From: Xanthomonas vesicatoria ATCC 35937
Lineage (GTDB): Bacteria; Pseudomonadota; Gammaproteobacteria; Xanthomonadales; Xanthomonadaceae
Length of the DNA: 64,000 bases
Assembly (NCBI RefSeq): GCF_001908725.1
Contig: NZ_CP018725.1
Span: 4,774,001 to 4,838,000 of the forward strand
Direction of reading: 5' to 3'
Shown here: positions 1 to 64,000 of the stretch, piece by piece
Position numbering within the stretch: position 1 is the first letter of the stretch
Layout: every line of letters begins with the position of its first letter
Notes under the pieces: model-generated
Seen by the model: the letters and a program-made list of their open reading frames with translations, nothing else
The model's database searches: none
What the model was told of the DNA's origin: nothing
Translations under genes and position numbers: made by a program

Positions 1-502
1 TAGCCCGCTGAAGGCCGGGCGCCTGCTGGATCGGCCGGTGACAGCACTGCGTCGGCGCCTGGAGCGCGACGTGCTGCCGCATCTGGCCGCTGCACGGCAT
101 CTGTTGCCGCTGCTGGCCGAAGCCGACGGTGGCGGCCGTTATCTGTTGCTGGGCAGCCCGTGCGCGCTCCGCGCTTGGGCGGCGCACGGCGACGTCTCGG
201 TGGCCGCCGCCGCTATCCGCATGCTGGCCCAGGTGCTGCATGAAGAAGCCAAACCGCTGGGCGTGCGCGTGCATCTGCTCTCGGTCGAACAACCGGTGTG
301 TACGCCGGGCCGGGCCAAGGACGCATGCCCGGAATGGATTCGCGCAGTGGACGTCGGCCGCGCTGCCGTCTCGCTCATTACCGGGCCTGGCCAGCCCGGA
401 CAACCCATCGTGACCGTCAGCCGTCGTCTTTCTACTGCGCCGTCGGTGGATCGGCTGGCCGGTCTGCATTTGCCCATCCCCACTCGAGAGATCTCTCCAT
501 GA
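1..502 (+). CDS. SDR-like oxidoreductase, C-terminal part (cut by window start)
   Basis: The reading frame is open from the first bases of the window and ends at TGA 500-502, so the true start lies upstream. The visible part has the look of the C-terminal half of a short-chain dehydrogenase: a segment like strand beta-5 (YLLLGSP), then a helix (AAAAIRMLAQVLHEEAKPLGVRVHLLSV) that resembles the SDR helix alpha-F and strand beta-6. The cofactor site and the catalytic Tyr-Lys are not visible, so activity cannot be judged. The stop overlaps the start of the RND adaptor gene as ATGA, which suggests that this gene is the first visible member of the efflux operon. Family assignment is an inference from pattern. 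Confidence 0.6.
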   Translation, partial: SPLKAGRLLDRPVTALRRRLERDVLPHLAAARHLLPLLAEADGGGRYLLLGSPCALRAWAAHGDVSVAAAAIRMLAQVLHEEAKPLGVRVHLLSVEQPVCTPGRAKDACPEWIRAVDVGRAAVSLITGPGQPGQPIVTVSRRLSTAPSVDRLAGLHLPIPTREISP

Positions 503-1689
503 CCCCGAACGCCACCCCGTTCCGTTTTCCCATGCGTACTGTTCTGACGGGCGCCGTGCTCGCGGTCGTGCTTGCTGCCTGCGGCGGTGGCGCTGCGCAG
601 ACCGGCGCGCCGCCACCGCCCAGCGTCAGCGTCGCTCCAGTGCTGATGAAGGAGATCAGCCAGTGGGACGAATTCAGCGGTCGCATCGAGCCGGTGCAAA
701 GCGTCGAGTTGCGTCCACGCGTGTCCGGTTACATCGACCAGGTGAACTACACCGAAGGCGCCGAAGTAAAGAAGGGCGATGTACTGTTCACCATCGACGA
801 TCGCAGCTACCGCGCCGATTTCGCCCGTGCCAACGCAGCACTGGTGCGGGCTCGCACGCAGGCTACGCTGGCGCGCAGCGAAGCGGCACGTGCCCGTAAA
901 CTTTCCGACCAGCAGGCCATTTCCACCGAGACCTGGGAGCAGCGGCGCGCTGCGGCCGACCAGGCCGATGCCGATCTGCTGGCCGCACAGGCGGCGGTGG
1001 ACACCGCCAAGCTCAATCTGGACTGGAGCCGCGTGCGCGCGCCCATCGACGGCCGCGCCGGGCGTGCGATGGTCACCGCCGGCAACCTGGTCACCGCCGG
1101 CGACAGCGCCAGCGTGCTGACCACGCTGGTGTCGTTGGACAAAGTGTTCGTCTACTTCGACGCCGACGAAGGCACCTTCTTGCGCTACTCGCAGATGGCC
1201 CGCAACGGCGAGCGTCCGGACGAACGCGGCGGCGAATTGCCGGTGCGCATCGGCCTGGTCGGCGAGCAAGGTTTTCCGCACGCCGGGCGCGTGGATTTCC
1301 TGGATAACCAGGTGACCCGCAGCACCGGCACCATCCGCGTGCGTGCGGTGCTCGACAACGCGCAGCGGCAGTTCACTCCGGGCCTGTATGCGCACGTGCA
1401 GTTGCTGGGCAGCGGCCAGTTCAAGGCCATGCTGGTCGACGAAAAAGCCGTGCTGACCGACCAGGACCGCAAGTACGTGTACGTGGTCGACAAGGATGGC
1501 AAGGCGCAGCGACGCGATGTAGAGCTCGGTCGCAGTGCCGACGGGCTGCGCATCGTGCGCAAGGGTCTGGCCGCCGGCGACCGTGTCGTGGTCGACGGTG
1601 TGCAGAAGATCTTCATGCCCGGCATGCCGGTCGATGCCAAGGCCGTGGCCATGGCGCCGGCGGCGGACAAACGTACCGCCTCGAACTGA
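499..1689 (+). CDS. RND efflux pump periplasmic adaptor lipoprotein
   Basis: 396 aa membrane-fusion protein of the HlyD/AcrA family. It would link the inner-membrane RND pump to the outer-membrane channel. The start ATG at 499 overlaps the previous stop; an alternative ATG at 532 also leaves a full signal. A hydrophobic stretch ends in lipobox LAAC with Cys28, so it is a lipoprotein in the periplasm. After it come the barrel-sandwich half (LRPRVSGYIDQVNYTEGAEV), a helical hairpin of about 80 residues, the second lipoyl half (NLDWSRVRAPIDGRAG) and a beta-barrel domain with FTPGLYAHVQL. About 100 bp downstream lies the RND permease, so the two are cotranscribed. Substrate is not shown by the sequence. 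Confidence 0.93.
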   Translation: MTPNATPFRFPMRTVLTGAVLAVVLAACGGGAAQTGAPPPPSVSVAPVLMKEISQWDEFSGRIEPVQSVELRPRVSGYIDQVNYTEGAEVKKGDVLFTIDDRSYRADFARANAALVRARTQATLARSEAARARKLSDQQAISTETWEQRRAAADQADADLLAAQAAVDTAKLNLDWSRVRAPIDGRAGRAMVTAGNLVTAGDSASVLTTLVSLDKVFVYFDADEGTFLRYSQMARNGERPDERGGELPVRIGLVGEQGFPHAGRVDFLDNQVTRSTGTIRVRAVLDNAQRQFTPGLYAHVQLLGSGQFKAMLVDEKAVLTDQDRKYVYVVDKDGKAQRRDVELGRSADGLRIVRKGLAAGDRVVVDGVQKIFMPGMPVDAKAVAMAPAADKRTASN

Positions 1690-1794
1690 TCCATCGCTGC
1701 ATCGCGCTTTCGACCCCCGGCCTGATGACCAGGCCGGCCCGGGGCCGCTGTGCCGCGCCGCCACCCGGCGGCAACCTCTTTCAGGACCACCCCA

Positions 1795-4700
1795 ATGGAC
1801 TTTTCCCGTTTTTTCATCGACCGGCCGATCTTTGCCGCGGTGCTGTCGATCATCATCTTCGCGGCCGGCCTGATCGCCATGCCGCTGTTGCCCATCAGCG
1901 AATACCCCGAAGTGGTACCGCCGAGCGTGCAGGTGCGCGCGGTGTATCCGGGCGCCAACCCCAAGGTCATTGCCGAGACCGTCGCCACGCCGCTTGAGGA
2001 GGCGATCAACGGCGTCGAAAACATGATGTACATGAAGTCGGTTGCCGGCTCCGATGGCGTGCTGATGGTCACCGTGACCTTCAAGCCGGGCACCGATCCG
2101 GACCAGGCGCAGGTGCAGGTGCAGAACCGCGTCAGCCAGGCGCAGGCGCGCCTGCCCGAAGACGTGCGCCGCCAGGGTGTGACCACGCAGAAGCAATCGC
2201 CGACGCTGACCATGGTGGTGCATCTGACCTCGCCCAAGGGCAAGTACGACTCGCTGTACCTGAGCAACTACGCCACCTTGAAGGTCAAGGACGAGTTGTC
2301 GCGCCTGCCGGGCGTGGGCCAGATCCGGGTGTTCGGTGCCGGCGATTACGCCATGCGCATCTGGCTGAATCCGGACAAGGTGGCTGCGCGCGGGCTCACC
2401 GCCAGCGACGTGGTTGCCGCCATTCGCGAGCAGAACGTGCAGGTCTCTGCCGGCCAGCTCGGTGCCGAACCGATGCCCAACAAGAGCGATTTCCTGCTGT
2501 CGATCAATGCGCAGGGCCGCCTCACCACCGAAGAAGAATTCGGCAACATCGTCATCCGCAGCGGCAATAGCGGCGAGATCGTGCGGTTGAGCGACGTGGC
2601 GCGTCTGGAACTGGGCGCCGGCAACTACACCTTGCGCTCGCAGCTGGACAACCAGAACGCGGTGGGCATGGGTGTGTTCCAGTCGCCCGGCGCCAATGCG
2701 ATCGAATTGTCCGACGCCGTGCGCGCCAAGATGGCCGAGCTGGAAAAGCAGTTCCCGCAGGACATGGCCTGGTCGGCTGCCTATGACCCCACCGTGTTCG
2801 TGCGCGACTCGATCAGCGCCGTGGTGCACACGCTGCTGGAGGCGGTGCTGTTGGTGGTGCTGGTGGTGATCCTGTTCCTGCAGACCTGGCGTGCCTCGAT
2901 CATTCCGTTGCTGGCGGTGCCGGTGTCGGTGGTCGGTACGTTCGCCGCGCTGTATCTGCTGGGGTTCTCGATCAACACCTTGAGCCTGTTCGGCCTGGTG
3001 CTGGCGATCGGCATCGTGGTCGACGATGCGATCGTGGTGGTGGAAAACGTCGAGCGCAACATCGAGGAAGGGCTCACCCCGCTGGCGGCCGCGCACCAGG
3101 CGATGCGCGAGGTGTCCGGGCCGATCATCGCCATCGCGCTGGTGCTGTGCGCGGTGTTCGTGCCGATGGCGTTCCTGTCGGGCGTGACCGGCCAGTTCTA
3201 CAAGCAGTTTGCAGTGACCATCGCCATCTCCACGGTGATCTCGGCGATCAATTCGCTGACCTTGTCGCCGGCACTGGCGGCCATGCTGCTCAAGGCGCAC
3301 GACGCGCCCAAGGATGGCCCGTCGCGGCTGATCGACCGTCTGTTCGGCTGGTTGTTCCGTCCGTTCAACCGCTTCTTCAACAGCAGCTCGCACAAGTACC
3401 AGGGTGCGGTGTCGCGGACGTTGAGCAAGCGCGGTGCGGTGTTCATGGTGTACCTGCTGCTGCTGGTGGGCGCCGGTTTCATGTTCAAAGTCGTACCGGG
3501 CGGTTTCATTCCGACCCAGGACAAGCTGTATCTGATTGCCGGTACCAAACTGCCGGAAGGCGCCTCGCTGGAGCGTACCAATGAGGTGATCCGCCAGATC
3601 AGCCAGATCGCGATGCAGACCGAAGGCGTGGATCACACGATCGCGTTCCCCGGGTTGAATCCGCTGCAGTTCACCAACACGCCCAACACCGGCACGGTGT
3701 TCATCACGCTCAAGCCGTTCAGTCAGCGCACCCGTAGCGCTGTGCAGATCAATGCCGAGCTCAACGCGCGTATCAGCCAGATCCAGCAGGGCTTTGCGTT
3801 CGCCTTCATGCCACCGCCGATTCTGGGCCTGGGGCAGGGCTCGGGCTACTCGCTGTATATCCAGGACCGTGCCGGTCTGGGCTATGGTCAGTTGCAGAGC
3901 GCGGTGAATGCGATGTCCGGTGCGATTTCGCAAACGCCGGGCATGCAGTTCCCGATCGGCACCTACCAGGCCAATGTGCCGCAGCTCGATGCCAAGGTCG
4001 ATCGCGACAAGGCCAAGGCGCAAGGCGTGCCGTTGACCAATCTGTTCGACACGCTGCAGACCTACCTGGGTTCGTCGTACATCAACGACTTCAATCGCTT
4101 CGGTCGCACCTATCAGGTGATCGCCCAGGCCGATGGAGAGTTCCGCGATAGCGTCGAAGACATCGCCAACCTGCGTACCCGCAATGCCAACGGCGACATG
4201 GTGCCGATCGGCAGCATGGTCACGCTGGGGCAGACCTACGGCCCGGATCCGGTGATTCGTTACAACGGCTACCCGGCCGCCGATCTGATCGGTGAAGCGG
4301 ACCCGCGCGTGCTCTCGTCCACCGAGGCGATGCACACGCTGGCCGGCATGGCACCCAAAGTGTTGCCCAATGGCATGAACATCGAATGGACCGACCTGAG
4401 CTATCAGCAGTCCACGCAGGGCAACTCGGCGCTGATCGTGTTTCCGATGGCGGTGTTGCTGGCGTTCCTGGTGCTGGCCGCGCTGTACGAAAGCTGGACC
4501 CTGCCGCTGGCGGTCATCCTGATCGTGCCGATGACCTTGCTGTCTGCGCTGTTCGGTGTGTGGCTCACCGGCGGCGACAACAATGTGTTCGTCCAGGTAG
4601 GCCTGGTGGTGCTGATGGGGCTGGCGTGCAAGAACGCGATCCTGATCGTTGAATTTGCCCGCGAGCTGGAGATGCACGGCAAGGGCATTGTCGAAGCTGC

Positions 4701-4965
4701 GCTGGAGGCCTGCCGCCTGCGTCTGCGCCCGATCGTGATGACGTCCATCGCCTTCATCGCCGGCACCGTGCCGCTGGTGTTCGGCCATGGCGCAGGCGCC
4801 GAGGTGCGCTCGGTCACCGGTATCACCGTGTTCGCCGGCATGCTAGGCGTGACCTTGTTCGGCCTGTTCCTGACCCCTGTGTTCTACGTGGCGCTGCGCA
4901 AGTGGGTGACCCGTCGCGGGCCTGCTGCTCCGGCTGCCGTTTCGCATGACGCCGTCAAGGCGTAA
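1795..4965 (+). CDS. RND multidrug efflux permease (HAE1 family)
   Basis: 1056 aa, the usual length for AcrB/MexB-type pumps. It exports hydrophobic compounds with proton motive force. I chose ATG 1795 (MDFSRFFIDRPIF), the typical N-terminus of the family; the upstream in-frame codons at 1750 give a proline/arginine-rich extension that looks non-coding. Visible hallmarks: TM1 with FAAVLSIIIFAAGL, the proton-relay Asp pair in TM4 (GIVVDDAIVVVEN), the relay Lys in TM10 (GLACKNAILIVEF), and two large periplasmic loops each with porter domains. The gene lies between its adaptor and an SDR gene, followed by the matching outer-membrane lipoprotein. The substrate is unknown. Confidence 0.95.
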   Translation: MDFSRFFIDRPIFAAVLSIIIFAAGLIAMPLLPISEYPEVVPPSVQVRAVYPGANPKVIAETVATPLEEAINGVENMMYMKSVAGSDGVLMVTVTFKPGTDPDQAQVQVQNRVSQAQARLPEDVRRQGVTTQKQSPTLTMVVHLTSPKGKYDSLYLSNYATLKVKDELSRLPGVGQIRVFGAGDYAMRIWLNPDKVAARGLTASDVVAAIREQNVQVSAGQLGAEPMPNKSDFLLSINAQGRLTTEEEFGNIVIRSGNSGEIVRLSDVARLELGAGNYTLRSQLDNQNAVGMGVFQSPGANAIELSDAVRAKMAELEKQFPQDMAWSAAYDPTVFVRDSISAVVHTLLEAVLLVVLVVILFLQTWRASIIPLLAVPVSVVGTFAALYLLGFSINTLSLFGLVLAIGIVVDDAIVVVENVERNIEEGLTPLAAAHQAMREVSGPIIAIALVLCAVFVPMAFLSGVTGQFYKQFAVTIAISTVISAINSLTLSPALAAMLLKAHDAPKDGPSRLIDRLFGWLFRPFNRFFNSSSHKYQGAVSRTLSKRGAVFMVYLLLLVGAGFMFKVVPGGFIPTQDKLYLIAGTKLPEGASLERTNEVIRQISQIAMQTEGVDHTIAFPGLNPLQFTNTPNTGTVFITLKPFSQRTRSAVQINAELNARISQIQQGFAFAFMPPPILGLGQGSGYSLYIQDRAGLGYGQLQSAVNAMSGAISQTPGMQFPIGTYQANVPQLDAKVDRDKAKAQGVPLTNLFDTLQTYLGSSYINDFNRFGRTYQVIAQADGEFRDSVEDIANLRTRNANGDMVPIGSMVTLGQTYGPDPVIRYNGYPAADLIGEADPRVLSSTEAMHTLAGMAPKVLPNGMNIEWTDLSYQQSTQGNSALIVFPMAVLLAFLVLAALYESWTLPLAVILIVPMTLLSALFGVWLTGGDNNVFVQVGLVVLMGLACKNAILIVEFARELEMHGKGIVEAALEACRLRLRPIVMTSIAFIAGTVPLVFGHGAGAEVRSVTGITVFAGMLGVTLFGLFLTPVFYVALRKWVTRRGPAAPAAVSHDAVKA

Positions 4966-5001
4966 GCCAAACACTTCCCCCAATTGAAGAGGATTCACCA
5001 C

Positions 5002-5733
5002 ATGAGCAACACCAAGATCGCACTGGTCACCGGCGCCACCCGCGGCATCGGCCTGGAGACCGTTCGGCAACTGGCCCAGGCCGGCGTGCATACGCTGCTG
5101 GCCGGGCGCAAGCGCGACGATGCCGTCGCCGCCGCACTCAAGCTGCAGGCCGAAGGCCTGCCGGTGGAAGCCATCCAGCTCGACGTCAACGACGACATCA
5201 GCATCGCCGCCGCGGTCGGCACGGTGGAACAGCGTCACGGCCACCTGGACATCCTGATCAACAACGCCGGCATCATGATCGAGGACATGCAGCGCACGCC
5301 GTCGCAGCAGAGCCTGGAGGTGTGGAAGCGCACCTTCGATACCAACCTGTTCGCGGTCGTCAGCGTCACCAAGGCATTCCTGCCGCTGCTGCGTCGCTCG
5401 CTGGCCGCGCGCATCGTCAATGTCTCCAGCATGCTCGGCTCGCTGACCCTGCATACCCAGCCGGGCTCGCCGATCTACGACTTCAAGATTCCCGCCTACG
5501 ACGCCTCCAAGAGCGCGGTCAACAGCTGGACGGTGCATTTGGCCCATGAGTTGCGCGACACCGCAATCAAGGTCAATACCGTGCATCCGGGCTACGTCAA
5601 AACCGACATGAACGGCGGCGGCGGCGAGATCGAGGTGGAGCAGGGCGCACACAGCAGCGTGCAGATGGCATTGATCGATGCGCATGGCCCCACCGGCAGC
5701 TTTACCCACCTGGGAGAAACCTTGCCATGGTAA
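5002..5733 (+). CDS. Short-chain dehydrogenase/reductase inserted in the RND operon
   Basis: 243 aa classical SDR, a cytosolic NAD(P)H-dependent oxidoreductase. Visible: glycine motif TGATRGIG at residues 10-17, NNAGI near residue 90, a Ser in NVSSMLGS, and the catalytic YDASK (Tyr-x-x-x-Lys). ATG 5002 is preceded by a good ribosome site (GAAGAGGA); the ATG at 4984 overlaps that site and was not chosen. The gene starts 36 bp after the pump and its last 7 bases overlap the outer-membrane channel gene (5727), so it is part of the efflux operon. Such an enzyme could modify a pump substrate or a signal; that is inference. Residue pattern resembles carbonyl reductase-like SDRs. Confidence 0.93.
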   Translation: MSNTKIALVTGATRGIGLETVRQLAQAGVHTLLAGRKRDDAVAAALKLQAEGLPVEAIQLDVNDDISIAAAVGTVEQRHGHLDILINNAGIMIEDMQRTPSQQSLEVWKRTFDTNLFAVVSVTKAFLPLLRRSLAARIVNVSSMLGSLTLHTQPGSPIYDFKIPAYDASKSAVNSWTVHLAHELRDTAIKVNTVHPGYVKTDMNGGGGEIEVEQGAHSSVQMALIDAHGPTGSFTHLGETLPW

Positions 5734-7151
5734 GGACATTGCTTGGCGCGGCGCTGGCCGCACTGGTGCTCAGCGGTTGCGCAGTGGGGCCGGATTACCG
5801 GCCCGACCCGCCTGCCTCGGTCACGCTGCAGGGCGCGCAGGACGCGTCGTTCAGCGCCGAATCCCCGGTCGGCAACTGGTGGTCGCAGTTCGACGACCCG
5901 GTGCTGGAACAACTGGTGCGCGATGCGCTGTTCGCCAACCACGATCTGCGCATCGCAGTGTCGCGGGTGAAGCAGGCACGTGCGGTGTTCGTGGAGCGTC
6001 GTCTGGATCAGGCCCCGCACATCACCGCGCAGAGCAGCTTCGATCGACGCGAACAGCAGCAGGTGATTGCCGGCAATCAGCGCTTCCTGACCGAGCAGAC
6101 CACGCTGGGCCTGGATGCGGCCTGGGAGCTGGATCTGTTCGGCCGTCAGCGCCGCGCCTCGGAAGCGGCTCGCGCCGATCTGGACGCCGAGCAGGCCAAC
6201 CTGCAGGACGTGCAGGTCACGGTGGCGGCCGAAGTGGCGCGCAATTACTTCGAATTGCGTGGCACGCAGAAGCAGCTCGACGTTTCCAAGCGTACCCTGA
6301 CCAATCTGCGCGACACCCAGAAGCTGACGCAGACGCGTTGGGACCTGGGGGCCGGCAGCGAACTGGATGTGCAGAGCAGCCTGGCGCGGTTGAAGGCCAT
6401 CGAAGCGGATATTCCGTTACTGGAAACCGCCGAGGCGCAGTACCGGCATCGGCTTGCCGTATTGCTCGGTCAACAGCCGAATGCGCTGGACGCCACCCTG
6501 GTCGCGCGCAGCATGCCGGCGTTTGCGCGTCCGTTGCCGCTGGGCGATACGGCCGGATTGCTGCGCCAGCGCCCGGACGTGCGTAGCGCCGAACGCCGTC
6601 TGGCGGCGGCCACCGCGCAGGTTGGCGTGGCCATGGCCGATCTGTTCCCGCGCATCAGCGTCAGCGGCTTTGTCGGCTTTCTGTCCGGCGACGCGGCCAG
6701 GTTGACCCAGGGCAACGCAAAGGCCTGGTCGATCACCCCCTCGATCAGCTGGGCTGCGTTCGACTTCGGCACCGTGCGTGCACGTCTGCGTGCCAGCAAG
6801 GCGCAGGCCGATGGTGCATTGGCGCAGTACCAGCAAGCGGTCTTGCTGGCGCTGGAAGACACCGAAAACGCCTTGATCGGTTATGGGCGTCAGCAGGCGC
6901 GCCTGGCGATCGTGGTGGACCAGGCCAATGCCGCACGGCGTGCCGAGCAGCTGGCGCAGATCCGCTACCGCGAGGGTTCGGAGGACTTCCTGACCTTGCT
7001 GGATGCACAGCGCACCCAGCTGGCGGCAGACGATGCGTTGGCGCGGGCCGAAGCGGCGGTCAATGTCGGCGTTGTTGGTGTGTACAAGGCGCTGGGCGGT
7101 TGGAAGCAGGGTGAAGCGCCTGCCGCACCGGTGGCTGTGGTCGGTCGTTGA
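5727..7151 (+). CDS. Outer-membrane efflux channel lipoprotein (NodT/OprM family)
   Basis: 474 aa TolC-like factor that completes the tripartite RND pump. The N-terminus has a lipobox LSGC with Cys18 followed by AVGPDYRPDPP, the standard NodT/OprM opening. Two repeats of outer-membrane efflux helices are visible, with LDAAWELDLFGRQRRA and the later SWAAFDFGTVRARLRASKAQ. It overlaps the SDR by 7 bp. A hairpin at 7158-7183 follows the stop, so this is the last gene of the operon. Confidence 0.94.
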   Translation: MVRTLLGAALAALVLSGCAVGPDYRPDPPASVTLQGAQDASFSAESPVGNWWSQFDDPVLEQLVRDALFANHDLRIAVSRVKQARAVFVERRLDQAPHITAQSSFDRREQQQVIAGNQRFLTEQTTLGLDAAWELDLFGRQRRASEAARADLDAEQANLQDVQVTVAAEVARNYFELRGTQKQLDVSKRTLTNLRDTQKLTQTRWDLGAGSELDVQSSLARLKAIEADIPLLETAEAQYRHRLAVLLGQQPNALDATLVARSMPAFARPLPLGDTAGLLRQRPDVRSAERRLAAATAQVGVAMADLFPRISVSGFVGFLSGDAARLTQGNAKAWSITPSISWAAFDFGTVRARLRASKAQADGALAQYQQAVLLALEDTENALIGYGRQQARLAIVVDQANAARRAEQLAQIRYREGSEDFLTLLDAQRTQLAADDALARAEAAVNVGVVGVYKALGGWKQGEAPAAPVAVVGR

Positions 7152-7157
7152 ACGATG

Positions 7158-7183
7158 ACGGGGCGGCTCTTGGGCCGCCCCGT
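7158..7183 (+). terminator. Hairpin after the RND operon
   Basis: Perfect 10-bp inverted repeat (arms ACGGGGCGGC and GCCGCCCCGT, loop TCTTGG) 7 bases after the last operon gene. No T-run follows, so termination would be weak or factor-assisted; it may equally stabilise the mRNA end. Confidence 0.5.
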
Positions 7184-7247
7184 CCGATAGAAGCTCATCA
7201 TATTCGATGTTGCGATCTAACCAGTCAGCCAGTCGGCAGCGCTGCGC

Positions 7248-8222
7248 TCACTCGGCAACCCGCACGCTGTCGCGCCCGCTGTTCTTGGCCAGATACAGTG
7301 CCGCATCGGCCCGCGAAAACCAGTCCTGCCAATGGGTCTCGCCATCGTGGCGCGCGGCTCCCAGCGACACCGTGATACGCCCGCCCGGACCACGCAAGCC
7401 ATTGCGAATCACCTTGCGCAAACGCTCGGTGGCCGCTTCCAGTTCCGCGAGCGAACCTGCGCGCAGTAGCACCACGAACTCTTCGCCGCCAAACCGGAAC
7501 ACTTGATGCGGCTCGCGTACTTCGTAGCGCAGGATGGTCGCCAGATCCGACAGCGCCGCGTCGCCTGCGGCATGCCCGTACAGATCGTTGACCTCCTTGA
7601 AATGATCCAGGTCCAGGATGATCAGGCTATTGAGTCGCTCCTGCGGTTGGCGCTGATCGATCTGATGGGTCAGCGCGCGTTCGAGCATGCGTCGGTTTGG
7701 CAAACCGGTCAGCGCATCCAGTGAGGCCAGCTCTTCCAGGTGCACGCGGTCGTCCTGCATGCGTAGCGAGAACGAATACCCCACCGCCAGCGTCACCAAC
7801 GTTACTACCACCGTCGACACGCCCTGGCCGGGGCTCACGATCAAGCCGGGCAAGAATAGCAAGGCGGCCATCAGTGGCAGGCTGAGCAACACTGCACGCT
7901 GCGGCCCGCACAGAAAATAATTGGTGGCTAGCACCGGGAACAGCCAGGGCAGGGCGCCATCGCCGCCTGTCCAGCAGGCCACCAGACAGCCGGCGACGTT
8001 GATCGATGCCAACCAGACCCCGCCAGCGCCGGTGCGGTCGGCTGCCCGCATCTGCCAGCCACGCCAGATCGCCAGCACGCCTAGCGCTGCGGTAATGAGG
8101 CACGCAATCGCCTGGCCGGTCATGGCCAGATACACCGCATAGAGGCAAAGCAACAGCGCGGTGATTGGCCCAAGCATCTTGACGATGCCAAGGCGGAAAT
8201 CCCGCCGCAGGTGGAGGATCAC
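7248..8222 (-). CDS. Membrane GGDEF protein (diguanylate cyclase)
   Basis: About 324 aa from GTG 8222; ATG 8339 would add 39 hydrophilic residues and ATG 8177 would remove 15. The N-terminal half holds several hydrophobic segments in a row (about six), the C-terminal half a GGDEF domain. The active-site signature is GGEEF, compatible with c-di-GMP synthesis, with DPLTGLPNRR-like SLDALTGLPNRR at the domain start. The inhibitory I-site position, nine residues before the GG, reads REPH instead of RxxD, so product inhibition is probably lost. No sensory domain is recognised apart from the membrane part. The gene stands alone, convergent with the RND operon. Confidence 0.88.
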   Translation of the reverse strand: MILHLRRDFRLGIVKMLGPITALLLCLYAVYLAMTGQAIACLITAALGVLAIWRGWQMRAADRTGAGGVWLASINVAGCLVACWTGGDGALPWLFPVLATNYFLCGPQRAVLLSLPLMAALLFLPGLIVSPGQGVSTVVVTLVTLAVGYSFSLRMQDDRVHLEELASLDALTGLPNRRMLERALTHQIDQRQPQERLNSLIILDLDHFKEVNDLYGHAAGDAALSDLATILRYEVREPHQVFRFGGEEFVVLLRAGSLAELEAATERLRKVIRNGLRGPGGRITVSLGAARHDGETHWQDWFSRADAALYLAKNSGRDSVRVAE

Positions 8223-8388
8223 AGGGAAGGTTCTGTCGGAGTCGGCATCATTATCGGCGGGCTTGCGCGAAAGTTGAGCATGCAAGTGCCGATGTAATGG
8301 GTAGGAAAATGAAGCGTTGCGTGGCCAGGCATCGCACATCCTTGACGGCCTTGCCGCAACCGTATCGGCTTTGATATCGGAGCCTGTT

Positions 8389-8622
8389 ATGCCTACCCGT
8401 GAAGAGCTCGAGACGCGTCTGGATGCATTGCAGGACGAGCTGCCGCAGTTGTCTTCCGATGAAGACGCAGATTTTGACTATCTGGATTTTCAGGCGCGCG
8501 CCGAATCGGTACTGCGCAGCGCTGAACCCGAAGATGCAGCCTACGTACGTGCCCGCGTCGACGGCATGCTGGCGGGTGCCGGCCTCATTCCTGCCGACCA
8601 GGATGGGCGCGCTTGCCGGTGA
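8389..8622 (+). CDS. Small acidic hypothetical protein
   Basis: 77 aa, rich in Asp and Glu, mostly helical in appearance (REELETRLDALQDELPQLSSDED, then FQARAESVLRSAEPEDAAYVRARVDGML). No signal peptide or membrane segment. I chose ATG 8389, which has GGAG about 8 bases upstream; the in-frame GTG at 8317 would add residues encoded by the leader of the divergent GGDEF gene. Function not recognised. It is transcribed away from the first GGDEF gene and towards the second. Confidence 0.7.
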   Translation: MPTREELETRLDALQDELPQLSSDEDADFDYLDFQARAESVLRSAEPEDAAYVRARVDGMLAGAGLIPADQDGRACR

Positions 8623-8874
8623 CATCGCGACGCTCGACGCCTGCCGAGGCCCGTTTCGTGAGCACGATGAACGCCGCTTTTGGCGCGTTGTTTCCGGCCG
8701 CGTTCTCGACAGCGCGCGGCACTCAGCGAGCGGCTTGGCCCAGGCGATGGCTCTCGGATATTAGCGCCAGTGCATGGTGCTTGAGTCGCAGCGCACCCGG
8801 CCGCCTCTCGTGCCTGGCGGACCGTCCAATAACGCGCAACGGCATCTATCGAGGTTTGCTAGGGGCAGATGCCT

Positions 8875-10602
8875 TCAGGACTCGTGCTCCAACCCTGCAT
8901 CGGTCGCCTCCGCAGCGCTGATCACCTGATTGCGCCCGGCTTGCTTGGCCCGGTACAGCGCCTCGTCGGCGCGCCGCAGCAGTTGCGCGGCGTTGCCCGC
9001 GTGTTCGGGGAAGCTGGCGGCGCCAAACGAGGCGGTGATCTTCGGCAGCGACACGCCATCGGCCATCACCTGCAAGGACTCGATCCCGGCGCGCAACTTC
9101 TCCGCCATCTTGCGTGCAGTAGTCAGGTCCACTTCGGGCAGGATGATCGTCAGTTCTTCGCCACCGTAGCGGCAGCAGATATCTTCGCCGCGGGTTTGCG
9201 TCAGCAACAGTTCGCCGATGGCCGCCAGCACCCGGTCACCGCCGCTGTGCCCATGCAGATCGTTGAACCGCTTGAAGTGGTCGACATCCAGCATCAGCAC
9301 CGACAACGGCTGCACCCGACGCGTGCAGCGCGCCAGTTCGTGATTGAGCGCCTCTTCCAGATAGCGGCGGTTGTACAGGCCGGTGAGCGGGTCGCGTATC
9401 GATTGCTGACGCAATGTTTCGCGCAGGCGCAGGCTATGCAGCACCAGTGAGAGTTGCTCCGCCGCCGCTTCGGCGACGGTCAATGCACTGAGGCCGCCGG
9501 GCTGGTCGCTGCGCAGCGCCAGCATGCCCAGCTGCGTGCCTTGTGCCGACAACGGAATGCACACCGTGCTGGCATGCGTCGGAAGATTGGCGCCGGTATG
9601 GCGACATAGCATGCCCTGGCTCGCATCTTCCACCACGTGCGTGCGGTCGCGGCGCAGCGCCCAGCAGGTATCGGGCGCGATGCTGGCGCTGTCTTCGCCG
9701 GCCATCGTGCCCCAGGCCACCACCTGCTCAGCGCGATCGCGCGATGCCCGAAGCAGATACACCGCACCGGCGGCACCGGGAATCAGCGGCGCAATGGTGC
9801 GTGCGGTAATTTCCAGTGCTTCTTCGGCGTCGCGGCAGTTTTGCAGCAGCCCCGAGTAACGTGCCAAGGCTTCCAGTCCCGCAGAGGTGCGTTCCAGCGT
9901 TGCAAACGACTCGACCAGCTGCTCGCTGGTGTGGCTGGCCTCGTCCTCGGCACGCACGCGGCGTTGCAGCTCGCGCGCCAACAAGCGATAAGCCAACAGC
10001 ATCACCAGCAGCCCGCTGACGATGCCGATCACGGTCATCCGCAGCACCCACTGCGCACTCAGTGCGTTGGCCTGCGTCCGTTTCACCAGCTCATGACGTT
10101 CCAGCTCGGTCATGGTTTGCACCTGGCGCCGCAACGTCGAGGAGGTCTGGAACACGCCACGCGCAATCGACCCGCGCGCGCCATCCAGGCCATGGGTGCG
10201 ATAGCTGTGCAGCAGATCGTTGATCTGCACCAGCCGCGTGTCCACCAGCCGGTTGAGCACCAGGACATTGCGCCCCTGCACCGGATTGTCTTGCACCAGC
10301 GCCTCCAGCCGCACAATGCGGTCGGGCAGGCGTCCGATTGCATCGGCGTACACGCCCAAAAACGCCTCGTTGTCGGTCAACACGTAGCCACGCACCGACG
10401 ACTCCGCCGACAGCAGGCCGGCCTGGATTTCGTCAATGCCCGCGAGCACTTCCTGCGTATGCGTCACCCAGCCCGCATCGGCCAGCGAGCGCTGCGTGGT
10501 GAAGTAGCCGCCGATGCCGATCAGCACAAAGATGGCTCCGCCTAGCAGCAAGGCCCACGCTGCATGACGTTTTGCTTGTTTGGTCAACACCGTGTTCCCC
10601 AA
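8875..10602 (-). CDS. CHASE3-GAF-GGDEF diguanylate cyclase
   Basis: 575 aa. Order: TM helix (about 13-33), a periplasmic CHASE3-type helical domain with the family motif ESSVRGYVLTDNEAFL, a second TM helix (about 187-207), a GAF domain, and a C-terminal GGDEF domain that starts with RDPLTGLYNRRYLEEAL. The active site reads GGEEL, a variant accepted in active cyclases, and an intact I-site RGED lies at the right spacing before it. So it should sense a signal through CHASE3 and GAF, make c-di-GMP and be product-inhibited. It is transcribed alone from the minus strand. Confidence 0.92.
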   Translation of the reverse strand: MGNTVLTKQAKRHAAWALLLGGAIFVLIGIGGYFTTQRSLADAGWVTHTQEVLAGIDEIQAGLLSAESSVRGYVLTDNEAFLGVYADAIGRLPDRIVRLEALVQDNPVQGRNVLVLNRLVDTRLVQINDLLHSYRTHGLDGARGSIARGVFQTSSTLRRQVQTMTELERHELVKRTQANALSAQWVLRMTVIGIVSGLLVMLLAYRLLARELQRRVRAEDEASHTSEQLVESFATLERTSAGLEALARYSGLLQNCRDAEEALEITARTIAPLIPGAAGAVYLLRASRDRAEQVVAWGTMAGEDSASIAPDTCWALRRDRTHVVEDASQGMLCRHTGANLPTHASTVCIPLSAQGTQLGMLALRSDQPGGLSALTVAEAAAEQLSLVLHSLRLRETLRQQSIRDPLTGLYNRRYLEEALNHELARCTRRVQPLSVLMLDVDHFKRFNDLHGHSGGDRVLAAIGELLLTQTRGEDICCRYGGEELTIILPEVDLTTARKMAEKLRAGIESLQVMADGVSLPKITASFGAASFPEHAGNAAQLLRRADEALYRAKQAGRNQVISAAEATDAGLEHES

Positions 10603-10700
10603 CCCCGATGGTCTGGCTGAGGTCGATGCAAGCGGCGTGCCTCAACGGTCCAGTCAGCTGGCAGCCGGGGTCAGGCTCGCCGTGATGATGGTGCGGCGGT

Positions 10701-10985
10701 ATGCTCACGATGCACCGTAGAGCCGAGCACAGTTTGGTCATTTTTCTCGGAAGTTATCAGCTGATCTGCCACGCCGCCCGAAGCCGTGGCACCGACGCGA
10801 CCTGGAGCGCGGATTGGCGCATCGAACAGATCGGCATGGGCAGGAAAAGGGGCGAACTCGCCGGCGCCACCCTTGCGCGCACGTTTCCCGATGACCGTAG
10901 CGCCATGTCCGCCGCGCGCAGCGCCGGCATGGTGACCCTGGAAGTCATGCACGCCGAAGCGCAACGGCAACTCGACTACAGCTGA
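10701..10985 (+). CDS. Hypothetical protein, 94 aa
   Basis: Open frame of 94 aa (ATG 10701, or 10710). The sequence LVIFLGSYQLICHAARSRG, then SADWRIEQIG and LEVMHAEAQRQLDYS looks like a small alpha/beta protein. I do not recognise a family. The opposite strand is also open over this stretch, so coding on this strand is not certain; composition of the predicted protein (mixed hydrophobic and charged) speaks for it. Confidence 0.42.
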   Translation: MLTMHRRAEHSLVIFLGSYQLICHAARSRGTDATWSADWRIEQIGMGRKRGELAGATLARTFPDDRSAMSAARSAGMVTLEVMHAEAQRQLDYS

Positions 10986-11445
10986 GTCGAATGCGGGTTT
11001 TTTGCCGGCAGCGCGCACTCAGCTCGCGGCCAGCCGCCACGCCAGCCGGGCAATCCCGCCAAGAGTCAGCCAGCGCGTCGCGCGTTGTGCATGCCCTGAA
11101 TCGGGTAGGGCTTGCCCAACTATGCCCAACCCGTATCCAGCAGCGTCGCGCTGGCACGCGGTTTGCTTTTCATGCATCAGGAGCGCTGGGGAGCGCAGTG
11201 GGACCACAGGCAATGGATGAACCCAACAAGAGTGCCCTGGTGCTGCTGCAGCAGGAAGCCACCGAGCTGCTCGCACTGTTCGACCAACTTCGCGGTGACC
11301 TCCCGACGGCCAGCAGGCGTGATAGCGCAACCTGCGCGTCGATCGCCGCCACGGCCGAACCGACCACCTGCGTCACTAACTGACGCTGCCGGTGGTGGTG
11401 AGCACTGACACGCACGCGCGAGTTGTTCGCTGCCGCATCGCCCAT
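10986..11445. other. Gene-poor stretch before ssrA
   Basis: About 460 bases with no well supported intact gene. It holds only the possible HHE-like fragment at 11213-11383 and the edge of the ssrA terminator. Open frames on both strands here are Arg/Pro/Cys-rich and look non-coding. Confidence 0.6.
11213..11383 (+). pseudogene. Possible remnant of a hemerythrin (HHE)-like gene
   Basis: The first 30 codons from ATG 11213 (MDEPNKSALVLLQQEATELLALFDQL) follow the pattern of the first helix of HHE-domain proteins (normally ALxLLxxDHxxVxxLFxQ), but the metal-binding His is absent (EA in place of DH). After about residue 35 the frame becomes low-complexity and stops at codon 57, and the other forward frame gives no better continuation. 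I read it as a decayed gene; an unrelated short gene is possible. Confidence 0.3.
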
Positions 11446-11484
11446 GAAAAAGGCCGGGAACCTCTTGCGAGAATTCCCGGCCTT
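11446..11484 (-). terminator. Rho-independent terminator of ssrA
   Basis: Inverted repeat with 11-bp arms (AAGGCCGGGAA at 11450-11460, TTCCCGGCCTT at 11474-11484). On the minus strand the stem is followed by TTTTTC, the expected U-tract. It lies 25 bases beyond the tmRNA CCA end. Confidence 0.88.
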
Positions 11485-11509
11485 AGTCGGTCGTCTTAGG
11501 ACCGTTGTG

Positions 11510-11906
11510 TGGTGGAGGTGGGCGGAATCGAACCGCCGTCCGGAAGCACTCCATCCCCGGCACTACATGCTTATCCCTCCGTTAGATCTCATCCCCAGGC
11601 AGCACGGCGGGCAAAGCGCACCTGGAAACCAGCCTGCTTGATTTAGCCGGTAGCTGACAGGCAGCCACCACCGGCGGTTCCGTGATAATGACCCTACATC
11701 TACGAGCACGGGCACAAGTAGTTTCGGGGGTTCGCCTTAGGCGGCTGTAGAACTACAACTAAAGCCAATTAAGCGGCGATAGCGAAGTCCGAACCGTAGT
11801 TGTCGTCGTTGGCAACTAAAAGTTTGCTGCTGGATTAACGAGGAAAGCTGCCCCCTCGGCATGCGCCAAGCGACTTCGCGACCCCCGTCGAAACCAGTGC
11901 ACCCCC
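11510..11906 (-). ncRNA. ssrA: Transfer-messenger RNA (tmRNA, ssrA)
   Basis: Acts with SmpB to free stalled ribosomes and tag the unfinished protein for proteolysis. The 5' end GGGGGTGCACTGGTTTCGAC pairs over 7 bp with CACCTCC before the 3' ACCA. The T-arm GGTTCGATTCC is at the 3' end. The tag frame (11772-11813, resume codon GCC) encodes ANDDNYGSDFAIAA followed by TAA at 11769-11771. Length by these ends is 397 nt. A sigma-70 promoter lies upstream at 11935-11963 and a terminator downstream at 11446-11484. smpB is about 2.7 kb away. Confidence 0.97.
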
Positions 11907-11934
11907 GGGGAAAGCATCAAACGCTGACGGGGTC

Positions 11935-11963
11935 AGTGTAGGGATCGGCGCGCCCTGTCACAA
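11935..11963 (-). promoter_or_regulatory. Sigma-70 promoter of ssrA
   Basis: On the minus strand: TTGTGA, spacer of exactly 17, TACACT. The mature tmRNA 5' end is 28 bases beyond the -10 box, leaving a leader of about 20 nt for RNase P to remove. Confidence 0.75.
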
Positions 11964-12040
11964 GTGGTGAGATGGACAGCGCTTACAGTGGCTTCAGTCC
12001 TGTACCGGACCGAACAGTCTGTAAACGAAGGAGCGAAGCG

Positions 12041-14488
12041 ATGGCGACAGGCAAGCCCCCACGTCCACGTTCGACACGCGCAGCACCGCGTGCCGCCGCT
12101 GCAACTGCCAAGCAGCCGGCACGGCAGCAACCAGAGCGTGCGCCTAAGTCGGGCGCGCAAGCCGCCGCCGCAGCCCGTGTGCAGGGCAAGGCGCGCACCG
12201 TGATCTACATCCATGGCATCGGCAACAAGCCGCCTGCCGAGGTCTTGCGTTGCCAGTGGGACAAGGCGTTGTTCGGGCGTCCGATGGGCGAGCGCACCCG
12301 GCTGGCGTACTGGGTCAATCGCGAGCGGTATCCAGTGGCCGAGCCAGGCAATTGCGACGGGCGCGATGTGGGGCCGGCACTCAACCAAAGCGTGCAGCGC
12401 GCATTGACCACGCTCGGCCTGGTACCAGGCGGACAGGACCTGCACGTGCTCGCCGATGCGTTGGCACAGAGCGATCAGGAGCGGGCCGACCTGCATCGCT
12501 TGCTCGACGAACTGGAAGCTGCGAGCGCACCCGGCAGCGTGCAGGCAAAGGGCCCGATCGATGCGATCAACCGTGTGCTGCTGCGGCTGATTTCTGCGGC
12601 GCTGCTGCAGGACGTGCACGACCTGTTCTTCGTGCCCGAGCGCGCGGCATTGATGCGCGACAGCCTGACGCAGCGGCTGCGTGCAGGGGGCGGGCCGTTC
12701 GTGGTGGTCGCCCATAGCCAGGGCTCGATGATCGCCTACGACGTGCTGCGCCAGCTTGAGGCGGCCGACTGCGAGGTCACGCTGTTCCTGACCCTGGGGT
12801 CGCCGCTCGGGCTGCCGCAGGTACGCAGCATGTTCAAACGCTGGACCGGCACCCGCAAGTTGCCGTTCCCGGCGTGCGTGCAGCAGTGGATCAACGTGGC
12901 CGAGACGCGCGACCCGATCGCGCTGGACGCCGATCCCACCGACGACATCGCCAACGCGAAGGGGCGTTTCGAGAACATTGCCGGTGCGCGGATCAATCCC
13001 GACTGGCAGCACAACGCGCATTCGGGCTCAGGCTATCTGTCGATCCCGCAGGTCCGCGCAGCGGTGCGTCATGCGGTGGGAGTGGGCTTCGATCAGCCGG
13101 TGTCCAATGCGGTGTTGATCAAGGACCTCAGCGAGCAGCTCGAAGCACACGGTCCCGAGCACCGGCATGAAGTGCTGATCGAACTGGATCGGCGGCTTGC
13201 GGGCAACGATCCGGCCGGTGTGCGGGCAGCGCTGGTGCGCCATCTGCGCCAGGTCGCTGCGCGCAGCACCGGCCTGGAAGGCGATGCGCTGGATGAGGCG
13301 ATCGAACTGGAAGATGGATTGCAGCGTTTCGTGTCGGCACGGTTGACCCGCTTCGAAATCGAATCATTGCAGAGTCGCTACCGCGCGCTGGGGTTTCGCA
13401 GGGTGTGGCGCGATGCCGGCAAGCGCGCGTTGATTCACATCTCCGGTAACGTGCTGCATGCCGATGCAGCGCGCAATGCCTATCGGGCGCGCGGTCAGCA
13501 GATCGGCTGGGCGGTGCTGGATACCGGCATCGCCGCCAGCCACCCGCATTTCTTTGTCAAAGGCCAGCGCGACAACGTGGTGGCGCAATGGGATTGCACC
13601 CGGCGCGGTGCGCCCAGGCAATTGACGCGCGCCGATGGCGATGCGTTTGCCCGGCTCGATCGGCACGGCCACGGCACGCATATCGCCGGGATCATCGCCG
13701 GCCACTGCCAGGCGACGCTGCCGGATGCGCAAGGCAAGCCGGGCGCGCCATTGGAATTTGCCGGCATGGCGCCGGACGCGCAGCTGTATGGCTTCAAGGT
13801 GCTGGACGACGCTGGCGATGGACGCGACTCGTGGATGATCAAGGCCGTGCAGCAGGTGGCTGCGATCAACGAGCGCGCAGGCGAGCTGGTCATCCATGGG
13901 GTGAACCTGAGCCTGGGCGGCTATTTCGATCCGGAAAGCTATGGCTGCGGCTTTACCCCGCTCTGCAACGAGCTGCGGCGGCTATGGCGGCAGGGCGTGC
14001 TGGTGGTGGTGGCTGCCGGCAACGAAGGGTTGGCCTGGTTGATGGGCAAGGACGGGGATGCCTATCCGGCCAACATGGATCTGTCGATCAGCGACCCGGG
14101 CAATCTGGAAGAGGCCATCGTGGTCGGCTCGGTGCACAAGAGCAGCCCGCACAATTACGGCGTGTCGTATTTTTCCTCGCGCGGTCCGACCGCCGACGGC
14201 CGCGGCAAGCCCGACGTGGTGGCGCCGGGCGAAAAGATCGTCTCGGCGTATTACGACTTCGACCCGAAAGATCCGGCCAGCCTGATGGTGGAAATGAGTG
14301 GCACCAGCATGGCTGCGCCACATGTCTCAGGCGTGCTGGCCGGCTTTTTGTCGGCACGCCGCGAGTTCATCGGCTTCCCGGACCGGGTCAAGCAATTGAT
14401 GCTCGACACCTGCACCGATCTGGAACGCGACCGCTACGTGCAGGGCAGGGGAGTGCCGAATTTGATGCGCATGCTTGGAGCGACGTGA
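12041..14488 (+). CDS. Cytosolic alpha/beta-hydrolase fused to subtilisin-like (S8) protease
   Basis: 815 aa. ATG 12041 follows a strong ribosome site (GAAGGAGCG). The first 50 residues are basic and Ala/Pro-rich without a signal peptide, so the protein is probably cytosolic. Residues 52-350 look like an alpha/beta-hydrolase: TVIYIHGIGNKP (oxyanion-type HG motif), nucleophile motif VAHSQGS with Ser226, an Asp in ETRDPIAL (Asp291) and His324 or His327 as candidate base. Residues 485-800 are a complete S8 domain: Asp494 in AVLDTGI, His544 in HGTHIAG, oxyanion Asn661 in AAGNEG, Ser756 in SGTSMAAPHVSG. Residues 350-480 are a charged helical linker. Both catalytic sites look intact. Its gene stands alone between ssrA and smpB. 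Target and purpose are unknown. Confidence 0.9.
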   Translation: MATGKPPRPRSTRAAPRAAAATAKQPARQQPERAPKSGAQAAAAARVQGKARTVIYIHGIGNKPPAEVLRCQWDKALFGRPMGERTRLAYWVNRERYPVAEPGNCDGRDVGPALNQSVQRALTTLGLVPGGQDLHVLADALAQSDQERADLHRLLDELEAASAPGSVQAKGPIDAINRVLLRLISAALLQDVHDLFFVPERAALMRDSLTQRLRAGGGPFVVVAHSQGSMIAYDVLRQLEAADCEVTLFLTLGSPLGLPQVRSMFKRWTGTRKLPFPACVQQWINVAETRDPIALDADPTDDIANAKGRFENIAGARINPDWQHNAHSGSGYLSIPQVRAAVRHAVGVGFDQPVSNAVLIKDLSEQLEAHGPEHRHEVLIELDRRLAGNDPAGVRAALVRHLRQVAARSTGLEGDALDEAIELEDGLQRFVSARLTRFEIESLQSRYRALGFRRVWRDAGKRALIHISGNVLHADAARNAYRARGQQIGWAVLDTGIAASHPHFFVKGQRDNVVAQWDCTRRGAPRQLTRADGDAFARLDRHGHGTHIAGIIAGHCQATLPDAQGKPGAPLEFAGMAPDAQLYGFKVLDDAGDGRDSWMIKAVQQVAAINERAGELVIHGVNLSLGGYFDPESYGCGFTPLCNELRRLWRQGVLVVVAAGNEGLAWLMGKDGDAYPANMDLSISDPGNLEEAIVVGSVHKSSPHNYGVSYFSSRGPTADGRGKPDVVAPGEKIVSAYYDFDPKDPASLMVEMSGTSMAAPHVSGVLAGFLSARREFIGFPDRVKQLMLDTCTDLERDRYVQGRGVPNLMRMLGAT

Positions 14489-14490
14489 TT

Positions 14491-14518
14491 CGGGAATCGG
14501 GAATCGGGAATCGGGAAT
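14491..14518. repeat. Four tandem copies of heptamer CGGGAAT
   Basis: CGGGAAT is repeated four times directly behind the hydrolase-subtilase stop. Inverted, less regular copies of the same theme (GATTCCCGATTC) lie at 14601-14640 and run into the end of smpB. Related sequences occur near 22922, 23045, 35930 and 36110. Confidence 0.85.
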
Positions 14519-14623
14519 CGTAAAAGCTTGGCTGGTCGGGCGGTGCTGCGTCCAGCTGACAACAACTCAGTTCAAGCAGCCCTGCCTTTGCGATTCTCCA
14601 ATCCGATTCCCGATTCTCCGCCC

Positions 14624-15127
14624 TCACGCATCCCGATTATGCCGCCGCATCACGCGCTGCTTGTCGCGCTGCCAGTCGCGGTCCTTGGCGGCGTCGCGCT
14701 TGTCGTGGTTCTGTTTGCCCTTGGCGAGCGCAATTTCCAGTTTGACCTTGTTGCTGCTCCAGTACAGCGCGGTGGGCACCAGGGTGTAGCCCTCGCGCTC
14801 CACGCGGGTGAGCACCTTGTCGATCTCGGCCCGGTGCAGCAGCAGCTTGCGGTCGCGACGTTCCACCGGCACGGTGTGGGTGGAGGCCTGGATCAGCGGG
14901 GTGATTTGCGCGCCGATCAGGTAGATCTCGCCGGAGCGCACATATGCGTAGCCGTCGACGATGTTGGCGCGGCCGGCGCGGATCGCCTTGATCTCCCAGC
15001 CCTGCAGCGCCAGACCGGCTTCGTAGCGCTCTTCCAGGTGGTATTCGTGGCGCGCACGCTTGTTCAGCGCGATGGTTTTCGTGGCCTTCGCGCCGTTTGC
15101 TTTATCCTTGGATGGTTTCTTGCTCAT
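14624..15127 (-). CDS. smpB: SsrA-binding protein SmpB
   Basis: 167 aa, slightly longer than the usual 155-165. SmpB binds the tRNA-like part of tmRNA and brings it to stalled ribosomes. Visible: the N-terminal NKRARHEYHLEERYEAGLALQGWEIKAIR and GRANIVDGYAYV, both SmpB hallmarks, and the basic C-terminal tail (KRDAAKDRDWQRDKQR) that enters the mRNA channel. The last four codons are written in the intergenic AATCGGGA-type repeat. Divergent from the RatA-like gene. Confidence 0.97.
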   Translation of the reverse strand: MSKKPSKDKANGAKATKTIALNKRARHEYHLEERYEAGLALQGWEIKAIRAGRANIVDGYAYVRSGEIYLIGAQITPLIQASTHTVPVERRDRKLLLHRAEIDKVLTRVEREGYTLVPTALYWSSNKVKLEIALAKGKQNHDKRDAAKDRDWQRDKQRVMRRHNRDA

Positions 15128-15187
15128 GACGCCATTGTCGCCGATTCGGTGTCGTCAAACGATCTTCCGTCTTTCACAAGTTAGCGA

Positions 15188-15619
15188 ATGCCTACCATCC
15201 GTCGCAGCGCCCTGGTCGAACACAGTGCCTCCCGCATGTTCGATCTGGTCAATGATGTCGCCGCCTATCCGCGCCGCTTCGGCTGGTGCGACGCTGCCCA
15301 TGTGCTGGAGCAGGACGATGCGCATATCGTGGCGCGCCTGGATCTGGGGCTGGGTTCGTTCCGCACCTGGTTCACCACCGAAAACATGCTCGAGCGGCCC
15401 GAACGCATCGTGATGCATCTGCGCGATGGTCCGTTCAAGCGCCTGGAAGGCCTGTGGGAGTTTCAATCGCTGGGCGAGAACGCGTGCAAGGTCAGCCTGA
15501 CCCTTGAGGTGGAAACCAGCTCGCGCTTGCTGGGGCCGGCATTGGCGCTGGGCTTCCAGGGCCTGGCCGACCGCATGGTCAACGACTTCGTGCGGGTTGC
15601 CGATCGCGGCGACGTGTGA
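15188..15619 (+). CDS. RatA-like / COQ10-type START-domain protein
   Basis: 143 aa, full length for the RatA/Coq10 polyketide-cyclase family. Visible: RSALVEHSASRMFDLVNDVAAYP and FGWCDAAHVLE at the start and the C-terminal LALGFQGLADRMVNDFVRVA helix that closes the START-like pocket. Family members are described as ubiquinone-binding proteins and, in E. coli, as RatA, which blocks 70S assembly; which role applies here is not shown. Position next to smpB is the common gammaproteobacterial order. Stop overlaps the next start (GTGA). Confidence 0.93.
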   Translation: MPTIRRSALVEHSASRMFDLVNDVAAYPRRFGWCDAAHVLEQDDAHIVARLDLGLGSFRTWFTTENMLERPERIVMHLRDGPFKRLEGLWEFQSLGENACKVSLTLEVETSSRLLGPALALGFQGLADRMVNDFVRVADRGDV

Positions 15620-15897
15620 CCGTGCAGGTCGAAGTCGTCCTGGCCTGGTCGGATCGCTACAACGCGGTGATGCTGGATCTTCCAGACGGTGCCACCGCCG
15701 CCGAGGCGGCAGCTGCATCCGGCCTCTGTCGGGAGCACCCGCCCGCAGCGTTGGCCATCCATGGGGTCGTGGCGCGTCCCAATCAGGTGCTGCGCGCCGG
15801 CGACCGCGTCGAGCTGCTCAGGCCGCTGCTGCTGGATCCGAAAGAAGCGCGTCGTCGTCGGGCTGCACCTGGGAAGAAGGCACGCCCCGGCAGATAA
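15616..15897 (+). CDS. RnfH/RatB family ubiquitin-like protein
   Basis: 93 aa beta-grasp protein. Start GTG 15616 overlaps the stop of the RatA-like gene; a second GTG at 15622 is possible. Visible: VEVVLAWSDRYNAVMLDLPDGATAAEAAAASGL and GDRVELLRPLLLDPKEARRRRA, the typical RnfH end. Function of the family is poorly defined; it is almost always the partner gene of ratA. The C-terminal dozen residues are strongly basic. Confidence 0.9.
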   Translation: MTVQVEVVLAWSDRYNAVMLDLPDGATAAEAAAASGLCREHPPAALAIHGVVARPNQVLRAGDRVELLRPLLLDPKEARRRRAAPGKKARPGR

Positions 15898-16223
15898 TGG
15901 CGCGGCGTGGTTGCACTGGTCGGGCGCAGCGTTGGCGAGCGAACTCATCGGGTGGGGCGCCGTTGTGGCTGCTGCGTCGTGTTATTCGACGTCGCGCTGC
16001 GCTGGCTGCTGCAGATGCAGCGATACCAACCTGAGAACGCCCGACGTGATTTCGAGGAAATCTTGCTTCGCGCTGACTCGAGCGGCTACGGCGCATGGCG
16101 GTGGCCGTAAAAGCAACGCCAGGGACGTCTGCGCGACCAGCCACTCATTCGCTCTGCCGAGGCAGGGGGGATGTGTGGCAATCGGCAAACCGAAGGAGAG
16201 CGCTCCAGCGAAGACGGTCAAGC
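15898..16223. other. Intergenic stretch without recognised gene
   Basis: About 325 bases between the RatB-like gene and the omlA terminator. Frames open here are short and Arg/Cys-rich; I see no gene, promoter or repeat that I can support. Confidence 0.6.
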
Positions 16224-16250
16224 AAAAAGCCGGCACAACGGCCGGCTTTC
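16224..16250 (-). terminator. Terminator of omlA
   Basis: AAGCCGGC and GCCGGCTT arms with a 6-base loop; on the minus strand the stem runs into TTTTTGC. It lies about 45 bases past the omlA stop. Confidence 0.78.
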
Positions 16251-16296
16251 GAATGCTTTCGCAATCAGACGATCATCTGATCACTGGCTGACCGCA

Positions 16297-16692
16297 TCAG
16301 CGACCGCGCTGCTTTTTCTTGTCGCGCGCCAGGTTGCGGCCGAACTGCTTGGGGGCCGACTTCGCCAATTGCTCGTCCTGCGACGGGAAGTAGTCGCCTT
16401 CCCAGCGTGCCACCTGATCGTTCTCGAAGAACACGGTGAAATTCTTGACTTCGGTGCGCGCCAAACGGTCCACACGTTGGGTGGACGTGTAGTCCCAACG
16501 CTGCGCATGGAACGGGTCTGGAATCGACGGAGTACCCAGCAACGCGCTGACTTGCTGCTTGCTCTGGCCTACCTGCAGTTGCTCCACGGCATTCTGTTTG
16601 ATCAGATTGCCCTGGTAGATCGGCTGCTTGTAGATGATGCCGCAGCCAGCGGTGGAAAGAGCAACGGCGGCGACCAGCAGGAGATTGCGCAT
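16297..16692 (-). CDS. omlA: Outer-membrane lipoprotein OmlA (BamE/SmpA family)
   Basis: 131 aa from ATG 16692; the longer frame to 16731 only adds hydrophilic residues before the signal. Signal peptide with lipobox STAGC, then GIIYKQPIYQGN and the BamE fold signature VGQSKQQVSALLGTPSIPDPFHAQRWDY. BamE is an accessory lipoprotein of the outer-membrane beta-barrel assembly machine. The divergent arrangement with fur is known in Xanthomonas, where the gene is named omlA. Confidence 0.95.
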   Translation of the reverse strand: MRNLLLVAAVALSTAGCGIIYKQPIYQGNLIKQNAVEQLQVGQSKQQVSALLGTPSIPDPFHAQRWDYTSTQRVDRLARTEVKNFTVFFENDQVARWEGDYFPSQDEQLAKSAPKQFGRNLARDKKKQRGR

Positions 16693-16796
16693 CGGGGAAT
16701 AAGTGCTGAGGAAATCACGCCGATGATACACTCCCGCCGGTCGCCGCGACCCGTTTGATGGCAGCTGGCGCTAAATCGCCAATGAACGGAGAACAT

Positions 16797-17207
16797 ATGG
16801 AAACCCACGACCTGCGCAAAGTCGGGCTCAAGGTGACCCATCCGCGGATGCGGATCCTGGAATTGCTGGAACAGAAAAGCAACCAGCACCACCTCAGCGC
16901 AGAAGACATCTATCGGCAGCTGCTCGACCACGGCGACGAAATCGGTCTGGCAACGGTCTACCGCGTGCTGACCCAGTTCGAGGCCGCCGGTCTGGTGCTC
17001 AAGCACAATTTTGAAGGTGGTCAGGCCGTATACGAGCTGGACCGCGGCGGCCACCACGACCACATGGTCGATGTGGATACCGGCCACGTCATCGAATTCG
17101 AAAGCGAAGAGATCGAGGCGCTGCAGCGTCAGATCGCCGCCAAGCACGGCTATGAACTGGAAGAGCATTCGCTGGTGCTGTACGTGCGCAAGAAGCGTCC
17201 GCGCTGA
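16797..17207 (+). CDS. fur: Ferric uptake regulator Fur
   Basis: 136 aa. ATG 16797 (METHDLRKVGLKVTHPR) has CGGAGA upstream and gives the normal Fur length. Winged helix LSAEDIYRQLLDHGDEIGLATVYRVLTQFE, the metal-site segment GGHHDHMVDVDTGHVIEFESEEIE. The Cys pairs (CxxC) that bind structural zinc in E. coli Fur are absent, as in some other Fur proteins. Represses iron-uptake genes with Fe2+. Divergent from omlA across about 100 bp of shared promoter region. Confidence 0.97.
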   Translation: METHDLRKVGLKVTHPRMRILELLEQKSNQHHLSAEDIYRQLLDHGDEIGLATVYRVLTQFEAAGLVLKHNFEGGQAVYELDRGGHHDHMVDVDTGHVIEFESEEIEALQRQIAAKHGYELEEHSLVLYVRKKRPR

Positions 17208-17234
17208 GTTGGGTGTCTGCAGAGATGTGACGAC

Positions 17235-17256
17235 AGGGCGGCTTCGGCCGCCTTGT
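17235..17256 (+). terminator. UUCG-loop hairpin after fur
   Basis: GGCGGC-TTCG-GCCGCC stem with the extra-stable UUCG loop, followed by TTGTG. Located 28 bases after the fur stop; likely terminator. Confidence 0.6.
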
Positions 17257-17395
17257 GCGTTCTGGGGCGTGTTGGTGGGTTTGCTGCAGGCCCATGCCCC
17301 CATCCGCCCTTCGGCATCTTCCCCCGCAGGCGGGGGAGGGGCTTCGTCAGCGGGGGAGGGAACGGGCCTCTGAAGTTGCGAGTTGCTCGCTGCGA

Positions 17396-19060
17396 TCAGG
17401 CGCTCTGCAGCAACTTACGGGCCGCCGCGCGCGCTTCCTTGCTCACTTCCACGCCACCCAGCATGCGTGCCAGCTCTTCCTGGCGCGCCTGCGGGCCGAG
17501 CAGTTCGACCGCGCTTTGGGTCATGCCGTCCACCGGCGCCTTGCTGACCCGGTAGTGCGCATGGCCCTTGGCCGCGACCTGCGGCAAGTGGGTCACGCAC
17601 AGCACCTGGCGTTCTTCGCCCAGGGCCCGCAGCTTCTGGCCGACGATATCGGCCACCGCGCCGCCGATGCCCGAATCCACTTCGTCGAACACCATGGTCG
17701 GCACGCTGTCCAGCCCAAGTGCGGCCACTTCGATCGCCAGCGAAATCCGCGACAGCTCGCCGCCGGAGGCCACCTTGCGCAAGGCGCGTGGCGGCTGGCC
17801 GGCATTGGCGGCGACCAGGAATTCCACCCGCTCGGCGCCGTTGGGGTCCGGCCGTGCACTGTCGTGCGGCTGCAGCTGGATCAGGAATTGGCCGCCGCCC
17901 ATGCCCAGCTCGCCGATCAGCGTGGTGGTTGCGGCAGACAACGCCTCGGCGGCGGCGCTGCGACTGTCGCTGAGCACGCCGGCCGCGGCGCGCCAGACGC
18001 CGGTGGCGGATTCGATGTGCTTGTCCAGCTGCTGCAGGCGCTCGTCGGCGCCACGCAGGCTCTCGACCTCGGCGCTCAGATGGTCGCGGTGGGCGGCCAG
18101 CTCGTCCGGGGCGACACGGTGCTTGCGCGCCAGGTCGTGCAGGCGGCCGAGACGGCGCTCCATCGCTTCGAACTGGGCCGGGTCGGCATCCAGGTCGTCG
18201 CGCACGCGGTCCAGCAGCGCCAGCGCCTCTTCGATCTGGATCACGGCGCTGTCCAGCAGGGCGTCCACCTCTCCCAAGCGCGGTTCGTGCTCGGCGACAC
18301 GCGCCAGATCGTGGCGGCTGTCCTGCAACAAGCCCAGTGCCGACGCGCCGTCATCGCCGTTGAGTTGCTGGGCCACGCTGTCACAGGCGCTGATCAGTGC
18401 GGTGGCATGCGCCTGCCGGCGGTGATTGACGTCCAGGGCGGCGATCGCCGCCGGGTCCAGGTCTTCGCGTTCCAGCTCGCCGAGCTGGTGTTCCAGAAAG
18501 CCGATGCGGTCGGACACATCGCCCTGCGCCGACAGCGCATCGCGCTCGTCCAGCAGCGCCTGCCAGCGCTGGCTGGTCTGGCGCACCTGCTCGCGTTGGG
18601 CACTGTTACGGGCGTAGGCGTCGAGCAGGGCAAGCTGGCTGTTGCGGGCCATCAGTGCCTGGTGCTCATGCTGGCCGTGGATTTCCACCAGTTTCGAGGC
18701 CAGTTCGGCCAACTGCGAGGAGGTCACCGGGCGGCCGTTGATCCAGGCACGCGAGCCGCCGTCGGCGCGGATGATGCGCCTCAGCTGGCATTGGGCCTCG
18801 TCATCGAGCTCGTTGTCGGCTAGCCAGTTCAGGCCCGGGTGCTCGGCCGGCAACTGGAATTCTGCCGACAGCTCTGCGCGGTCGGCGCCATGGCGCACCA
18901 CGCCACTGTCGGCGCGCAGGCCGGACAGAAAGCCCAGCGCGTCCACCATCAGCGACTTGCCGGCGCCGGTTTCGCCCGATACCACGGTCATGCCCGGCCC
19001 GAATTCGAGCTCGGTGGCGCGGACAACGGCGAAATCCTTGATCGAGAGATGTCTGAGCAT
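17396..19060 (-). CDS. recN: DNA repair protein RecN
   Basis: 554 aa SMC-like ATPase for double-strand break repair, full length. Walker A GETGAGKS near residue 30, a long coiled-coil middle (about 150-360), then the C-terminal signature LSRISLAIEVAA and Walker B TMVFDEVDSGIGG. ATG 19060. Divergent from hrcA. I found no clear LexA box in the 118-bp gap. Confidence 0.97.
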   Translation of the reverse strand: MLRHLSIKDFAVVRATELEFGPGMTVVSGETGAGKSLMVDALGFLSGLRADSGVVRHGADRAELSAEFQLPAEHPGLNWLADNELDDEAQCQLRRIIRADGGSRAWINGRPVTSSQLAELASKLVEIHGQHEHQALMARNSQLALLDAYARNSAQREQVRQTSQRWQALLDERDALSAQGDVSDRIGFLEHQLGELEREDLDPAAIAALDVNHRRQAHATALISACDSVAQQLNGDDGASALGLLQDSRHDLARVAEHEPRLGEVDALLDSAVIQIEEALALLDRVRDDLDADPAQFEAMERRLGRLHDLARKHRVAPDELAAHRDHLSAEVESLRGADERLQQLDKHIESATGVWRAAAGVLSDSRSAAAEALSAATTTLIGELGMGGGQFLIQLQPHDSARPDPNGAERVEFLVAANAGQPPRALRKVASGGELSRISLAIEVAALGLDSVPTMVFDEVDSGIGGAVADIVGQKLRALGEERQVLCVTHLPQVAAKGHAHYRVSKAPVDGMTQSAVELLGPQARQEELARMLGGVEVSKEARAAARKLLQSA

Positions 19061-19178
19061 GGGGGTCGAGTGTGAATGCGTTGGGGAAGCTTAGGGGAGG
19101 AAGGTGGGGGCAGGGAGTCGGACGCTTGCCATCCCCGGGGCCAGACATTATCTATGCCCAGTCTCACCGGATGATCCC

Positions 19179-20231
19179 ATGCGCGCGTCCCAGTCCCCAA
19201 TGCTCGACCCCCGCGCACGCCAGTTGCTGCGCACCTTGATCGCGCGCTACATCCGCGATGGCGAACCGGTGGGCTCGAAAACCCTGGCCCAGCATGCCGG
19301 GCTGGATGTGAGCCCAGCGACCATCCGCAATATTCTGGCCGATCTGGAGGACGTGGGCCTGCTCAGCTCCCCGCATACCTCGGCCGGGCGTGTGCCCACC
19401 GCACACGGCTACCGGGTGTTCGTAGACAGCCTGGTGCAGATGCAGCCGCCCGGCGAGGAGGAAGTGCGCCGCCTGCGCGCGGAGCTGGCCAGCGGCAACG
19501 GCACCCAGTCGCTGCTGGGTAGCGCCTCGCAGATGCTGTCGGCGATGAGTCACTTCGTGGGGGTGGTCAGCGCGCCGCGCCGCGAGCAGTTTGCGTTCCG
19601 GCATATCGATTTCGTGGCGCTGGACGCACGCCGCGTGCTGGCGATCCTGGTGTTTGCCGACAACGAAGTGCAGAACCGGGTGATCGAGCCGCGCCGCGCC
19701 TACGAGCCGGCCGAGCTGGAACGGGTGGCCAATTACCTCAATGCTCAGTTCGCCGGGCGCGCGCTGTCCGATATCCGCGCCAGCCTCTTGCGCGAACTGC
19801 GCATGGCCAAGAACGAGATGGAGCAGCTGCTGGCCCATAGCGTGGACCTGGCCAGCGAGGCACTGGTGCCGGCCGATGCCGAGGACATGGTGATGGCCGG
19901 GCAGGCCCGGCTGATGGGCGTGCAGGACCTGTCGGACCTGGACCGGCTGCGCGAGCTGTTCGAAGCTTTCGCCAGCAAGCGCGAGATCCTGCAACTGCTC
20001 GAACGCACCATCCAGGCGCCGGGCGTGCGCATCTTCATCGGCGAAGAGACCGGCATGGTGTCGCTGGAAGACGTCTCGCTGGTCACCGCGCCGTACGCTG
20101 CCAACGGCCAGGTGCTGGGCGTGCTGGGGGTGATCGGGCCCAAACGCATGGCTTACGACCGGCTGATTCCGCTGGTGCAGACTGCCGCCCAGGTACTGGG
20201 CGCGGCGATGGAGCCGCCCGGGGTGCGATAA
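19179..20231 (+). CDS. hrcA: Heat-inducible transcription repressor HrcA
   Basis: 350 aa. ATG 19179 chosen; ATG 19200 ([14 protein letters not shown]) is an alternative. N-terminal winged helix with [31 protein letters not shown] and [27 protein letters not shown]-like middle and C-terminal [21 protein letters not shown]. HrcA represses chaperonin genes through the CIRCE element; no CIRCE copy is visible in this window, so its target lies elsewhere (groESL is usual). First gene of the hrcA-grpE-dnaK-dnaJ cluster. Confidence 0.97.
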
Positions 20232-20259
20232 CCGGCATCGATCGGCACGATGGTTTTTG

Positions 20260-20286
20260 CTTGAAACGCGCGCGGGCGCCCACATA
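20260..20286 (+). promoter_or_regulatory. Sigma-32 heat-shock promoter before grpE
   Basis: CTTGAAA at 20260-20266, 12-base spacer, CCCACATA at 20279-20286, very close to the RpoH consensus (CTTGAAA, CCCCATNT). It starts 46 bases before the grpE ATG end of the leader and would drive grpE-dnaK independently of hrcA. Confidence 0.8.
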
Positions 20287-20331
20287 CGGGGTGACGTTGG
20301 GGCGGGCGTTCCGCTTGCCCGGGAACTGCAT

Positions 20332-20850
20332 ATGAACCAAGACCACCCCGAATTCGATTCCGAAGACCTGTCCCAGAACCCACCCGAGACCGATCCGCTC
20401 AAGGCCGAGATCGAGTCGCTGCGCAGCGAGATCGCCCTGGTCAAGGCCGACGCCCTGCGTGAGCGCGCCGATCTGGAAAACCAGCGCAAGCGCATCGCGC
20501 GCGATGTCGAGAACGCGCGCAAGTTCGCCAACGAGAAGCTGCTGGGCGAGCTGCTGCCGGTGTTCGACAGCCTGGACGCCGGCCTGACCGCAGCCGGTAC
20601 CGAGCCCAGCCCGCTGCGTGATGGCCTGGACATGACCTACAAGCAACTGCTCAAGGTCGCGGCCGACAACGGCCTGACCCTGCTCGACCCGGTCGGCCAG
20701 CCGTTCAACCCGGATCAGCACCAGGCGATCAGCCAGGGCGAGGCCGACGGCATTGCGCCGGGCCATGTCGTACAGGTGTTCCAGAAGGGCTACCTGCTCA
20801 ACGACCGTCTGCTGCGCCCGGCCCTGGTGGTCGTGGCCAAGCACGACTGA
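20332..20850 (+). CDS. grpE: Nucleotide exchange factor GrpE
   Basis: 172 aa. ATG 20332; upstream in-frame codons overlap the heat-shock promoter and were rejected. Acidic N-terminus, long helix (about 20-75, with [37 protein letters not shown]) and the C-terminal beta-wing with GVVQ-type [25 protein letters not shown]. Exchanges ADP for ATP on DnaK. 142 bases before dnaK. Confidence 0.97.
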
Positions 20851-20992
20851 TCGGCAGCGCCCGGCTGAACTGCCGGGCGCGCCGTTGGAACACAGATGCG
20901 CACAGATGGCTTGAACACCTGCGCGCCACCCCCACATCTCAGCCAGACCCGGCGTCGCCGGACACAGCTACAGAATCATCAGGAGCGTATCC

Positions 20993-22918
20993 ATGGGCAA
21001 GATCATTGGTATTGACCTCGGCACCACGAACTCGTGCGTGTCGATCATGGACGGCGGCAAGGCCCGCGTCATCGAAAATTCCGAGGGCGATCGCACCACG
21101 CCTTCGATCGTCGCCTACACCAAGGACGGCGAAGTGCTGGTTGGTGCCTCGGCCAAGCGCCAGGCGGTAACCAACCCGAAGAACACCTTCTACGCGGTGA
21201 AGCGTCTGATCGGCCGCAAGTTCACCGACGCCGAGGTGCAGAAAGACATCTCGCACGTGCCGTACGGCATCCTCGCGCACGACAATGGCGACGCCTGGGT
21301 GCAGACCAGCGATGCCAAGCGCATGGCGCCGCAGGAAATCTCCGCGCGCGTGCTGGAAAAGATGAAGAAGACCGCTGAAGACTTCCTCGGCGAGAAGGTC
21401 ACCGAAGCGGTGATCACCGTGCCGGCATACTTCAACGACAGCCAGCGTCAGGCCACCAAGGACGCTGGTCGCATCGCCGGTCTGGACGTCAAGCGCATCA
21501 TCAACGAGCCGACTGCCGCAGCCCTGGCCTATGGCCTGGACAAGAATGGCGGCGACCGCAAGATCGCCGTGTACGACCTGGGCGGCGGCACCTTCGACGT
21601 ATCGATCATCGAAATTGCCGAAGTCGATGGCGAAAAGCAGTTCGAAGTGCTGGCCACCAACGGCGACACCTTCCTGGGCGGCGAAGACTTCGACAACCGC
21701 GTCATCGAATACCTGGTGGACGAGTTCAACAAAGATCAGGGCATCGATCTGCGCAAGGACCCGTTGGCGCTGCAACGCCTGAAAGATGCCGCAGAGCGCG
21801 CCAAGATCGAGCTGTCGACCAGCCAGCAGACCGAAGTGAACCTGCCGTACGTCACGGCCGATGCGTCGGGCCCGAAGCACCTCAACATCAAGCTGACCCG
21901 TGCCAAGCTCGAAGCGCTGGTGGAAGACTTGGTCAAGAAGTCGATCGAGCCGTGCCGCACCGCGTTGAACGACGCCGGCCTGCGCGCCAGCGACATCAAT
22001 GAAGTGATCCTGGTCGGCGGTCAGACCCGCATGCCGAAGGTGCAGCAGGCGGTTGCCGATTTCTTCGGCAAGGAACCGCGCAAGGACGTCAACCCGGACG
22101 AAGCGGTGGCCGTGGGCGCCGCGATCCAGGGCGGCGTGCTGGCCGGCGACGTCAAGGATGTGCTGCTGCTGGACGTGACCCCGCTGTCGCTGGGGATCGA
22201 AACCATGGGCGGCGTGTTCACCAAGATCATCGAAAAGAACACCACCATCCCGACCAAGGCCTCGCAGACCTTCTCCACCGCCGAGGACAACCAGTCGGCC
22301 GTGACCGTGCACGTGTTGCAGGGTGAGCGCGAGCAGGCCCGCTTCAACAAGTCGTTGGCCAAGTTCGATCTGTCCGGCATCGAGCCGGCGCCGCGCGGCA
22401 TGCCGCAGGTGGAGGTGTCGTTCGACATCGACGCCAACGGCATCCTGCATGTGTCGGCCAAGGACAAGAAGACCAACAAGGAACAGAAGGTCGAGATCAA
22501 GGCCGGGTCGGGCTTGTCGGACGAAGAGATCCAGCGCATGGTCGCCGACGCGGAAGCCAACCGCGAGGAAGACAAGAAGTTCCAGGAACTGGTGCAGACC
22601 CGCAACCAGGCCGATGGCCTCATCCACGCCACCCGCACCGCGATCACCGAGCATGGCAGCAAGGTCGGTGGCGATGTGATCGGCAAGGTGGAAGCGGCGC
22701 TGGCCGACCTGGAAACCGCCATGAAGGGCGACGACAAGGCGCAGATCGAAGCGCGCAGCAAGACCCTGGAAGAAGCCGGCCAGTCGCTGTATGCAGCGGC
22801 CGCCGCGGCAGAGCAGGGCGGCAACGCCGATGCGGCCAGCGGTAATGCACAGGCCTCCAAGGCCGCCGATGACGTGGTGGACGCCGAGTTCACCGAGGTC
22901 AAGGACGACAAGAAGTAA
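20993..22918 (+). CDS. dnaK: Chaperone protein DnaK (Hsp70)
   Basis: 641 aa, full length. ATP-binding [12 protein letters not shown] at the start, [13 protein letters not shown] and [11 protein letters not shown] in the nucleotide domain, substrate domain from about residue 390 ([17 protein letters not shown]), helical lid, and a C-terminal tail with [10 protein letters not shown] ending in [10 protein letters not shown]. Strong ribosome site CAGGAGCG before ATG 20993. The complementary strand is also open for almost its whole length, a well known artefact of dnaK genes. Confidence 0.99.
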
Positions 22919-23007
22919 GTCGTGATTTGGGAGTCGGGAGCGAGGATCGGCAAGCGCTAAAGCGCGCGCCCCTTCCTCCCGATATCCTCTACGCGTCGCG
23001 TCGCCAG

Positions 23008-23038
23008 GGCGGACCAGCAGCACGCTGTCCGCCTTTGC
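23008..23038 (+). terminator. Terminator or attenuator between dnaK and dnaJ
   Basis: GGCGGAC and GTCCGCC arms with a 12-base loop, followed by TTTGCGTTT. Located about 90 bases after dnaK and 43 before dnaJ, so it may reduce dnaJ expression relative to dnaK. Confidence 0.6.
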
Positions 23039-23080
23039 GTTTCAACCGAATCACGAATCACGAATCCCCAATACCGGCTT

Positions 23081-24211
23081 ATGAGCAAACGCGATTACTA
23101 CGAAGTGCTGGGCGTTGCCCGCGGCGCCAGCGACGACGAGCTGAAGAAGGCGTATCGACGTTGCGCCATGAAGCACCATCCTGACCGCAATCCGGGCGAC
23201 GCTGCGTCGGAGGCGATGTTCAAGGAGTGCAAGGAAGCCTATGAAGTGTTGTCGGACGGCAACAAGCGCCGTGCCTACGATGCGCATGGCCATGCGGCAT
23301 TCGAGCACGGCATGGGCGGTGGCGGTGGCGGGCCGGGTGGCCCGGATATGGGAGATATCTTTGGCGATATCTTCGGCAATATTTTTGGCGGTGGCGCCGC
23401 CGGTCCGCGCGCTGCGCGACGTGGCGCCGACGTCGGTTACGTGCTGGAACTGGATCTGGAAGAAGCCGTCGCGGGTATCGAGCGACGCATCGAGATTCCG
23501 ACACTGATCGAATGCGAGCCCTGCCACGGCAGCGGCTCGGAAGACGGCAAGGTCGAGACCTGCGCTACCTGCCATGGGCGTGGACAGGTGCGCATCCAGC
23601 GCGGCATCTTTGCCATGCAGCAAAGCTGCCCGCACTGCGACGGGCGCGGTACGCTGATCCAGAATCCGTGCAAGACCTGCCATGGTGCCGGTCGCGTGGA
23701 AGAGGACAAGGTGCTGTCGATCAAGGTGCCGGCCGGCGTGGACACCGGCGATCGCATTCGTCTGGCAGGCGAAGGCGAAGCTGGCCCTGCCGGCACACCT
23801 CCGGGCGATCTGTATGTGGAAGTGCGTGTGCGCGAGCATGCGATCTTCCAGCGCGACGGCGACGACCTGCATTGCGAAGTGCCGATCCGCATTTCGCAGG
23901 CGGCGCTCGGCGATACCGTGCGCGTTGCGACCCTGGGCGGCGAAGCGGAAATCCGTATTCCAGCCGAGACGCAGACCGGCAAGTTGTTCCGCCTGCGCGG
24001 CAAGGGCGTGCGTTCGGTGCGCAGCCGCAGCGAAGGCGATCTGTATTGCCGTGTCGTGGTCGAAACGCCGGTCAACCTGACGGCCGATCAGCGCGAGTTG
24101 CTGCAGCAGTTCGAGGCAACGTTCACCGGTGAGGATGCGCGTAAGCATTCGCCCAAGTCGGCCACCTTCATCGATGGCGTCAAGGGTTTCTGGGATCGCA
24201 TGACGTCGTAA
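23081..24211 (+). CDS. dnaJ: Chaperone protein DnaJ (Hsp40)
   Basis: 376 aa. J-domain with HPD (MKHHPDRN), Gly/Phe region rich in [24 protein letters not shown] pattern, four CxxCxGxG zinc motifs ([32 protein letters not shown]), then the two substrate-binding beta domains. Stimulates DnaK ATPase. The usual order after dnaK. Confidence 0.98.
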
Positions 24212-24641
24212 GCGACGTCAAGGGCAGTAAGGAACGCTGCCGAACAAGCCGTGCCTGCTCCTGTCGGGAGCGGGCGTGGAAGTTGGCGAGAATGAGCGAG
24301 GCAGTTGCGTTCTTAGTTGGAGGTCGCTAGAACTGCGACCTCAGGCTCCCGTAGCGGGACGAATCAGGCGATCGACATCCATCGCCACGCTCCAGCCTAT
24401 GCCGGCGTTACTCAGCGCTAGCGCGCCTTGTCAGGTCCCAACGTCTACCAAACACGTAGATGATGCAGCGCTTGAGAGTTCGGCGCTGATATTCGCTTGA
24501 TCGGTCGCCTCGAATGTCAGCTCCCATCTAGCAAGCATTTAATCAAAGCGCGGCGCATTGACCATCGCGCGGCGCCAAACACTCCACGCGCTCACGCATT
24601 GCGGCAGATAATGGGGGTCTTCTTTCACGACGGCGCCTCCC
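24212..24641. other. Intergenic stretch with successive hairpins
   Basis: 430 bases without a gene. It holds GCTCC-TGTCG-GGAGC (24257-24271) and the perfect 8-bp hairpin GAGGTCGC/GCGACCTC (24320-24342), then a short CCG-TAG-CGG stem. These may end dnaJ transcription or be repeat relics. Beyond about 24360 I see nothing. Confidence 0.55.
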
Positions 24642-25550
24642 ATGAGCGATGCAACCGACAGCCATCTCGTCCACGGTCGCCGCCAGCGCCCGGATGGTCC
24701 TTCGCCGATCGATGTGATCTCGGTGCAGTCGCAGTTGGTCTACGGCCATGCTGGCAATAGCGCTGCCGTGCCGCCGTTGCGCGCGCTTGGATTGCGTGTG
24801 GCCGAAGTGCCGACGACCTTGCTCAGTAACGCGCCGTTCTACGCTACCTTGCGCGGCCGTATCTTGCCCGCCGATTGGCTGGCCGATCTGCTGCTTGGTG
24901 CCACCGAGCGCGGTCTGCCGCAGCGGGCGCGCATGCTGGTCTCCGGCTATTTCGGCAGCCTGGCCAACGGCGAAGCATTCGCCGATTGGATTGAGCAGAC
25001 CCTGCCGCAGGCGCCGCAACTGCGCTACTGCCTGGATCCGGTGATCGGCGATACGCACACCGGCCCCTATGTCGAGCCGGGGCTGGAGCGCGTATTCGCC
25101 GAACGGCTGCTTCCGCATGCCTGGCTGGTCACGCCCAATGCGTTCGAGCTGGGACGCTTGACCGGTATGCCCAGCCTGGAACAGGACGACGCCATCGCTG
25201 CGGCGCGCGTGCTGCTCGCCCGCGGCCCGCAATGGGTGCTTGCGCACAGCGTTGCTGGAGCGACAGGCGAACTGGTGACATTGGCGATCAGCAACGACGC
25301 GGTCTATCGCTGGGCCAGCCCGCATCTGCCGGTCGACGTGGCCGGTACTGGCGATGTGCTGATGGCGCTGCTGATCGGCTTTTTGCTGCGCGATATGCCG
25401 TTCGAGCAGGCGGTAGGACACGCGCTCACCGGGGTGCACAGCGCGCTGGAGGCCACGCTGGCTGCAGGCTACGAAGAGTTCGACGTGCTGGCCGCCGCGC
25501 CGGCCGCACTCGCGGCGCTGCCGCGCTTTGCCGTCGAGCGCCTGGCATGA
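24642..25550 (+). CDS. pdxY: Pyridoxal kinase PdxY
   Basis: 302 aa ribokinase-like enzyme that phosphorylates pyridoxal in the B6 salvage pathway. Visible: SVQSQLVYGHAGNSAAVPPLRALGL (substrate site of PdxY), YCLDPVIGDTHTGPYV, VTPNAFELGRLTG, and the anion-hole motif VAGTGDVLMALLIGFLL. N-terminal 22 residues extend beyond E. coli PdxY. Stop overlaps the next start by ATGA. Confidence 0.93.
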   Translation: MSDATDSHLVHGRRQRPDGPSPIDVISVQSQLVYGHAGNSAAVPPLRALGLRVAEVPTTLLSNAPFYATLRGRILPADWLADLLLGATERGLPQRARMLVSGYFGSLANGEAFADWIEQTLPQAPQLRYCLDPVIGDTHTGPYVEPGLERVFAERLLPHAWLVTPNAFELGRLTGMPSLEQDDAIAAARVLLARGPQWVLAHSVAGATGELVTLAISNDAVYRWASPHLPVDVAGTGDVLMALLIGFLLRDMPFEQAVGHALTGVHSALEATLAAGYEEFDVLAAAPAALAALPRFAVERLA

Positions 25551-26677
25551 GTGCGCAGCCGGTCGTCGGCATCGTCGGCATTGCCGGCGCCTACGGACGC
25601 TGGCTGGAGCAGTTCCTGCGCACGCGCATGGGCTTGCAGGTGATCGGCTTCGATCCTGCAGGGAGCGGCGACATCGATGAAGCGACCCTGGCCCAGCGCG
25701 CGGATGTCCTGATTTTCTCCGCGCCAATCCGCCATACCGCTGCGTTGATCCAACGCTATGTGGGCCTTGCCGGCGCACGCGCCGCATCGCAGCTATGGAT
25801 GGACATCACCTCGATCAAACAGGCACCGGTCGCTGCGATGCTTGCATCGCAGGCAGACGTCGTCGGCCTGCATCCGATGACCGCGCCGCCCAAGTCGCCC
25901 ACCTTGAAGGGGAGGGTGATGGTGGTCTGCGAAGCGCGCCTGCAGCACTGGTCGGCGTGGGTGCAGACCTTGTACGCGGCACTCCAGGCAGAGTGCGTTT
26001 ACGCCACGCCCGAGCACCACGACCGCGTGATGGCCTTGGTGCAGGCGATGGTGCACGCCACGCATCTGGCCCAGGCCGGCACCCTGCGCGACTACGCACC
26101 GCTGTTGGGCCAATTGCAGGCGTTGATGCCGTATCGCTCCGCATCGTTCGAGCTGGACACGGCGGTGATCGCGCGAATCCTCTCGCTCAATCCATCGATC
26201 TACGAAGATATCCAGTTCGGTAACCCGTACGTCGGCGAAATGCTCGACCGCCTGCTGTGGCAGCTGCAGCAGTTGCGCGCGCTGGTGGCGCAAGGTGACG
26301 ATGCGGCGCGCGCGCAGTTCCGCAACCAGTTCCTGCACGCGAACGCGCAAGCACTGCAACACACCGCGCTGGCTGCAGGCAACTACACCTATGAACGCGT
26401 GGGCTACCTGCTGGCCGACCTCACCGAGTCACTGACCTTGAGTGTGTACTTGCCTGAGGACCAGCCCGGCTCGCTGCGCGCGCTGTTGCACATGTTCGAG
26501 CGGCACGGCGTGAATCTGTCATCGATCCATTCCTCGCGCACGCCGGGAGGTGAGCTGCATTTTCGTATCGGTTTCGAACCCATGAGTGACCGCGCCGCAT
26601 TGGCGGACGCCGCAAGTGAGATCGACCTGAGTGGAATTGGCCGCGTGCTGGAACGGTCGGATCGTGTGACAGGCTGA
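25547..26677 (+). CDS. Prephenate dehydrogenase with C-terminal ACT domain
   Basis: 376 aa from ATG 25547. N-terminal Rossmann fold with GIVGIAGAYGRWLEQFLR, then FSAPIRHTAALIQ, the conserved GLHPMTAPP, and the helical dimer domain with MVQ-type ALVQAMVHATHLAQAGTLRD. The last 85 residues (TLSVYLPEDQPGSLRALLHMFERHGVNLSSIHSSRTP) form an ACT domain, so tyrosine feedback is likely. Produces 4-hydroxyphenylpyruvate for tyrosine. Cotranscribed with pdxY through a 4-bp overlap; a functional link (PLP for the next aminotransferase) is inference. Confidence 0.9.
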   Translation: MSAQPVVGIVGIAGAYGRWLEQFLRTRMGLQVIGFDPAGSGDIDEATLAQRADVLIFSAPIRHTAALIQRYVGLAGARAASQLWMDITSIKQAPVAAMLASQADVVGLHPMTAPPKSPTLKGRVMVVCEARLQHWSAWVQTLYAALQAECVYATPEHHDRVMALVQAMVHATHLAQAGTLRDYAPLLGQLQALMPYRSASFELDTAVIARILSLNPSIYEDIQFGNPYVGEMLDRLLWQLQQLRALVAQGDDAARAQFRNQFLHANAQALQHTALAAGNYTYERVGYLLADLTESLTLSVYLPEDQPGSLRALLHMFERHGVNLSSIHSSRTPGGELHFRIGFEPMSDRAALADAASEIDLSGIGRVLERSDRVTG

Positions 26678-26817
26678 AGTGACTGTTGGCTTGTATGGGT
26701 GCCGGGGAGCCTTGGCTGGCATGCAGATGTGCTGCTCAGCAATGACGCAGCGTGGCATTTCTTACCCGCGGCGGTGTGCGCAGTGCGCGCTAATTTTCGA
26801 TTGAGAGGGAAACCCGA

Positions 26818-26865
26818 TTTCATCCACACGGGGTGTGGATGAAAGTTGCACAAGCATGTGGATAA
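26818..26865. promoter_or_regulatory. Palindrome and cluster of DnaA-box-like 9-mers
   Basis: 12-bp perfect inverted repeat (26818-26829 and 26833-26844, GGG loop). Each arm carries TCATCCACA, one base from the DnaA box TTATCCACA, and an exact box (TGTGGATAA on this strand) follows at 26857-26865. Three boxes in 46 bases in an intergenic region. Confidence 0.5.
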
Positions 26866-26903
26866 CGCACTGCAGCCCTTGCTGGGCAAGGGCTGGCGTC
26901 TGG

Positions 26904-26922
26904 TTGGTCAAAAAATGACCAA
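26904..26922 (-). terminator. Hairpin after the 64-aa gene
   Basis: TTGGTCA and TGACCAA arms with an AAAAA loop, 8 bases past the stop of the minus-strand small gene. No U-tract after the stem on that strand, so termination is uncertain. Confidence 0.35.
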
Positions 26923-26929
26923 GGAGCGC

Positions 26930-27124
26930 TTAGGGTGTGGAAAGCTGCAGTTCGCCGCCTTCGGTGATGAAGCGCTGGCCTTGTCGTTGCAAATGACGGC
27001 CGTCGGGAAGCTCGTAGCGCGGGGCGGGATGCATGCCCGTGCCAGTTTGTTGCTCGTCGCGAAATTCGATGATGACGTACGGTTCGCCATCTGCGCCGAT
27101 GGCGGGAAATTGCCGAAAAGACAT
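26930..27124 (-). CDS. Small hypothetical protein, 64 aa
   Basis: ATG 27124 follows an ideal ribosome site (GGAGG, 5-base spacing); the in-frame GTG two codons upstream overlaps that site. The protein MSFRQFPAIGADGEPYVIIE, followed by APRYELPDGRHLQRQGQRFITEGGELQL, looks like a compact beta protein in which the phrase YELPDGR..L suggests a small surface or regulatory domain. I do not recognise a named family. The good ribosome site and balanced composition support a real gene. Confidence 0.72.
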   Translation of the reverse strand: MSFRQFPAIGADGEPYVIIEFRDEQQTGTGMHPAPRYELPDGRHLQRQGQRFITEGGELQLSTP

Positions 27125-27497
27125 ATGCACCTCCGAAGGATTCCAAGGTTGCCGTGCGGACCATCGATACGCACGGCCAGCAGGCGGCTGGCATGCCGAG
27201 CATGCGCACGCGGATGTTATTCGGATGTCGTGATGGGAGGAGGCATTCGGCCGCAGGTCGAGTTCGCCAAGCGTGTCGACGAGGGGCTTCTCTGGTTGGT
27301 CTCAGCGCGTCGATTCGCGGGGTCGCCAGGCTCAACGCCGGGCAAGCGAAAAGGCATCTCAGTCTGCAACGCAGGCGCTGGGCGGCATTACGCGAGTTGC
27401 CACAAGTGTGCGGGATCGTCATGCCGTAAGACCTCGCGGGCACTGAAGGCGAGCGCGTTGGCTGTAAGCGGTGCAGAGCCCTTGGAGACGCAGCGCG
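27125..27497. other. Intergenic stretch without recognised gene
   Basis: 373 bases between the small gene and the TolC-like gene. Open frames on both strands are Arg/Cys-rich and inconsistent with coding. It should contain the promoter of the 64-aa gene, but no clear -35/-10 pair stands out. Confidence 0.55.
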
Positions 27498-28901
27498 TCA
27501 ACGACTCAACTGCAACGCATCCCGATCCGCAGTAGCTGCTGCCAGCTCCGCACGCGCCGACGCAATCCGCGCCTGCGCATCAATCAAGCGCACGCGTGCG
27601 TCGTTGGCGGTTTCTTCGCGTTGGTTAACCAGGAAGAAGTCGCCCGAGCCCAGCTCGAAGCGTCTCCGTTCGGCGGCCGCCAGGCGGTCGGCGAGGCCGC
27701 GTTCTTCGTCGGCCATCTTGGCCAGTCGTTCGGCTGCGTTGAGCGAGATGACGATGGACTCTACTTCCACTGAAATCTGGTCGCGCAGGAAGCGACTGCG
27801 CTGATCCAGCGCTTCGATCTCCGCGCGCGCTTCGGCAACGCGGCCTTTGGCGGAGCGATTCTCCAGCGGCACGCTGAAACGAAAGCCAATGATCGCATCG
27901 GTTGGAGAGCGATTCGGCCCGCCCACACCGGGGTCGCCCAAGTCCTTGCTGACTTCGAAACTCACATCCAACCGCGGCTTCAGATCGTTCTGCGCCAGCA
28001 TCAGCCGGGCAGTGGCCTGGTCGATGCGAGTCAGCACGGCGCGGTAATCGGGCCGCTCCACCGGCGCGGTGATCTTGCTGGCACCGGCCAGGCCTTCGAG
28101 CGCGGAGGTATCGGCGGGCAGGCGCTCGCTGGAGACGATCAGCGGCATGCCGGCGTCGTCGCGCAGATACAGCGACAAAGCGTTGGCCGCGTTGGCGAAG
28201 TCCTGCTCCGATCGCACTACCAGCGCGCGCCGGCGCACCAGGTTCTGGTCGTTTTCGGTCAGCAGGATGGTCGGGCGCGCACCTAGCGTCACCTGCCGCG
28301 AAATCGCCGTGCGGCGGCGCTCTGCCAACGCCAGCAGGTCGTTGTACGCACGCAGTTTCAGGCCGGCTGCCACCCAGCTCTGGTAGGCATCCACGGCGCG
28401 CCGCTGCACGCCGATGGCCACCATCTCCGCTTCGTACTGCGCCACATTGATGTCGGCGCTGGCAACGCTGCGACGGGTACGGCGCTCGTCCACCACGCGG
28501 TCGCGCAGCAGCGCGTACAGCGCGCCGACCTTCACTTCGCCGCCGCGGTCGGTGTACGACTTGTCTTCGTAGACCGGAAACGCGCCACGCGAGGACCGGT
28601 AGCCGCCGTAGTAGTAGCCGCCGTTTTCCTCGAACGGACGCTTGACGCCGGTTTCGATGGTGCTGCCGTCGTAGTAACCAGCCTCGCGCGAGCGGCCTTC
28701 GAGATCGAACACGGTGTCGAACGCACCGTCGGCCGATATCCCTTTGCCTTCGGCCTGGCGGACTTTTGCCAGCGATTCGACGATCTGCGGCGCAGAGCGG
28801 GCTGAAGAGTGCAGCACTTCATCCAGCGTAAGCGGCGCGGCCTGTGCGAAGGCCGCACTGGGGCAAAGTGCGATCAGCAGGACAAACAGATGCCGCATCA
28901 T
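27498..28901 (-). CDS. TolC-family outer-membrane protein of the exporter operon
   Basis: 467 aa. ATG 28901 overlaps the HlyD stop. Signal peptide (MMRHLFVLLIALCPSAAFA, cleavage before QA). Then APLTLDEVLHSSARSAPQIVESLAKVRQAEGKG, the standard start of TolC helices, and two helical repeats (SADINVAQYEAEMVAIGVQRRAVDAYQSWVAAG and the C-terminal AAERRRFELGSGDFFLVNQREETANDARVRLIDAQ). An unusual Tyr/Gly-rich stretch (GGYYYGGYRSSRG) lies near residue 80. Not a lipoprotein. Forms the outer-membrane exit of the LysR-ABC-HlyD operon. Confidence 0.9.
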   Translation of the reverse strand: MMRHLFVLLIALCPSAAFAQAAPLTLDEVLHSSARSAPQIVESLAKVRQAEGKGISADGAFDTVFDLEGRSREAGYYDGSTIETGVKRPFEENGGYYYGGYRSSRGAFPVYEDKSYTDRGGEVKVGALYALLRDRVVDERRTRRSVASADINVAQYEAEMVAIGVQRRAVDAYQSWVAAGLKLRAYNDLLALAERRRTAISRQVTLGARPTILLTENDQNLVRRRALVVRSEQDFANAANALSLYLRDDAGMPLIVSSERLPADTSALEGLAGASKITAPVERPDYRAVLTRIDQATARLMLAQNDLKPRLDVSFEVSKDLGDPGVGGPNRSPTDAIIGFRFSVPLENRSAKGRVAEARAEIEALDQRSRFLRDQISVEVESIVISLNAAERLAKMADEERGLADRLAAAERRRFELGSGDFFLVNQREETANDARVRLIDAQARIASARAELAAATADRDALQLSR

Positions 28902-29983
28902 TTCTTGCCCGTCGTGTCGTCTTCGGATTTGTCGGCGGCAGGCTTGGCCTTGCCGTTGTCCTGCGTGGTCGCTGTGGGACGACGGCCGAATTCCAACGGG
29001 AAGTTGTTGAGCTGGCGCCACAGTTCGTAGCCCACCCGCACCGTCTCGCCCAGTACCCAGCCGCGCACCTTGCCGCCCTGGCGGGCGAATTCCTGCGCCG
29101 GCCATGCGGGTTTCCCCGGTAGCGGCTCGACCAGGATGCGGAACAACCCGTCCGGTGCGGCATTGGGGTCGATCGCGCGCACGCGGCCATCGAACATGCC
29201 GTGCGCTACCGACGGCCAGCCACTGAACTGGATCGCCGGCCAGCCTTCGAACTCCAGCCGCACCGGCCGGCCGGGGCGAATCAACGGTACGTCGCGGCCA
29301 TCGATATACAGCTCCACCGCGCGCTCCACGCGCTCGGGTGCGATCACCGCCAGCACGGTGCCGGGCGACACCATGGCACTGCCGCTGGCGGCATTGAGCT
29401 GCTGCACGCGCCCATCGCGCGGCGCGCGCACCAGCTGCGCGGACTGACGGTTCAGCTGGATATCGATGCGGGTCAATTTGGCGCGCGATTCGGCCAGCTT
29501 GGCATCGGCTTCAGCCACCTTGATCTGGGTCAGCTCGAAGTCGCGGCGGCCGGCCAGGCCTTCGGCAAGCAATTGTCGGCTGCGCTCCACGTCGATGCTG
29601 GCGACTGCGCGCGATTGCTGGATGGCGGCGATCTCTGCCGCGACCTGGGCGCGCTCGCTGGCAAGCCGGGTGAGCAGATCCGGGTCCAGGTCGCCGACGC
29701 GTGCGATCGGGTCGCCTTTGGACACGTGCTGGCCGTCGTGCACGTACCAGCGCTCGACACGGCCGGGTACGAAGGCGGTGACCTGCTGCTGGCGGTCGCC
29801 CGGGTCGAGCGAGACCACCTGGCCCTTGCCGCTGGCGGTTTGCACCCACGGTGCGAATGCAAGGATGGCACCTGCGATGGCGACGCCGATCAACAGCATC
29901 CAGGCCAGCGCCTTGGCGATGCTCGGTGGCCGCATCGAGGCCAGTGTGGGGAAGTGCGCGATCCGATCAGGGGCGTGCTGCAT
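28898..29983 (-). CDS. HlyD-family membrane-fusion protein
   Basis: 361 aa with one N-terminal TM helix (about 25-47), a lipoyl half (GQVVSLDPGDRQQQVTAFVPGRVERWYVHDGQHVSKGD), a helical hairpin (about 100-185) and the second half (QSAQLVRAPRDGRVQQLNAASGSAMVSPGTVL). The C-terminal tail after residue 330 is charged. Start overlaps the ABC gene by 17 bp, stop overlaps the TolC gene, so translation is coupled. Would bridge the inner-membrane ABC-like protein to the TolC channel as in type I secretion. Confidence 0.92.
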   Translation of the reverse strand: MQHAPDRIAHFPTLASMRPPSIAKALAWMLLIGVAIAGAILAFAPWVQTASGKGQVVSLDPGDRQQQVTAFVPGRVERWYVHDGQHVSKGDPIARVGDLDPDLLTRLASERAQVAAEIAAIQQSRAVASIDVERSRQLLAEGLAGRRDFELTQIKVAEADAKLAESRAKLTRIDIQLNRQSAQLVRAPRDGRVQQLNAASGSAMVSPGTVLAVIAPERVERAVELYIDGRDVPLIRPGRPVRLEFEGWPAIQFSGWPSVAHGMFDGRVRAIDPNAAPDGLFRILVEPLPGKPAWPAQEFARQGGKVRGWVLGETVRVGYELWRQLNNFPLEFGRRPTATTQDNGKAKPAADKSEDDTTGKK

Positions 29984-31655
29984 GGGTTGCCTCCTGGGTG
30001 GATGCGATCAGTTCCGCGCGCGTGGCGTAGCGCTGCTGGCGTTCGGGCTGCAGACGGAACCAGCCATCCAGGGTGATGTCTTCCGGCCTGCCGGTGCACA
30101 GCAACACCGTGGTGCCGGCCTCCTTCAGGCGGCCCAGCACGCAGGTCAGGCGTTCTGCAGGCAGCAGGTCATAGAGCTGCGACAACATCAGCACGCGCGG
30201 GCGCACCAGCAAGGCGTTGGCCAGCTTCAATGCCATCACTTCGCCGATCCACAGCGGGAAGCCGGACGCAGCCAGACGCGTGTCCAGGCCCTGCGGCAGC
30301 GCGGCGATGCGTGCGCGCAGCCCCACCGTGTCGATGGCTTCCAGCATGGCTTCGGAGCTCACGTCGGCCGAGGCCATGGCCAGGTACTCGCGGATGGTGA
30401 CTTCGACAATCGTCGGTCGATCGAGCACGGTGACTTCCGAGCGCAGCAGGTACATGTCGAAGGTGGCCAGGTCCGCGCCGCCCACCATGACCAAGCCGCG
30501 ATCCGGCACCACGTGGCGCTTGAGCACCATTGCCAGCAGCCGTTCGGCGCCGCCATCGGCCAGCGTCACCAAATGTTCGCCGGCGTTCAGAGTGAAATCG
30601 AAACGCGCGCCCTCGATCACCACGCCGTCCAGCCGCACCGCGCTGTTGCCGGGGATCTTGCCGGGCGCCACGACCGCACGTTCCTGCGGAATGGCATACA
30701 GCAGCGATAATTCTTCGGCGCTGGCGACCAAGTCGTAGAACGTGTCCAGATACGCGCCAAGCTGCGCGATGCCATAGAACACCGCGCTGAGGATCAGCTC
30801 GGCCGCCACCAACTGGCCGATCGACAGCTCGCCACGCAGGATCAGGCTGCCGCCCAGCGCCAACAGCGCGGCGCTCGCAACGGCGTACAGCAGCAGGAAC
30901 GCCACCGTCTGGGTGAAGCTGTAGCGGAAATGGCGCCGGTGCCGGTCGACGTAGGCCGCCGTGACCGCCTCGGAGCGATCCATTGCAAAATTGAGATGGC
31001 GGCTGGATTTGTAGAAACCGTTGGAGCCGCCGACGCTTTCCAGCCAATGCGCGGCATTGTGCTTGGCGTGGCTGAGCTCGACCGCGGTGCGAATCGAACC
31101 GCGCGACCAGATCATCCAGATTGCGAAGATGATCAGCAGCAGCAAGGCGTTGAAGCCGAGGAAAAACGGGTGGTAGAAGCTGGTGACAATGAGGCCCACC
31201 GCCGACTGCAATACGATGGTGAACGCGCCGATGGCCAGACTGGGCACTGCCTTTTGTACCACCACCAGATCGAAGTAGCGGTTGAACACATCGCCGCGGT
31301 TCTGGTCGGCGAAGAAGGGATTCTGCGCATGCACTGCGCGCACCGTGATCTCGGCGACCACGCGCGCAAACAGGCGGCGTTCGAACAGCGCCATCATCCA
31401 CACCCGCATCGCACTCAGGCATGCCACCAGCAGCAGCAGCCCCAGCAGCAGGCCAGACAACGTCCACAGCGGCGTTGGCAACGCGGTGTTGGCAACGCTG
31501 TTGATCAGCAGCTGCACCGAGATGGGCGTGGCCAGCGACAGCAGGCTGATCGCCACGCCGTACACCAGGGCAAGACGCACATACGGCATGTCCGGCCCGA
31601 CGATTTCCGCCAGCCAGCCCACCGCCTCCCGCCATCCGATCCGCTTTGCCGCCAT
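29967..31655 (-). CDS. ABC exporter-like membrane protein with degenerate nucleotide-binding domain
   Basis: 562 aa. ATG 31655 has GGAAG upstream. Residues 1-310 are an ABC exporter type 1 membrane domain with about six TM helices. Residues 335-540 occupy the place and order of the ATPase domain, but all catalytic motifs are lost: Walker A position reads TLADGGAERLLAMV (no GKS/T), the Q-loop Gln is missing (VTVLDRPTI), the signature LSGGQ is replaced by LWIGE (468-472), Walker B with LDE reads VLMLSQLYDLL (488-498), and the H-loop His is replaced (LLCTGRPED). The frame is intact and the fold-forming hydrophobic pattern is kept, so the loss seems selected, not decay. The next ABC gene (32734-34503) keeps every motif. 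Operon with HlyD and TolC. Substrate unknown. Confidence 0.85.
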   Translation of the reverse strand: MAAKRIGWREAVGWLAEIVGPDMPYVRLALVYGVAISLLSLATPISVQLLINSVANTALPTPLWTLSGLLLGLLLLVACLSAMRVWMMALFERRLFARVVAEITVRAVHAQNPFFADQNRGDVFNRYFDLVVVQKAVPSLAIGAFTIVLQSAVGLIVTSFYHPFFLGFNALLLLIIFAIWMIWSRGSIRTAVELSHAKHNAAHWLESVGGSNGFYKSSRHLNFAMDRSEAVTAAYVDRHRRHFRYSFTQTVAFLLLYAVASAALLALGGSLILRGELSIGQLVAAELILSAVFYGIAQLGAYLDTFYDLVASAEELSLLYAIPQERAVVAPGKIPGNSAVRLDGVVIEGARFDFTLNAGEHLVTLADGGAERLLAMVLKRHVVPDRGLVMVGGADLATFDMYLLRSEVTVLDRPTIVEVTIREYLAMASADVSSEAMLEAIDTVGLRARIAALPQGLDTRLAASGFPLWIGEVMALKLANALLVRPRVLMLSQLYDLLPAERLTCVLGRLKEAGTTVLLCTGRPEDITLDGWFRLQPERQQRYATRAELIASTQEATHAARP

Positions 31656-31663
31656 TGAACTTC

Positions 31664-31680
31664 CACTGATGAGTTCAGTG
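31664..31680 (-). promoter_or_regulatory. Small hairpin before the exporter start
   Basis: CACTGA and TCAGTG arms with a 5-base loop, ending 9 bases before the ATG of the ABC-like gene and next to its ribosome site. It could affect translation. Confidence 0.3.
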
Positions 31681-31732
31681 AAGCATTGACGAGTTGCGGC
31701 TATAGGACAAGGCCGGCGTGCTTATCTGTTGT

Positions 31733-31747
31733 ATAGGATTTTCCTAT
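31733..31747 (-). promoter_or_regulatory. OxyR/LysR-type operator ATAG-N7-CTAT
   Basis: ATAGGATTTTCCTAT: two perfect 6-bp arms around TTT that match the OxyR half-operator ATAG-N7-CTAT. The site covers the stop codon of the LysR gene and lies 78 bases upstream of the exporter ATG, a usual distance for a LysR activator site. Another CTATAG is at 31700-31705. Confidence 0.5.
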
Positions 31748-32643
31748 GCGGCTGCGGCACGCAGCAGGTTGGCGATCAAACCGAACGCTGGCGCACGTCC
31801 CGCGCCTTGCCGCCATAGCAGTCCAATCTCCCGGTAATACGGGCCGCCCTTGACCGGGCGCACCACCACATCGTCGCCTTCGCGGATTTCCTGGCGTACA
31901 TACAGGTCCGGCAGCAGCGCCAACCCCATGCCCATGCCTGCCATCTGTCGGATCGCATCCAGACTGGTTCCTTCGTAATCGCGCAGCACATGGGCGCCCA
32001 CGTCCATCGCGATCGCGGCCACCTGTTCGGCCAATCGATATTCCGGCATCAAGGTGAGCAGGTTGGCGCCGCGCAGATCGGCAGGGGTGATGTAGCGTTT
32101 GCTGCGCAGCGGGTGATCGGCGGCCATGGTCACGTGCAGCGGCTCCCGGAACAGCCGCTCGCTGTGCAGGCTGCGTCCGGCCACCGGCAATTGCGCCAGA
32201 ATCAGATCGTGCACGCCATTGGCCAGATCGCTGGCCAGCACCGTCGGCAGGCCTTCGCGCACGTGCACGCGCAGGGCCGGGTGCTCGCGGTGCAACCGCG
32301 CGACCAGGCTGGGCATCAGGTAGGCGCCCAGCGTGGGCGAGACCCCGAGCCGGATGGTGCCGATCAAGGTATCGGCCGCGGTAGTGCGTACGTCTTCCAG
32401 ATCGGCGACATCGAGCAGGATGCTGCGCGCGCGGTCGAGCAGGTCGCGCCCGAGCGGGGTCAGGATGGCCGGCACGCCGCGCTCGAACAGCGGCGCGCCG
32501 ATGATGGTCTCCAGTGCACGGATCTGTTGCGACAGCGAAGGCTGCGACACGCCCATCTGTTCGGCGGCACGGGTGAAGCTGCCGGTGTCGGCGAGTGCGG
32601 TGAAGTAGCTCAGTTGGCGAAAGGTGGTCTTGGGGCGTGGCAT
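31744..32643 (-). CDS. LysR-family regulator (OxyR-like sequence, no redox cysteines)
   Basis: 299 aa from ATG 32643. N-terminal helix-turn-helix FRQLSYFTALADTGSFTRAAEQMGVSQPSLSQQIRALETIIGAPLFER is typical LysR; the effector domain (GTIRLGVSPTLGAYLMPSLVARL) and the segment SLDAIRQMAGMGMGLALLPDLYV recall OxyR. The protein contains no cysteine, so it cannot work as an OxyR disulfide switch. It lies directly upstream of the exporter operon on the same strand with 88 bases between them. Confidence 0.9.
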   Translation of the reverse strand: MPRPKTTFRQLSYFTALADTGSFTRAAEQMGVSQPSLSQQIRALETIIGAPLFERGVPAILTPLGRDLLDRARSILLDVADLEDVRTTAADTLIGTIRLGVSPTLGAYLMPSLVARLHREHPALRVHVREGLPTVLASDLANGVHDLILAQLPVAGRSLHSERLFREPLHVTMAADHPLRSKRYITPADLRGANLLTLMPEYRLAEQVAAIAMDVGAHVLRDYEGTSLDAIRQMAGMGMGLALLPDLYVRQEIREGDDVVVRPVKGGPYYREIGLLWRQGAGRAPAFGLIANLLRAAAA

Positions 32644-32733
32644 GGTCACATCGGTGCGTCGGGTCGCTCGGAGTCGCACTGCCGGCCAGGCCGGCGCGCG
32701 AACGTGTCGCCCGCAGCGGGCGTCAACCAGCCA

Positions 32734-34503
32734 TCATTGATCGATGAATTGCAGCCGCGCCAGCTCGGCATACAGGCCGCCTTCGGCGATCAACTGCGCA
32801 TGCGTACCCTGCGCCACGATGCGGCCGGCCTCCATGACCACGATGCGGTCGGCCTTGAGCACGGTCGCCAGCCGATGCGCGATGACCAGCGTGGTGCGGC
32901 CTTCCATCAGCCGGTCCAGTGCTTGCTGCACGGCACGCTCACTCTGCGCATCCAGCGCGCTGGTGGCTTCGTCCAGCAGCAGGATGGGCGCGTCCTTGAG
33001 CAACGCACGCGCGATCGCCACGCGTTGCTGCTGGCCGCCGGACAGGCGCGTGCCGCGTTCGCCCAGTTCGCTGGCGTAGCCTTGGGGTAGGGCACGAATG
33101 AAGGCGTCTGCCTCTGCTGCCGTTGCCGCCGCCTCCACCTCGGCGTCGCTGGCCTCCAGGCGGCCGTAGCGGATGTTGTCGGCGGCACTGGCGGCGAACA
33201 GGGTCGGTTGTTGCGGGACTAGCGCGATGTTCTCGCGCAAGTGCACCGGGTCGGTTTGGCGTAGGTCCACCTCGTCGATGCGCACACTGCCGCTGGCCGG
33301 GTCGTGGAAGCGCAGCAGCATGGCCAGCACCGTACTCTTGCCGGCACCGGACGGCCCGACCAGGGCGACGGTCTCGCCGGGGCTGACGTGCAGGTCGAAT
33401 CCGTCCAGCGCTGGTGCGTCGGGGCGTTGCGGATAATGAAATACCACCTGGTCGAAATGGATCGCCCCCCGCAGCGATTGCGGCAACGGCGTTGGCACGG
33501 CCGGGGCAACGATCGCCGGTTGTTCGTCGAGCAGTTCGCCAACCCGGCCCATGCCGCCGGCGGCACGTTGCAGCTCGTTCCACACCTCGGCCAGCGCGCC
33601 GACCGAACCGCCGCCGATCAACGCATACAGCACGAACTGGCCCAGCGTGCCGGGTGTCATGCGGCCGGACACCACATCGTGCGCGCCCAGCCACAGCACG
33701 CCAACGATGGCACCGAAGATCAGCATGATGGCGATGGCGGTCACGGCGGCCTGAGTGCGGATTCGCAGCCGTGCGGTATCGATCGCCGCAAACAAAGCCT
33801 GGCTGAAACGCTGGCTTTCGTAACGCTCGCGCGCATGCGCTTGCACCGTACGTACCGCGCCCAGCGTTTCGGCTGCCAGCGTATTGGCGTCGGCTACACG
33901 GTCCTGGCTGGCGCGCGAGATCTTTTGTAGCCGGCGCGCGCCCAGCACGATCGGCAGCACCGCCAGCGGAATGCCGATCAAGGTGAATCCAGCAAGGCGC
34001 GGGCTGGTCACGAACAACATCACCATGCTGCCGATCACCGTCACCGAGCTGCGCAACGCCACCGACATGGTGGTGCCGATCAACCCGCGCAGCAGCTCGC
34101 TGTCGGCCGACAGTCGCGACACCAGCTCTCCGCTACGGCTGCGATCATGAAAGCCGGCATCCAGGCTGATCAGGTGCGCATACAGGCGGCCGCGCAGGTC
34201 GGCGACGACCTTTTCGCCCAACAATGCTACGAAGTAAAAACGCGCCGCGGTGGCCAGAGCCAGCACCACCGCCACCGCAAACAACAGTGCGAAGGCCTGG
34301 TTGATCTGCGTGCCGCCCGAGAAGCCGTGGTCGATCATGCGCTTGACCGCGGCCGGCAGGCTCAACGTGGCCGCCGAAGACACTGCCAGGGCGATCAGCC
34401 ATGCGGCGAACAGGCCGCGTTGACGTTGCACAAACGGCCACAAGGTGCGCAGGCTGCCAAGCTTCCGCAATGGGTTGGGCCTGGCGGCGGCTGGCTGATT
34501 CAT
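32734..34503 (-). CDS. ABC exporter, MsbA-like fused permease-ATPase
   Basis: 589 aa from ATG 34503, which overlaps the yigZ-like stop by 4 bases. Six TM helices (residues about 15-320), then a complete ATPase domain: Walker A GPSGAGKST, Q-loop VPQQPTLF, signature LSGGQQQRVAIARALL, Walker B ILLLDEATSALD and H-loop VIAHRLATV. A homodimeric exporter of lipids or drugs. Substrate not shown. It is an internal control for the degenerate exporter three genes away. Confidence 0.94.
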   Translation of the reverse strand: MNQPAAARPNPLRKLGSLRTLWPFVQRQRGLFAAWLIALAVSSAATLSLPAAVKRMIDHGFSGGTQINQAFALLFAVAVVLALATAARFYFVALLGEKVVADLRGRLYAHLISLDAGFHDRSRSGELVSRLSADSELLRGLIGTTMSVALRSSVTVIGSMVMLFVTSPRLAGFTLIGIPLAVLPIVLGARRLQKISRASQDRVADANTLAAETLGAVRTVQAHARERYESQRFSQALFAAIDTARLRIRTQAAVTAIAIMLIFGAIVGVLWLGAHDVVSGRMTPGTLGQFVLYALIGGGSVGALAEVWNELQRAAGGMGRVGELLDEQPAIVAPAVPTPLPQSLRGAIHFDQVVFHYPQRPDAPALDGFDLHVSPGETVALVGPSGAGKSTVLAMLLRFHDPASGSVRIDEVDLRQTDPVHLRENIALVPQQPTLFAASAADNIRYGRLEASDAEVEAAATAAEADAFIRALPQGYASELGERGTRLSGGQQQRVAIARALLKDAPILLLDEATSALDAQSERAVQQALDRLMEGRTTLVIAHRLATVLKADRIVVMEAGRIVAQGTHAQLIAEGGLYAELARLQFIDQ

Positions 34504-35102
34504 GCGGCTTCCGGTATTGAGAGATGGACACGATTGCGAGTGGCGTCGCACAGGCGCGTTTTCAAGCCAGCAAGGTGATCTGCAGGCAGTTGCACGCGTA
34601 GCGCTGCGCCTGTGGCGTCGAACTGTTCGTCCAGCTTGTCGACATGGAATGCGGCGAGTGCCGCGTGCACCAGTCCCAGATCGTCGAACTGGCATCGCAG
34701 GTCGAGCAGGGTCAGCGCAACCAGCGGTCGCCGCGTGGCCAGACGCAGGCATTCGGCCGCGGTATCGCCATAAGCGCGCACCAACCCACCGGCGCCGAGC
34801 TTGATCCCGCCATACCAGCGCGTCACCACCACCACCACGCGATCAAAGCCTTGGCCATCGATGGCCGCCAGAATCGGCCGCCCCGCCGTGCCACTGGGCT
34901 CGCCATCGTCGCTGGACCGGTATTCCTGCCCGAATCGGTAGGCCCAGCAGTTGTGCGTGGCATCCGGCACCGACACGCGCTGCATGATCTCCAGCGCCTG
35001 GGCGGAAGAATCGAGTGCAGCAGCATGGGCTAGAAAGCGACTGTGCTTGATGTCCAGGCTGTAGTGCGCGTCAGCGGCGAGGGTATCGAGCATCGCCGCC
35101 AT
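34500..35102 (-). CDS. YigZ/IMPACT family protein
   Basis: 200 aa from ATG 35102; ATG 35093 or TTG 35126 are possible. Visible: IKHSRFLAHAAALD, YRSSDDGEPSGTAGRPIL (family signature, SDDGEPxGTAGxPIL) and VVVVTRWYGGIKLGAGGLVRAYGDTAAECL, all strong YigZ hallmarks, then a C-terminal DUF1949-like domain. Biochemical role unclear in bacteria. Stop overlaps the ABC start (ATGA), so the two genes are cotranscribed. Confidence 0.93.
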   Translation of the reverse strand: MAAMLDTLAADAHYSLDIKHSRFLAHAAALDSSAQALEIMQRVSVPDATHNCWAYRFGQEYRSSDDGEPSGTAGRPILAAIDGQGFDRVVVVVTRWYGGIKLGAGGLVRAYGDTAAECLRLATRRPLVALTLLDLRCQFDDLGLVHAALAAFHVDKLDEQFDATGAALRVQLPADHLAGLKTRLCDATRNRVHLSIPEAA

Positions 35103-35329
35103 TCTATGCGAGGCGGCGATGCGCAACTGCGGCAGTCATCGTGATTGCCGTTGCAGGCTGGGAGACCGGGGCCAATGGGACGAGCGTGCTGTCTCAGCGG
35201 TGCATCCGCTGTGCGCCGGACCTGGGCGCGCAAGGTCACGCCTGTCCGATGGTGGGCGAGCGGTATTCGCGTAGGCGCGTGCTGGTAGCAAGCGGCGCAC
35301 CTGAGGCCGCGCGCCTGGGGTGTCTTCAA

Positions 35330-35923
35330 TTACACCAGCGTGGAGCGGCGCTTCTCGTCGATCCACTTGGATGCCTGGGCCGGGCTGTAGTGCTGCATCC
35401 ACTCCAGCATCTGCTCCATGTCGTCGCCGTACCACAGGTCGGCGCGCTGATCCGGATGCAGGAAACGCTCTTCCACCATGCGATCGATCATGCCGATCAG
35501 CGGCGCGTAGAAGCCTGCGATATCCAGGAAGGCGCAGGGCTTGTTGCCGATGCCCAGCTGGCGCCACGTCAGCATCTCGAAGATCTCTTCCATGGTGCCG
35601 AAGCCGCCGGGCAGGGCGACGAAGGCGTCGGACAGCTCGAACATGCGCATCTTGCGCTCATGCATCGAGCCGACGATTTCCAACGTGGTCAGTCCGCGAT
35701 GCGCCACTTCCCAATCGGCCAGCTGCTGCGGAATGACGCCAGTCACTTCACCGCCGCCCGCCAGTACCGCATTGGCCACCGTGCCCATCAAACCGACATT
35801 GCCACCACCGTAGACCAGACGCAGGCCCTGTTTGGCAATGCGATCGCCCAGTGCCATGGCACGCTCGACGTAGATGGGTTTGTTGCCGGCATTGGAGCCG
35901 CAGTAGACGCAGATGCTTTTCAT
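35330..35923 (-). CDS. LOG-family (cytokinin riboside phosphoribohydrolase) protein
   Basis: 197 aa from ATG 35923 (MKSICVYCGSNAG), matching the family length. Motifs: LVYGGGNVGLMGTVANAVLAGGGEVTGVIPQ, HERKMRMFELSDAFVALPGGFGTMEEIFEMLTW, the PGGxGTxxE catalytic motif. Removes ribose phosphate from cytokinin or related nucleotides; some bacterial members act as nucleotide hydrolases. In a plant-associated bacterium the enzyme could influence host cytokinin, which is inference. Confidence 0.93.
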   Translation of the reverse strand: MKSICVYCGSNAGNKPIYVERAMALGDRIAKQGLRLVYGGGNVGLMGTVANAVLAGGGEVTGVIPQQLADWEVAHRGLTTLEIVGSMHERKMRMFELSDAFVALPGGFGTMEEIFEMLTWRQLGIGNKPCAFLDIAGFYAPLIGMIDRMVEERFLHPDQRADLWYGDDMEQMLEWMQHYSPAQASKWIDEKRRSTLV

Positions 35924-36031
35924 GGGATTCAGGAGTCGGGATGAGTGATGGGTAAAGGCGAAGCGGCGCTGAGTGCACGTGGTGCCGTGGGCAGATGGCG
36001 CGCTGATTCGGTTCAGTTCTTGCCTGGCCTG

Positions 36032-36067
36032 AAAAGCATAACGCCGGGTTTTCACCCGGCGTTATGC
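36032..36067 (-). terminator. Terminator of sucAB-lpd
   Basis: Perfect 14-bp arms (GCATAACGCCGGGT and ACCCGGCGTTATGC, loop TTTC); on the minus strand the stem is followed by TTTTC. It closes the sucA-sucB-lpd operon, about 70 bases after lpd. Confidence 0.88.
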
Positions 36068-36137
36068 CAGTGCCGGGAGAGGGCCGGGACCGGGAGACGC
36101 GGTTGCGAATCTCCAATCCCGAATCCACCAATCCCGG

Positions 36138-37574
36138 TCAGTTCGCCTTATGGATCGCGCGCTTGCTCACCGCCATCGCGGCGTCGTGGATCGCTTCGGA
36201 CAGCGTCGGGTGCGCGTGGCAAATACGTGCCAGGTCATCGGCCGAGCCGTTGAATTCCATCGTCAGCACGCCTTCGTGCACCAGCTCGGACACGCCCACA
36301 CCCACCAGGTGCATGCCCAGCACGCGGTCGGTTTCGGCATCGGCGATCACCTTGACGAAGCCGGCCGGCTCGCCCATGGCCACCGCGCGGCCGATTGCCG
36401 CGAACGGGAAGCTGCCAGCCTTGTAGGCGACGCCTTCGGCCTTCAACTGCTGCTCGGTCTTGCCGACCCAGGCAATCTCCGGCTCGGTGTAGATGACCCA
36501 GGGAATGGTGTCGAAGTTGACATGACCCGGCAGGCCGGCGATCAGTTCGGCGACCGCGATGCCTTCCTCGAAGCCCTTGTGCGCCAGCATGGGGCCGCGC
36601 ACGCAGTCGCCGATCGCCCACACGCCGTCGACGCCGGTATGGCAATGGCCATCGACCTCGATCTGGCCGCGGTCAGTGACCTTGACGCCGGTGCCGTCCG
36701 CCAGCAGGTTCTTGGTCGCAGCCTTGCGGCCCACCGCAACCAACAGCTTGTCCACGGTCAGGCTCTGCTCGCCGGCGGCGTCGGTGTAGCTGACCACCAC
36801 CTGCTTGGCATCGCCGCTGCCGGTGATCTCGGTCTTGCTGACCTTGGCGCCCAGCTTGATGTCCAGGCCCTGCTTCTTGAATTCCTTCAAGGCGGTTTTG
36901 GCCACTTCGGCATCGGCCAGGGCCAGGAAGTCCGGCAGCGCTTCGAGGATGGTGACCTCGGCGCCCAGACGCTTCCATACGCTGCCCAGCTCCAGACCGA
37001 TCACGCCCGCACCAATCACCGCCAGGCGCTTGGGAACGGCGGTGAAATCCAGGCCGCCGACGTTGTCGACGATGGTGTCGCCGTCGAACTTGGCGAACGG
37101 CAGCTCGATCGATTCCGAACCGGCCGCCAGGATCACGTTGGTGCCCTTGAGTTCGATCTCGCCGCCTTCGTGCTGGGCGACCTTGACGATATTGCCCGGG
37201 AGCAGCTGGCCGAAGCCGTAGTACGGGGTAATCTTGTTGGCCTTGAACAGCATCGCGATGCCGCCGGTGAACTGCTTCACGATCTTGTCCTTGCGGCCGA
37301 TCATCGTGGGCACGTCCATCTTGGCGTCGTTGAAGCTGATGCCGTGGTCGCCGAACAGGTGACCCATGTTCCAGAACTGGCGCGAGGAATCCAGCAGCGC
37401 CTTGGACGGAATGCAGCCCACACGCAGGCAGGTACCGCCCAGGGCGGGCTTGCCGTCCTTGCCGATGGCCGCGTCGATGCAGGCGACCTTCATGCCCAGC
37501 TGGGCCGCGCGAATCGCCGCGTGATAGCCGGCCGGACCGGCACCGATGACGACGACGTCGTAGTTTTCAGCCAT
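36138..37574 (-). CDS. lpdA: Dihydrolipoamide dehydrogenase (E3)
   Basis: 478 aa from ATG 37574. FAD-binding VVVIGAGPAGYHAAIRAAQLG, redox-active disulfide GGTCLRVGCIPSKALL (Cys-x4-Cys), NAD fold AVIGAGVIGLELGSVWKRLGAEVT, second FAD motif GVWAIGDCVRGPMLAHKG, and the C-terminal catalytic His-Glu in CHAHPTLSEAIHDAA. No lipoyl domain. E3 of the 2-oxoglutarate complex with SucA and SucB upstream; likely also used by other complexes. Confidence 0.97.
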   Translation of the reverse strand: MAENYDVVVIGAGPAGYHAAIRAAQLGMKVACIDAAIGKDGKPALGGTCLRVGCIPSKALLDSSRQFWNMGHLFGDHGISFNDAKMDVPTMIGRKDKIVKQFTGGIAMLFKANKITPYYGFGQLLPGNIVKVAQHEGGEIELKGTNVILAAGSESIELPFAKFDGDTIVDNVGGLDFTAVPKRLAVIGAGVIGLELGSVWKRLGAEVTILEALPDFLALADAEVAKTALKEFKKQGLDIKLGAKVSKTEITGSGDAKQVVVSYTDAAGEQSLTVDKLLVAVGRKAATKNLLADGTGVKVTDRGQIEVDGHCHTGVDGVWAIGDCVRGPMLAHKGFEEGIAVAELIAGLPGHVNFDTIPWVIYTEPEIAWVGKTEQQLKAEGVAYKAGSFPFAAIGRAVAMGEPAGFVKVIADAETDRVLGMHLVGVGVSELVHEGVLTMEFNGSADDLARICHAHPTLSEAIHDAAMAVSKRAIHKAN

Positions 37575-37595
37575 TTCTAGAGTCCTTTGCCTTTC

Positions 37596-37749
37596 CCTTC
37601 TCCTGCGGGAGAAGGTGGCGCGTAGCGCCAGATGAGGGTGCGGCGGAGCGGGATGGCCTGCCGACTGTGCTGCTGGGTTGGGGGCGGGCACCCGAAGATG
37701 CAAGTGCGGCCGTACCCTCAGCCCAACCCCTCTCCCGATGGGAGAGGGG
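37596..37749. repeat. MITE-like palindromic element between sucB and lpd
   Basis: Ends carry matching hairpins (CCTTCTCC/GGAGAAGG at 37596-37615; CCCCTCTCCC/GGGAGAGGGG at 37727-37749). Both sides continue inward with GAGGGTGCGGC and its inverted partner CCGTACCCTC, so the whole is an imperfect inverted repeat of about 150 bases. A related hairpin (CCCCCGCAGGCGGGGGAGGGG) lies at 17324-17344. Confidence 0.6.
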
Positions 37750-37758
37750 CTTCAAGGC

Positions 37759-38970
37759 TTACAGACCGAACAACATCCGGCCCGGGTTTTCCAGCTGATT
37801 CTTGATGTCCACCAGGAACTGCACCGAATCCTTGCCATCGATGATGCGGTGGTCGTAGGACAGCGCCAGATACATCATCGGGGCGATCACGACCTGGCCG
37901 TTCTCTGCGATCGGACGTTCCTTGATCGCATGCATGCCCAGGATGGCACTCTGCGGCGGGTTGATGATCGGGGTCGACAGCAGCGAGCCGAAGGTGCCGC
38001 CGTTGGTGATGGTGAAGGTGCCGCCCTGCAGATCGTCCAGGCCCAGCTTGCCGGCGCGCGCCTTGGCAGCGTAGTCGGCAATGCCCTGTTCGACCTCGGC
38101 AAACGACTGGCGCTCGACGTTACGCAGCACCGGCGTGACCAGGCCCTTCTCGGTCGACACCGCGATCGAGATGTCGCTGTAGCCGTGATAGATGATGTCG
38201 TCGCCGTCGATCGAGGCGTTGACCAGCGGGAAGCGCTGCAGCGCGTTGGCGGCGGCCTTGACGAAGAAGCTCATGAAACCGAGCTTGATGCCGTGCGCCT
38301 TCTGGAACTCGTCCTGCAGTTCCTTGCGCGCAGCCGAGAACTTGGCCAGGTTCACTTCGTTGAAGGTGGTCAGCATCGCAGTGGAGTTCTTGGACTCCAT
38401 CAGGCGCTTGGCGATGGTCTTGCGCACGCGGGTCATCGGCACGCGCTCTTCCGGCCGGGCGCCAGAGGCCTTGCCCACGCCGCCGGCCTTGGCGAAGTTA
38501 ACGATGTCTTCCTTGGTCACCGCGCCACGACGGCCGGTGCCTTCGACCTGCGACGGATCCACGCCTTGGGTGATCGCGGAGAAACGCGCACCGGGGGGCA
38601 AGGCATCGGCAGACGACTTGGAGGCAGCGGCAGGCGCGGCGGCGGCCGCTGCCGGGGTGGCGGCCGGTGCAGGTGCGGCAGCAACCTGCACCTCGGCTTT
38701 CTTCTCTTCAGCCGGAGCCGCGGCAGCAGCGGCGCCTTCTTCGATGATCGCCAGGATCTGGTTGCTAGTGACCGTGCTGCCAGCCTCGAACTTGATTTCC
38801 TTCAACACGCCGTCGACTGGCGAAGGAACTTCCAACACGACCTTGTCGGTTTCCAGGTCGACCAGATTCTCGTCGCGCTTGACCGCTTCACCGGCCTTCT
38901 TGTGCCAGCTGGCGATGGTGGCGTCGGAAACGGATTCGGGCAGTACCGGAACTTTGACTTCGGTGGCCAT
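37759..38970 (-). CDS. sucB: 2-oxoglutarate dehydrogenase E2 (dihydrolipoyl succinyltransferase)
   Basis: 403 aa. Lipoyl domain with the attachment site [11 protein letters not shown] (Lys43), an Ala/Pro-rich linker (about 80-120), peripheral-subunit-binding domain ([19 protein letters not shown]), and the catalytic acyltransferase domain ending in [11 protein letters not shown] (His and Asp of the active site). One lipoyl domain, as in other SucB. Cotranscribed with sucA; separated from lpd by a 180-base repeat-rich gap. Confidence 0.97.
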
Positions 38971-39012
38971 TCGGGGAGCGTCCTAGGGTTTTCGTTCTTT
39001 GGGGAAGAGGAG

Positions 39013-41841
39013 TTATTCAGCGACTTGGTCGTTGAACGGATTGAGTAGCGCATCGGCAACCAGCTTCTGCTGTTCGACGATGTGGTCGGCCATGTGGCCG
39101 GCGGCGGGCGAGGGCGAACGGGCACGGCCGGCGTAATGCAGGCTCTGACCGCTGGCCAGGCAGAAATTGAGGTGGTGGCGGATCTGGTACCACGCACCCT
39201 GGTTCTGCGGCTCTTCCTGGCACCACACCACGTCGGTGGCGTTGGCGTAGGCCTTGAGCTCGGTGGCCAGCTGCGCACGCGGGAACGGATACAGCTGTTC
39301 CACGCGGAGGATGGCCACATCGTCCTGGCCACGCTTGGTCTGATCTTCGAGCAGGTCGTAATAGACCTTGCCCGAGCACAGCACCACGCGCTTGACCTTG
39401 GCCGCGTCGGCCTTGGCATCGGGAATCAGGTGCTGGAATTCACCGTCGGCCAGTTCTTCCAGGCTCGATACCGCCAGCTTGTGGCGCAACAGCGACTTGG
39501 GCGTCATCACCACCAGCGGCTTGCGGGTGGTCATGCGCATCTGGCGACGGATCATATGGAAGCACTGCGCCGGCGTGGTTGGCACGCACACCAGCATGTT
39601 CTCCAGCGCGCACAGCTGCAGGAAGCGCTCCAGGCGTGCGGAGCTGTGCTCCGGGCCTTGCCCTTCGTAACCATGCGGCAGGAACAGCGACAGGCCCGCG
39701 ATACGGCCCCACTTGGCTTCGCCGGCAGCGATGAACTGGTCGATCACCACCTGCGCGCCGTTGGCGAAATCGCCGAACTGCGCTTCCCATACGCAGAGCG
39801 CGTTCGGGTCGGTGGTGGAATAGCCGTATTCGAAGCCCATGACCGCTTCTTCGCTGAGCAGCGAATCGATGATGGTGGCGTCTTCCGGATTCTCGACCAA
39901 CTGGCGCAACGGCAGGTAGTAGTTGTCGTTCTTCTGGTCATGCAGGATCGCGTGACGGTGGAAGAACGTACCGCGACCAGCGTCCTGGCCGACCAGGCGT
40001 AGCTTGTGGCCTTCGGCCAGCAGCGTGGCGTACGCCAGGTTCTCGGCAAAGCCCCAGTCGCCCAGCTGATCGCCAGCGGCCATCTTGACGCGGTCGTCGT
40101 AGATCTTGGCGACGCGGGCATGCAGCTCCACGCCCTCTGGAATGGTGGTGATCAGCTTGGCCAGACGATCCAGCTGGTCGCGCTTGACGCGCGTGTCCAC
40201 CGGGTCGGCAGCGGTGCCGACCAGATACTTTGACCAATCGATCGCGAATTCGTCCGGCTTGCGCTTGGCAAGTTCGGTGGTGTATTCGCCCGAATCCAGC
40301 TTGTTGCGGTAGCCGTCCACCAGCGCCTTGGCCTCGTCGGCGCTCAGCACGCCTTCGCTTTCCAGCTTGGCCGCATAGAGTTCGCGAGTGGTCTTGTGCT
40401 TGCGGATGGTCTGGTACATCACCGGCTGAGTTGCCGCCGGTTCGTCGGCCTCGTTATGGCCCCAACGGCGGTAGCAGACCAGGTCGATGACCACGTCCTT
40501 CTTGAACTGCTGGCGGAACTCATAGGCCAGCTTGGATACGAACATCACCGCGTCCGGGTCGTCGCCGTTCACGTGGAAGACCGGCGCGCCGATCATCTTG
40601 GCTACGTCGGTGCAGTACAGCGTGGAACGGGCATCGTCGCGGGTGCTGGTGGTGAAGCCGATCTGGTTGTTGATGACGATGTGCACGGTGCCGCCGACGG
40701 CGAAACCGCGCGCCTGCGACATCTGGAACAGCTCCATCACCACGCCCTGGCCGGCGAATGCGGCATCGCCGTGGATCAGGATCGGCAGCACGGTCTTGCG
40801 TTCAGCATCGCCGAAGCGCTCCTGACGCGAACGCACGCTGCCCACAACGACCGGGTCGACGATTTCCAGGTGCGAGGGATTGAACGCCAGCGCCAGATGC
40901 ACCTGGTTGCTATCGCCCACGGCGATATCGGCCGAGAAGCCCATGTGGTACTTGACGTCACCGGTGTGCGCGCGGTCGTCGTGCGCATGCTCGAACTTGC
41001 CTTCGAATTCGTCGAACAGCTTGCGCGGGTTCTTGCCCAGCGTGTTGACCAGCACGTTGAGGCGGCCGCGGTGGGCCATGCCGATCACGATGTCCTTGAC
41101 CTGGTCCTTGCCGGACTGGTGAATGATCGCGTCCATCATTGGAATCAACGCATCGCCGCCTTCCAGCGAGAAGCGCTTCTGGCCGACGTACTTGGTGTGC
41201 AGGTAGCGCTCCAGGCCTTCGGCGGCGGTAAGCCGTTCCAGCGTGCGCTTGCGGCTGGCCGCATCGCCTGCGATCTTGCCGCCGGCATCTTCCAGGCGCT
41301 TGTAGATCCACTGGCGCTGGTCGAATTCCTGGATGTGCATGAACTCTGCGCCGATGCTGCTGGCGTAGGTCGCCTTCAGGCGGGCCAGGAGATCCTTCAG
41401 CTTCATCCGCGGCTGGCCGCCAACACCGCCGGTGCTGAACTCGCTGTCCAGATCAGCCTGCGACAGGCTGTGGAACGGCAGGTCCAGATCGGGCGGGTTG
41501 ACCGGCGGGGTGAGGCCCAGCGGATCGAGCTGCGCGCCAAGGTGGCCGCGTGCACGGTAGGCGGTAATCAAGCGGCCGACATTGCGCTCGCGCTCGTCAC
41601 TGGCACCTGCACCGGTTCCGGCGTGGGCTGCTTGTTTGGAGGCAGCGAGAATGTGGGCGATAGCCGCCGAGTGCGGTACATCACCGGCACCGCGGCCTTC
41701 GAAGCCATCGAAGTAGCTCTTCCACTTCGGATCGACACTGTCCGGGGCGACGAGGTACTGCTCGTACAGATCCTCGATATAGGCGGCGTTGCCGCCGGCG
41801 AGCTGCGATGACTGCGCGAACTGCTTTAGGAGATTATCCAC
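39013..41841 (-). CDS. sucA: 2-oxoglutarate dehydrogenase E1
   Basis: 942 aa from GTG 41841; the frame runs further upstream to 41985 but that part lacks the family pattern, while VDNLLKQFAQSSQLAGGNAAYIEDLYEQYL is the normal E1o start. TPP site with GMAHRGRLNVLVNTLGKNPRKLFDEFEGK, then HLALAFNPSHLEIVDPVVVGSVRSRQ, the active histidines in this stretch, and EAQFGDFANGAQVVIDQFIAAGEAKWGR. Decarboxylates 2-oxoglutarate. No good ribosome site is visible before the GTG, which weakens the start choice. Confidence 0.95.
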   Translation of the reverse strand: MDNLLKQFAQSSQLAGGNAAYIEDLYEQYLVAPDSVDPKWKSYFDGFEGRGAGDVPHSAAIAHILAASKQAAHAGTGAGASDERERNVGRLITAYRARGHLGAQLDPLGLTPPVNPPDLDLPFHSLSQADLDSEFSTGGVGGQPRMKLKDLLARLKATYASSIGAEFMHIQEFDQRQWIYKRLEDAGGKIAGDAASRKRTLERLTAAEGLERYLHTKYVGQKRFSLEGGDALIPMMDAIIHQSGKDQVKDIVIGMAHRGRLNVLVNTLGKNPRKLFDEFEGKFEHAHDDRAHTGDVKYHMGFSADIAVGDSNQVHLALAFNPSHLEIVDPVVVGSVRSRQERFGDAERKTVLPILIHGDAAFAGQGVVMELFQMSQARGFAVGGTVHIVINNQIGFTTSTRDDARSTLYCTDVAKMIGAPVFHVNGDDPDAVMFVSKLAYEFRQQFKKDVVIDLVCYRRWGHNEADEPAATQPVMYQTIRKHKTTRELYAAKLESEGVLSADEAKALVDGYRNKLDSGEYTTELAKRKPDEFAIDWSKYLVGTAADPVDTRVKRDQLDRLAKLITTIPEGVELHARVAKIYDDRVKMAAGDQLGDWGFAENLAYATLLAEGHKLRLVGQDAGRGTFFHRHAILHDQKNDNYYLPLRQLVENPEDATIIDSLLSEEAVMGFEYGYSTTDPNALCVWEAQFGDFANGAQVVIDQFIAAGEAKWGRIAGLSLFLPHGYEGQGPEHSSARLERFLQLCALENMLVCVPTTPAQCFHMIRRQMRMTTRKPLVVMTPKSLLRHKLAVSSLEELADGEFQHLIPDAKADAAKVKRVVLCSGKVYYDLLEDQTKRGQDDVAILRVEQLYPFPRAQLATELKAYANATDVVWCQEEPQNQGAWYQIRHHLNFCLASGQSLHYAGRARSPSPAAGHMADHIVEQQKLVADALLNPFNDQVAE

Positions 41842-42021
41842 GATGGTAAGTCGGGTCTGCTGTGGGGATGATTGTGCGGAAGCGGCAGGGCGAGTTGCCC
41901 TATCGGTCGGTCTCAAATCTCGAAAAATTATACCCCCTTGCGCTTGTGAGGGGGCGTCTGCGAGCTGACCGGCGGGGTAGACCAATTGGCGAGGCGCCTA
42001 CGCGCAAGGGGCGCTGCGGCG

Positions 42022-42954
42022 TCAGATGCCGAGCGCGCGCGGTTCGCTCCAGAGCGTGCTGCGCTCCCATATCTGCGCGAATTCGCGCTCCAGCTGGCGG
42101 CTGCGGGCCGCACCGGACAACCAGGTTTCGCCATCGTTGTAGCGATGACCTGTTGGACGAAAGTAGTAGGCGTCGTCGCCGACGACGTAGGCCGCCGCAT
42201 AGCTGGTATCGACTGGATCGCTGACCGCGCGGAACCGGAACACGCTGGGCAGCCGCTGGGCCAGGCGCAACATCGCGCTGCTGCTGGCAGCGGCGCTGGC
42301 GGTGTCCTGCACCAGCACCTGCACGCGCTTGTCGTGGCGTGCGGTGGCGAAGCGGCGCAACGCGTCGAGCACGGTGGGGTGGTCGAACAACGGCGGGTCC
42401 AGCGCGCGGGTGTAGATCAGCACTTGCCGGCGTGCGCCGCTGAGCAAGCCGGTGGTGGCGGCCAGGGCTCCAGCAAGATCGTCCACTGCCATCGGGCCTT
42501 CGAGCCTGCGATGCACGGATTTTCCGGGCGCAGCGCCGATATCGGCAGTGCGCGCGTGCGAAGAATCGGAGGGCGGTTCGGGCAAAAAACCGAGGCGTGC
42601 GAACACCGCCTCGGCGTTTGCGGTGACGCGGGCATGCACGCTGGGCCAGCCGCGCTGGACGGCGGCATCCACCGCTGCGGCAAGCAGTTGGTCGGACAGG
42701 CCGCGACGCCGCCAGTCCGGCACCAGGCCGAGCCGATCGATGCGGCGATCCGGCGTCAAGCGCACCGAGGCGACCAGGTGGCCGTCATCGGTGCGTGCGG
42801 CCACGTGCAGGCTGAGCGGGTCCAGCGCATCCCAGTCGGCATCGTGGGCAATGCCCGCGGTACCGGTCGTGCAGGCTAGCCGCAGCGCACGCAGGGCCGC
42901 GGCATCGGCTGCCGGGTCCAGCCAAACGATCTGCGGCCTGCCGTGCGGGCTCAT
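42022..42954 (-). CDS. GNAT N-acetyltransferase fused to a C-terminal phospholipase D-like domain
   Basis: 310 aa. Residues about 8-130 form a GNAT domain (VRLTPDRRIDRLGLVPDWRRRGLSDQLLAAAVDAAV, acetyl-CoA pyrophosphate loop RRRGLS). Residues 150-305 (RQVLIYTRALDPPLFDHPTVLDALRRFATAR, VQVLVQDT) resemble a single PLD-like fold without a visible HKD motif, as in DUF7931-type proteins. ATG 42954 overlaps the RoxA-like stop by 4 bases, so the two are translated together. Substrate unknown; acetylation of a ribosomal or related protein is only a guess from the neighbour. Confidence 0.78.
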   Translation of the reverse strand: MSPHGRPQIVWLDPAADAAALRALRLACTTGTAGIAHDADWDALDPLSLHVAARTDDGHLVASVRLTPDRRIDRLGLVPDWRRRGLSDQLLAAAVDAAVQRGWPSVHARVTANAEAVFARLGFLPEPPSDSSHARTADIGAAPGKSVHRRLEGPMAVDDLAGALAATTGLLSGARRQVLIYTRALDPPLFDHPTVLDALRRFATARHDKRVQVLVQDTASAAASSSAMLRLAQRLPSVFRFRAVSDPVDTSYAAAYVVGDDAYYFRPTGHRYNDGETWLSGAARSRQLEREFAQIWERSTLWSEPRALGI

Positions 42955-44411
42955 GCGCGTTCCGGGGTCTCGTCGTCGTTGCTGTCTACGCCCATATCCG
43001 AGTCCTCCGCGTCGTCGTCCCCGTCCTGCGCGGTGTCGACGATGTCGGCCGGGGTGTCTGTGTCGTCCGCGACCTCTTCGACATCTGCGTCCGCATCGAT
43101 GGCGTCGTCTGCGTTCGCGCTGTCGGCCTCGTCCAGGTCGTCGTCGTGGTCGGCCGACACGGTGAGCGCGTGCGTCTGGTCGTCGTCGATGTCTTCGTGG
43201 GCGTCGTCATGGGCGCGCTGGTAATGACCTTGCGCCAGCAGCTCCAGGACCACCTCGCGGCCGCGTGCGGTCAGCTGCGCGTAAAGCCCGCCATCGATTT
43301 CTTCGGCGGCCGCCAGACGCGCCGCGTCCTTGGCCGACAGCGCAAATTCCAGGCCGCTGCAAAACAGCGTGGCGCCGCGCTTGGCACGTCGCCAGGCCAG
43401 CCGCGACCACGGGTGGCGATACAGCACCACGCCTTCTTCCAGTGCCTGTTCGACCGCCTCGCGCGGAATCGGCTCGGGCGCCGGTACCACGTCGCCGGAG
43501 GCGCGATAAGTGGTCATGAAACGGCCAAACCAGTCGCCCAGGCGATCCGGGTCGTTCATGCGCAGCGCGTTGAGCGCTTCGACCACGCGATTCATTGCGG
43601 TGACATCGATCTCGTATGGGTCGGCCGGCACCTTGAGGTCTTCGTCGTGATAGCGCACCGACTCGTCGGCATCGGCGATCAGGGTGTCCAGATAATCGCC
43701 GATCAGTTCGGCCGAGGAAGGTGCGCGGGTGCCGATCGAGAAGGTCAGGCAGGCGTCTTCGGCCACGCCGTGATGCGGCACCAGCGGCGGCAGATACAGC
43801 ATGTCACCCGGGCCCAGTACCCAGTCGTGGGTGGGTTTGAAGTCGCGCAGCAGCTTGATGTCGACGTCGTCACGGAACGTCTGCGGCGTGGGCTTGCGGC
43901 CCTGCGAGGCGCGTGCGTCGATCTGCCAGCGGCGATGGCCCTGGCCCTGCAGCAGGAACACGTCGTAATGGTCGACATGTGCGCCGACCGAGCCGCCGGT
44001 GGCGGCAAAGCTGATCATGATGTCGTCGATGCGCCAGCGCGGCAGGAAGCGGAACTGGTCCAACAGGGCGCGCACGTCGGCGTCCCACTTGTCCACGTCC
44101 TGCACCAGTAGCGTCCAATCGTGATCGGGCAGGCCGGGGAAGTCGCTTTCCTGGAACGGGCCGGTACGCACGCTCCAGCCGTCGGTGGCGCGGTCGTGGC
44201 TGATGAGGCGCGCCAGCACGCCGTCTTCGCAGGCCAGGCCGGCCAGATCTTCCGGCTGCAGCGGCGAGACGAAATCCGCAAAGGCGTTGCGGATCAGCAG
44301 CGGGTGCTTGTGCCAGTAGGTGCGCAGAAAGCGCTCCACCGGCATGCCCAGCGGCTGCCCGGGGCGGGCCTGGACTTCGATGACGGGAGGGTTTGCCTTG
44401 CGTGCAGCCAT
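42951..44411 (-). CDS. RoxA/YcfD-like JmjC-domain arginine hydroxylase with acidic C-terminal tail
   Basis: 486 aa from ATG 44411. N-terminal MPVERFLRTYWHKHPLLIRNAF and PEDLAGLACEDGVLARLI are hallmarks of RoxA (ycfD), a 2-oxoglutarate/Fe(II) oxygenase that hydroxylates ribosomal protein L16. Iron ligands: HxD in GAHVDHYDVF (His145, Asp147) and a distal His at 213/214 (VPHHGV). Residues 399-486 form an Asp/Glu tail of about 88 residues with almost no hydrophobic residue, not present in E. coli YcfD (about 370 aa). The neighbour GNAT gene overlaps the stop. I infer the substrate from the family. Confidence 0.9.
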   Translation of the reverse strand: MAARKANPPVIEVQARPGQPLGMPVERFLRTYWHKHPLLIRNAFADFVSPLQPEDLAGLACEDGVLARLISHDRATDGWSVRTGPFQESDFPGLPDHDWTLLVQDVDKWDADVRALLDQFRFLPRWRIDDIMISFAATGGSVGAHVDHYDVFLLQGQGHRRWQIDARASQGRKPTPQTFRDDVDIKLLRDFKPTHDWVLGPGDMLYLPPLVPHHGVAEDACLTFSIGTRAPSSAELIGDYLDTLIADADESVRYHDEDLKVPADPYEIDVTAMNRVVEALNALRMNDPDRLGDWFGRFMTTYRASGDVVPAPEPIPREAVEQALEEGVVLYRHPWSRLAWRRAKRGATLFCSGLEFALSAKDAARLAAAEEIDGGLYAQLTARGREVVLELLAQGHYQRAHDDAHEDIDDDQTHALTVSADHDDDLDEADSANADDAIDADADVEEVADDTDTPADIVDTAQDGDDDAEDSDMGVDSNDDETPERA

Positions 44412-44759
44412 GGGGAGTCCTTGCAGGTGTCGATGGAATGCTGGGGCGCGGGCAGGGCCGGCGCAGATGCTCCATTGTCCGATGCCTGCGCCGGATCTGC
44501 ACCTGCGTGCGGGGCCGGCAACAGGCAATGCTTCAGGGACGTGGTGGTTCGGCCTGCGCCTGACCGTCGAATACGCTTGGCCGGTCGTCACGTCACCAGG
44601 CGCTAAAGCGCTGTGCGGCGGCACTAGCTCGCCGGTCGTAAAGACTGGCTGGCAAAAAGAAGCGTGCTCGTCATGCACGGCGCACCATGCGGACCTCATT
44701 CACAACCTTGCGGCCTTATGGGACGAGGGCGGCACTAGCGCGCCTTTGCAGCGCCCGAT
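44412..44759. other. Intergenic stretch without recognised gene
   Basis: 348 bases between the RoxA-like gene and the DUF3060 gene. Frames open here are short and look non-coding. It should hold the promoter of the RoxA-like gene; I see no clear promoter or repeat. Confidence 0.55.
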
Positions 44760-45260
44760 TCACATCACCTTGTTGCCTCTACCGTGGTCATCCAGGGTTG
44801 GCTTGCTGGATGGGTTGACGGTGTTGTCGTTGCCTGAAAAACGGACCTGCTTGATCTCGCGCGCCAGCACCAGGTTCTTGTTGCCCTGGATGTCCACGCT
44901 GTCGACATTGGTCAGATTAAGCGTGTTGTCGTGGCCGGTGACGCTGAGCTGTCCAAGCTGTGTGTTGAGCACGGTGAAGTTGCTGCCTTCCACGCGAATG
45001 CTGCGTGCGTTGTCCAGATTCATCGCGCCGCGTGAGGCGGTGATGGTCACCGTGCCGCAATTGCCATGCAGGATCCACTCGCTGTCGTCGCGGGTCAGGC
45101 GCACGTCCTTGCCGCCGCAATCGGCGCCGCTGGCCGGGTCGGTCATTGTGGACGAGACGGCCGATATCGCCTGGTTGGCCGGGCCGTCGGCGCCGCAGCC
45201 GCTCAATAGGGCAATGCCGGACAGGGCAAACAGCGAAGCGATACTCCGAACTGCACGCAT
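44760..45260 (-). CDS. DUF3060-like lipoprotein
   Basis: 166 aa. Signal with lipobox LLSGC (Cys22). The mature part is a chain of short beta repeats (GNCGTVTITASRGAMNLDNARSIRVEGSNFTVLNTQLGQLSVTGHDNTLNLTNVDSVDIQGNKNLV in pattern), typical of DUF3060 right-handed beta-helix-like lipoproteins of the cell envelope. Function unknown. It stands alone. Confidence 0.82.
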   Translation of the reverse strand: MRAVRSIASLFALSGIALLSGCGADGPANQAISAVSSTMTDPASGADCGGKDVRLTRDDSEWILHGNCGTVTITASRGAMNLDNARSIRVEGSNFTVLNTQLGQLSVTGHDNTLNLTNVDSVDIQGNKNLVLAREIKQVRFSGNDNTVNPSSKPTLDDHGRGNKVM

Positions 45261-45593
45261 GGGTGGTCCCCGGCTTGGATGAGGCCGGCACCATAGCAGT
45301 CACGCCGGGGAGCGTTGTTGACGCCGGCTCGACGCCTGGGTAGTGCCGATAAATCTGGCCACGCACCGGGTGCGGAACGGTTGCAGGCGCGCGAAACTCC
45401 ACCGCATGTCAGCAGCGGACGCGCTTGCGCGGCACGGCCGTTGCCTGTGTTTCATCCGCTTAGAGCGACCGCAAAGCGTAGTTAGCGATCGTAGGCGGCG
45501 CGCAAAAAAAACGGGGCGGACGCGTGGCGCACGCCGATTCCGGGCGCCGCCCGCGCCCGGATGGTGGTTGTGCAGCCGTGTTGTTGGCCGCGT
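45261..45593. other. Intergenic stretch with a possible purB terminator
   Basis: 333 bases without a gene. On the minus strand after purB come an 8-bp stem (CCGGGCGC/GCGCCCGG, 45540-45560) and, 28 bases further, an 8-base T-run (45504-45511). Nothing else recognised. Confidence 0.5.
45504..45560 (-). terminator. Possible purB terminator
   Basis: 8-bp hairpin with a T-run that lies too far downstream for a classical terminator; a weaker stem (GCGTG/CACGC) lies in between. Confidence 0.35.
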
Positions 45594-48319
<2,726 letters not shown>

Positions 48320-48603
48320 GGTCGCCTCCGCACGGTGCAGAGACGGGTGAATGCATCAATGCAGGGATGAGCGCGGCAGTGCGGTGTGTAGCGAAGTGGA
48401 ACGCAGGCAATACGGTTCTACAGTCAGGGTCGTCGCCCATGGCGGCGTGCTACCTCGTATGGATCAGCGTTGAGTCTAGTGCACGCGCCGCGATGACATC
48501 GTTGCAACGCTGGCAACGGGTATCGTAGTGAGCCTCGCCAGCGTGGGCGCGCCCGCAGCCAGCCGTTGCGTCACCACAATCCAACAATGTGCGGAGAATG
48601 CAG

Positions 48604-50007
48604 ATGAGCGAACGTTTCAGGACCGAACACGACAGCATGGGGCAATTGCAGGTGCCCGCCGACGCGTTATGGGGCGCGCAGACCCAACGTGCCGTGCAGA
48701 ATTTTCCGGTGTCTGGACAGCCGATGCCGCGCGGCTTCATTCGTGCGTTGGGGTTGATCAAGGCCGCCGCCGCCGGCGTCAATGCCGAGCTCGGGCTGTT
48801 GCCCAAGTCGATCGGCAAGACCGTGCAGGACGCGGCGTTGCAGGTGGCCGCGGGTACGCATGACGCGCAATTTCCGATCGACGTATATCAGACCGGTTCG
48901 GGCACTTCGTCCAATATGAATGCCAACGAGGTGATCGCCACGCTGGCCACGCGCGCCGGCAAGGACGCGGTGCATCCCAACGATCACGTCAATCTGGGGC
49001 AGAGTTCCAACGATGTGGTGCCCACCGCGATCCGCGTGTCGGCACTGCTTGCGGTGCAGGAGCACCTGCAGCCGGCGCTCAAGCATCTGCGCAAGACCAT
49101 CGACAAGCGCGCCAAGTCGCTGGACAAGATCGTCAAGACCGGTCGGACGCATTTGATGGATGCGATGCCACTGACGTTCGGGCAGGAATTCGGGGCCTGG
49201 TCTGCGCAATTGAGTTCTGCGCAGGACCGGCTCGACGATGCCCTCAAGCGGCTGCGCCGCTTGCCATTGGGTGGCACTGCAATCGGGACCGGCATCAATG
49301 CCGACCCGCGCTTCGGCGGCAAGGTGGCCAAGGCCTTGTCGAGCCTGAGCGGCGTCAAGTTCGAGAGCGCGGAGAACAAGTTCGAAGGCCTGGCCGCGCA
49401 GGACGATGCGGTGGAGCTGTCCGGCCAGCTCAACGCGCTGGCCGTGGCGCTGATCAAGATCGCCAATGACCTGCGCTGGATGAACGCCGGCCCCTTGGCC
49501 GGGCTGGGCGAGATCGAATTGCCGGCGCTGCAGCCGGGCAGCTCGATCATGCCAGGTAAGGTCAACCCGGTGATCCCCGAGGCCACCGTGATGGCCTGCG
49601 CGCAGGTCATCGGCCACCACACCGCGATCACCGTGGCGGGGCAGACCGGCAACTTCCAGTTGAACGTAACGCTGCCCTTGATCGCCTACAACCTGCTGGA
49701 TTCGATCACCTTGCTGGGTAACGTGTCGCGCCTGCTGGCCGATACCGCCATCGCCGGATTGAAGGTGCGCCAGGACCGCGTGCGCGAAGCGTTGGACCGC
49801 AATCCGATCCTGGTCACCGCACTCAACCCGATCATCGGTTACGAAAAAGCCGCAGCGATCGCCAAGCGCGCCTACAAGGAGCAGCGACCGGTGCTGGACG
49901 TTGCGAAGGAAGACAGCGGCCTGAGCGAAGCGGAGCTACGGCGGCTGCTCGACCCGGCCACCTTGACCCGTGGCGGGATCCAGGCAGGTGGTGGCAGCGG
50001 CGGGTGA
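48604..50007 (+). CDS. fumC: Fumarate hydratase class II
   Basis: 467 aa, iron-independent fumarase of the TCA cycle. ATG 48604 chosen (RBS GGAGAA). Visible: TGSGTSSNMNANEVIA, NDHVNLGQSSNDVVPTAIRV, GRTHLMDAMPLTFGQEFGAW and the superfamily signature GSSIMPGKVNPVIPEAT. Divergent from the CNNM gene. Confidence 0.97.
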   Translation: MSERFRTEHDSMGQLQVPADALWGAQTQRAVQNFPVSGQPMPRGFIRALGLIKAAAAGVNAELGLLPKSIGKTVQDAALQVAAGTHDAQFPIDVYQTGSGTSSNMNANEVIATLATRAGKDAVHPNDHVNLGQSSNDVVPTAIRVSALLAVQEHLQPALKHLRKTIDKRAKSLDKIVKTGRTHLMDAMPLTFGQEFGAWSAQLSSAQDRLDDALKRLRRLPLGGTAIGTGINADPRFGGKVAKALSSLSGVKFESAENKFEGLAAQDDAVELSGQLNALAVALIKIANDLRWMNAGPLAGLGEIELPALQPGSSIMPGKVNPVIPEATVMACAQVIGHHTAITVAGQTGNFQLNVTLPLIAYNLLDSITLLGNVSRLLADTAIAGLKVRQDRVREALDRNPILVTALNPIIGYEKAAAIAKRAYKEQRPVLDVAKEDSGLSEAELRRLLDPATLTRGGIQAGGGSGG

Positions 50008-50037
50008 GGTCTGCTGCACACTGCGATGTGAAGCGAG

Positions 50038-50101
50038 GTAGGAGCGCGCCTGGGCGCGATATGGCGTTGTCGATAACGCCTCACGCGCCAGAGCGCTCCC
50101 A
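50038..50101. repeat. REP/BIME-like inverted pair after fumC
   Basis: A unit starting GTAGGAGCGCGCCTGGGCGC is followed within 40 bases by its inverted partner ending in GAGCGCTCCC. The long imperfect palindrome lies between the convergent fumC and lipoprotein genes and may terminate both. The GTAGGAGCG core resembles REP families of pseudomonads and xanthomonads. Confidence 0.65.
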
Positions 50102-50142
50102 TGCGTCAATAGCGCTGCGGATCTCGCAGCGCTGCGCGCTTG

Positions 50143-50565
50143 TCAATGCCGCTCGGCCTGCACGTTGCCGAAACTTTCGCGGTAGGGCTGCAGCGACGGG
50201 ATTTCATCCAGCAATTCGCCGCTGAGCGTCTGGATCTGCGGCGTAGCGTTCAGCTTGATCGACTTGTAGCCCGGATCCGGGCCAGCGTCGTTGATGGCCT
50301 GCTGGCGCAGCATCTGCAGATGCCCGAACAGCAGCTGCAGCTTGGCGCGGGTCGGTTCCTTCTGCGGCAGCGCGATGTCGTCGATCTTGAGCGTGCCGTC
50401 GGGTGTGATCTCCGCATTGGCAGCCGGCGGGCGGCGGATCATCACCGACTGGGTGGTGATGGCAACGCGCGGCTTGCCGCGCTCGGCGCGACGGGACGAC
50501 TGGTCGCCACAGGCGGCAAGGGCGCACAGCAGCAACGCCATGCAGAGCATCACGAACTTGTTCAT
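50143..50565 (-). CDS. Small lipoprotein, related to the 51071-51601 protein
   Basis: 140 aa from ATG 50565. Signal with lipobox LAAC (Cys19). The mature part holds AEITPDGTLKIDDIALPQKEPTRAKLQLLFGHLQMLRQQAIND, which parallels IGADGALSIDGKPVALNAAQQLAMRSYYTQIQGVAAKGI of the lipoprotein at 51071. So the two are paralogous members of a DUF2884-like family. Function unknown. The opposite strand is open but Arg-rich. Confidence 0.78.
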   Translation of the reverse strand: MNKFVMLCMALLLCALAACGDQSSRRAERGKPRVAITTQSVMIRRPPAANAEITPDGTLKIDDIALPQKEPTRAKLQLLFGHLQMLRQQAINDAGPDPGYKSIKLNATPQIQTLSGELLDEIPSLQPYRESFGNVQAERH

Positions 50566-51070
50566 GGTGTCGAGGATCCAGGAAAGCGCGTTAGTGTAAG
50601 CCCGCACGAGTCTGCGAATCGTCGCGGATTCAACGACGAGAGGCGGACAAAACGTCGCAGGGCGGCGCCTGATGAACACGCTGGCCGTTTTTAGGTCCCG
50701 CTGCCGCGGCCTCTTCAAGTCGTCACGGCTCTCACTGCGTCGTTAGCCGGCAAGCTCGTCGAAGCACCCCGAAGCATGTCGCACTCTGTCGGTCGCCGGT
50801 GTTGCAGCGGCACCGGGCAACGTGCGCGCTGCCGCAGCAGTCGAGGCCGTAGATCCGGATGGCTGCGGGTCGCATTCCAACGCCAACATAGGCAGCAGCA
50901 GCATCACCATGGTGTCCGATCGGTCGGCCTGTGCTGGGGTACGGTCGTCGGATGTCTGCCAAATGGGGCAAGCGCTGCGGCACCGAGTGCACGCCCTGGA
51001 CCTGCGCCAGGGCGTGCCTAACACGAAGCGCTCTCCGGCGAGGCGCTTGATGGGAAAGACGCCGCCGTAA
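50566..51070. other. Gap between two lipoprotein genes
   Basis: 505 bases. Short open frames on both strands look non-coding (Arg/Cys-rich, no ribosome site). It probably holds the promoter of the 140-aa lipoprotein gene; no clear box found. Confidence 0.55.
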
Positions 51071-51601
51071 TCAATGACGGCAGTCGTCGATATCCTTTTG
51101 AGTCAGGTTGGCGTAAGGCCCGAATTCCGGCACCACGCGCGTGGCTGCGTCCTGTGCGGTGCGCAGCTTGCCCAGCTGGTCGCAGATCAGCATGGCTTTT
51201 TGTTTGAAGGTCTCCGCCTCGGCCTCGATCTTGTCGCCGATCTGGTCCGGGTTGCCACTGAGCACACCCTTGAGCGCTTCACCGGCCGCATGTGCGCCGA
51301 ATGCAGCGCCTTGGGTGCCGATATCGATGCCCTTCGCAGCAACGCCCTGGATCTGCGTGTAATAGCTGCGCATCGCCAGCTGCTGCGCAGCGTTCAAGGC
51401 GACCGGCTTGCCGTCGATGCTGAGCGCGCCGTCCGCACCGATGCTTGCTGCAGGCAAGCCGCTACGCTTGAGCGTCACGGTCTTGCCGCTGAAGGTCACA
51501 CCGCTGCTGTCGTCCTGGCCGGTGACCACAACCTTGGGCTCGGACTTGCCGCAGCCCACCAATAACGCACTCACCAGCACCGCTGAAAGAATCAGTTTCA
51601 T
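51071..51601 (-). CDS. DUF2884-like lipoprotein
   Basis: 176 aa from ATG 51601 with GGGGGAC upstream. Lipobox LVGC (Cys17). Then a beta-rich segment (VVVTGQDDSSGVTFSGKTVTLKRSG), the shared ADGALSIDG motif, and a helical second half (GEALKGVLSGNPDQIGDKIEAEAETFKQKAMLICDQLGKLRTAQDAATRVVPEF). Two Cys near the end (LICDQ, DDCRH) may pair. Last gene on the strand of the YtrA operon; linked to the DUF4097 gene by a 24-base gap. Confidence 0.82.
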   Translation of the reverse strand: MKLILSAVLVSALLVGCGKSEPKVVVTGQDDSSGVTFSGKTVTLKRSGLPAASIGADGALSIDGKPVALNAAQQLAMRSYYTQIQGVAAKGIDIGTQGAAFGAHAAGEALKGVLSGNPDQIGDKIEAEAETFKQKAMLICDQLGKLRTAQDAATRVVPEFGPYANLTQKDIDDCRH

Positions 51602-51625
51602 CAATAGTCCCCCAGATCGAAGTGG

Positions 51626-52450
51626 TTAGTTGTCTGCAGGCACGCGGGTCGTGCCGGTGACGTCCTTGAGAGTGATATCGCCGCTGCCCTTGCGCGCAAC
51701 GCTGACATCGCCGCTGACCTTGCGCACGTTGAGTGCGCCTGAATTGATTGCCTCGACGGTGATGTTTCCCTGCACGTCGTTGAGCTCCATCTCGCCTGAC
51801 CCGATCGTGCCGACCTTGATACTGCCGGCCACATCGCGCAGCGTGACCTCGCCCGAGCCCACCTTGCCGATCTCCGCCGCCCCGTGGATCTGCTTGGCCT
51901 TCAGATCGCCCGAGCCCACGACCAGGACGTGGAGCGCACCAATGTCTTCGAGTTCGACCTCGCCCGAGCCTACCTTGGCGGTGACGCGGCCCTTGCTGTG
52001 GCGGATGGCCACATCGCCGGAGCCGACATCGGCACTCACTGCAGCGGCGCCGGTGATGCCGGCATCGCCGGAGCCTACATCCAACTGCACCAGCAGATGA
52101 TTCGGCACGCTGCCACGCAGATCTAGATACGAGTAGTTTGCGCCGATGGACATGCGCGCCAGCCGCTCATCCGTCAGCGTCACTACCAACTTGGAGCCAA
52201 CCCGCTTCTGAGTGACGGTCAAACTCTTCAGTACGTCGGCCTTGGCTGCGCATGCGCGGCCCTGCAGGCGACCACCCGTGCCGGGCGACGCCTCCAGATG
52301 CAAGTCGCTGGAACCGACCTCGAACAATACCGATTTCACTCCTGACAGCTGCAGCTCCAGGCTGCGTGGCTCGGAAAACTTGCACTGCTCCTCGGCTGCT
52401 GCTGCGCCGGGCAATGCGAACAGGATGGCCAGGGCCAAAGGCAGGCGCAT
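51626..52450 (-). CDS. DUF4097-like secreted beta-helix protein
   Basis: 274 aa with a Sec signal (MRLPLALAILFALPGAAAAEE). From about residue 120 a repeated motif GSGD/GSGE recurs every 17-20 residues (VGSGDAGITG, VGSGDVAIRH, VGSGEVELED, VGSGDLKAKQ, VGSGEVTLRD, IGSGEMELND), each followed by a beta-strand; this gives a beta-helix-like repeat. Such domains are common next to ABC and regulatory genes but their function is unknown. Starts 9 bases after the permease. Confidence 0.85.
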   Translation of the reverse strand: MRLPLALAILFALPGAAAAEEQCKFSEPRSLELQLSGVKSVLFEVGSSDLHLEASPGTGGRLQGRACAAKADVLKSLTVTQKRVGSKLVVTLTDERLARMSIGANYSYLDLRGSVPNHLLVQLDVGSGDAGITGAAAVSADVGSGDVAIRHSKGRVTAKVGSGEVELEDIGALHVLVVGSGDLKAKQIHGAAEIGKVGSGEVTLRDVAGSIKVGTIGSGEMELNDVQGNITVEAINSGALNVRKVSGDVSVARKGSGDITLKDVTGTTRVPADN

Positions 52451-52459
52451 GTGGTGTCC

Positions 52460-53446
52460 TCAGGCTTCGGAGCGCCGGCGGCGCAGGTAGATGGAGGCGG
52501 CGATCAGGGCGATACCGATGGCGGCACCGATCCAGATGTCCGGGTCGCCGTACACACGCGAACTGTCGGTGTGCTGCAACGCCCACTGCACCAGGTCGCT
52601 GGGGTTCTGCATCGCACTACTGTCCAGATTGCCGCTGACGGCAAGGGGCGACCAGGTGCCAGGCAGGGCGCTGAGCAGACCGCGGTAGCCGACGATGTAC
52701 CAGATACCGCCGATCGGCAGCGATACGCCCGGCATCGCCGCCAGGATGCTCAACATCACGCAGGCCAGCAGCGGAAACAGCACGGCCCACAGGAACGGCT
52801 TGCTGCTGGCCCAGGCCGAGCAGAACATCAGCCAGCCGATGGTTGGCAACGCCCACAGCAGGCTCATCGGTACGGTTTTCAGTAGCAACCACATCAACGC
52901 GAACGGGTGCGAATGGGTGGCCAACGCCCATGGGCTGGGCACGCCCGCGATCGAGGCACCAACGATAGCGATCAACCACAGCGCCAGCCCCACCGCTGCA
53001 CCGATCACGATGGAAATCACCGGTGCCAGCAGCAGCGCCCAGGCCGCCTTGGACAGCACGGTCTGCACGTCGGACACTGGCAACGATTTCCAGAACAGCA
53101 CGCTGCGGTCGCGGCGATCATCGTAGAGGCTGCCCAGCGCATAGAAGAACACCACGAACGCCAGCACCACCGACGCAATGCCGATGCCACCGAGCAGCAG
53201 CCCGTCGCCGACCTGGCCCAGCGTGCGCGTGTATTCGGCCAGGTCGTCCATCCTGATGCTGTCGCCGGACATGTTGCGGCGAGCGCTGATCGCACCGATC
53301 ACCGCGCCCAGCAGCGCGAAGAACACCGCGATGCCGCCGGTGATCACCTGCGCCCAGACGAAGCCGCCGCGGTGCTCCCAGTATTCGCGCTTGAGTAGCC
53401 AGCCGAAGGTGCGGGCAGGCGATGCGTGATTGGTCATGGCATTCAT
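52460..53446 (-). CDS. ABC transporter permease (YtrA operon)
   Basis: 328 aa from ATG 53446 (ribosome site AAGGGGA), overlapping the ATPase stop by 4 bases; ATG 53437 is an alternative. Six or more hydrophobic segments (VWAQVITGGIAVFFALLGAVIGAI, LLGGIGIASVVLAFVVFFYALGSLYDDRRDRSVLFWKSLPVSD, then three more and GAAIGIALIAASIYL at the end). The RRDRSVLFWKSLPVS loop is typical of ABC-2 type membrane subunits. Works with the adjacent ATPase. Substrate unknown. Confidence 0.88.
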   Translation of the reverse strand: MNAMTNHASPARTFGWLLKREYWEHRGGFVWAQVITGGIAVFFALLGAVIGAISARRNMSGDSIRMDDLAEYTRTLGQVGDGLLLGGIGIASVVLAFVVFFYALGSLYDDRRDRSVLFWKSLPVSDVQTVLSKAAWALLLAPVISIVIGAAVGLALWLIAIVGASIAGVPSPWALATHSHPFALMWLLLKTVPMSLLWALPTIGWLMFCSAWASSKPFLWAVLFPLLACVMLSILAAMPGVSLPIGGIWYIVGYRGLLSALPGTWSPLAVSGNLDSSAMQNPSDLVQWALQHTDSSRVYGDPDIWIGAAIGIALIAASIYLRRRRSEA

Positions 53447-54318
53447 GCGTAGGTCCCCTTCATGACGGCAACAAACAGGTCGGCCAGGCCGGGATTGCGG
53501 GTTTCGCCGAAGCGCGCGAGCTGATCCTTGGGCACGCCATCGAACAGCATCACGGTCTTGCCGAAGGGCAGGGCGCGCTCGTCGATCGGTGTCAGGGCGC
53601 GTGCAGTTTCCAGATGTTCGGCACCCACCAGTACTTCGGTGTAGCGCTGCGCCACGTCTTCCATGTCGGCGGTGAGCACGATGCGGCCGTCGCGGATGAA
53701 CATCACATCGGTGAGGATGTGTTCGATCTCTTCGACCTGGTGCGTGGTGACGATGATGGTCTTCTGCTCGTCGAAGTAATCCTCCAGCAGACGCTGGTAG
53801 AACTGCTTGCGATACAGGATGTCCAGGCCCAGGGTGGGCTCGTCCAGCACCAGGATGCGCGCGTCGATGGCCATCACCAGCGCCAGGTGCAGCTGCACGA
53901 TCATGCCCTTGGACAGCTCGCGCACCCGCGACTTGCGATTGAGCTGGGTATTGGCCAAAAAACGCTCGCACTTGGCACGATCAAAGCGCGGGTGCACGCC
54001 GGCGACGAAGTCGATCGCCTCGCCTACCCGCAACCAACGCGGCAGCACCGCCACGTCGGCGATGAAGCAGACCTCATTCATCAGCGCGTTGCGCTCGGTG
54101 CGCGGGTCCATGCCCAGCACCTTTAGATCGCCGTCGAAGTCGGTCAGACCCAGCACCGCCTTGAGCGCCGTGGTCTTGCCGGCGCCGTTGGGGCCTATCA
54201 ATCCGACGATGCGGCCTGGTGCGATGGTAAAGCTGGTGTTGTCCAGCGCCAGCCGATGTTTGTAAGCCTTGCGCAGGCCACGTGCGTCGACGACATGGTC
54301 GGTGGAGACGGCGGTCAT
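53443..54318 (-). CDS. ABC transporter ATP-binding protein (YtrA operon)
   Basis: 291 aa from ATG 54318, which overlaps the gntR stop. Walker A GPNGAGKTT, signature RELSKGMIVQLHLALVMA (LSKGM in place of LSGGQ), Walker B ILVLDEPTLGLD, H-loop VTTHQVEEIE. Cytosolic ATPase of an ABC-2 type exporter with the permease downstream. The altered signature is common in this subfamily. Confidence 0.9.
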   Translation of the reverse strand: MTAVSTDHVVDARGLRKAYKHRLALDNTSFTIAPGRIVGLIGPNGAGKTTALKAVLGLTDFDGDLKVLGMDPRTERNALMNEVCFIADVAVLPRWLRVGEAIDFVAGVHPRFDRAKCERFLANTQLNRKSRVRELSKGMIVQLHLALVMAIDARILVLDEPTLGLDILYRKQFYQRLLEDYFDEQKTIIVTTHQVEEIEHILTDVMFIRDGRIVLTADMEDVAQRYTEVLVGAEHLETARALTPIDERALPFGKTVMLFDGVPKDQLARFGETRNPGLADLFVAVMKGTYA

Positions 54319-54677
54319 GGTGTTTTCCCCTGTGGCAACAGATCGTCGATGGACAGGCCCAGGCGCTGGATGCGTTCCAGTACCGCCGGCCATTCTTCAT
54401 TCAAGAAGCGGTCGCGTTCGCTTCCGCGCAGCTTCTGTGCGGCTTCCGGGGTCATGAACATGCCCAGGCCGCGGCGTTTTTCCACCAGGTTCTCGTCGGC
54501 CAACTCCTGGTAGGCGCGCGAGACGGTGATGGGATTGAGTTGGTAGTCCGCCGCCACCTGGCGCACCGAAGGCAGGGCGTCGCCAGGTTTGAGGATTCCA
54601 TCGAGCATCATGGCAATGACCCGTTCCTTGAGTTGGCGGTAGATGGGAGCGCCGTCGCTCCATTGGATGTCGTTCAT
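54315..54677 (-). CDS. GntR/YtrA-type transcriptional regulator
   Basis: 120 aa from ATG 54677. Winged helix GAPIYRQLKERVIAMMLDGILKPGDALPSVRQVAADYQLNPITVSRAYQELADENLVEKRRGLGMFM, then a short C-terminal part without a large effector domain, as in YtrA proteins. Represses its own ABC operon; the operator GGTG-N16-CACC is visible at 54953-54976. The gene starts 3 bases after the small first gene of the operon. Confidence 0.93.
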   Translation of the reverse strand: MNDIQWSDGAPIYRQLKERVIAMMLDGILKPGDALPSVRQVAADYQLNPITVSRAYQELADENLVEKRRGLGMFMTPEAAQKLRGSERDRFLNEEWPAVLERIQRLGLSIDDLLPQGKTP

Positions 54678-54679
54678 GA

Positions 54680-54928
54680 TCAGTTCCGTGGGCGCAGAAC
54701 CTGCGCGAAGGAGAAATAGGGCATCGACAGCGAAGCACGCAGGTGCCGGCCAGGCCGGGTGCGCTCCTCGGGGGGAGTTGTCGCGTTTTCCGTAACCGCC
54801 TCCGACACGCCATAATCGGCGCCGGACTCCGTGACCTGACTGGAAGCGGCTCCCAGCCAACCAATGGCAAACAGGGTGCTGCCGAACAGCAACAGCGGAA
54901 CTGGTCGCGTGACACGTGTGCTGTTCAT
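54680..54928 (-). CDS. Small membrane or secreted protein, first gene of YtrA operon
   Basis: 82 aa from ATG 54928 with an excellent ribosome site (AGGGGGAAAGC). The N-terminus PVPLLLFGSTLFAIGWLGA is a TM helix or signal; the rest is charged. No family recognised. It lies directly behind the promoter and its stop is 2 bases before gntR, so it is cotranscribed with the regulator. Confidence 0.7.
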   Translation of the reverse strand: MNSTRVTRPVPLLLFGSTLFAIGWLGAASSQVTESGADYGVSEAVTENATTPPEERTRPGRHLRASLSMPYFSFAQVLRPRN

Positions 54929-54952
54929 GCTTTCCCCCTGCGTTGGATGACT

Positions 54953-54976
54953 GGTGTTGTATTCAACTATAACACC
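54953..54976 (-). promoter_or_regulatory. YtrA-type operator GGTG-N16-CACC
   Basis: Imperfect 24-bp palindrome (9 of 12 positions symmetric), ends GGTGTT and AACACC. It covers the -10 box of the operon promoter. As I recall, X. citri YtrA binds GGTG-N16-CACC. Confidence 0.75.
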
Positions 54977-54993
54977 GACACGCAGGCAGTCAA
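54966..54993 (-). promoter_or_regulatory. Sigma-70 promoter of the YtrA ABC operon
   Basis: TTGACT, 16-base spacer, TATAGT on the minus strand. The operator overlaps the -10 box, so binding would block transcription. Drives 54928 down to 51071. Confidence 0.75.
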
Positions 54994-55063
54994 CTGCTTG
55001 TCACACCCAACTGATGGCACCCCGTGCAAAACCGGGTGCCGCATCATCTTCGAAGGCCTGCCA

Positions 55064-55621
55064 ATGTTGCTCAAACGTCTATTGGTCGTTGTATTCGCTG
55101 GCTTTTTTGCCGGCTCCGCGCTGGCTGCCGCGGCGCCTCTGCTGGATCTGGACTATCGCCCGCTGGCCGGCAAGGCACCTATCAACCTGAACCGTAGTTA
55201 CGGCGGCAAGGTGGTGATGGTGGTCAACACCGCCAGCAAATGTGGTTTCACTCCCCAGTACGAAGGCCTGGAAGCGCTCAACCAGCGCTTCGCCAGCCGG
55301 GGGTTTGCAGTGCTGGGCTTCCCGTCCAACGATTTCCAGGGGCAGGAACCCGGATCTGAGAAACAGATCCAGGAATTCTGCACGCTGACCTATGGTGTCA
55401 AGTTCCCGATGTTTGAGAAGGTGCATGTGCTGGGCAAGAATGCGACGCCGCTGTATCAGCGGTTGACGCAGGCCACGGGCGTGGCGCCGGGCTGGAACTT
55501 CCACAAGTATTTGATTGGTCGCGACGGGCGCGTGGTGGCGCAGTTCCCCAGCAAGATCAAACCGGACGATCCGAGCGTGTTGGCAGCGATCGAGCGCGAG
55601 CTCAATGCGCCGTCGCGCTGA
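55064..55621 (+). CDS. Glutathione peroxidase, periplasmic
   Basis: 185 aa from ATG 55064 with GAAGG upstream. Sec signal (LLVVVFAGFFAGSALAAAAP). Thiol-peroxidase motifs: NTASKCGFTPQYEGL (catalytic Cys, here Cys not selenocysteine), FPSNDFQGQEPGS (Gln), GWNFHKYLIGRDG (Trp). Reduces peroxides in the periplasm. Divergent from the YtrA operon. Confidence 0.92.
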   Translation: MLLKRLLVVVFAGFFAGSALAAAAPLLDLDYRPLAGKAPINLNRSYGGKVVMVVNTASKCGFTPQYEGLEALNQRFASRGFAVLGFPSNDFQGQEPGSEKQIQEFCTLTYGVKFPMFEKVHVLGKNATPLYQRLTQATGVAPGWNFHKYLIGRDGRVVAQFPSKIKPDDPSVLAAIERELNAPSR

Positions 55622-55711
55622 GCGCGGCTCTCGCAACGCCGCGTGCGCATGCGACAATACGTGTTCAGCGCCGTCGGTGGCGTGTCTTTTCACTTTCGGG
55701 AAGTGCATCGA

Positions 55712-56683
55712 ATGAAGATGGGAAAGCGCGGCGCGACGGCGTCGCTACTGATGGCGGCAATGACGGCTTCGATGCCGGCGATGTCGCAGCAACCGGCCGC
55801 AGCGGCCACCAAGGAGAAGCCAGTTTTGAATGCATCGTCTGAGAAGAGCACGCGCGACAACGTCAGCTACGCCATCGGGATGGACGTGGCGCGCTCGTTC
55901 GAGCCGATTGCCCAGGACATCGATCTGAGCGCGATGCAACGCGCCATCGAAAATGCATTCAAGGGTGGCAAGCCGCTGTTGTCCGACGAGCAGACCCAGG
56001 CGACCGATACCGCATTGCGCACCGCGCTCGCTGCCCGTAACGGCCAGCAGGTGCCGGGCATGGCGCCGGGTTCCGCGCCGGCCGCGCCGTCCAAGGAAAA
56101 CGTCGGCCTGATGCTGGGCGACCGTGCGGTCGGTCCGTCGCTGGCCGGCATCAAGGACGAGATCGATCTGTCGATCCTGATGGAAGCGGTACGCACCGTG
56201 TTCGCCAAGGGCACCACGCGTCTGACCCAGCAGGAAGCCGCAGCCACCATGCAGGCGTTCGCCTCTGCCAAGCAGGGCGCTGCCGGTGCCAAGAACCGCG
56301 AAGAAGGCAATGCCTTCCTGGCCAAGAACAAAACCGAAAAAGGCGTGATCACCACCGCGTCCGGGCTGCAGTACATGGTGTTGCGCCAGGGCAGCGGCGA
56401 GCGCCCGATGCGGACCAACAAGGTGCGTGTGAACTACGAAGGCAAGCTGCTCGATGGGCAGGTCTTCGACAGTTCGTACCAGCGCGGCCAGCCAGCCGAG
56501 TTCGGTCTGGATCAAGTCATTCCCGGTTGGACCGAAGGCGTCGCCTTGATGCCGGTCGGTTCGAAATATCGTTTCTGGATTCCATCCAACTTGGCCTATG
56601 GCCCGAACGGCACGCAAGGGGGGCCGATCGGACCAGACGCAGCGTTGACGTTCGATGTCGAACTGATGGGTATCCTTCCCTGA
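55712..56683 (+). CDS. Periplasmic FKBP-type peptidyl-prolyl isomerase with duplicated N-domain
   Basis: 323 aa from ATG 55712 (CGGGAAG upstream). Signal peptide (about 1-25). Residues 50-108 and 130-186 are two copies of the FkpA/Mip-type dimerisation domain: NVSYAIGMDVARSFEPIAQDIDLSAMQRAIENAFKGGKPLLSDEQTQ and NVGLMLGDRAVGPSLAGIKDEIDLSILMEAVRTVFAKGTTRLTQQEA. Usual members have one. C-terminal FKBP domain (from about 215) with VRVNYEGKLLDGQVFDSSYQRGQPAEFGLDQVIPGWTEGVALM and the closing PDAALTFDVELMGI. A chaperone of envelope proteins. Confidence 0.92.
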   Translation: MKMGKRGATASLLMAAMTASMPAMSQQPAAAATKEKPVLNASSEKSTRDNVSYAIGMDVARSFEPIAQDIDLSAMQRAIENAFKGGKPLLSDEQTQATDTALRTALAARNGQQVPGMAPGSAPAAPSKENVGLMLGDRAVGPSLAGIKDEIDLSILMEAVRTVFAKGTTRLTQQEAAATMQAFASAKQGAAGAKNREEGNAFLAKNKTEKGVITTASGLQYMVLRQGSGERPMRTNKVRVNYEGKLLDGQVFDSSYQRGQPAEFGLDQVIPGWTEGVALMPVGSKYRFWIPSNLAYGPNGTQGGPIGPDAALTFDVELMGILP

Positions 56684-56721
56684 TCCCCCACAGGAGTACC
56701 CCGGACGAGGCCGTTCGTTGC

Positions 56722-56958
56722 ATGCATGAGCAACTCTCGCCGCGCGACCAGGCACTGGATGCGCGGTTGGTGGAACTGGAAACGCGCCTCTCCTTTCAGG
56801 AGCAGGCGCTCAATGAACTGAGTGAAGCGCTTGCGGACGCCCGTTTGACGGGCGCCCGCAACGCCGAGCTGATCCGCCACCTGCTCGAGGATCTGGGCAA
56901 GGTGCGCTCCACGTTGTTTGCCGATGCAGCGGACGAACCGCCGCCTCCGCACTATTGA
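56722..56958 (+). CDS. slyX: SlyX-family protein
   Basis: 78 aa from ATG 56722. Coiled coil LDARLVELETRLSFQEQALNELSEALADAR and the acid/proline tail DAADEPPPPHY, the SlyX signature (ends PPPHY). Function unknown in the family. Adjacent to FKBP as in many gammaproteobacteria. The upstream part of the open frame overlaps the FKBP gene and is not coding. Confidence 0.92.
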   Translation: MHEQLSPRDQALDARLVELETRLSFQEQALNELSEALADARLTGARNAELIRHLLEDLGKVRSTLFADAADEPPPPHY

Positions 56959-56976
56959 TTGCAGATTGCCACCGCC

Positions 56977-57714
56977 ATGAGCGATACCTTACGTGACCAG
57001 TTGCTTGGCCTGGGCTTCAAGTCCGCGCCCAAGCCCGAACGCAAACCCGACGCACGGCCTGCCGCGCGTCACCATGGCAACGGTGGCAAGCCCGCACCCG
57101 GCGGCAACAGGCCGGGTGGCCAGGGCAGGGGACCGCAGCGGCCGCACGCCGCTGCGGCGACCGATGCAACCCGTGGACGTAACAGCGATGGCAGGCCCGA
57201 CCGGCGCCATGATGGCAAACCGGCAGCGTCGCCACGTCCGCAACATCCCAATGCCGACCGCCGTGGCCCCAGGCCGGCGCGCACGCGCGAGGATATCGAC
57301 CTGGCCAAGGCCTATGCGATCCGTGCGCAACGCGAAAAGGACGAGCGCATCGAAGCTGAGCGGCTGAAGCAGGAAGAAGCGCGCCTGCGTCGCGAAGCCA
57401 AGGCCAAGCTCGAAGAGCTGCTCAAGGACAAGGGCCTGAACCATCCCGATGCCGACATTGCGCGGCATTTCCCGTATGGCGGCAAGATCAAGCGCATTTA
57501 CGTCACCGCCGATCAGCTCAAGGCGCTCAATGCCGGCGAGCTGGGCGTGCTGCAACTCAACGGGCGCTACGTGCTGGTGACCGCCGAGGTGCTTGCCGAA
57601 TCCGAATCCGTCTTCGCACCGTCGGTCGCGCTGAAGGTGGACCCGAATGCACCGGCCGGCGACGACCCGTACGCCGATCCCAAGTATCAGGTGCCCGACG
57701 ATCTGGTCTGGTAA
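56977..57714 (+). CDS. DUF2058 family protein (YaiL-like)
   Basis: 245 aa from ATG 56977. MSDTLRDQLLGLGFKSAPKPE at the start, a long Arg/Pro/Ala-rich low-complexity stretch to about residue 100, a helical coiled region (DLAKAYAIRAQREKDERIEAERLKQEEARLRREAKAKLEELL), then a folded C-terminus (IARHFPYGGKIKRIYVTADQLKALNAGELGVLQLNGRYVLV), as in DUF2058. Probably nucleic-acid associated; function unknown. Confidence 0.88.
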   Translation: MSDTLRDQLLGLGFKSAPKPERKPDARPAARHHGNGGKPAPGGNRPGGQGRGPQRPHAAAATDATRGRNSDGRPDRRHDGKPAASPRPQHPNADRRGPRPARTREDIDLAKAYAIRAQREKDERIEAERLKQEEARLRREAKAKLEELLKDKGLNHPDADIARHFPYGGKIKRIYVTADQLKALNAGELGVLQLNGRYVLVTAEVLAESESVFAPSVALKVDPNAPAGDDPYADPKYQVPDDLVW

Positions 57715-58141
57715 TACCGCAGTCCGCAGATGATGTGACACGTAGGCACCTGCCGGGTGCCTTTGTTGTTTGTGATTCTGTCGCAGGCCAAGCAACGCCG
57801 GGTGCGTGGCGTCGTGAGGGCATAGCCTGTCTCACATCGTCTGGTATGTGACGGTAGATCGCTGCACGCTGCGCATCTAATCGAGTGAAAAACTGTCTCG
57901 GGCCACCCCTCGCATCGTGCATGCTTGTGCGCAATTAGCCGCGCAGACTGAGGGCAACCGCGTCCTGTTCGCTGTCTGCGGCGCAGATGCGTCGCGCCGC
58001 GTGCCGTTGCAGTTGCCGGTTGTGATAGCGCTGGCAGTGCACTTGCTATACAAGCCGGTCACGGCTAGCGCGTCACCATGCGCGCCATTACCGTAAGGCG
58101 CACGCAGGCTTAATGTCTATCGCGCCGTTGCTCACTTTCCG
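57715..58141. other. Intergenic stretch with a terminator
   Basis: 427 bases. Besides the hairpin at 57744-57771 nothing is recognised; short open frames on the minus strand look non-coding. Confidence 0.6.
57744..57771 (+). terminator. Terminator after the DUF2058 gene
   Basis: AGGCACC and GGTGCCT arms followed by TTGTTGTTTG, 30 bases after the stop. Confidence 0.65.
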
Positions 58142-58987
58142 ATGGTGCCGCATATGTCCGTGTCCTCGAACTATATGAAGCGTTACGCTGGGGACTCAAT
58201 TTCGCCCGCCACGCGTAATCCGCTGCGTTTGCGTGCTGCTCGCCTGGGCGGATCAGCCGGCATAGTGCTCGCGCTCTGTGGTGCGAGTCCGCACGCATTT
58301 GCCCAGTCGGAAGACGCACCGGCATTCGACCGCCCTGGCATCCCGTTCGCTGCCGAGGTGCTGCAGCCTGGTGCGTTCGCGTGGGAGCAGGGCTTGCCGG
58401 ATGCCAGTACCGACCGTGCTGAAGGTCAGCGCACAACGCTGTATACGGCAGACACCGTGCTGCGTCTGGGACTGTCACAGCACGTGGAGTTGCAACTGGG
58501 GAGTGACAGTTACAATTGGCAGCACGGTGGTGGCGCGCACGCGCACGGCGGTGGCGACAGCCACGTTGGGTTGAAGGTCGCCCTGCCATCGCGTTCGGAG
58601 AGTTTTCATTGGGCTGCATTGGGCACCTATAGCGTGCCGACCGGCAACCCCGCCTTCAGCGATGGCTATTCGCGTGAGCTCGGGGTGACTGCATCGTGGG
58701 ATCTCGCGCAGCAGCGCGCGTTGGCGTTGTACGTCAATTACGCACGCGACAACGATGGGCACACCTGGACGTTTTCGCCCAACTACACGTTCTTCTCGGG
58801 CGAGCATTTCAGCAGTTATGTGGAAGCAGGCCTGGATACCGGCAGCGAGCATTCGCGTGTGGCCGGTGCCGGCGGCGCCTGGCAGCTGCCGCATGCGATG
58901 CAGCTGGACGTATCTGTGCTGCGCGGGCTGACCTCGCAAAGCCCGGATTGGCAGGGCGGGATCGGGTTATCGATCGCGTTTCAGTAG
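58142..58987 (+). CDS. Outer-membrane beta-barrel protein (phenol MetA-degradation-like family)
   Basis: 281 aa from ATG 58142; ATG 58154 or 58175 are possible and no ribosome site decides. A signal (GSAGIVLALCGASPHAFAQ) and amphipathic beta-strands throughout (TVLRLGLSQHVELQLGSDSYN, SHVGLKVALPSRSESFHWAALGTYSVPTGNP, WTFSPNYTFFSGEHFSSYVEAGLD, GGIGLSIAFQ at the C-terminus). The His/Gly-rich loop (HGGGAHAHGGGDSH) is unusual. Family members are assigned to outer-membrane transport of aromatic compounds; the substrate here is unknown. Confidence 0.78.
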   Translation: MVPHMSVSSNYMKRYAGDSISPATRNPLRLRAARLGGSAGIVLALCGASPHAFAQSEDAPAFDRPGIPFAAEVLQPGAFAWEQGLPDASTDRAEGQRTTLYTADTVLRLGLSQHVELQLGSDSYNWQHGGGAHAHGGGDSHVGLKVALPSRSESFHWAALGTYSVPTGNPAFSDGYSRELGVTASWDLAQQRALALYVNYARDNDGHTWTFSPNYTFFSGEHFSSYVEAGLDTGSEHSRVAGAGGAWQLPHAMQLDVSVLRGLTSQSPDWQGGIGLSIAFQ

Positions 58988-59075
58988 TGGGATCCTCGAT
59001 CCACAGCCGCCACGACGGTATTGCAGCCTGCGTGTGCGTCCGGTGCCGAAAGCGAATGCTGCACTGCCGCATGCA

Positions 59076-59114
59076 TTGACTAGCCGGAAGAGGCTTAATT
59101 GGATCGATCCAATT
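59076..59114 (+). promoter_or_regulatory. LacI-type operator with -35 box
   Basis: Perfect 18-bp palindrome AATTGGATCGATCCAATT (59097-59114), with TTGACT at 59076-59081. The palindrome covers the -10 and start region, so it would block transcription of the LacI-MFS-kinase-isomerase operon. Confidence 0.72.
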
Positions 59115-59158
59115 TAAGTCCAGTGCATGCGCGTTTTTCACTCAGTGGGGTTCGCCGC

Positions 59159-60292
59159 TTGACGCGGCCCAAGACTTCAGCCACGCCCGAGGCTGGCGAC
59201 GCGCGCCTGGCACGGCGTGGCGCGGTGACGCTGCGCGACATTGCAAGCGCGATCGGCGTCTCGCGCGCGACTGTGTCGCTAGTGCTGCGGGGTAGCCCGC
59301 TGGTGCATGCGAGCACCCGCGCGCGCGTGGAAGCCGAGCTTGACCGCCAACATTACGTCTACAACCGGGCAGCGGCCAATCTGCGCCAGCGCACCTCGTC
59401 CAGTATCGCGCTGGTCATCAATGATCTGTCCAATCCGTTTTTCGCAGAGTTTGCAGCCGGAGTCGACGAAGCATTGGGCGCGGCCGGCTATGTGACGTTG
59501 TTGGGCAGCACCGGCGAGTCCACGCAGCGTCAGCAGGCGGTGCTGACCTCGTTGATGGAGCACACGCCCGCCGGGATCATCCTGTCGCCTGCCGAGGGCA
59601 GCCAGGCGCAGGCCCTGGCGCAGGTGCTCGGCCGCCAGCGCAACGTGGTGTTGTTCAATCGCGAAGTGGAAGGCGCCGGCTGGGACCTGTTGGCACTGGA
59701 CAACGAGCAGGGTGCGTTCCTGGCCTGCATGCATCTGATTGCGCAAGGCCACCGGCACATCGTGTTCTTCGGCGGGCATGCCGAATCCAGCTCGTGCCGA
59801 CAGCGCCGCGCCGGCTATACGCGCGCGATGTCCGGCGCGGGACTGGATGCGCACTACGTCGAGTCGGCGCCCAATCGTCAGGATGCTGCGCTGTGCGGCA
59901 CGCGCATGCTCGATAACGCCGATCAACCCGCCACAGCAGCGGTTTGCTACAACGACAGCGTTGCGCTTGGCCTGATGGCGGCGCTTGCGATGCAAGGCAT
60001 CGTGCCAGGCCGCGATTTCGCGGTGACCGGTTTCGACGACATCGCCGAAGCCGCCTTGTTTACGCCGGCGCTGACCACGTTGGCGGCAGACCCACGTGCG
60101 CGCGGCCGGCAGGCTGCGCAGCTGGTGCTGCAGCGTATCGGCAGCCCGGACCTGGCCTCGCAACGGCTGACTGCTGCGGTCGCGCTGAAAGTCCGCGCGA
60201 GCAGCGCCTGCGCACCCGCGCACCCCTCTTCTTCGCAACATCCCACAAGCGATTCCCCCGTCCATTCTCCCACCAAGGCCTCAGGCCGCTGA
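59159..60292 (+). CDS. LacI-family repressor of the hexose operon
   Basis: About 377 aa from TTG 59159; GTG 59123 or TTG 59099 are also in frame, but the latter lies inside the operator. Helix-turn-helix VTLRDIASAIGVSRATVSLVLRG, then a periplasmic-binding-protein-like effector domain (SSSIALVINDLSNPFFAEFAAGVDEALGAAGY, HIVFFGGHAESSSCRQRRAGY, FAVTGFDDIAEAALF). The C-terminal 25 residues are Pro/Ser-rich. Cotranscribed with the sugar genes and probably relieved by mannose or a product; inference. Confidence 0.9.
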   Translation: MTRPKTSATPEAGDARLARRGAVTLRDIASAIGVSRATVSLVLRGSPLVHASTRARVEAELDRQHYVYNRAAANLRQRTSSSIALVINDLSNPFFAEFAAGVDEALGAAGYVTLLGSTGESTQRQQAVLTSLMEHTPAGIILSPAEGSQAQALAQVLGRQRNVVLFNREVEGAGWDLLALDNEQGAFLACMHLIAQGHRHIVFFGGHAESSSCRQRRAGYTRAMSGAGLDAHYVESAPNRQDAALCGTRMLDNADQPATAAVCYNDSVALGLMAALAMQGIVPGRDFAVTGFDDIAEAALFTPALTTLAADPRARGRQAAQLVLQRIGSPDLASQRLTAAVALKVRASSACAPAHPSSSQHPTSDSPVHSPTKASGR

Positions 60293-60305
60293 CCAGGCAA
60301 CTTCT

Positions 60306-61616
60306 ATGGTTTCCCTTTCCACGCAATCCCCGATGCCAAGCGGCAATAAGGCGCCCGTCAACAACCGCGTCGCATTGTCGGTGGTGACCACGATCTTTTT
60401 TATGTGGGGCTTTCTCACCTGCCTCAACGACATCCTGATCCCGCATCTGAAGGCGGTGTTCGAGCTCAATTTTGCGCAGGCGATGCTGGTGCAGTTCACC
60501 TTCTTCGGCGCCTACTTCCTGATGTCGCTGCCGGCCGGTTGGCTGGTCAATCGCCTCGGCTACAAGCAGGGCATCGTGGCCGGGCTGGCGGTAGCGGCGG
60601 TCGGTGCGCTGGGTTTCTGGCCGGCGGCGGAGTTGCGCGTGTACGGCGCGTTCCTGGGGGCATTGTTCGTGCTGGCGACCGGCATCACCATCCTGCAGGT
60701 GGCGGCTAACCCGTATGTCGCATTGCTGGGTCCGGAGCGCAGTGCCTCCAGCCGTCTGACCCTGGCGCAGGCGCTCAATTCGCTGGGGACCGCAATCGCA
60801 CCGTTGCTGGGTGGCTGGTTGATCCTGTCCAACACGGTGATGAGCGGCGACCAGCTCAAGGCCTTGCCTGAGGCCGAGCAGCTGGCCTATCGCGTACAGG
60901 AAGCGCAGGCCGTGCAGGGCCCTTACATCGGGCTGGGCGTGGTGCTGTTCCTGCTGGCGATCTTCGTGTTTCTGTTCCGTCTGCCGGCATTGACTGACGC
61001 CGGCGCGCAGAGGGAAGAAAACAAGCACTCGCTGCTCGATGCGCTGCGTCATCCGCATGTGCGCTTCGGTGTGCTGGCGATCTTTTTCTATGTCGGCGCA
61101 GAAGTGTCGATCGGCAGCTTGATGGTCAATTACTTCTCGTTGCCGGAGATCGGTGGGTTCACCGAGCGCGAGGCGACCAAGTACGTCTCGGCATACTGGA
61201 CGCTGGCGATGATCGGCCGCTTCATCGGGTCGGCGTTGCTGGCCAAGCTGTCGCCGCGCGTGCTGTTGTCTGTGTTTGCCGGCATCAACGCTTTGCTGTT
61301 GGGGCTGACCATGGCCAGTGGCGGCATGCTGGCGGTGTATGCGCTGGTGGCCATCGGCCTGTTCAACTCGATCATGTTCCCTACCATTTTTACCCTGGGC
61401 ATCGAGCGTCTTGGTCCGTTGACCGGGCGGGCGTCCAGCCTGTTGATCATGGCCATTGTGGGCGGCGCGATCGTGCCGTATCTGCAGGGTCTGCTGGCCG
61501 ATCGCATCGGCCTGCATGAGTCGTTTGTGCTGCCGTTGGTGTGCTACCTGTACATCGTCTTTTACGGCATCTGGGGTTCGCGCCTGCGCGGCGCACTGGT
61601 GGAGGCGCGCGCATGA
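60306..61616 (+). CDS. FucP-family MFS sugar:proton symporter
   Basis: 436 aa, 12 TM helices. FFMWGFLTCLNDILIPHLKAVFELNFAQAMLVQFTFFGAYFLMSLPAGWLVNRLGYKQG is the FucP/GluP signature; also VLATGITILQVAANPYVALLGPERSASSRLTLAQALNSLGTAIAPLLGG. Imports a hexose (mannose, glucose, galactose or fructose) with protons. Starts 13 bases after lacI and overlaps the kinase by 4 bases. Confidence 0.93.
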   Translation: MVSLSTQSPMPSGNKAPVNNRVALSVVTTIFFMWGFLTCLNDILIPHLKAVFELNFAQAMLVQFTFFGAYFLMSLPAGWLVNRLGYKQGIVAGLAVAAVGALGFWPAAELRVYGAFLGALFVLATGITILQVAANPYVALLGPERSASSRLTLAQALNSLGTAIAPLLGGWLILSNTVMSGDQLKALPEAEQLAYRVQEAQAVQGPYIGLGVVLFLLAIFVFLFRLPALTDAGAQREENKHSLLDALRHPHVRFGVLAIFFYVGAEVSIGSLMVNYFSLPEIGGFTEREATKYVSAYWTLAMIGRFIGSALLAKLSPRVLLSVFAGINALLLGLTMASGGMLAVYALVAIGLFNSIMFPTIFTLGIERLGPLTGRASSLLIMAIVGGAIVPYLQGLLADRIGLHESFVLPLVCYLYIVFYGIWGSRLRGALVEARA

Positions 61617-62599
61617 GTGCTAGCAAGAACCAGGTGGTCTGTTTCGGCGAAGCCTTGATCGACATGCTCGCACTGCCGCAGGCCAGCACCGATGACGCGC
61701 GCACCTTTGCGCAATATGCCGGCGGTGCGCCTGCCAATGTCGCGGTTGCGGTGGCGAAGCTTGGCGGCGCCGCGCATTTTGTGGGCATGCTCGGGCGTGA
61801 CATGTTCGGCGACTTCCTGCTGCAGAGCCTGCAGCAGGCCGGTGTTGCCACCGACGGCATTGTGCGCATCGGTGAAGCCAAGACCGCGCTTGCGTTTGTG
61901 GCGCTGGACGAAGCCGGTGAGCGCAGTTTCAGCTTCTACCGGCCACCGGCAGCGGATTTGCTGTTCCGTTCGGAGCACTTTGCCGCGGACGGTTTTGCGC
62001 AAGCAGCGGTGCTGCACGTGTGCTCCAACAGCATGACCGAGGATGCGATCGCGCAGTGCACGCTGGACGGCATGCGCCGTGCGCGTGCCGATGGCGCCAT
62101 CGTCAGCCTGGACCTCAATCTGCGCCCGATGCTGTGGCCGCAGGATGTGGACCCGGCGCCGTTGTTATGGGAAGCACTGGCGCTGGCCGATGTGGTCAAG
62201 CTCTCGCGCGAGGAACTGGAGTATCTGGCCGGCACCTTGCACAGCGATGCCAGCGCGGTGACACAGAAACTGTGGCAGGGCAACGCACGCTGGCTGCTGG
62301 TCACCGACGGCGGCGGCCCGGTGCATTGGCAGACACGGGTGGATTCCGGCCAGGTGCCGGCGTTCACGGTGCAGGTGCGCGACAGCACCGCCGCCGGCGA
62401 TGCGTTTGTCGGTGGTCTGCTCTATCAGCTGGCCGTCCGTGCGACCACGCTTGAACACCTTTGCAGTGATGCTGCAGCCATGACGCAAGTGATTCGTTTC
62501 GCTGCGGCTGTTGGCGCACTGGCAGTCACGCGCAAGGGCGCGTTCGCCGCGATGCCCAGCATCGATGAAGTCCATTCCCTTATCCAGGAACAAGCATGA
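61613..62599 (+). CDS. PfkB-family fructokinase
   Basis: 328 aa from ATG 61613 (ATGA overlap). VCFGEALIDML at the start, GGAPANVAVAVAKLGGAAHFVGMLGRDMFGDFL, and the anion-hole motif DSTAAGDAFVGGLLY near residue 265. Phosphorylates fructose to fructose-6-phosphate, inferred from the downstream isomerase gene; other sugar kinases of this family cannot be excluded. The stop overlaps the next ATG. Confidence 0.9.
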   Translation: MSASKNQVVCFGEALIDMLALPQASTDDARTFAQYAGGAPANVAVAVAKLGGAAHFVGMLGRDMFGDFLLQSLQQAGVATDGIVRIGEAKTALAFVALDEAGERSFSFYRPPAADLLFRSEHFAADGFAQAAVLHVCSNSMTEDAIAQCTLDGMRRARADGAIVSLDLNLRPMLWPQDVDPAPLLWEALALADVVKLSREELEYLAGTLHSDASAVTQKLWQGNARWLLVTDGGGPVHWQTRVDSGQVPAFTVQVRDSTAAGDAFVGGLLYQLAVRATTLEHLCSDAAAMTQVIRFAAAVGALAVTRKGAFAAMPSIDEVHSLIQEQA

Positions 62600-63801
62600 G
62601 CCCGTTGCCCGCATCTCCCGCCCCCGATTTCCGTTCGGCCGATGTGCTGCGCCAGCATATTGCCGACACCATGGTGTTCTATCACCCGCGCGCGATCGAT
62701 CCGGCCGGTGGCTTCTTCCAGTATTTCAAGGATGACGGCAGCATCTACGATGCCGGTCACCGGCATCTGGTGAGCAGCACGCGCTTCGTCTTCAACTACG
62801 CGATGGCGTATCGCGAATTCGGCAACGCGGAGTACCTGCAGGCGGTGCGTCACGGCCTGGATTATCTGCGCAACGTGCACCGCAACGCGGCCACGGGTGG
62901 GTATGCCTGGACGTTGCGCGATGGCGTCGTGGAAGATGACATGAATCACTGCTACGGCGTTGCATTCGTGCTGCTGGCGTATTCGTGCGGCCTGAAAGCC
63001 GGCGTCGCCGAGGCGCGTGCGTGGATGGACGAAACCTGGCAGTTGCTGGAAAAGTACTTCTGGGAAGCAGAGTTCGGCCTGTATCGCGACGAAGCCGATG
63101 CCCAGTTCAACTTCACTACGTATCGCGGCCAGAACGCCAACATGCATATGTGCGAGGCGATGATCGCCGCCTACGAGGCGAGCGGCGAACAGCGCTATCT
63201 CGATCGGGCACTGCTGCTGGCCGATCACATGACCCGACGCCAGGCGGCCAAGGCAGATGGCCTGGTGTGGGAGCACTACGACCCGCAATGGAACATCGAT
63301 TGGGACTACAACCGCGATAATCCCAAGCACCTGTTCCGCCCCTGGGGCTTCCAGCCCGGTCACCAGACCGAATGGGCCAAGCTGCTGATGCTGCTCGATC
63401 GCTATGCACCCACGGACTGGCTGTTGCCGACGGCGCAGCATCTGTTCGATATTGCGGTGGACCGCTCATGGGATGCACAGCGTGGCGGGTTGTATTACGG
63501 CTTCGCGCCCGACGGCCAGGTGTGCGACGACGACAAGTATTTCTGGGTGCAGGCCGAATCGTTGGCTGCAGCGGCTTTGTTGGCGCAGCGAAGTGGCGAT
63601 GCGCGCTATTGGCAGTGGTACGACAAGCTGTGGGATTACTCCTGGAAGCATCTGGTCGACCACCGCTACGGGGCGTGGTACCGCATTCTGGATGCGGACA
63701 ACCGCAAGTACAGCGATGAGAAGAGCCCGGCCGGCAAGACCGACTACCACACCATGGGCGCGTGCTACGAAGTGCTGAACGTGTTGCGGCCGGCAGATTG
63801 A
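62596..63801 (+). CDS. AGE-family sugar isomerase/epimerase (mannose isomerase-like)
   Basis: 401 aa (alpha/alpha)6-barrel enzyme. Motifs: FYHPRAIDPAGGFFQYFKDDGSIYD, NHCYGVAFVLLAY, QNANMHMCEAMIAAYEASGEQRYLDRALLLAD, RPWGFQPGHQTEWAKLLMLLDRY, which follow the pattern of D-mannose isomerases and N-acylglucosamine epimerases. In this operon mannose isomerase (mannose to fructose) fits best, since a fructokinase precedes it. Starts with a 4-base overlap. Confidence 0.88.
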   Translation: MSPLPASPAPDFRSADVLRQHIADTMVFYHPRAIDPAGGFFQYFKDDGSIYDAGHRHLVSSTRFVFNYAMAYREFGNAEYLQAVRHGLDYLRNVHRNAATGGYAWTLRDGVVEDDMNHCYGVAFVLLAYSCGLKAGVAEARAWMDETWQLLEKYFWEAEFGLYRDEADAQFNFTTYRGQNANMHMCEAMIAAYEASGEQRYLDRALLLADHMTRRQAAKADGLVWEHYDPQWNIDWDYNRDNPKHLFRPWGFQPGHQTEWAKLLMLLDRYAPTDWLLPTAQHLFDIAVDRSWDAQRGGLYYGFAPDGQVCDDDKYFWVQAESLAAAALLAQRSGDARYWQWYDKLWDYSWKHLVDHRYGAWYRILDADNRKYSDEKSPAGKTDYHTMGACYEVLNVLRPAD

Positions 63802-63816
63802 TGCGGGTGTGACAGG

Positions 63817-63845
63817 GCGCGGCCGTCTATGAGCGGTCGCGCTGT
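63817..63845 (+). terminator. Hairpin after the hexose operon
   Basis: GCGCGGCCG and CGGTCGCGC arms (one G-U pair), then TGTCTTGC. Lies between two convergent genes. Confidence 0.5.
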
Positions 63846-63953
63846 CTTGCAGGGGCGCACCCGCGCGCGACGCGGCGTTATCGTTCAAGCCCTCCGCAGC
63901 CGGGTGCGCTACGACATTGGTTTGCCTGTGGTTGTGGCGATGCCGACCCGTTC

Positions 63954-64000
63954 TTATTCCGGGTCGTAATCCAGATTCGATGCGAGCAAGCGCTCGGCCA
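63954..64000 (-). CDS. C-terminal end of a minus-strand gene (cut by window end)
   Basis: The last 14 codons read AERLLASNLDYDPE before TAA (63954-63956). The protein cannot be identified from this fragment. The composition is normal for coding and the strand is convergent with the hexose operon. Confidence 0.5.
   Translation of the reverse strand, partial: AERLLASNLDYDPE

What the first reader, a model, noticed from the sequence alone, without database searches (positions are those of the whole stretch)
29967..31655. Exporter of type I secretion type with an ATPase-dead ABC protein
The ABC protein of this LysR-ABC-HlyD-TolC operon keeps the full-length frame, six TM helices and a C-terminal domain of the right size and order, yet Walker A, Q-loop, signature, Walker B and H-loop are all replaced (LADGGAERLL, VLDRP, LWIGE, LMLSQLYDLL, LCTGRPED). 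A related exporter three genes away is canonical, so this is not a sequencing problem. An exporter that cannot hydrolyse ATP must use another energy source, a partner ATPase, or do something other than transport. I know of no described system of this kind, which makes it the best candidate for a new system in the window.
Basis: partly seen in the sequence, partly recalled or inferred. Interest (0 to 1): 0.78.

Follow-up and report, generated by a model that had tools for sequence, protein, structure and literature searches.

The report
Exporter family with dead ATP motor
A bacterial three-part export machine whose inner-membrane pump belongs to the ATP-driven ABC class but has lost its ATP engine, in a whole widespread and well-preserved family, which suggests that it runs on some other energy source.

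Summary
The 562-residue ABC protein (29967-31655, minus strand) is intact, folds as a complete ABC exporter subunit (pLDDT 88), is under strong purifying selection, and has lost the A-loop, Walker A, Q-loop, signature, Walker B and H-loop. All 35 genomes searched in its genus (Xanthomonas) carry the gene (32 full-length, 2 broken, 1 partial). Of 241 relatives checked, none keeps the Walker A lysine, Q-loop glutamine or first signature glycine. HlyD and TolC genes follow in all 60 loci checked; no ATPase gene is constant nearby. A sister family (120 checked) keeps ATP-binding residues but not the Q-loop and H-loop residues and mostly not the signature or catalytic glutamate, so decay looks stepwise. 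Constraint is inverted: the membrane domain is better conserved than the NBD in 667 of 667 within-family pairs, against 2 of 97 in two canonical families. The membrane domain carries polar residues fixed or nearly fixed in both families and almost absent from canonical rows (Gln150, His162, Glu286). Best reading: a homodimeric tripartite exporter coupled to an ion gradient, the dead NBD being a scaffold. The energy source is inferred, not shown. Ten paper searches listed no description of such a family.

The parts
29967..31655 (-). ATPase-dead ABC exporter subunit, 562 aa: six long TM helices plus a degenerate NBD
28898..29983 (-). HlyD-family periplasmic adaptor, 361 aa, overlapping the ABC gene by 17 nt
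   Evidence: present in 38 of 38 loci
27498..28901 (-). TolC-family outer membrane protein (OEP); the ORF is open to 29105, likely start near 28901 at the end of HlyD
   Evidence: present in 38 of 38 loci
31744..32679 (-). LysR-type regulator, OxyR-like by score but without any cysteine, same direction upstream; linked in Xanthomonas and some relatives only
30534..30563 (-). position of Walker A, replaced (residues 365-374, LADGGAERLL)
   Evidence: 0 of 241 keep Lys
30414..30428 (-). position of the Q-loop, replaced (residues 410-414, VLDRP)
   Evidence: 0 of 241 keep Gln
30240..30254 (-). position of the signature, replaced (residues 468-472, LWIGE; one Gly left)
30168..30191 (-). position of Walker B, replaced (residues 489-496, LMLSQLYD)
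   Evidence: 1 of 241 keeps Asp
30078..30101 (-). position of the H-loop, replaced (residues 519-526, LCTGRPED)
30798..30800 (-). Glu286 near the periplasmic end of TM6, in GQLVAAE
   Evidence: 33 of 33 dead and 19 of 19 sister rows; 0 of 31 canonical rows (25 distinct)
31206..31208 (-). Gln150 in TM3
   Evidence: 33 of 33 dead and 19 of 19 sister rows; 1 of 31 canonical rows
31170..31172 (-). His162 (YHP) at the periplasmic TM3-TM4 turn
   Evidence: 33 of 33 dead and 18 of 19 sister rows; 0 of 31 canonical rows
31512..31514 (-). Gln48 in TM1
   Evidence: 33 of 33 dead and 19 of 19 sister rows; 5 of 31 canonical rows

Best explanation
The cassette encodes a tripartite exporter (ABC-fold inner-membrane protein, HlyD adaptor, TolC channel). 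Its inner-membrane protein probably works as a homodimer without binding or hydrolysing ATP. The NBD keeps the fold and is kept by selection, probably as the scaffold that holds the two halves together and carries the coupling-helix contacts. The working part has moved into the membrane domain, where a clade-specific set of polar residues (Gln48, Gln150, His162, Gln249, Glu286) could take up and release protons or another ion. Export would then be driven by an ion gradient, that is, as a secondary transporter built on the ABC exporter fold. Shown: loss of the ATP-site elements across a clade, a sister family with a partial loss, constraint shifted to the membrane domain, a constant three-gene unit, purifying selection. 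Inferred: the order of losses, homodimer, ion coupling, direction of transport, that the NBD is a scaffold. Substrate unknown; a small molecule is guessed from the LysR linkage.
For: Loss of the ATP site in 241 of 241 proteins at Walker A Lys, Q-loop Gln, first signature Gly and A-loop aromatic. Median omega 0.078 for the whole gene and 0.095 for the NBD alone, window against 17 of the 29 Xanthomonas loci. TMD more conserved than NBD in 667 of 667 dead and sister pairs, against 2 of 97 pairs in two canonical families. TMD polar residues fixed or nearly so in dead and sister rows and rare in canonical rows; Gln48, Gln150, His162 and Glu286 are kept also where the NBD has shrunk further (L135-L138). 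One copy per genome in nearly all hits (only one search scored every candidate), which fits a homodimer. No constant neighbouring ATPase. Precedent that ABC exporter membrane domains can be ion-coupled: MsbA without its NBD exports ethidium with a pH gradient (PMC4979069, passages seen); LmrA without its NBD gives ion currents under ion gradients, and LmrA has an ion-binding Glu314 in TM6 next to amide residues in TM3 (PMC6155054, passages seen). The TM6 carboxylate and TM3 amide here recall that arrangement.
Against: No transport or ion coupling was measured. The fixed TMD residues could instead serve the adaptor, the substrate or folding. The register between LmrA Glu314 and Glu286 was not tested, and no distance was measured in the model. 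Some of the set vary: Gln249 is His in L054 and L135, and Lys198 is lost in L136-L138. In the LmrA paper ATP hydrolysis was compulsory for ethidium transport, and NBD-less LmrA gave no ATP-started current; NBD-less MsbA was less efficient than the whole protein; so the precedents are partial. At shallow depth the inversion is weak: the dN of TMD and NBD is 0.036 and 0.057 here but also 0.029 and 0.037 in the canonical neighbour.
Confidence: 0.47

Rival explanations
1. The protein is not an active pump but a passive or gated conduit, scaffold or sensor: it docks HlyD and TolC, and substrate moves down its gradient or enters from the periplasm.
For: No energy source is shown; the NBD lost binding as well as hydrolysis residues, which fits loss of any powered cycle; the HlyD-TolC partners are constant.
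Against: The membrane domain is the most constrained part with fixed polar residues, some in hydrophobic helices. A mere scaffold would not obviously need these.
Confidence: 0.22
2. A partner ATPase encoded elsewhere supplies energy, as a heterodimer with a canonical half-transporter or as a separate ATPase bound to the dead NBD.
For: Heterodimeric exporters with one degenerate site are common (PMC7756269, passages seen). In 28 of 29 Xanthomonas loci a canonical MsbA-related exporter gene lies two genes away. ORFs with ABC-type motifs or weak similarity to that exporter lie within the fetched stretch in L077, L080, L087 and L088, next to the ABC gene in L087.
Against: The MsbA-related gene is absent from the 9 non-Xanthomonas loci, and no ATPase gene is constant in the other loci read. 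A composite site needs Walker A from one half and the signature from the other; the dead half offers neither, so pairing with a canonical half would leave no complete site.
Confidence: 0.13
3. The NBD still binds a nucleotide or other ligand in an altered pocket, and binding, not hydrolysis, gates transport.
For: The sister family keeps Walker A Lys (118 of 120), Walker B Asp (118 of 120) and an A-loop aromatic (116 of 120) while mostly lacking hydrolysis residues, so binding-gated function may precede the dead state. The dead NBD has its own conserved substitutes.
Against: In the dead set the P-loop lysine and last glycine and the A-loop aromatic are gone in 241 of 241, and the model has a plain strand and helix there.
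Confidence: 0.12
4. A decaying pseudogene.
For: Broken copies exist: 2 of 38 loci, 2 of 35 genomes of the genus in separate pieces.
Against: Omega 0.060-0.198 for the NBD over 17 comparisons; open frames in 36 of 38 loci; a clade spread over alpha- and gammaproteobacteria with its own conserved residues.
Confidence: 0.02

Closest known systems
Type I secretion ABC exporters (HlyB, LapB/LssB, PrtD)
   Different: No ATP site; far below family cut-offs; falls with the sister family outside 14 canonical rows on TMD columns (100/100). Substrate genes nearby were not searched for
Heterodimeric exporters with one degenerate site (TM287/288, TmrAB, BmrCD)
   Different: There one site stays catalytic and the degenerate site can still hold ATP (passages); here the dead half supplies neither Walker A nor signature
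Ion-coupled ABC exporters LmrA and MsbA, and their NBD-less forms
   Same: Transport or ion currents by the membrane domain without the NBD (passages); TM6 carboxylate near TM3 amides in LmrA
   Different: Those are truncations made in the laboratory or ATP-active proteins; here a natural family has lost the ATP site. No ion coupling has been shown here
Gradient-driven tripartite pumps (EmrAB-TolC)
   Same: Adaptor plus TolC architecture; proposed gradient drive
   Different: Inner membrane part of another fold (MFS; recalled)
Sister family (where named, mostly methanotrophs; some called 'peptidase domain-containing ABC transporter'; about 700 aa)
   Same: Same TMD signature residues; HlyD and OEP partners in the two loci checked; Q-loop and H-loop residues lost, signature mostly lost
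   Different: Keeps Walker A, Walker B Asp and an A-loop aromatic in nearly all; an extra N-terminal stretch in most

Membership tests
ABC exporter / type I secretion ATPase (HlyB type) | ABC_membrane transmembrane domain | tested here: met
   PF00664 32.2 bits over cut-off 28
ABC exporter / type I secretion ATPase (HlyB type) | ATP-binding cassette with Walker A, Walker B, signature, Q- and H-loops | tested here: not met
   No PF00005 at E <= 0.1; motifs lost
ABC exporter / type I secretion ATPase (HlyB type) | Score over the curated family cut-off | tested here: not met
   TIGR01846 102.4 bits against 725.55; TIGR03375 82.5 against 693.1
ABC exporter / type I secretion ATPase (HlyB type) | HlyD and TolC partners in the same operon | tested here: met
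   38 of 38 loci; 22 of 22 further loci L072-L093 with ABC and HlyD, TolC by BLAST in 20 and by Pfam in the other 2
ABC exporter fold | Full-length structural match | tested here: met
   Model pLDDT 88.1; 522-556 residues aligned in the 50 listed exporter rows
Heterodimeric exporter with a degenerate site | Second ABC subunit encoded alongside | tested here: inconclusive
   In Xanthomonas a canonical exporter gene is two genes away (28 of 29 loci) but it is missing from 9 of 9 other loci; none constant elsewhere; an unlinked partner is not excluded
Heterodimeric exporter with a degenerate site | The degenerate half still supplies Walker A or the signature to one site | tested here: not met
   Walker A Lys 0 of 241, first signature Gly 0 of 241
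Ion-coupled ABC exporter (LmrA or MsbA type) | Carboxylate in TM6 needed for ion coupling | tested here: inconclusive
   Glu286 in TM6 is conserved, but its role and the register to LmrA Glu314 were not tested
Ion-coupled ABC exporter (LmrA or MsbA type) | Transport driven by an ion gradient | not testable with these tools
   needs proteoliposome or cell assays
MFS-type tripartite pump (EmrAB) | MFS inner-membrane protein | tested here: not met
   The inner-membrane protein is ABC_membrane over the cut-off

The most novel reading that the evidence does not exclude
A natural family of tripartite exporters in which the ABC fold has become a secondary transporter: hydrolysis was lost first, nucleotide binding second, and in some lineages the NBD is now shrinking, while a polar path of Glu286, Gln150 and His162 in the membrane domain couples export to an ion gradient.
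Probability: 0.42. Interest if true: 0.92.

Novelty: new variant of a known kind. Interest (0 to 1): 0.8.

Why it matters
ABC exporters are defined by ATP hydrolysis. A large natural clade that kept the whole exporter fold and its operon but lost the engine would show that the fold can serve without ATP, and would turn the claim that ABC membrane domains can be ion-driven into a directly testable question. The sister family gives a natural series from ATP-binding to dead to shrinking NBDs. Many of the members that carry a name in the listings are called 'ABC transporter ATP-binding protein', which is misleading.

Tried and rejected
Frameshift or sequencing error: rejected. None is constant, but single cases exist: ORFs with ABC-type motifs or weak similarity to the canonical exporter in L077, L080, L087 and L088, a T2SSE ATPase upstream in L075, an AAA ATPase upstream in L090. 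The MsbA-related neighbour as partner: linked only in Xanthomonas. Redox-sensing OxyR: the window's LysR has no cysteine. A member with an intact ATP site within the clade: not found among the 361 listed proteins, nor among the 14 hits of a 369-genome search with a sister profile that scored 3 candidates per genome. 7 of 120 sister proteins keep the catalytic Glu but lack the Q-loop and H-loop residues and the canonical signature; 3 of 120 keep the first signature Gly.

HlyD model: only pLDDT 75.5, pTM 0.46, with 18 rows; the best Foldseek rows are adaptor chains of MacA, AcrAB-TolC, EmrAB-TolC, ZneB and MexA entries with TM-scores under 0.5 by query length, so it does not tell which kind of pump the adaptor belongs to. 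Conformation of the ABC model: not read, because it is a monomer. Literature: ten answered searches in the held open-licence library listed no description of such a family, judged from titles and starts of abstracts, plus passages of four papers. Searches listed only 12 of 36 and 10 of 65 papers. Subscription journals are mostly not held.

Limits of counts: only the best 120 of 2045, 2778 and 1910 protein hits were listed and checked. Tree rows were a hand-picked 66. L054, labelled dead in the tree, is intermediate: it keeps a lysine and the Walker B Asp at the aligned columns and passes the ABC_tran cut-off (29.8 bits, cut-off 25). For one search I left out L107 (the window's own protein), L114 (inner stop) and, from the dead group's pairs, L054. 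The 31 canonical rows hold 25 distinct proteins. H-loop and signature columns shift by a residue or two in some rows, so the 2 of 241 His and the 119 of 241 Gly depend on the alignment. P0321 is a partial protein without the NBD and P0263 is misaligned there; both count as losses in the sister tally.
Full report
What is there. On the minus strand lie, in order of transcription, a LysR regulator (31744-32679), the ABC protein (29967-31655), an HlyD adaptor (28898-29983, overlapping by 17 nt) and a TolC-family protein (27498-28901). The ABC protein is open for 562 aa. Pfam sees only ABC_membrane; NCBIfam gives HlyB as best but far under the cut-off. The canonical MsbA-related exporter at 32734-34752 is two genes upstream. 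The host genome, by its close relatives, is a Xanthomonas: the nearest loci are 97-98% identical in the ABC protein, in X. pisi, X. dyei and others.

The ATP site is gone. Aligned with canonical exporters, the A-loop Tyr, Walker A, Q-loop, signature, Walker B, catalytic Glu and H-loop positions are all altered. Over 241 proteins (the window's and the best 120 hits of each of two searches) the numbers that keep the canonical residue are: A-loop aromatic 0, Walker A Lys 0, Q-loop Gln 0, first signature Gly 0, second signature Gly 119, Walker B Asp 1, catalytic Glu 9, H-loop His 2. The substitutes are themselves recurrent in the wider set, for example V-Q-R at Walker A, L-D-R-P at the Q-loop, P-L-S-x-x-E at the signature, N/S-Q-L-F-D at Walker B and F-S-N-R at the H-loop.

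The family is widespread. A genome-contig scan gave 38 loci: 29 Xanthomonas, 8 Sphingomonadales (Sphingomonas 2, Novosphingobium 3, Croceicoccus 2, Sphingobium 1) and one gammaproteobacterial MAG. All 35 genomes of the window's genus that were searched have it: 32 as a full-length unbroken match, 1 as a partial match (G744), and 2 in separate pieces (G862, G869). Within the family of the window's genome 9 of 198 genomes have it, all in its own genus. In evenly drawn samples, 8 of 274 class genomes (E <= 1e-60) and 11 of 398 phylum genomes (E <= 1e-50) have a match, the window's own genome counted; three of these hits (L053, L054, L063) are sister or intermediate members, not fully dead ones. 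It lies on 15 plasmid records of Sphingomonadales, 14 of them with most of the protein covered. The window's protein is 79-84% identical to listed Sphingomonas ones while the other genera of the family in the sample lack the gene, and the two Xanthomonas rows sit inside a Sphingomonadales branch on the tree (100/100); this suggests horizontal transfer.

A constant three-gene unit. HlyD and TolC genes follow in 38 of 38 loci. In 22 further loci (L072-L093) ABC and HlyD were found in 22, TolC by BLAST in 20 and by Pfam as OEP in the other two. LysR is adjacent in the 29 Xanthomonas loci and L027 and in some others: OxyR-like in L072, L074, L084 and L089, BLAST-similar in L086, NhaR-like in L081. 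Neighbours are otherwise unlike each other, apart from two Novosphingobium plasmids that share them, and no ATPase gene is constant; single cases are told under Tried and rejected.

Selection. The window against 17 of the 29 Xanthomonas loci: median omega 0.078 for the ABC gene (TMD 0.064, NBD 0.095, NBD range 0.060-0.198), 0.061 for HlyD, 0.058 for the canonical exporter and 0.073 for LysR. The dead NBD is thus kept by selection, somewhat less tightly than the TMD.

A partly decayed sister. It has HlyD and OEP partners in the two loci checked. On TMD columns alone, 33 rows labelled dead and 19 sister rows are split from 14 canonical rows at 100/100, and 32 dead rows form a branch at 100/100; the place of L054 is unsure, so the dead group with L054 has only 69/24. 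In L135-L138 the NBD is still more eroded, with total lengths of 513-526 aa, yet HlyD follows and Gln48, Gln150, His162 and Glu286 remain. That binding was lost after hydrolysis is a parsimony inference; the tree does not root the series by itself.

Constraint moved to the membrane. Mean pairwise identity of TMD and NBD is 0.554 and 0.362 in the dead set (496 pairs) and 0.621 and 0.423 in the sister set (171 pairs); the NBD is the better conserved in 0 of 667. In a canonical LssB/LapB set it is 0.396 and 0.476 (NBD higher in 89 of 91) and in MsbA-related proteins 0.451 and 0.600 (6 of 6). At shallow depth the canonical neighbour does not show NBD-first conservation (TMD dN 0.029, NBD 0.037), so the contrast is one of deep divergence. 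Residues fixed or nearly so in dead and sister rows and found in at most 5 of 31 canonical rows (25 distinct) are Gln48, Gln150, His162, Lys198, Trp204, Gln249, Glu286 and Tyr307; Lys198, Trp204 and Gln249 vary in some of L054 and L135-L138. YHP is present in 241 of 241 dead-set and 120 of 120 sister proteins; the GQLVAAE-type motif in 240 and 120. By the model's helices and the usual exporter topology, Glu286, Gln150 and Gln48 lie in the periplasmic halves of TM6, TM3 and TM1, and His162 at the TM3-TM4 turn.

How it may work. With neither Walker A nor signature, pairing with a canonical half would leave no complete ATP site, so the usual heterodimer solution fails; one copy per genome in nearly all hits fits a homodimer. 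MsbA and LmrA membrane domains without NBDs have been reported to carry out ion-coupled efflux or ion currents, and LmrA's Glu314 lies in TM6 close to amides in TM3 (passages of PMC4979069 and PMC6155054). The TM6 Glu and TM3 Gln here recall this, so an ion-gradient-driven exporter is the best reading, at about even odds. Rivals are a passive or scaffold role, ligand gating, or an unlinked ATPase.

Novelty. It is homologous to ABC exporters and uses known partners, hence a new variant of a known kind. If ion-driven it would be the first natural secondary transporter on this fold that I know of (recall). The ten answered paper searches listed no such description.

Noticed in passing
L025 and L035 (X. 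axonopodis, X. phaseoli records); G862 and G869: The gene is broken in a few Xanthomonas lineages (2 of 38 loci; 2 of 35 genomes in separate pieces).
   Followed up: partly
window 31744-32679; L074, L084, L089, L072: LysR regulators that score best as OxyR but under its cut-off; the window's has no cysteine, so it is unlikely to be a thiol sensor.
   Followed up: partly
L081:6526-7452: NhaR-like LysR gene (176.5 bits, cut-off 219) divergent from the cassette; BLAST-similar genes stand beside the cassette in L082 and L083. A possible link to sodium or pH.
   Followed up: no
L072:1362-3914 (Sphingobium plasmid pHAL16): A DUF2309 gene directly upstream of the cassette, in the same direction.
   Followed up: no
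window 28898-29983, residues 322-329: The HlyD adaptors of dead and sister cassettes share an invariant C-terminal W-R-x-x-N-x-F-P stretch (18 of 18 rows).
   Followed up: no
L073 and L093: Two Novosphingobium plasmids share the same neighbourhood (phosphomannomutase, folD, MFS pump with its own HlyD) beside the cassette.
   Followed up: no
L090:1473-4102 (Sphingobium plasmid): His-Xaa-Ser radical SAM genes hxsB and hxsC a few genes upstream of the cassette.
   Followed up: no
   Followed up: no
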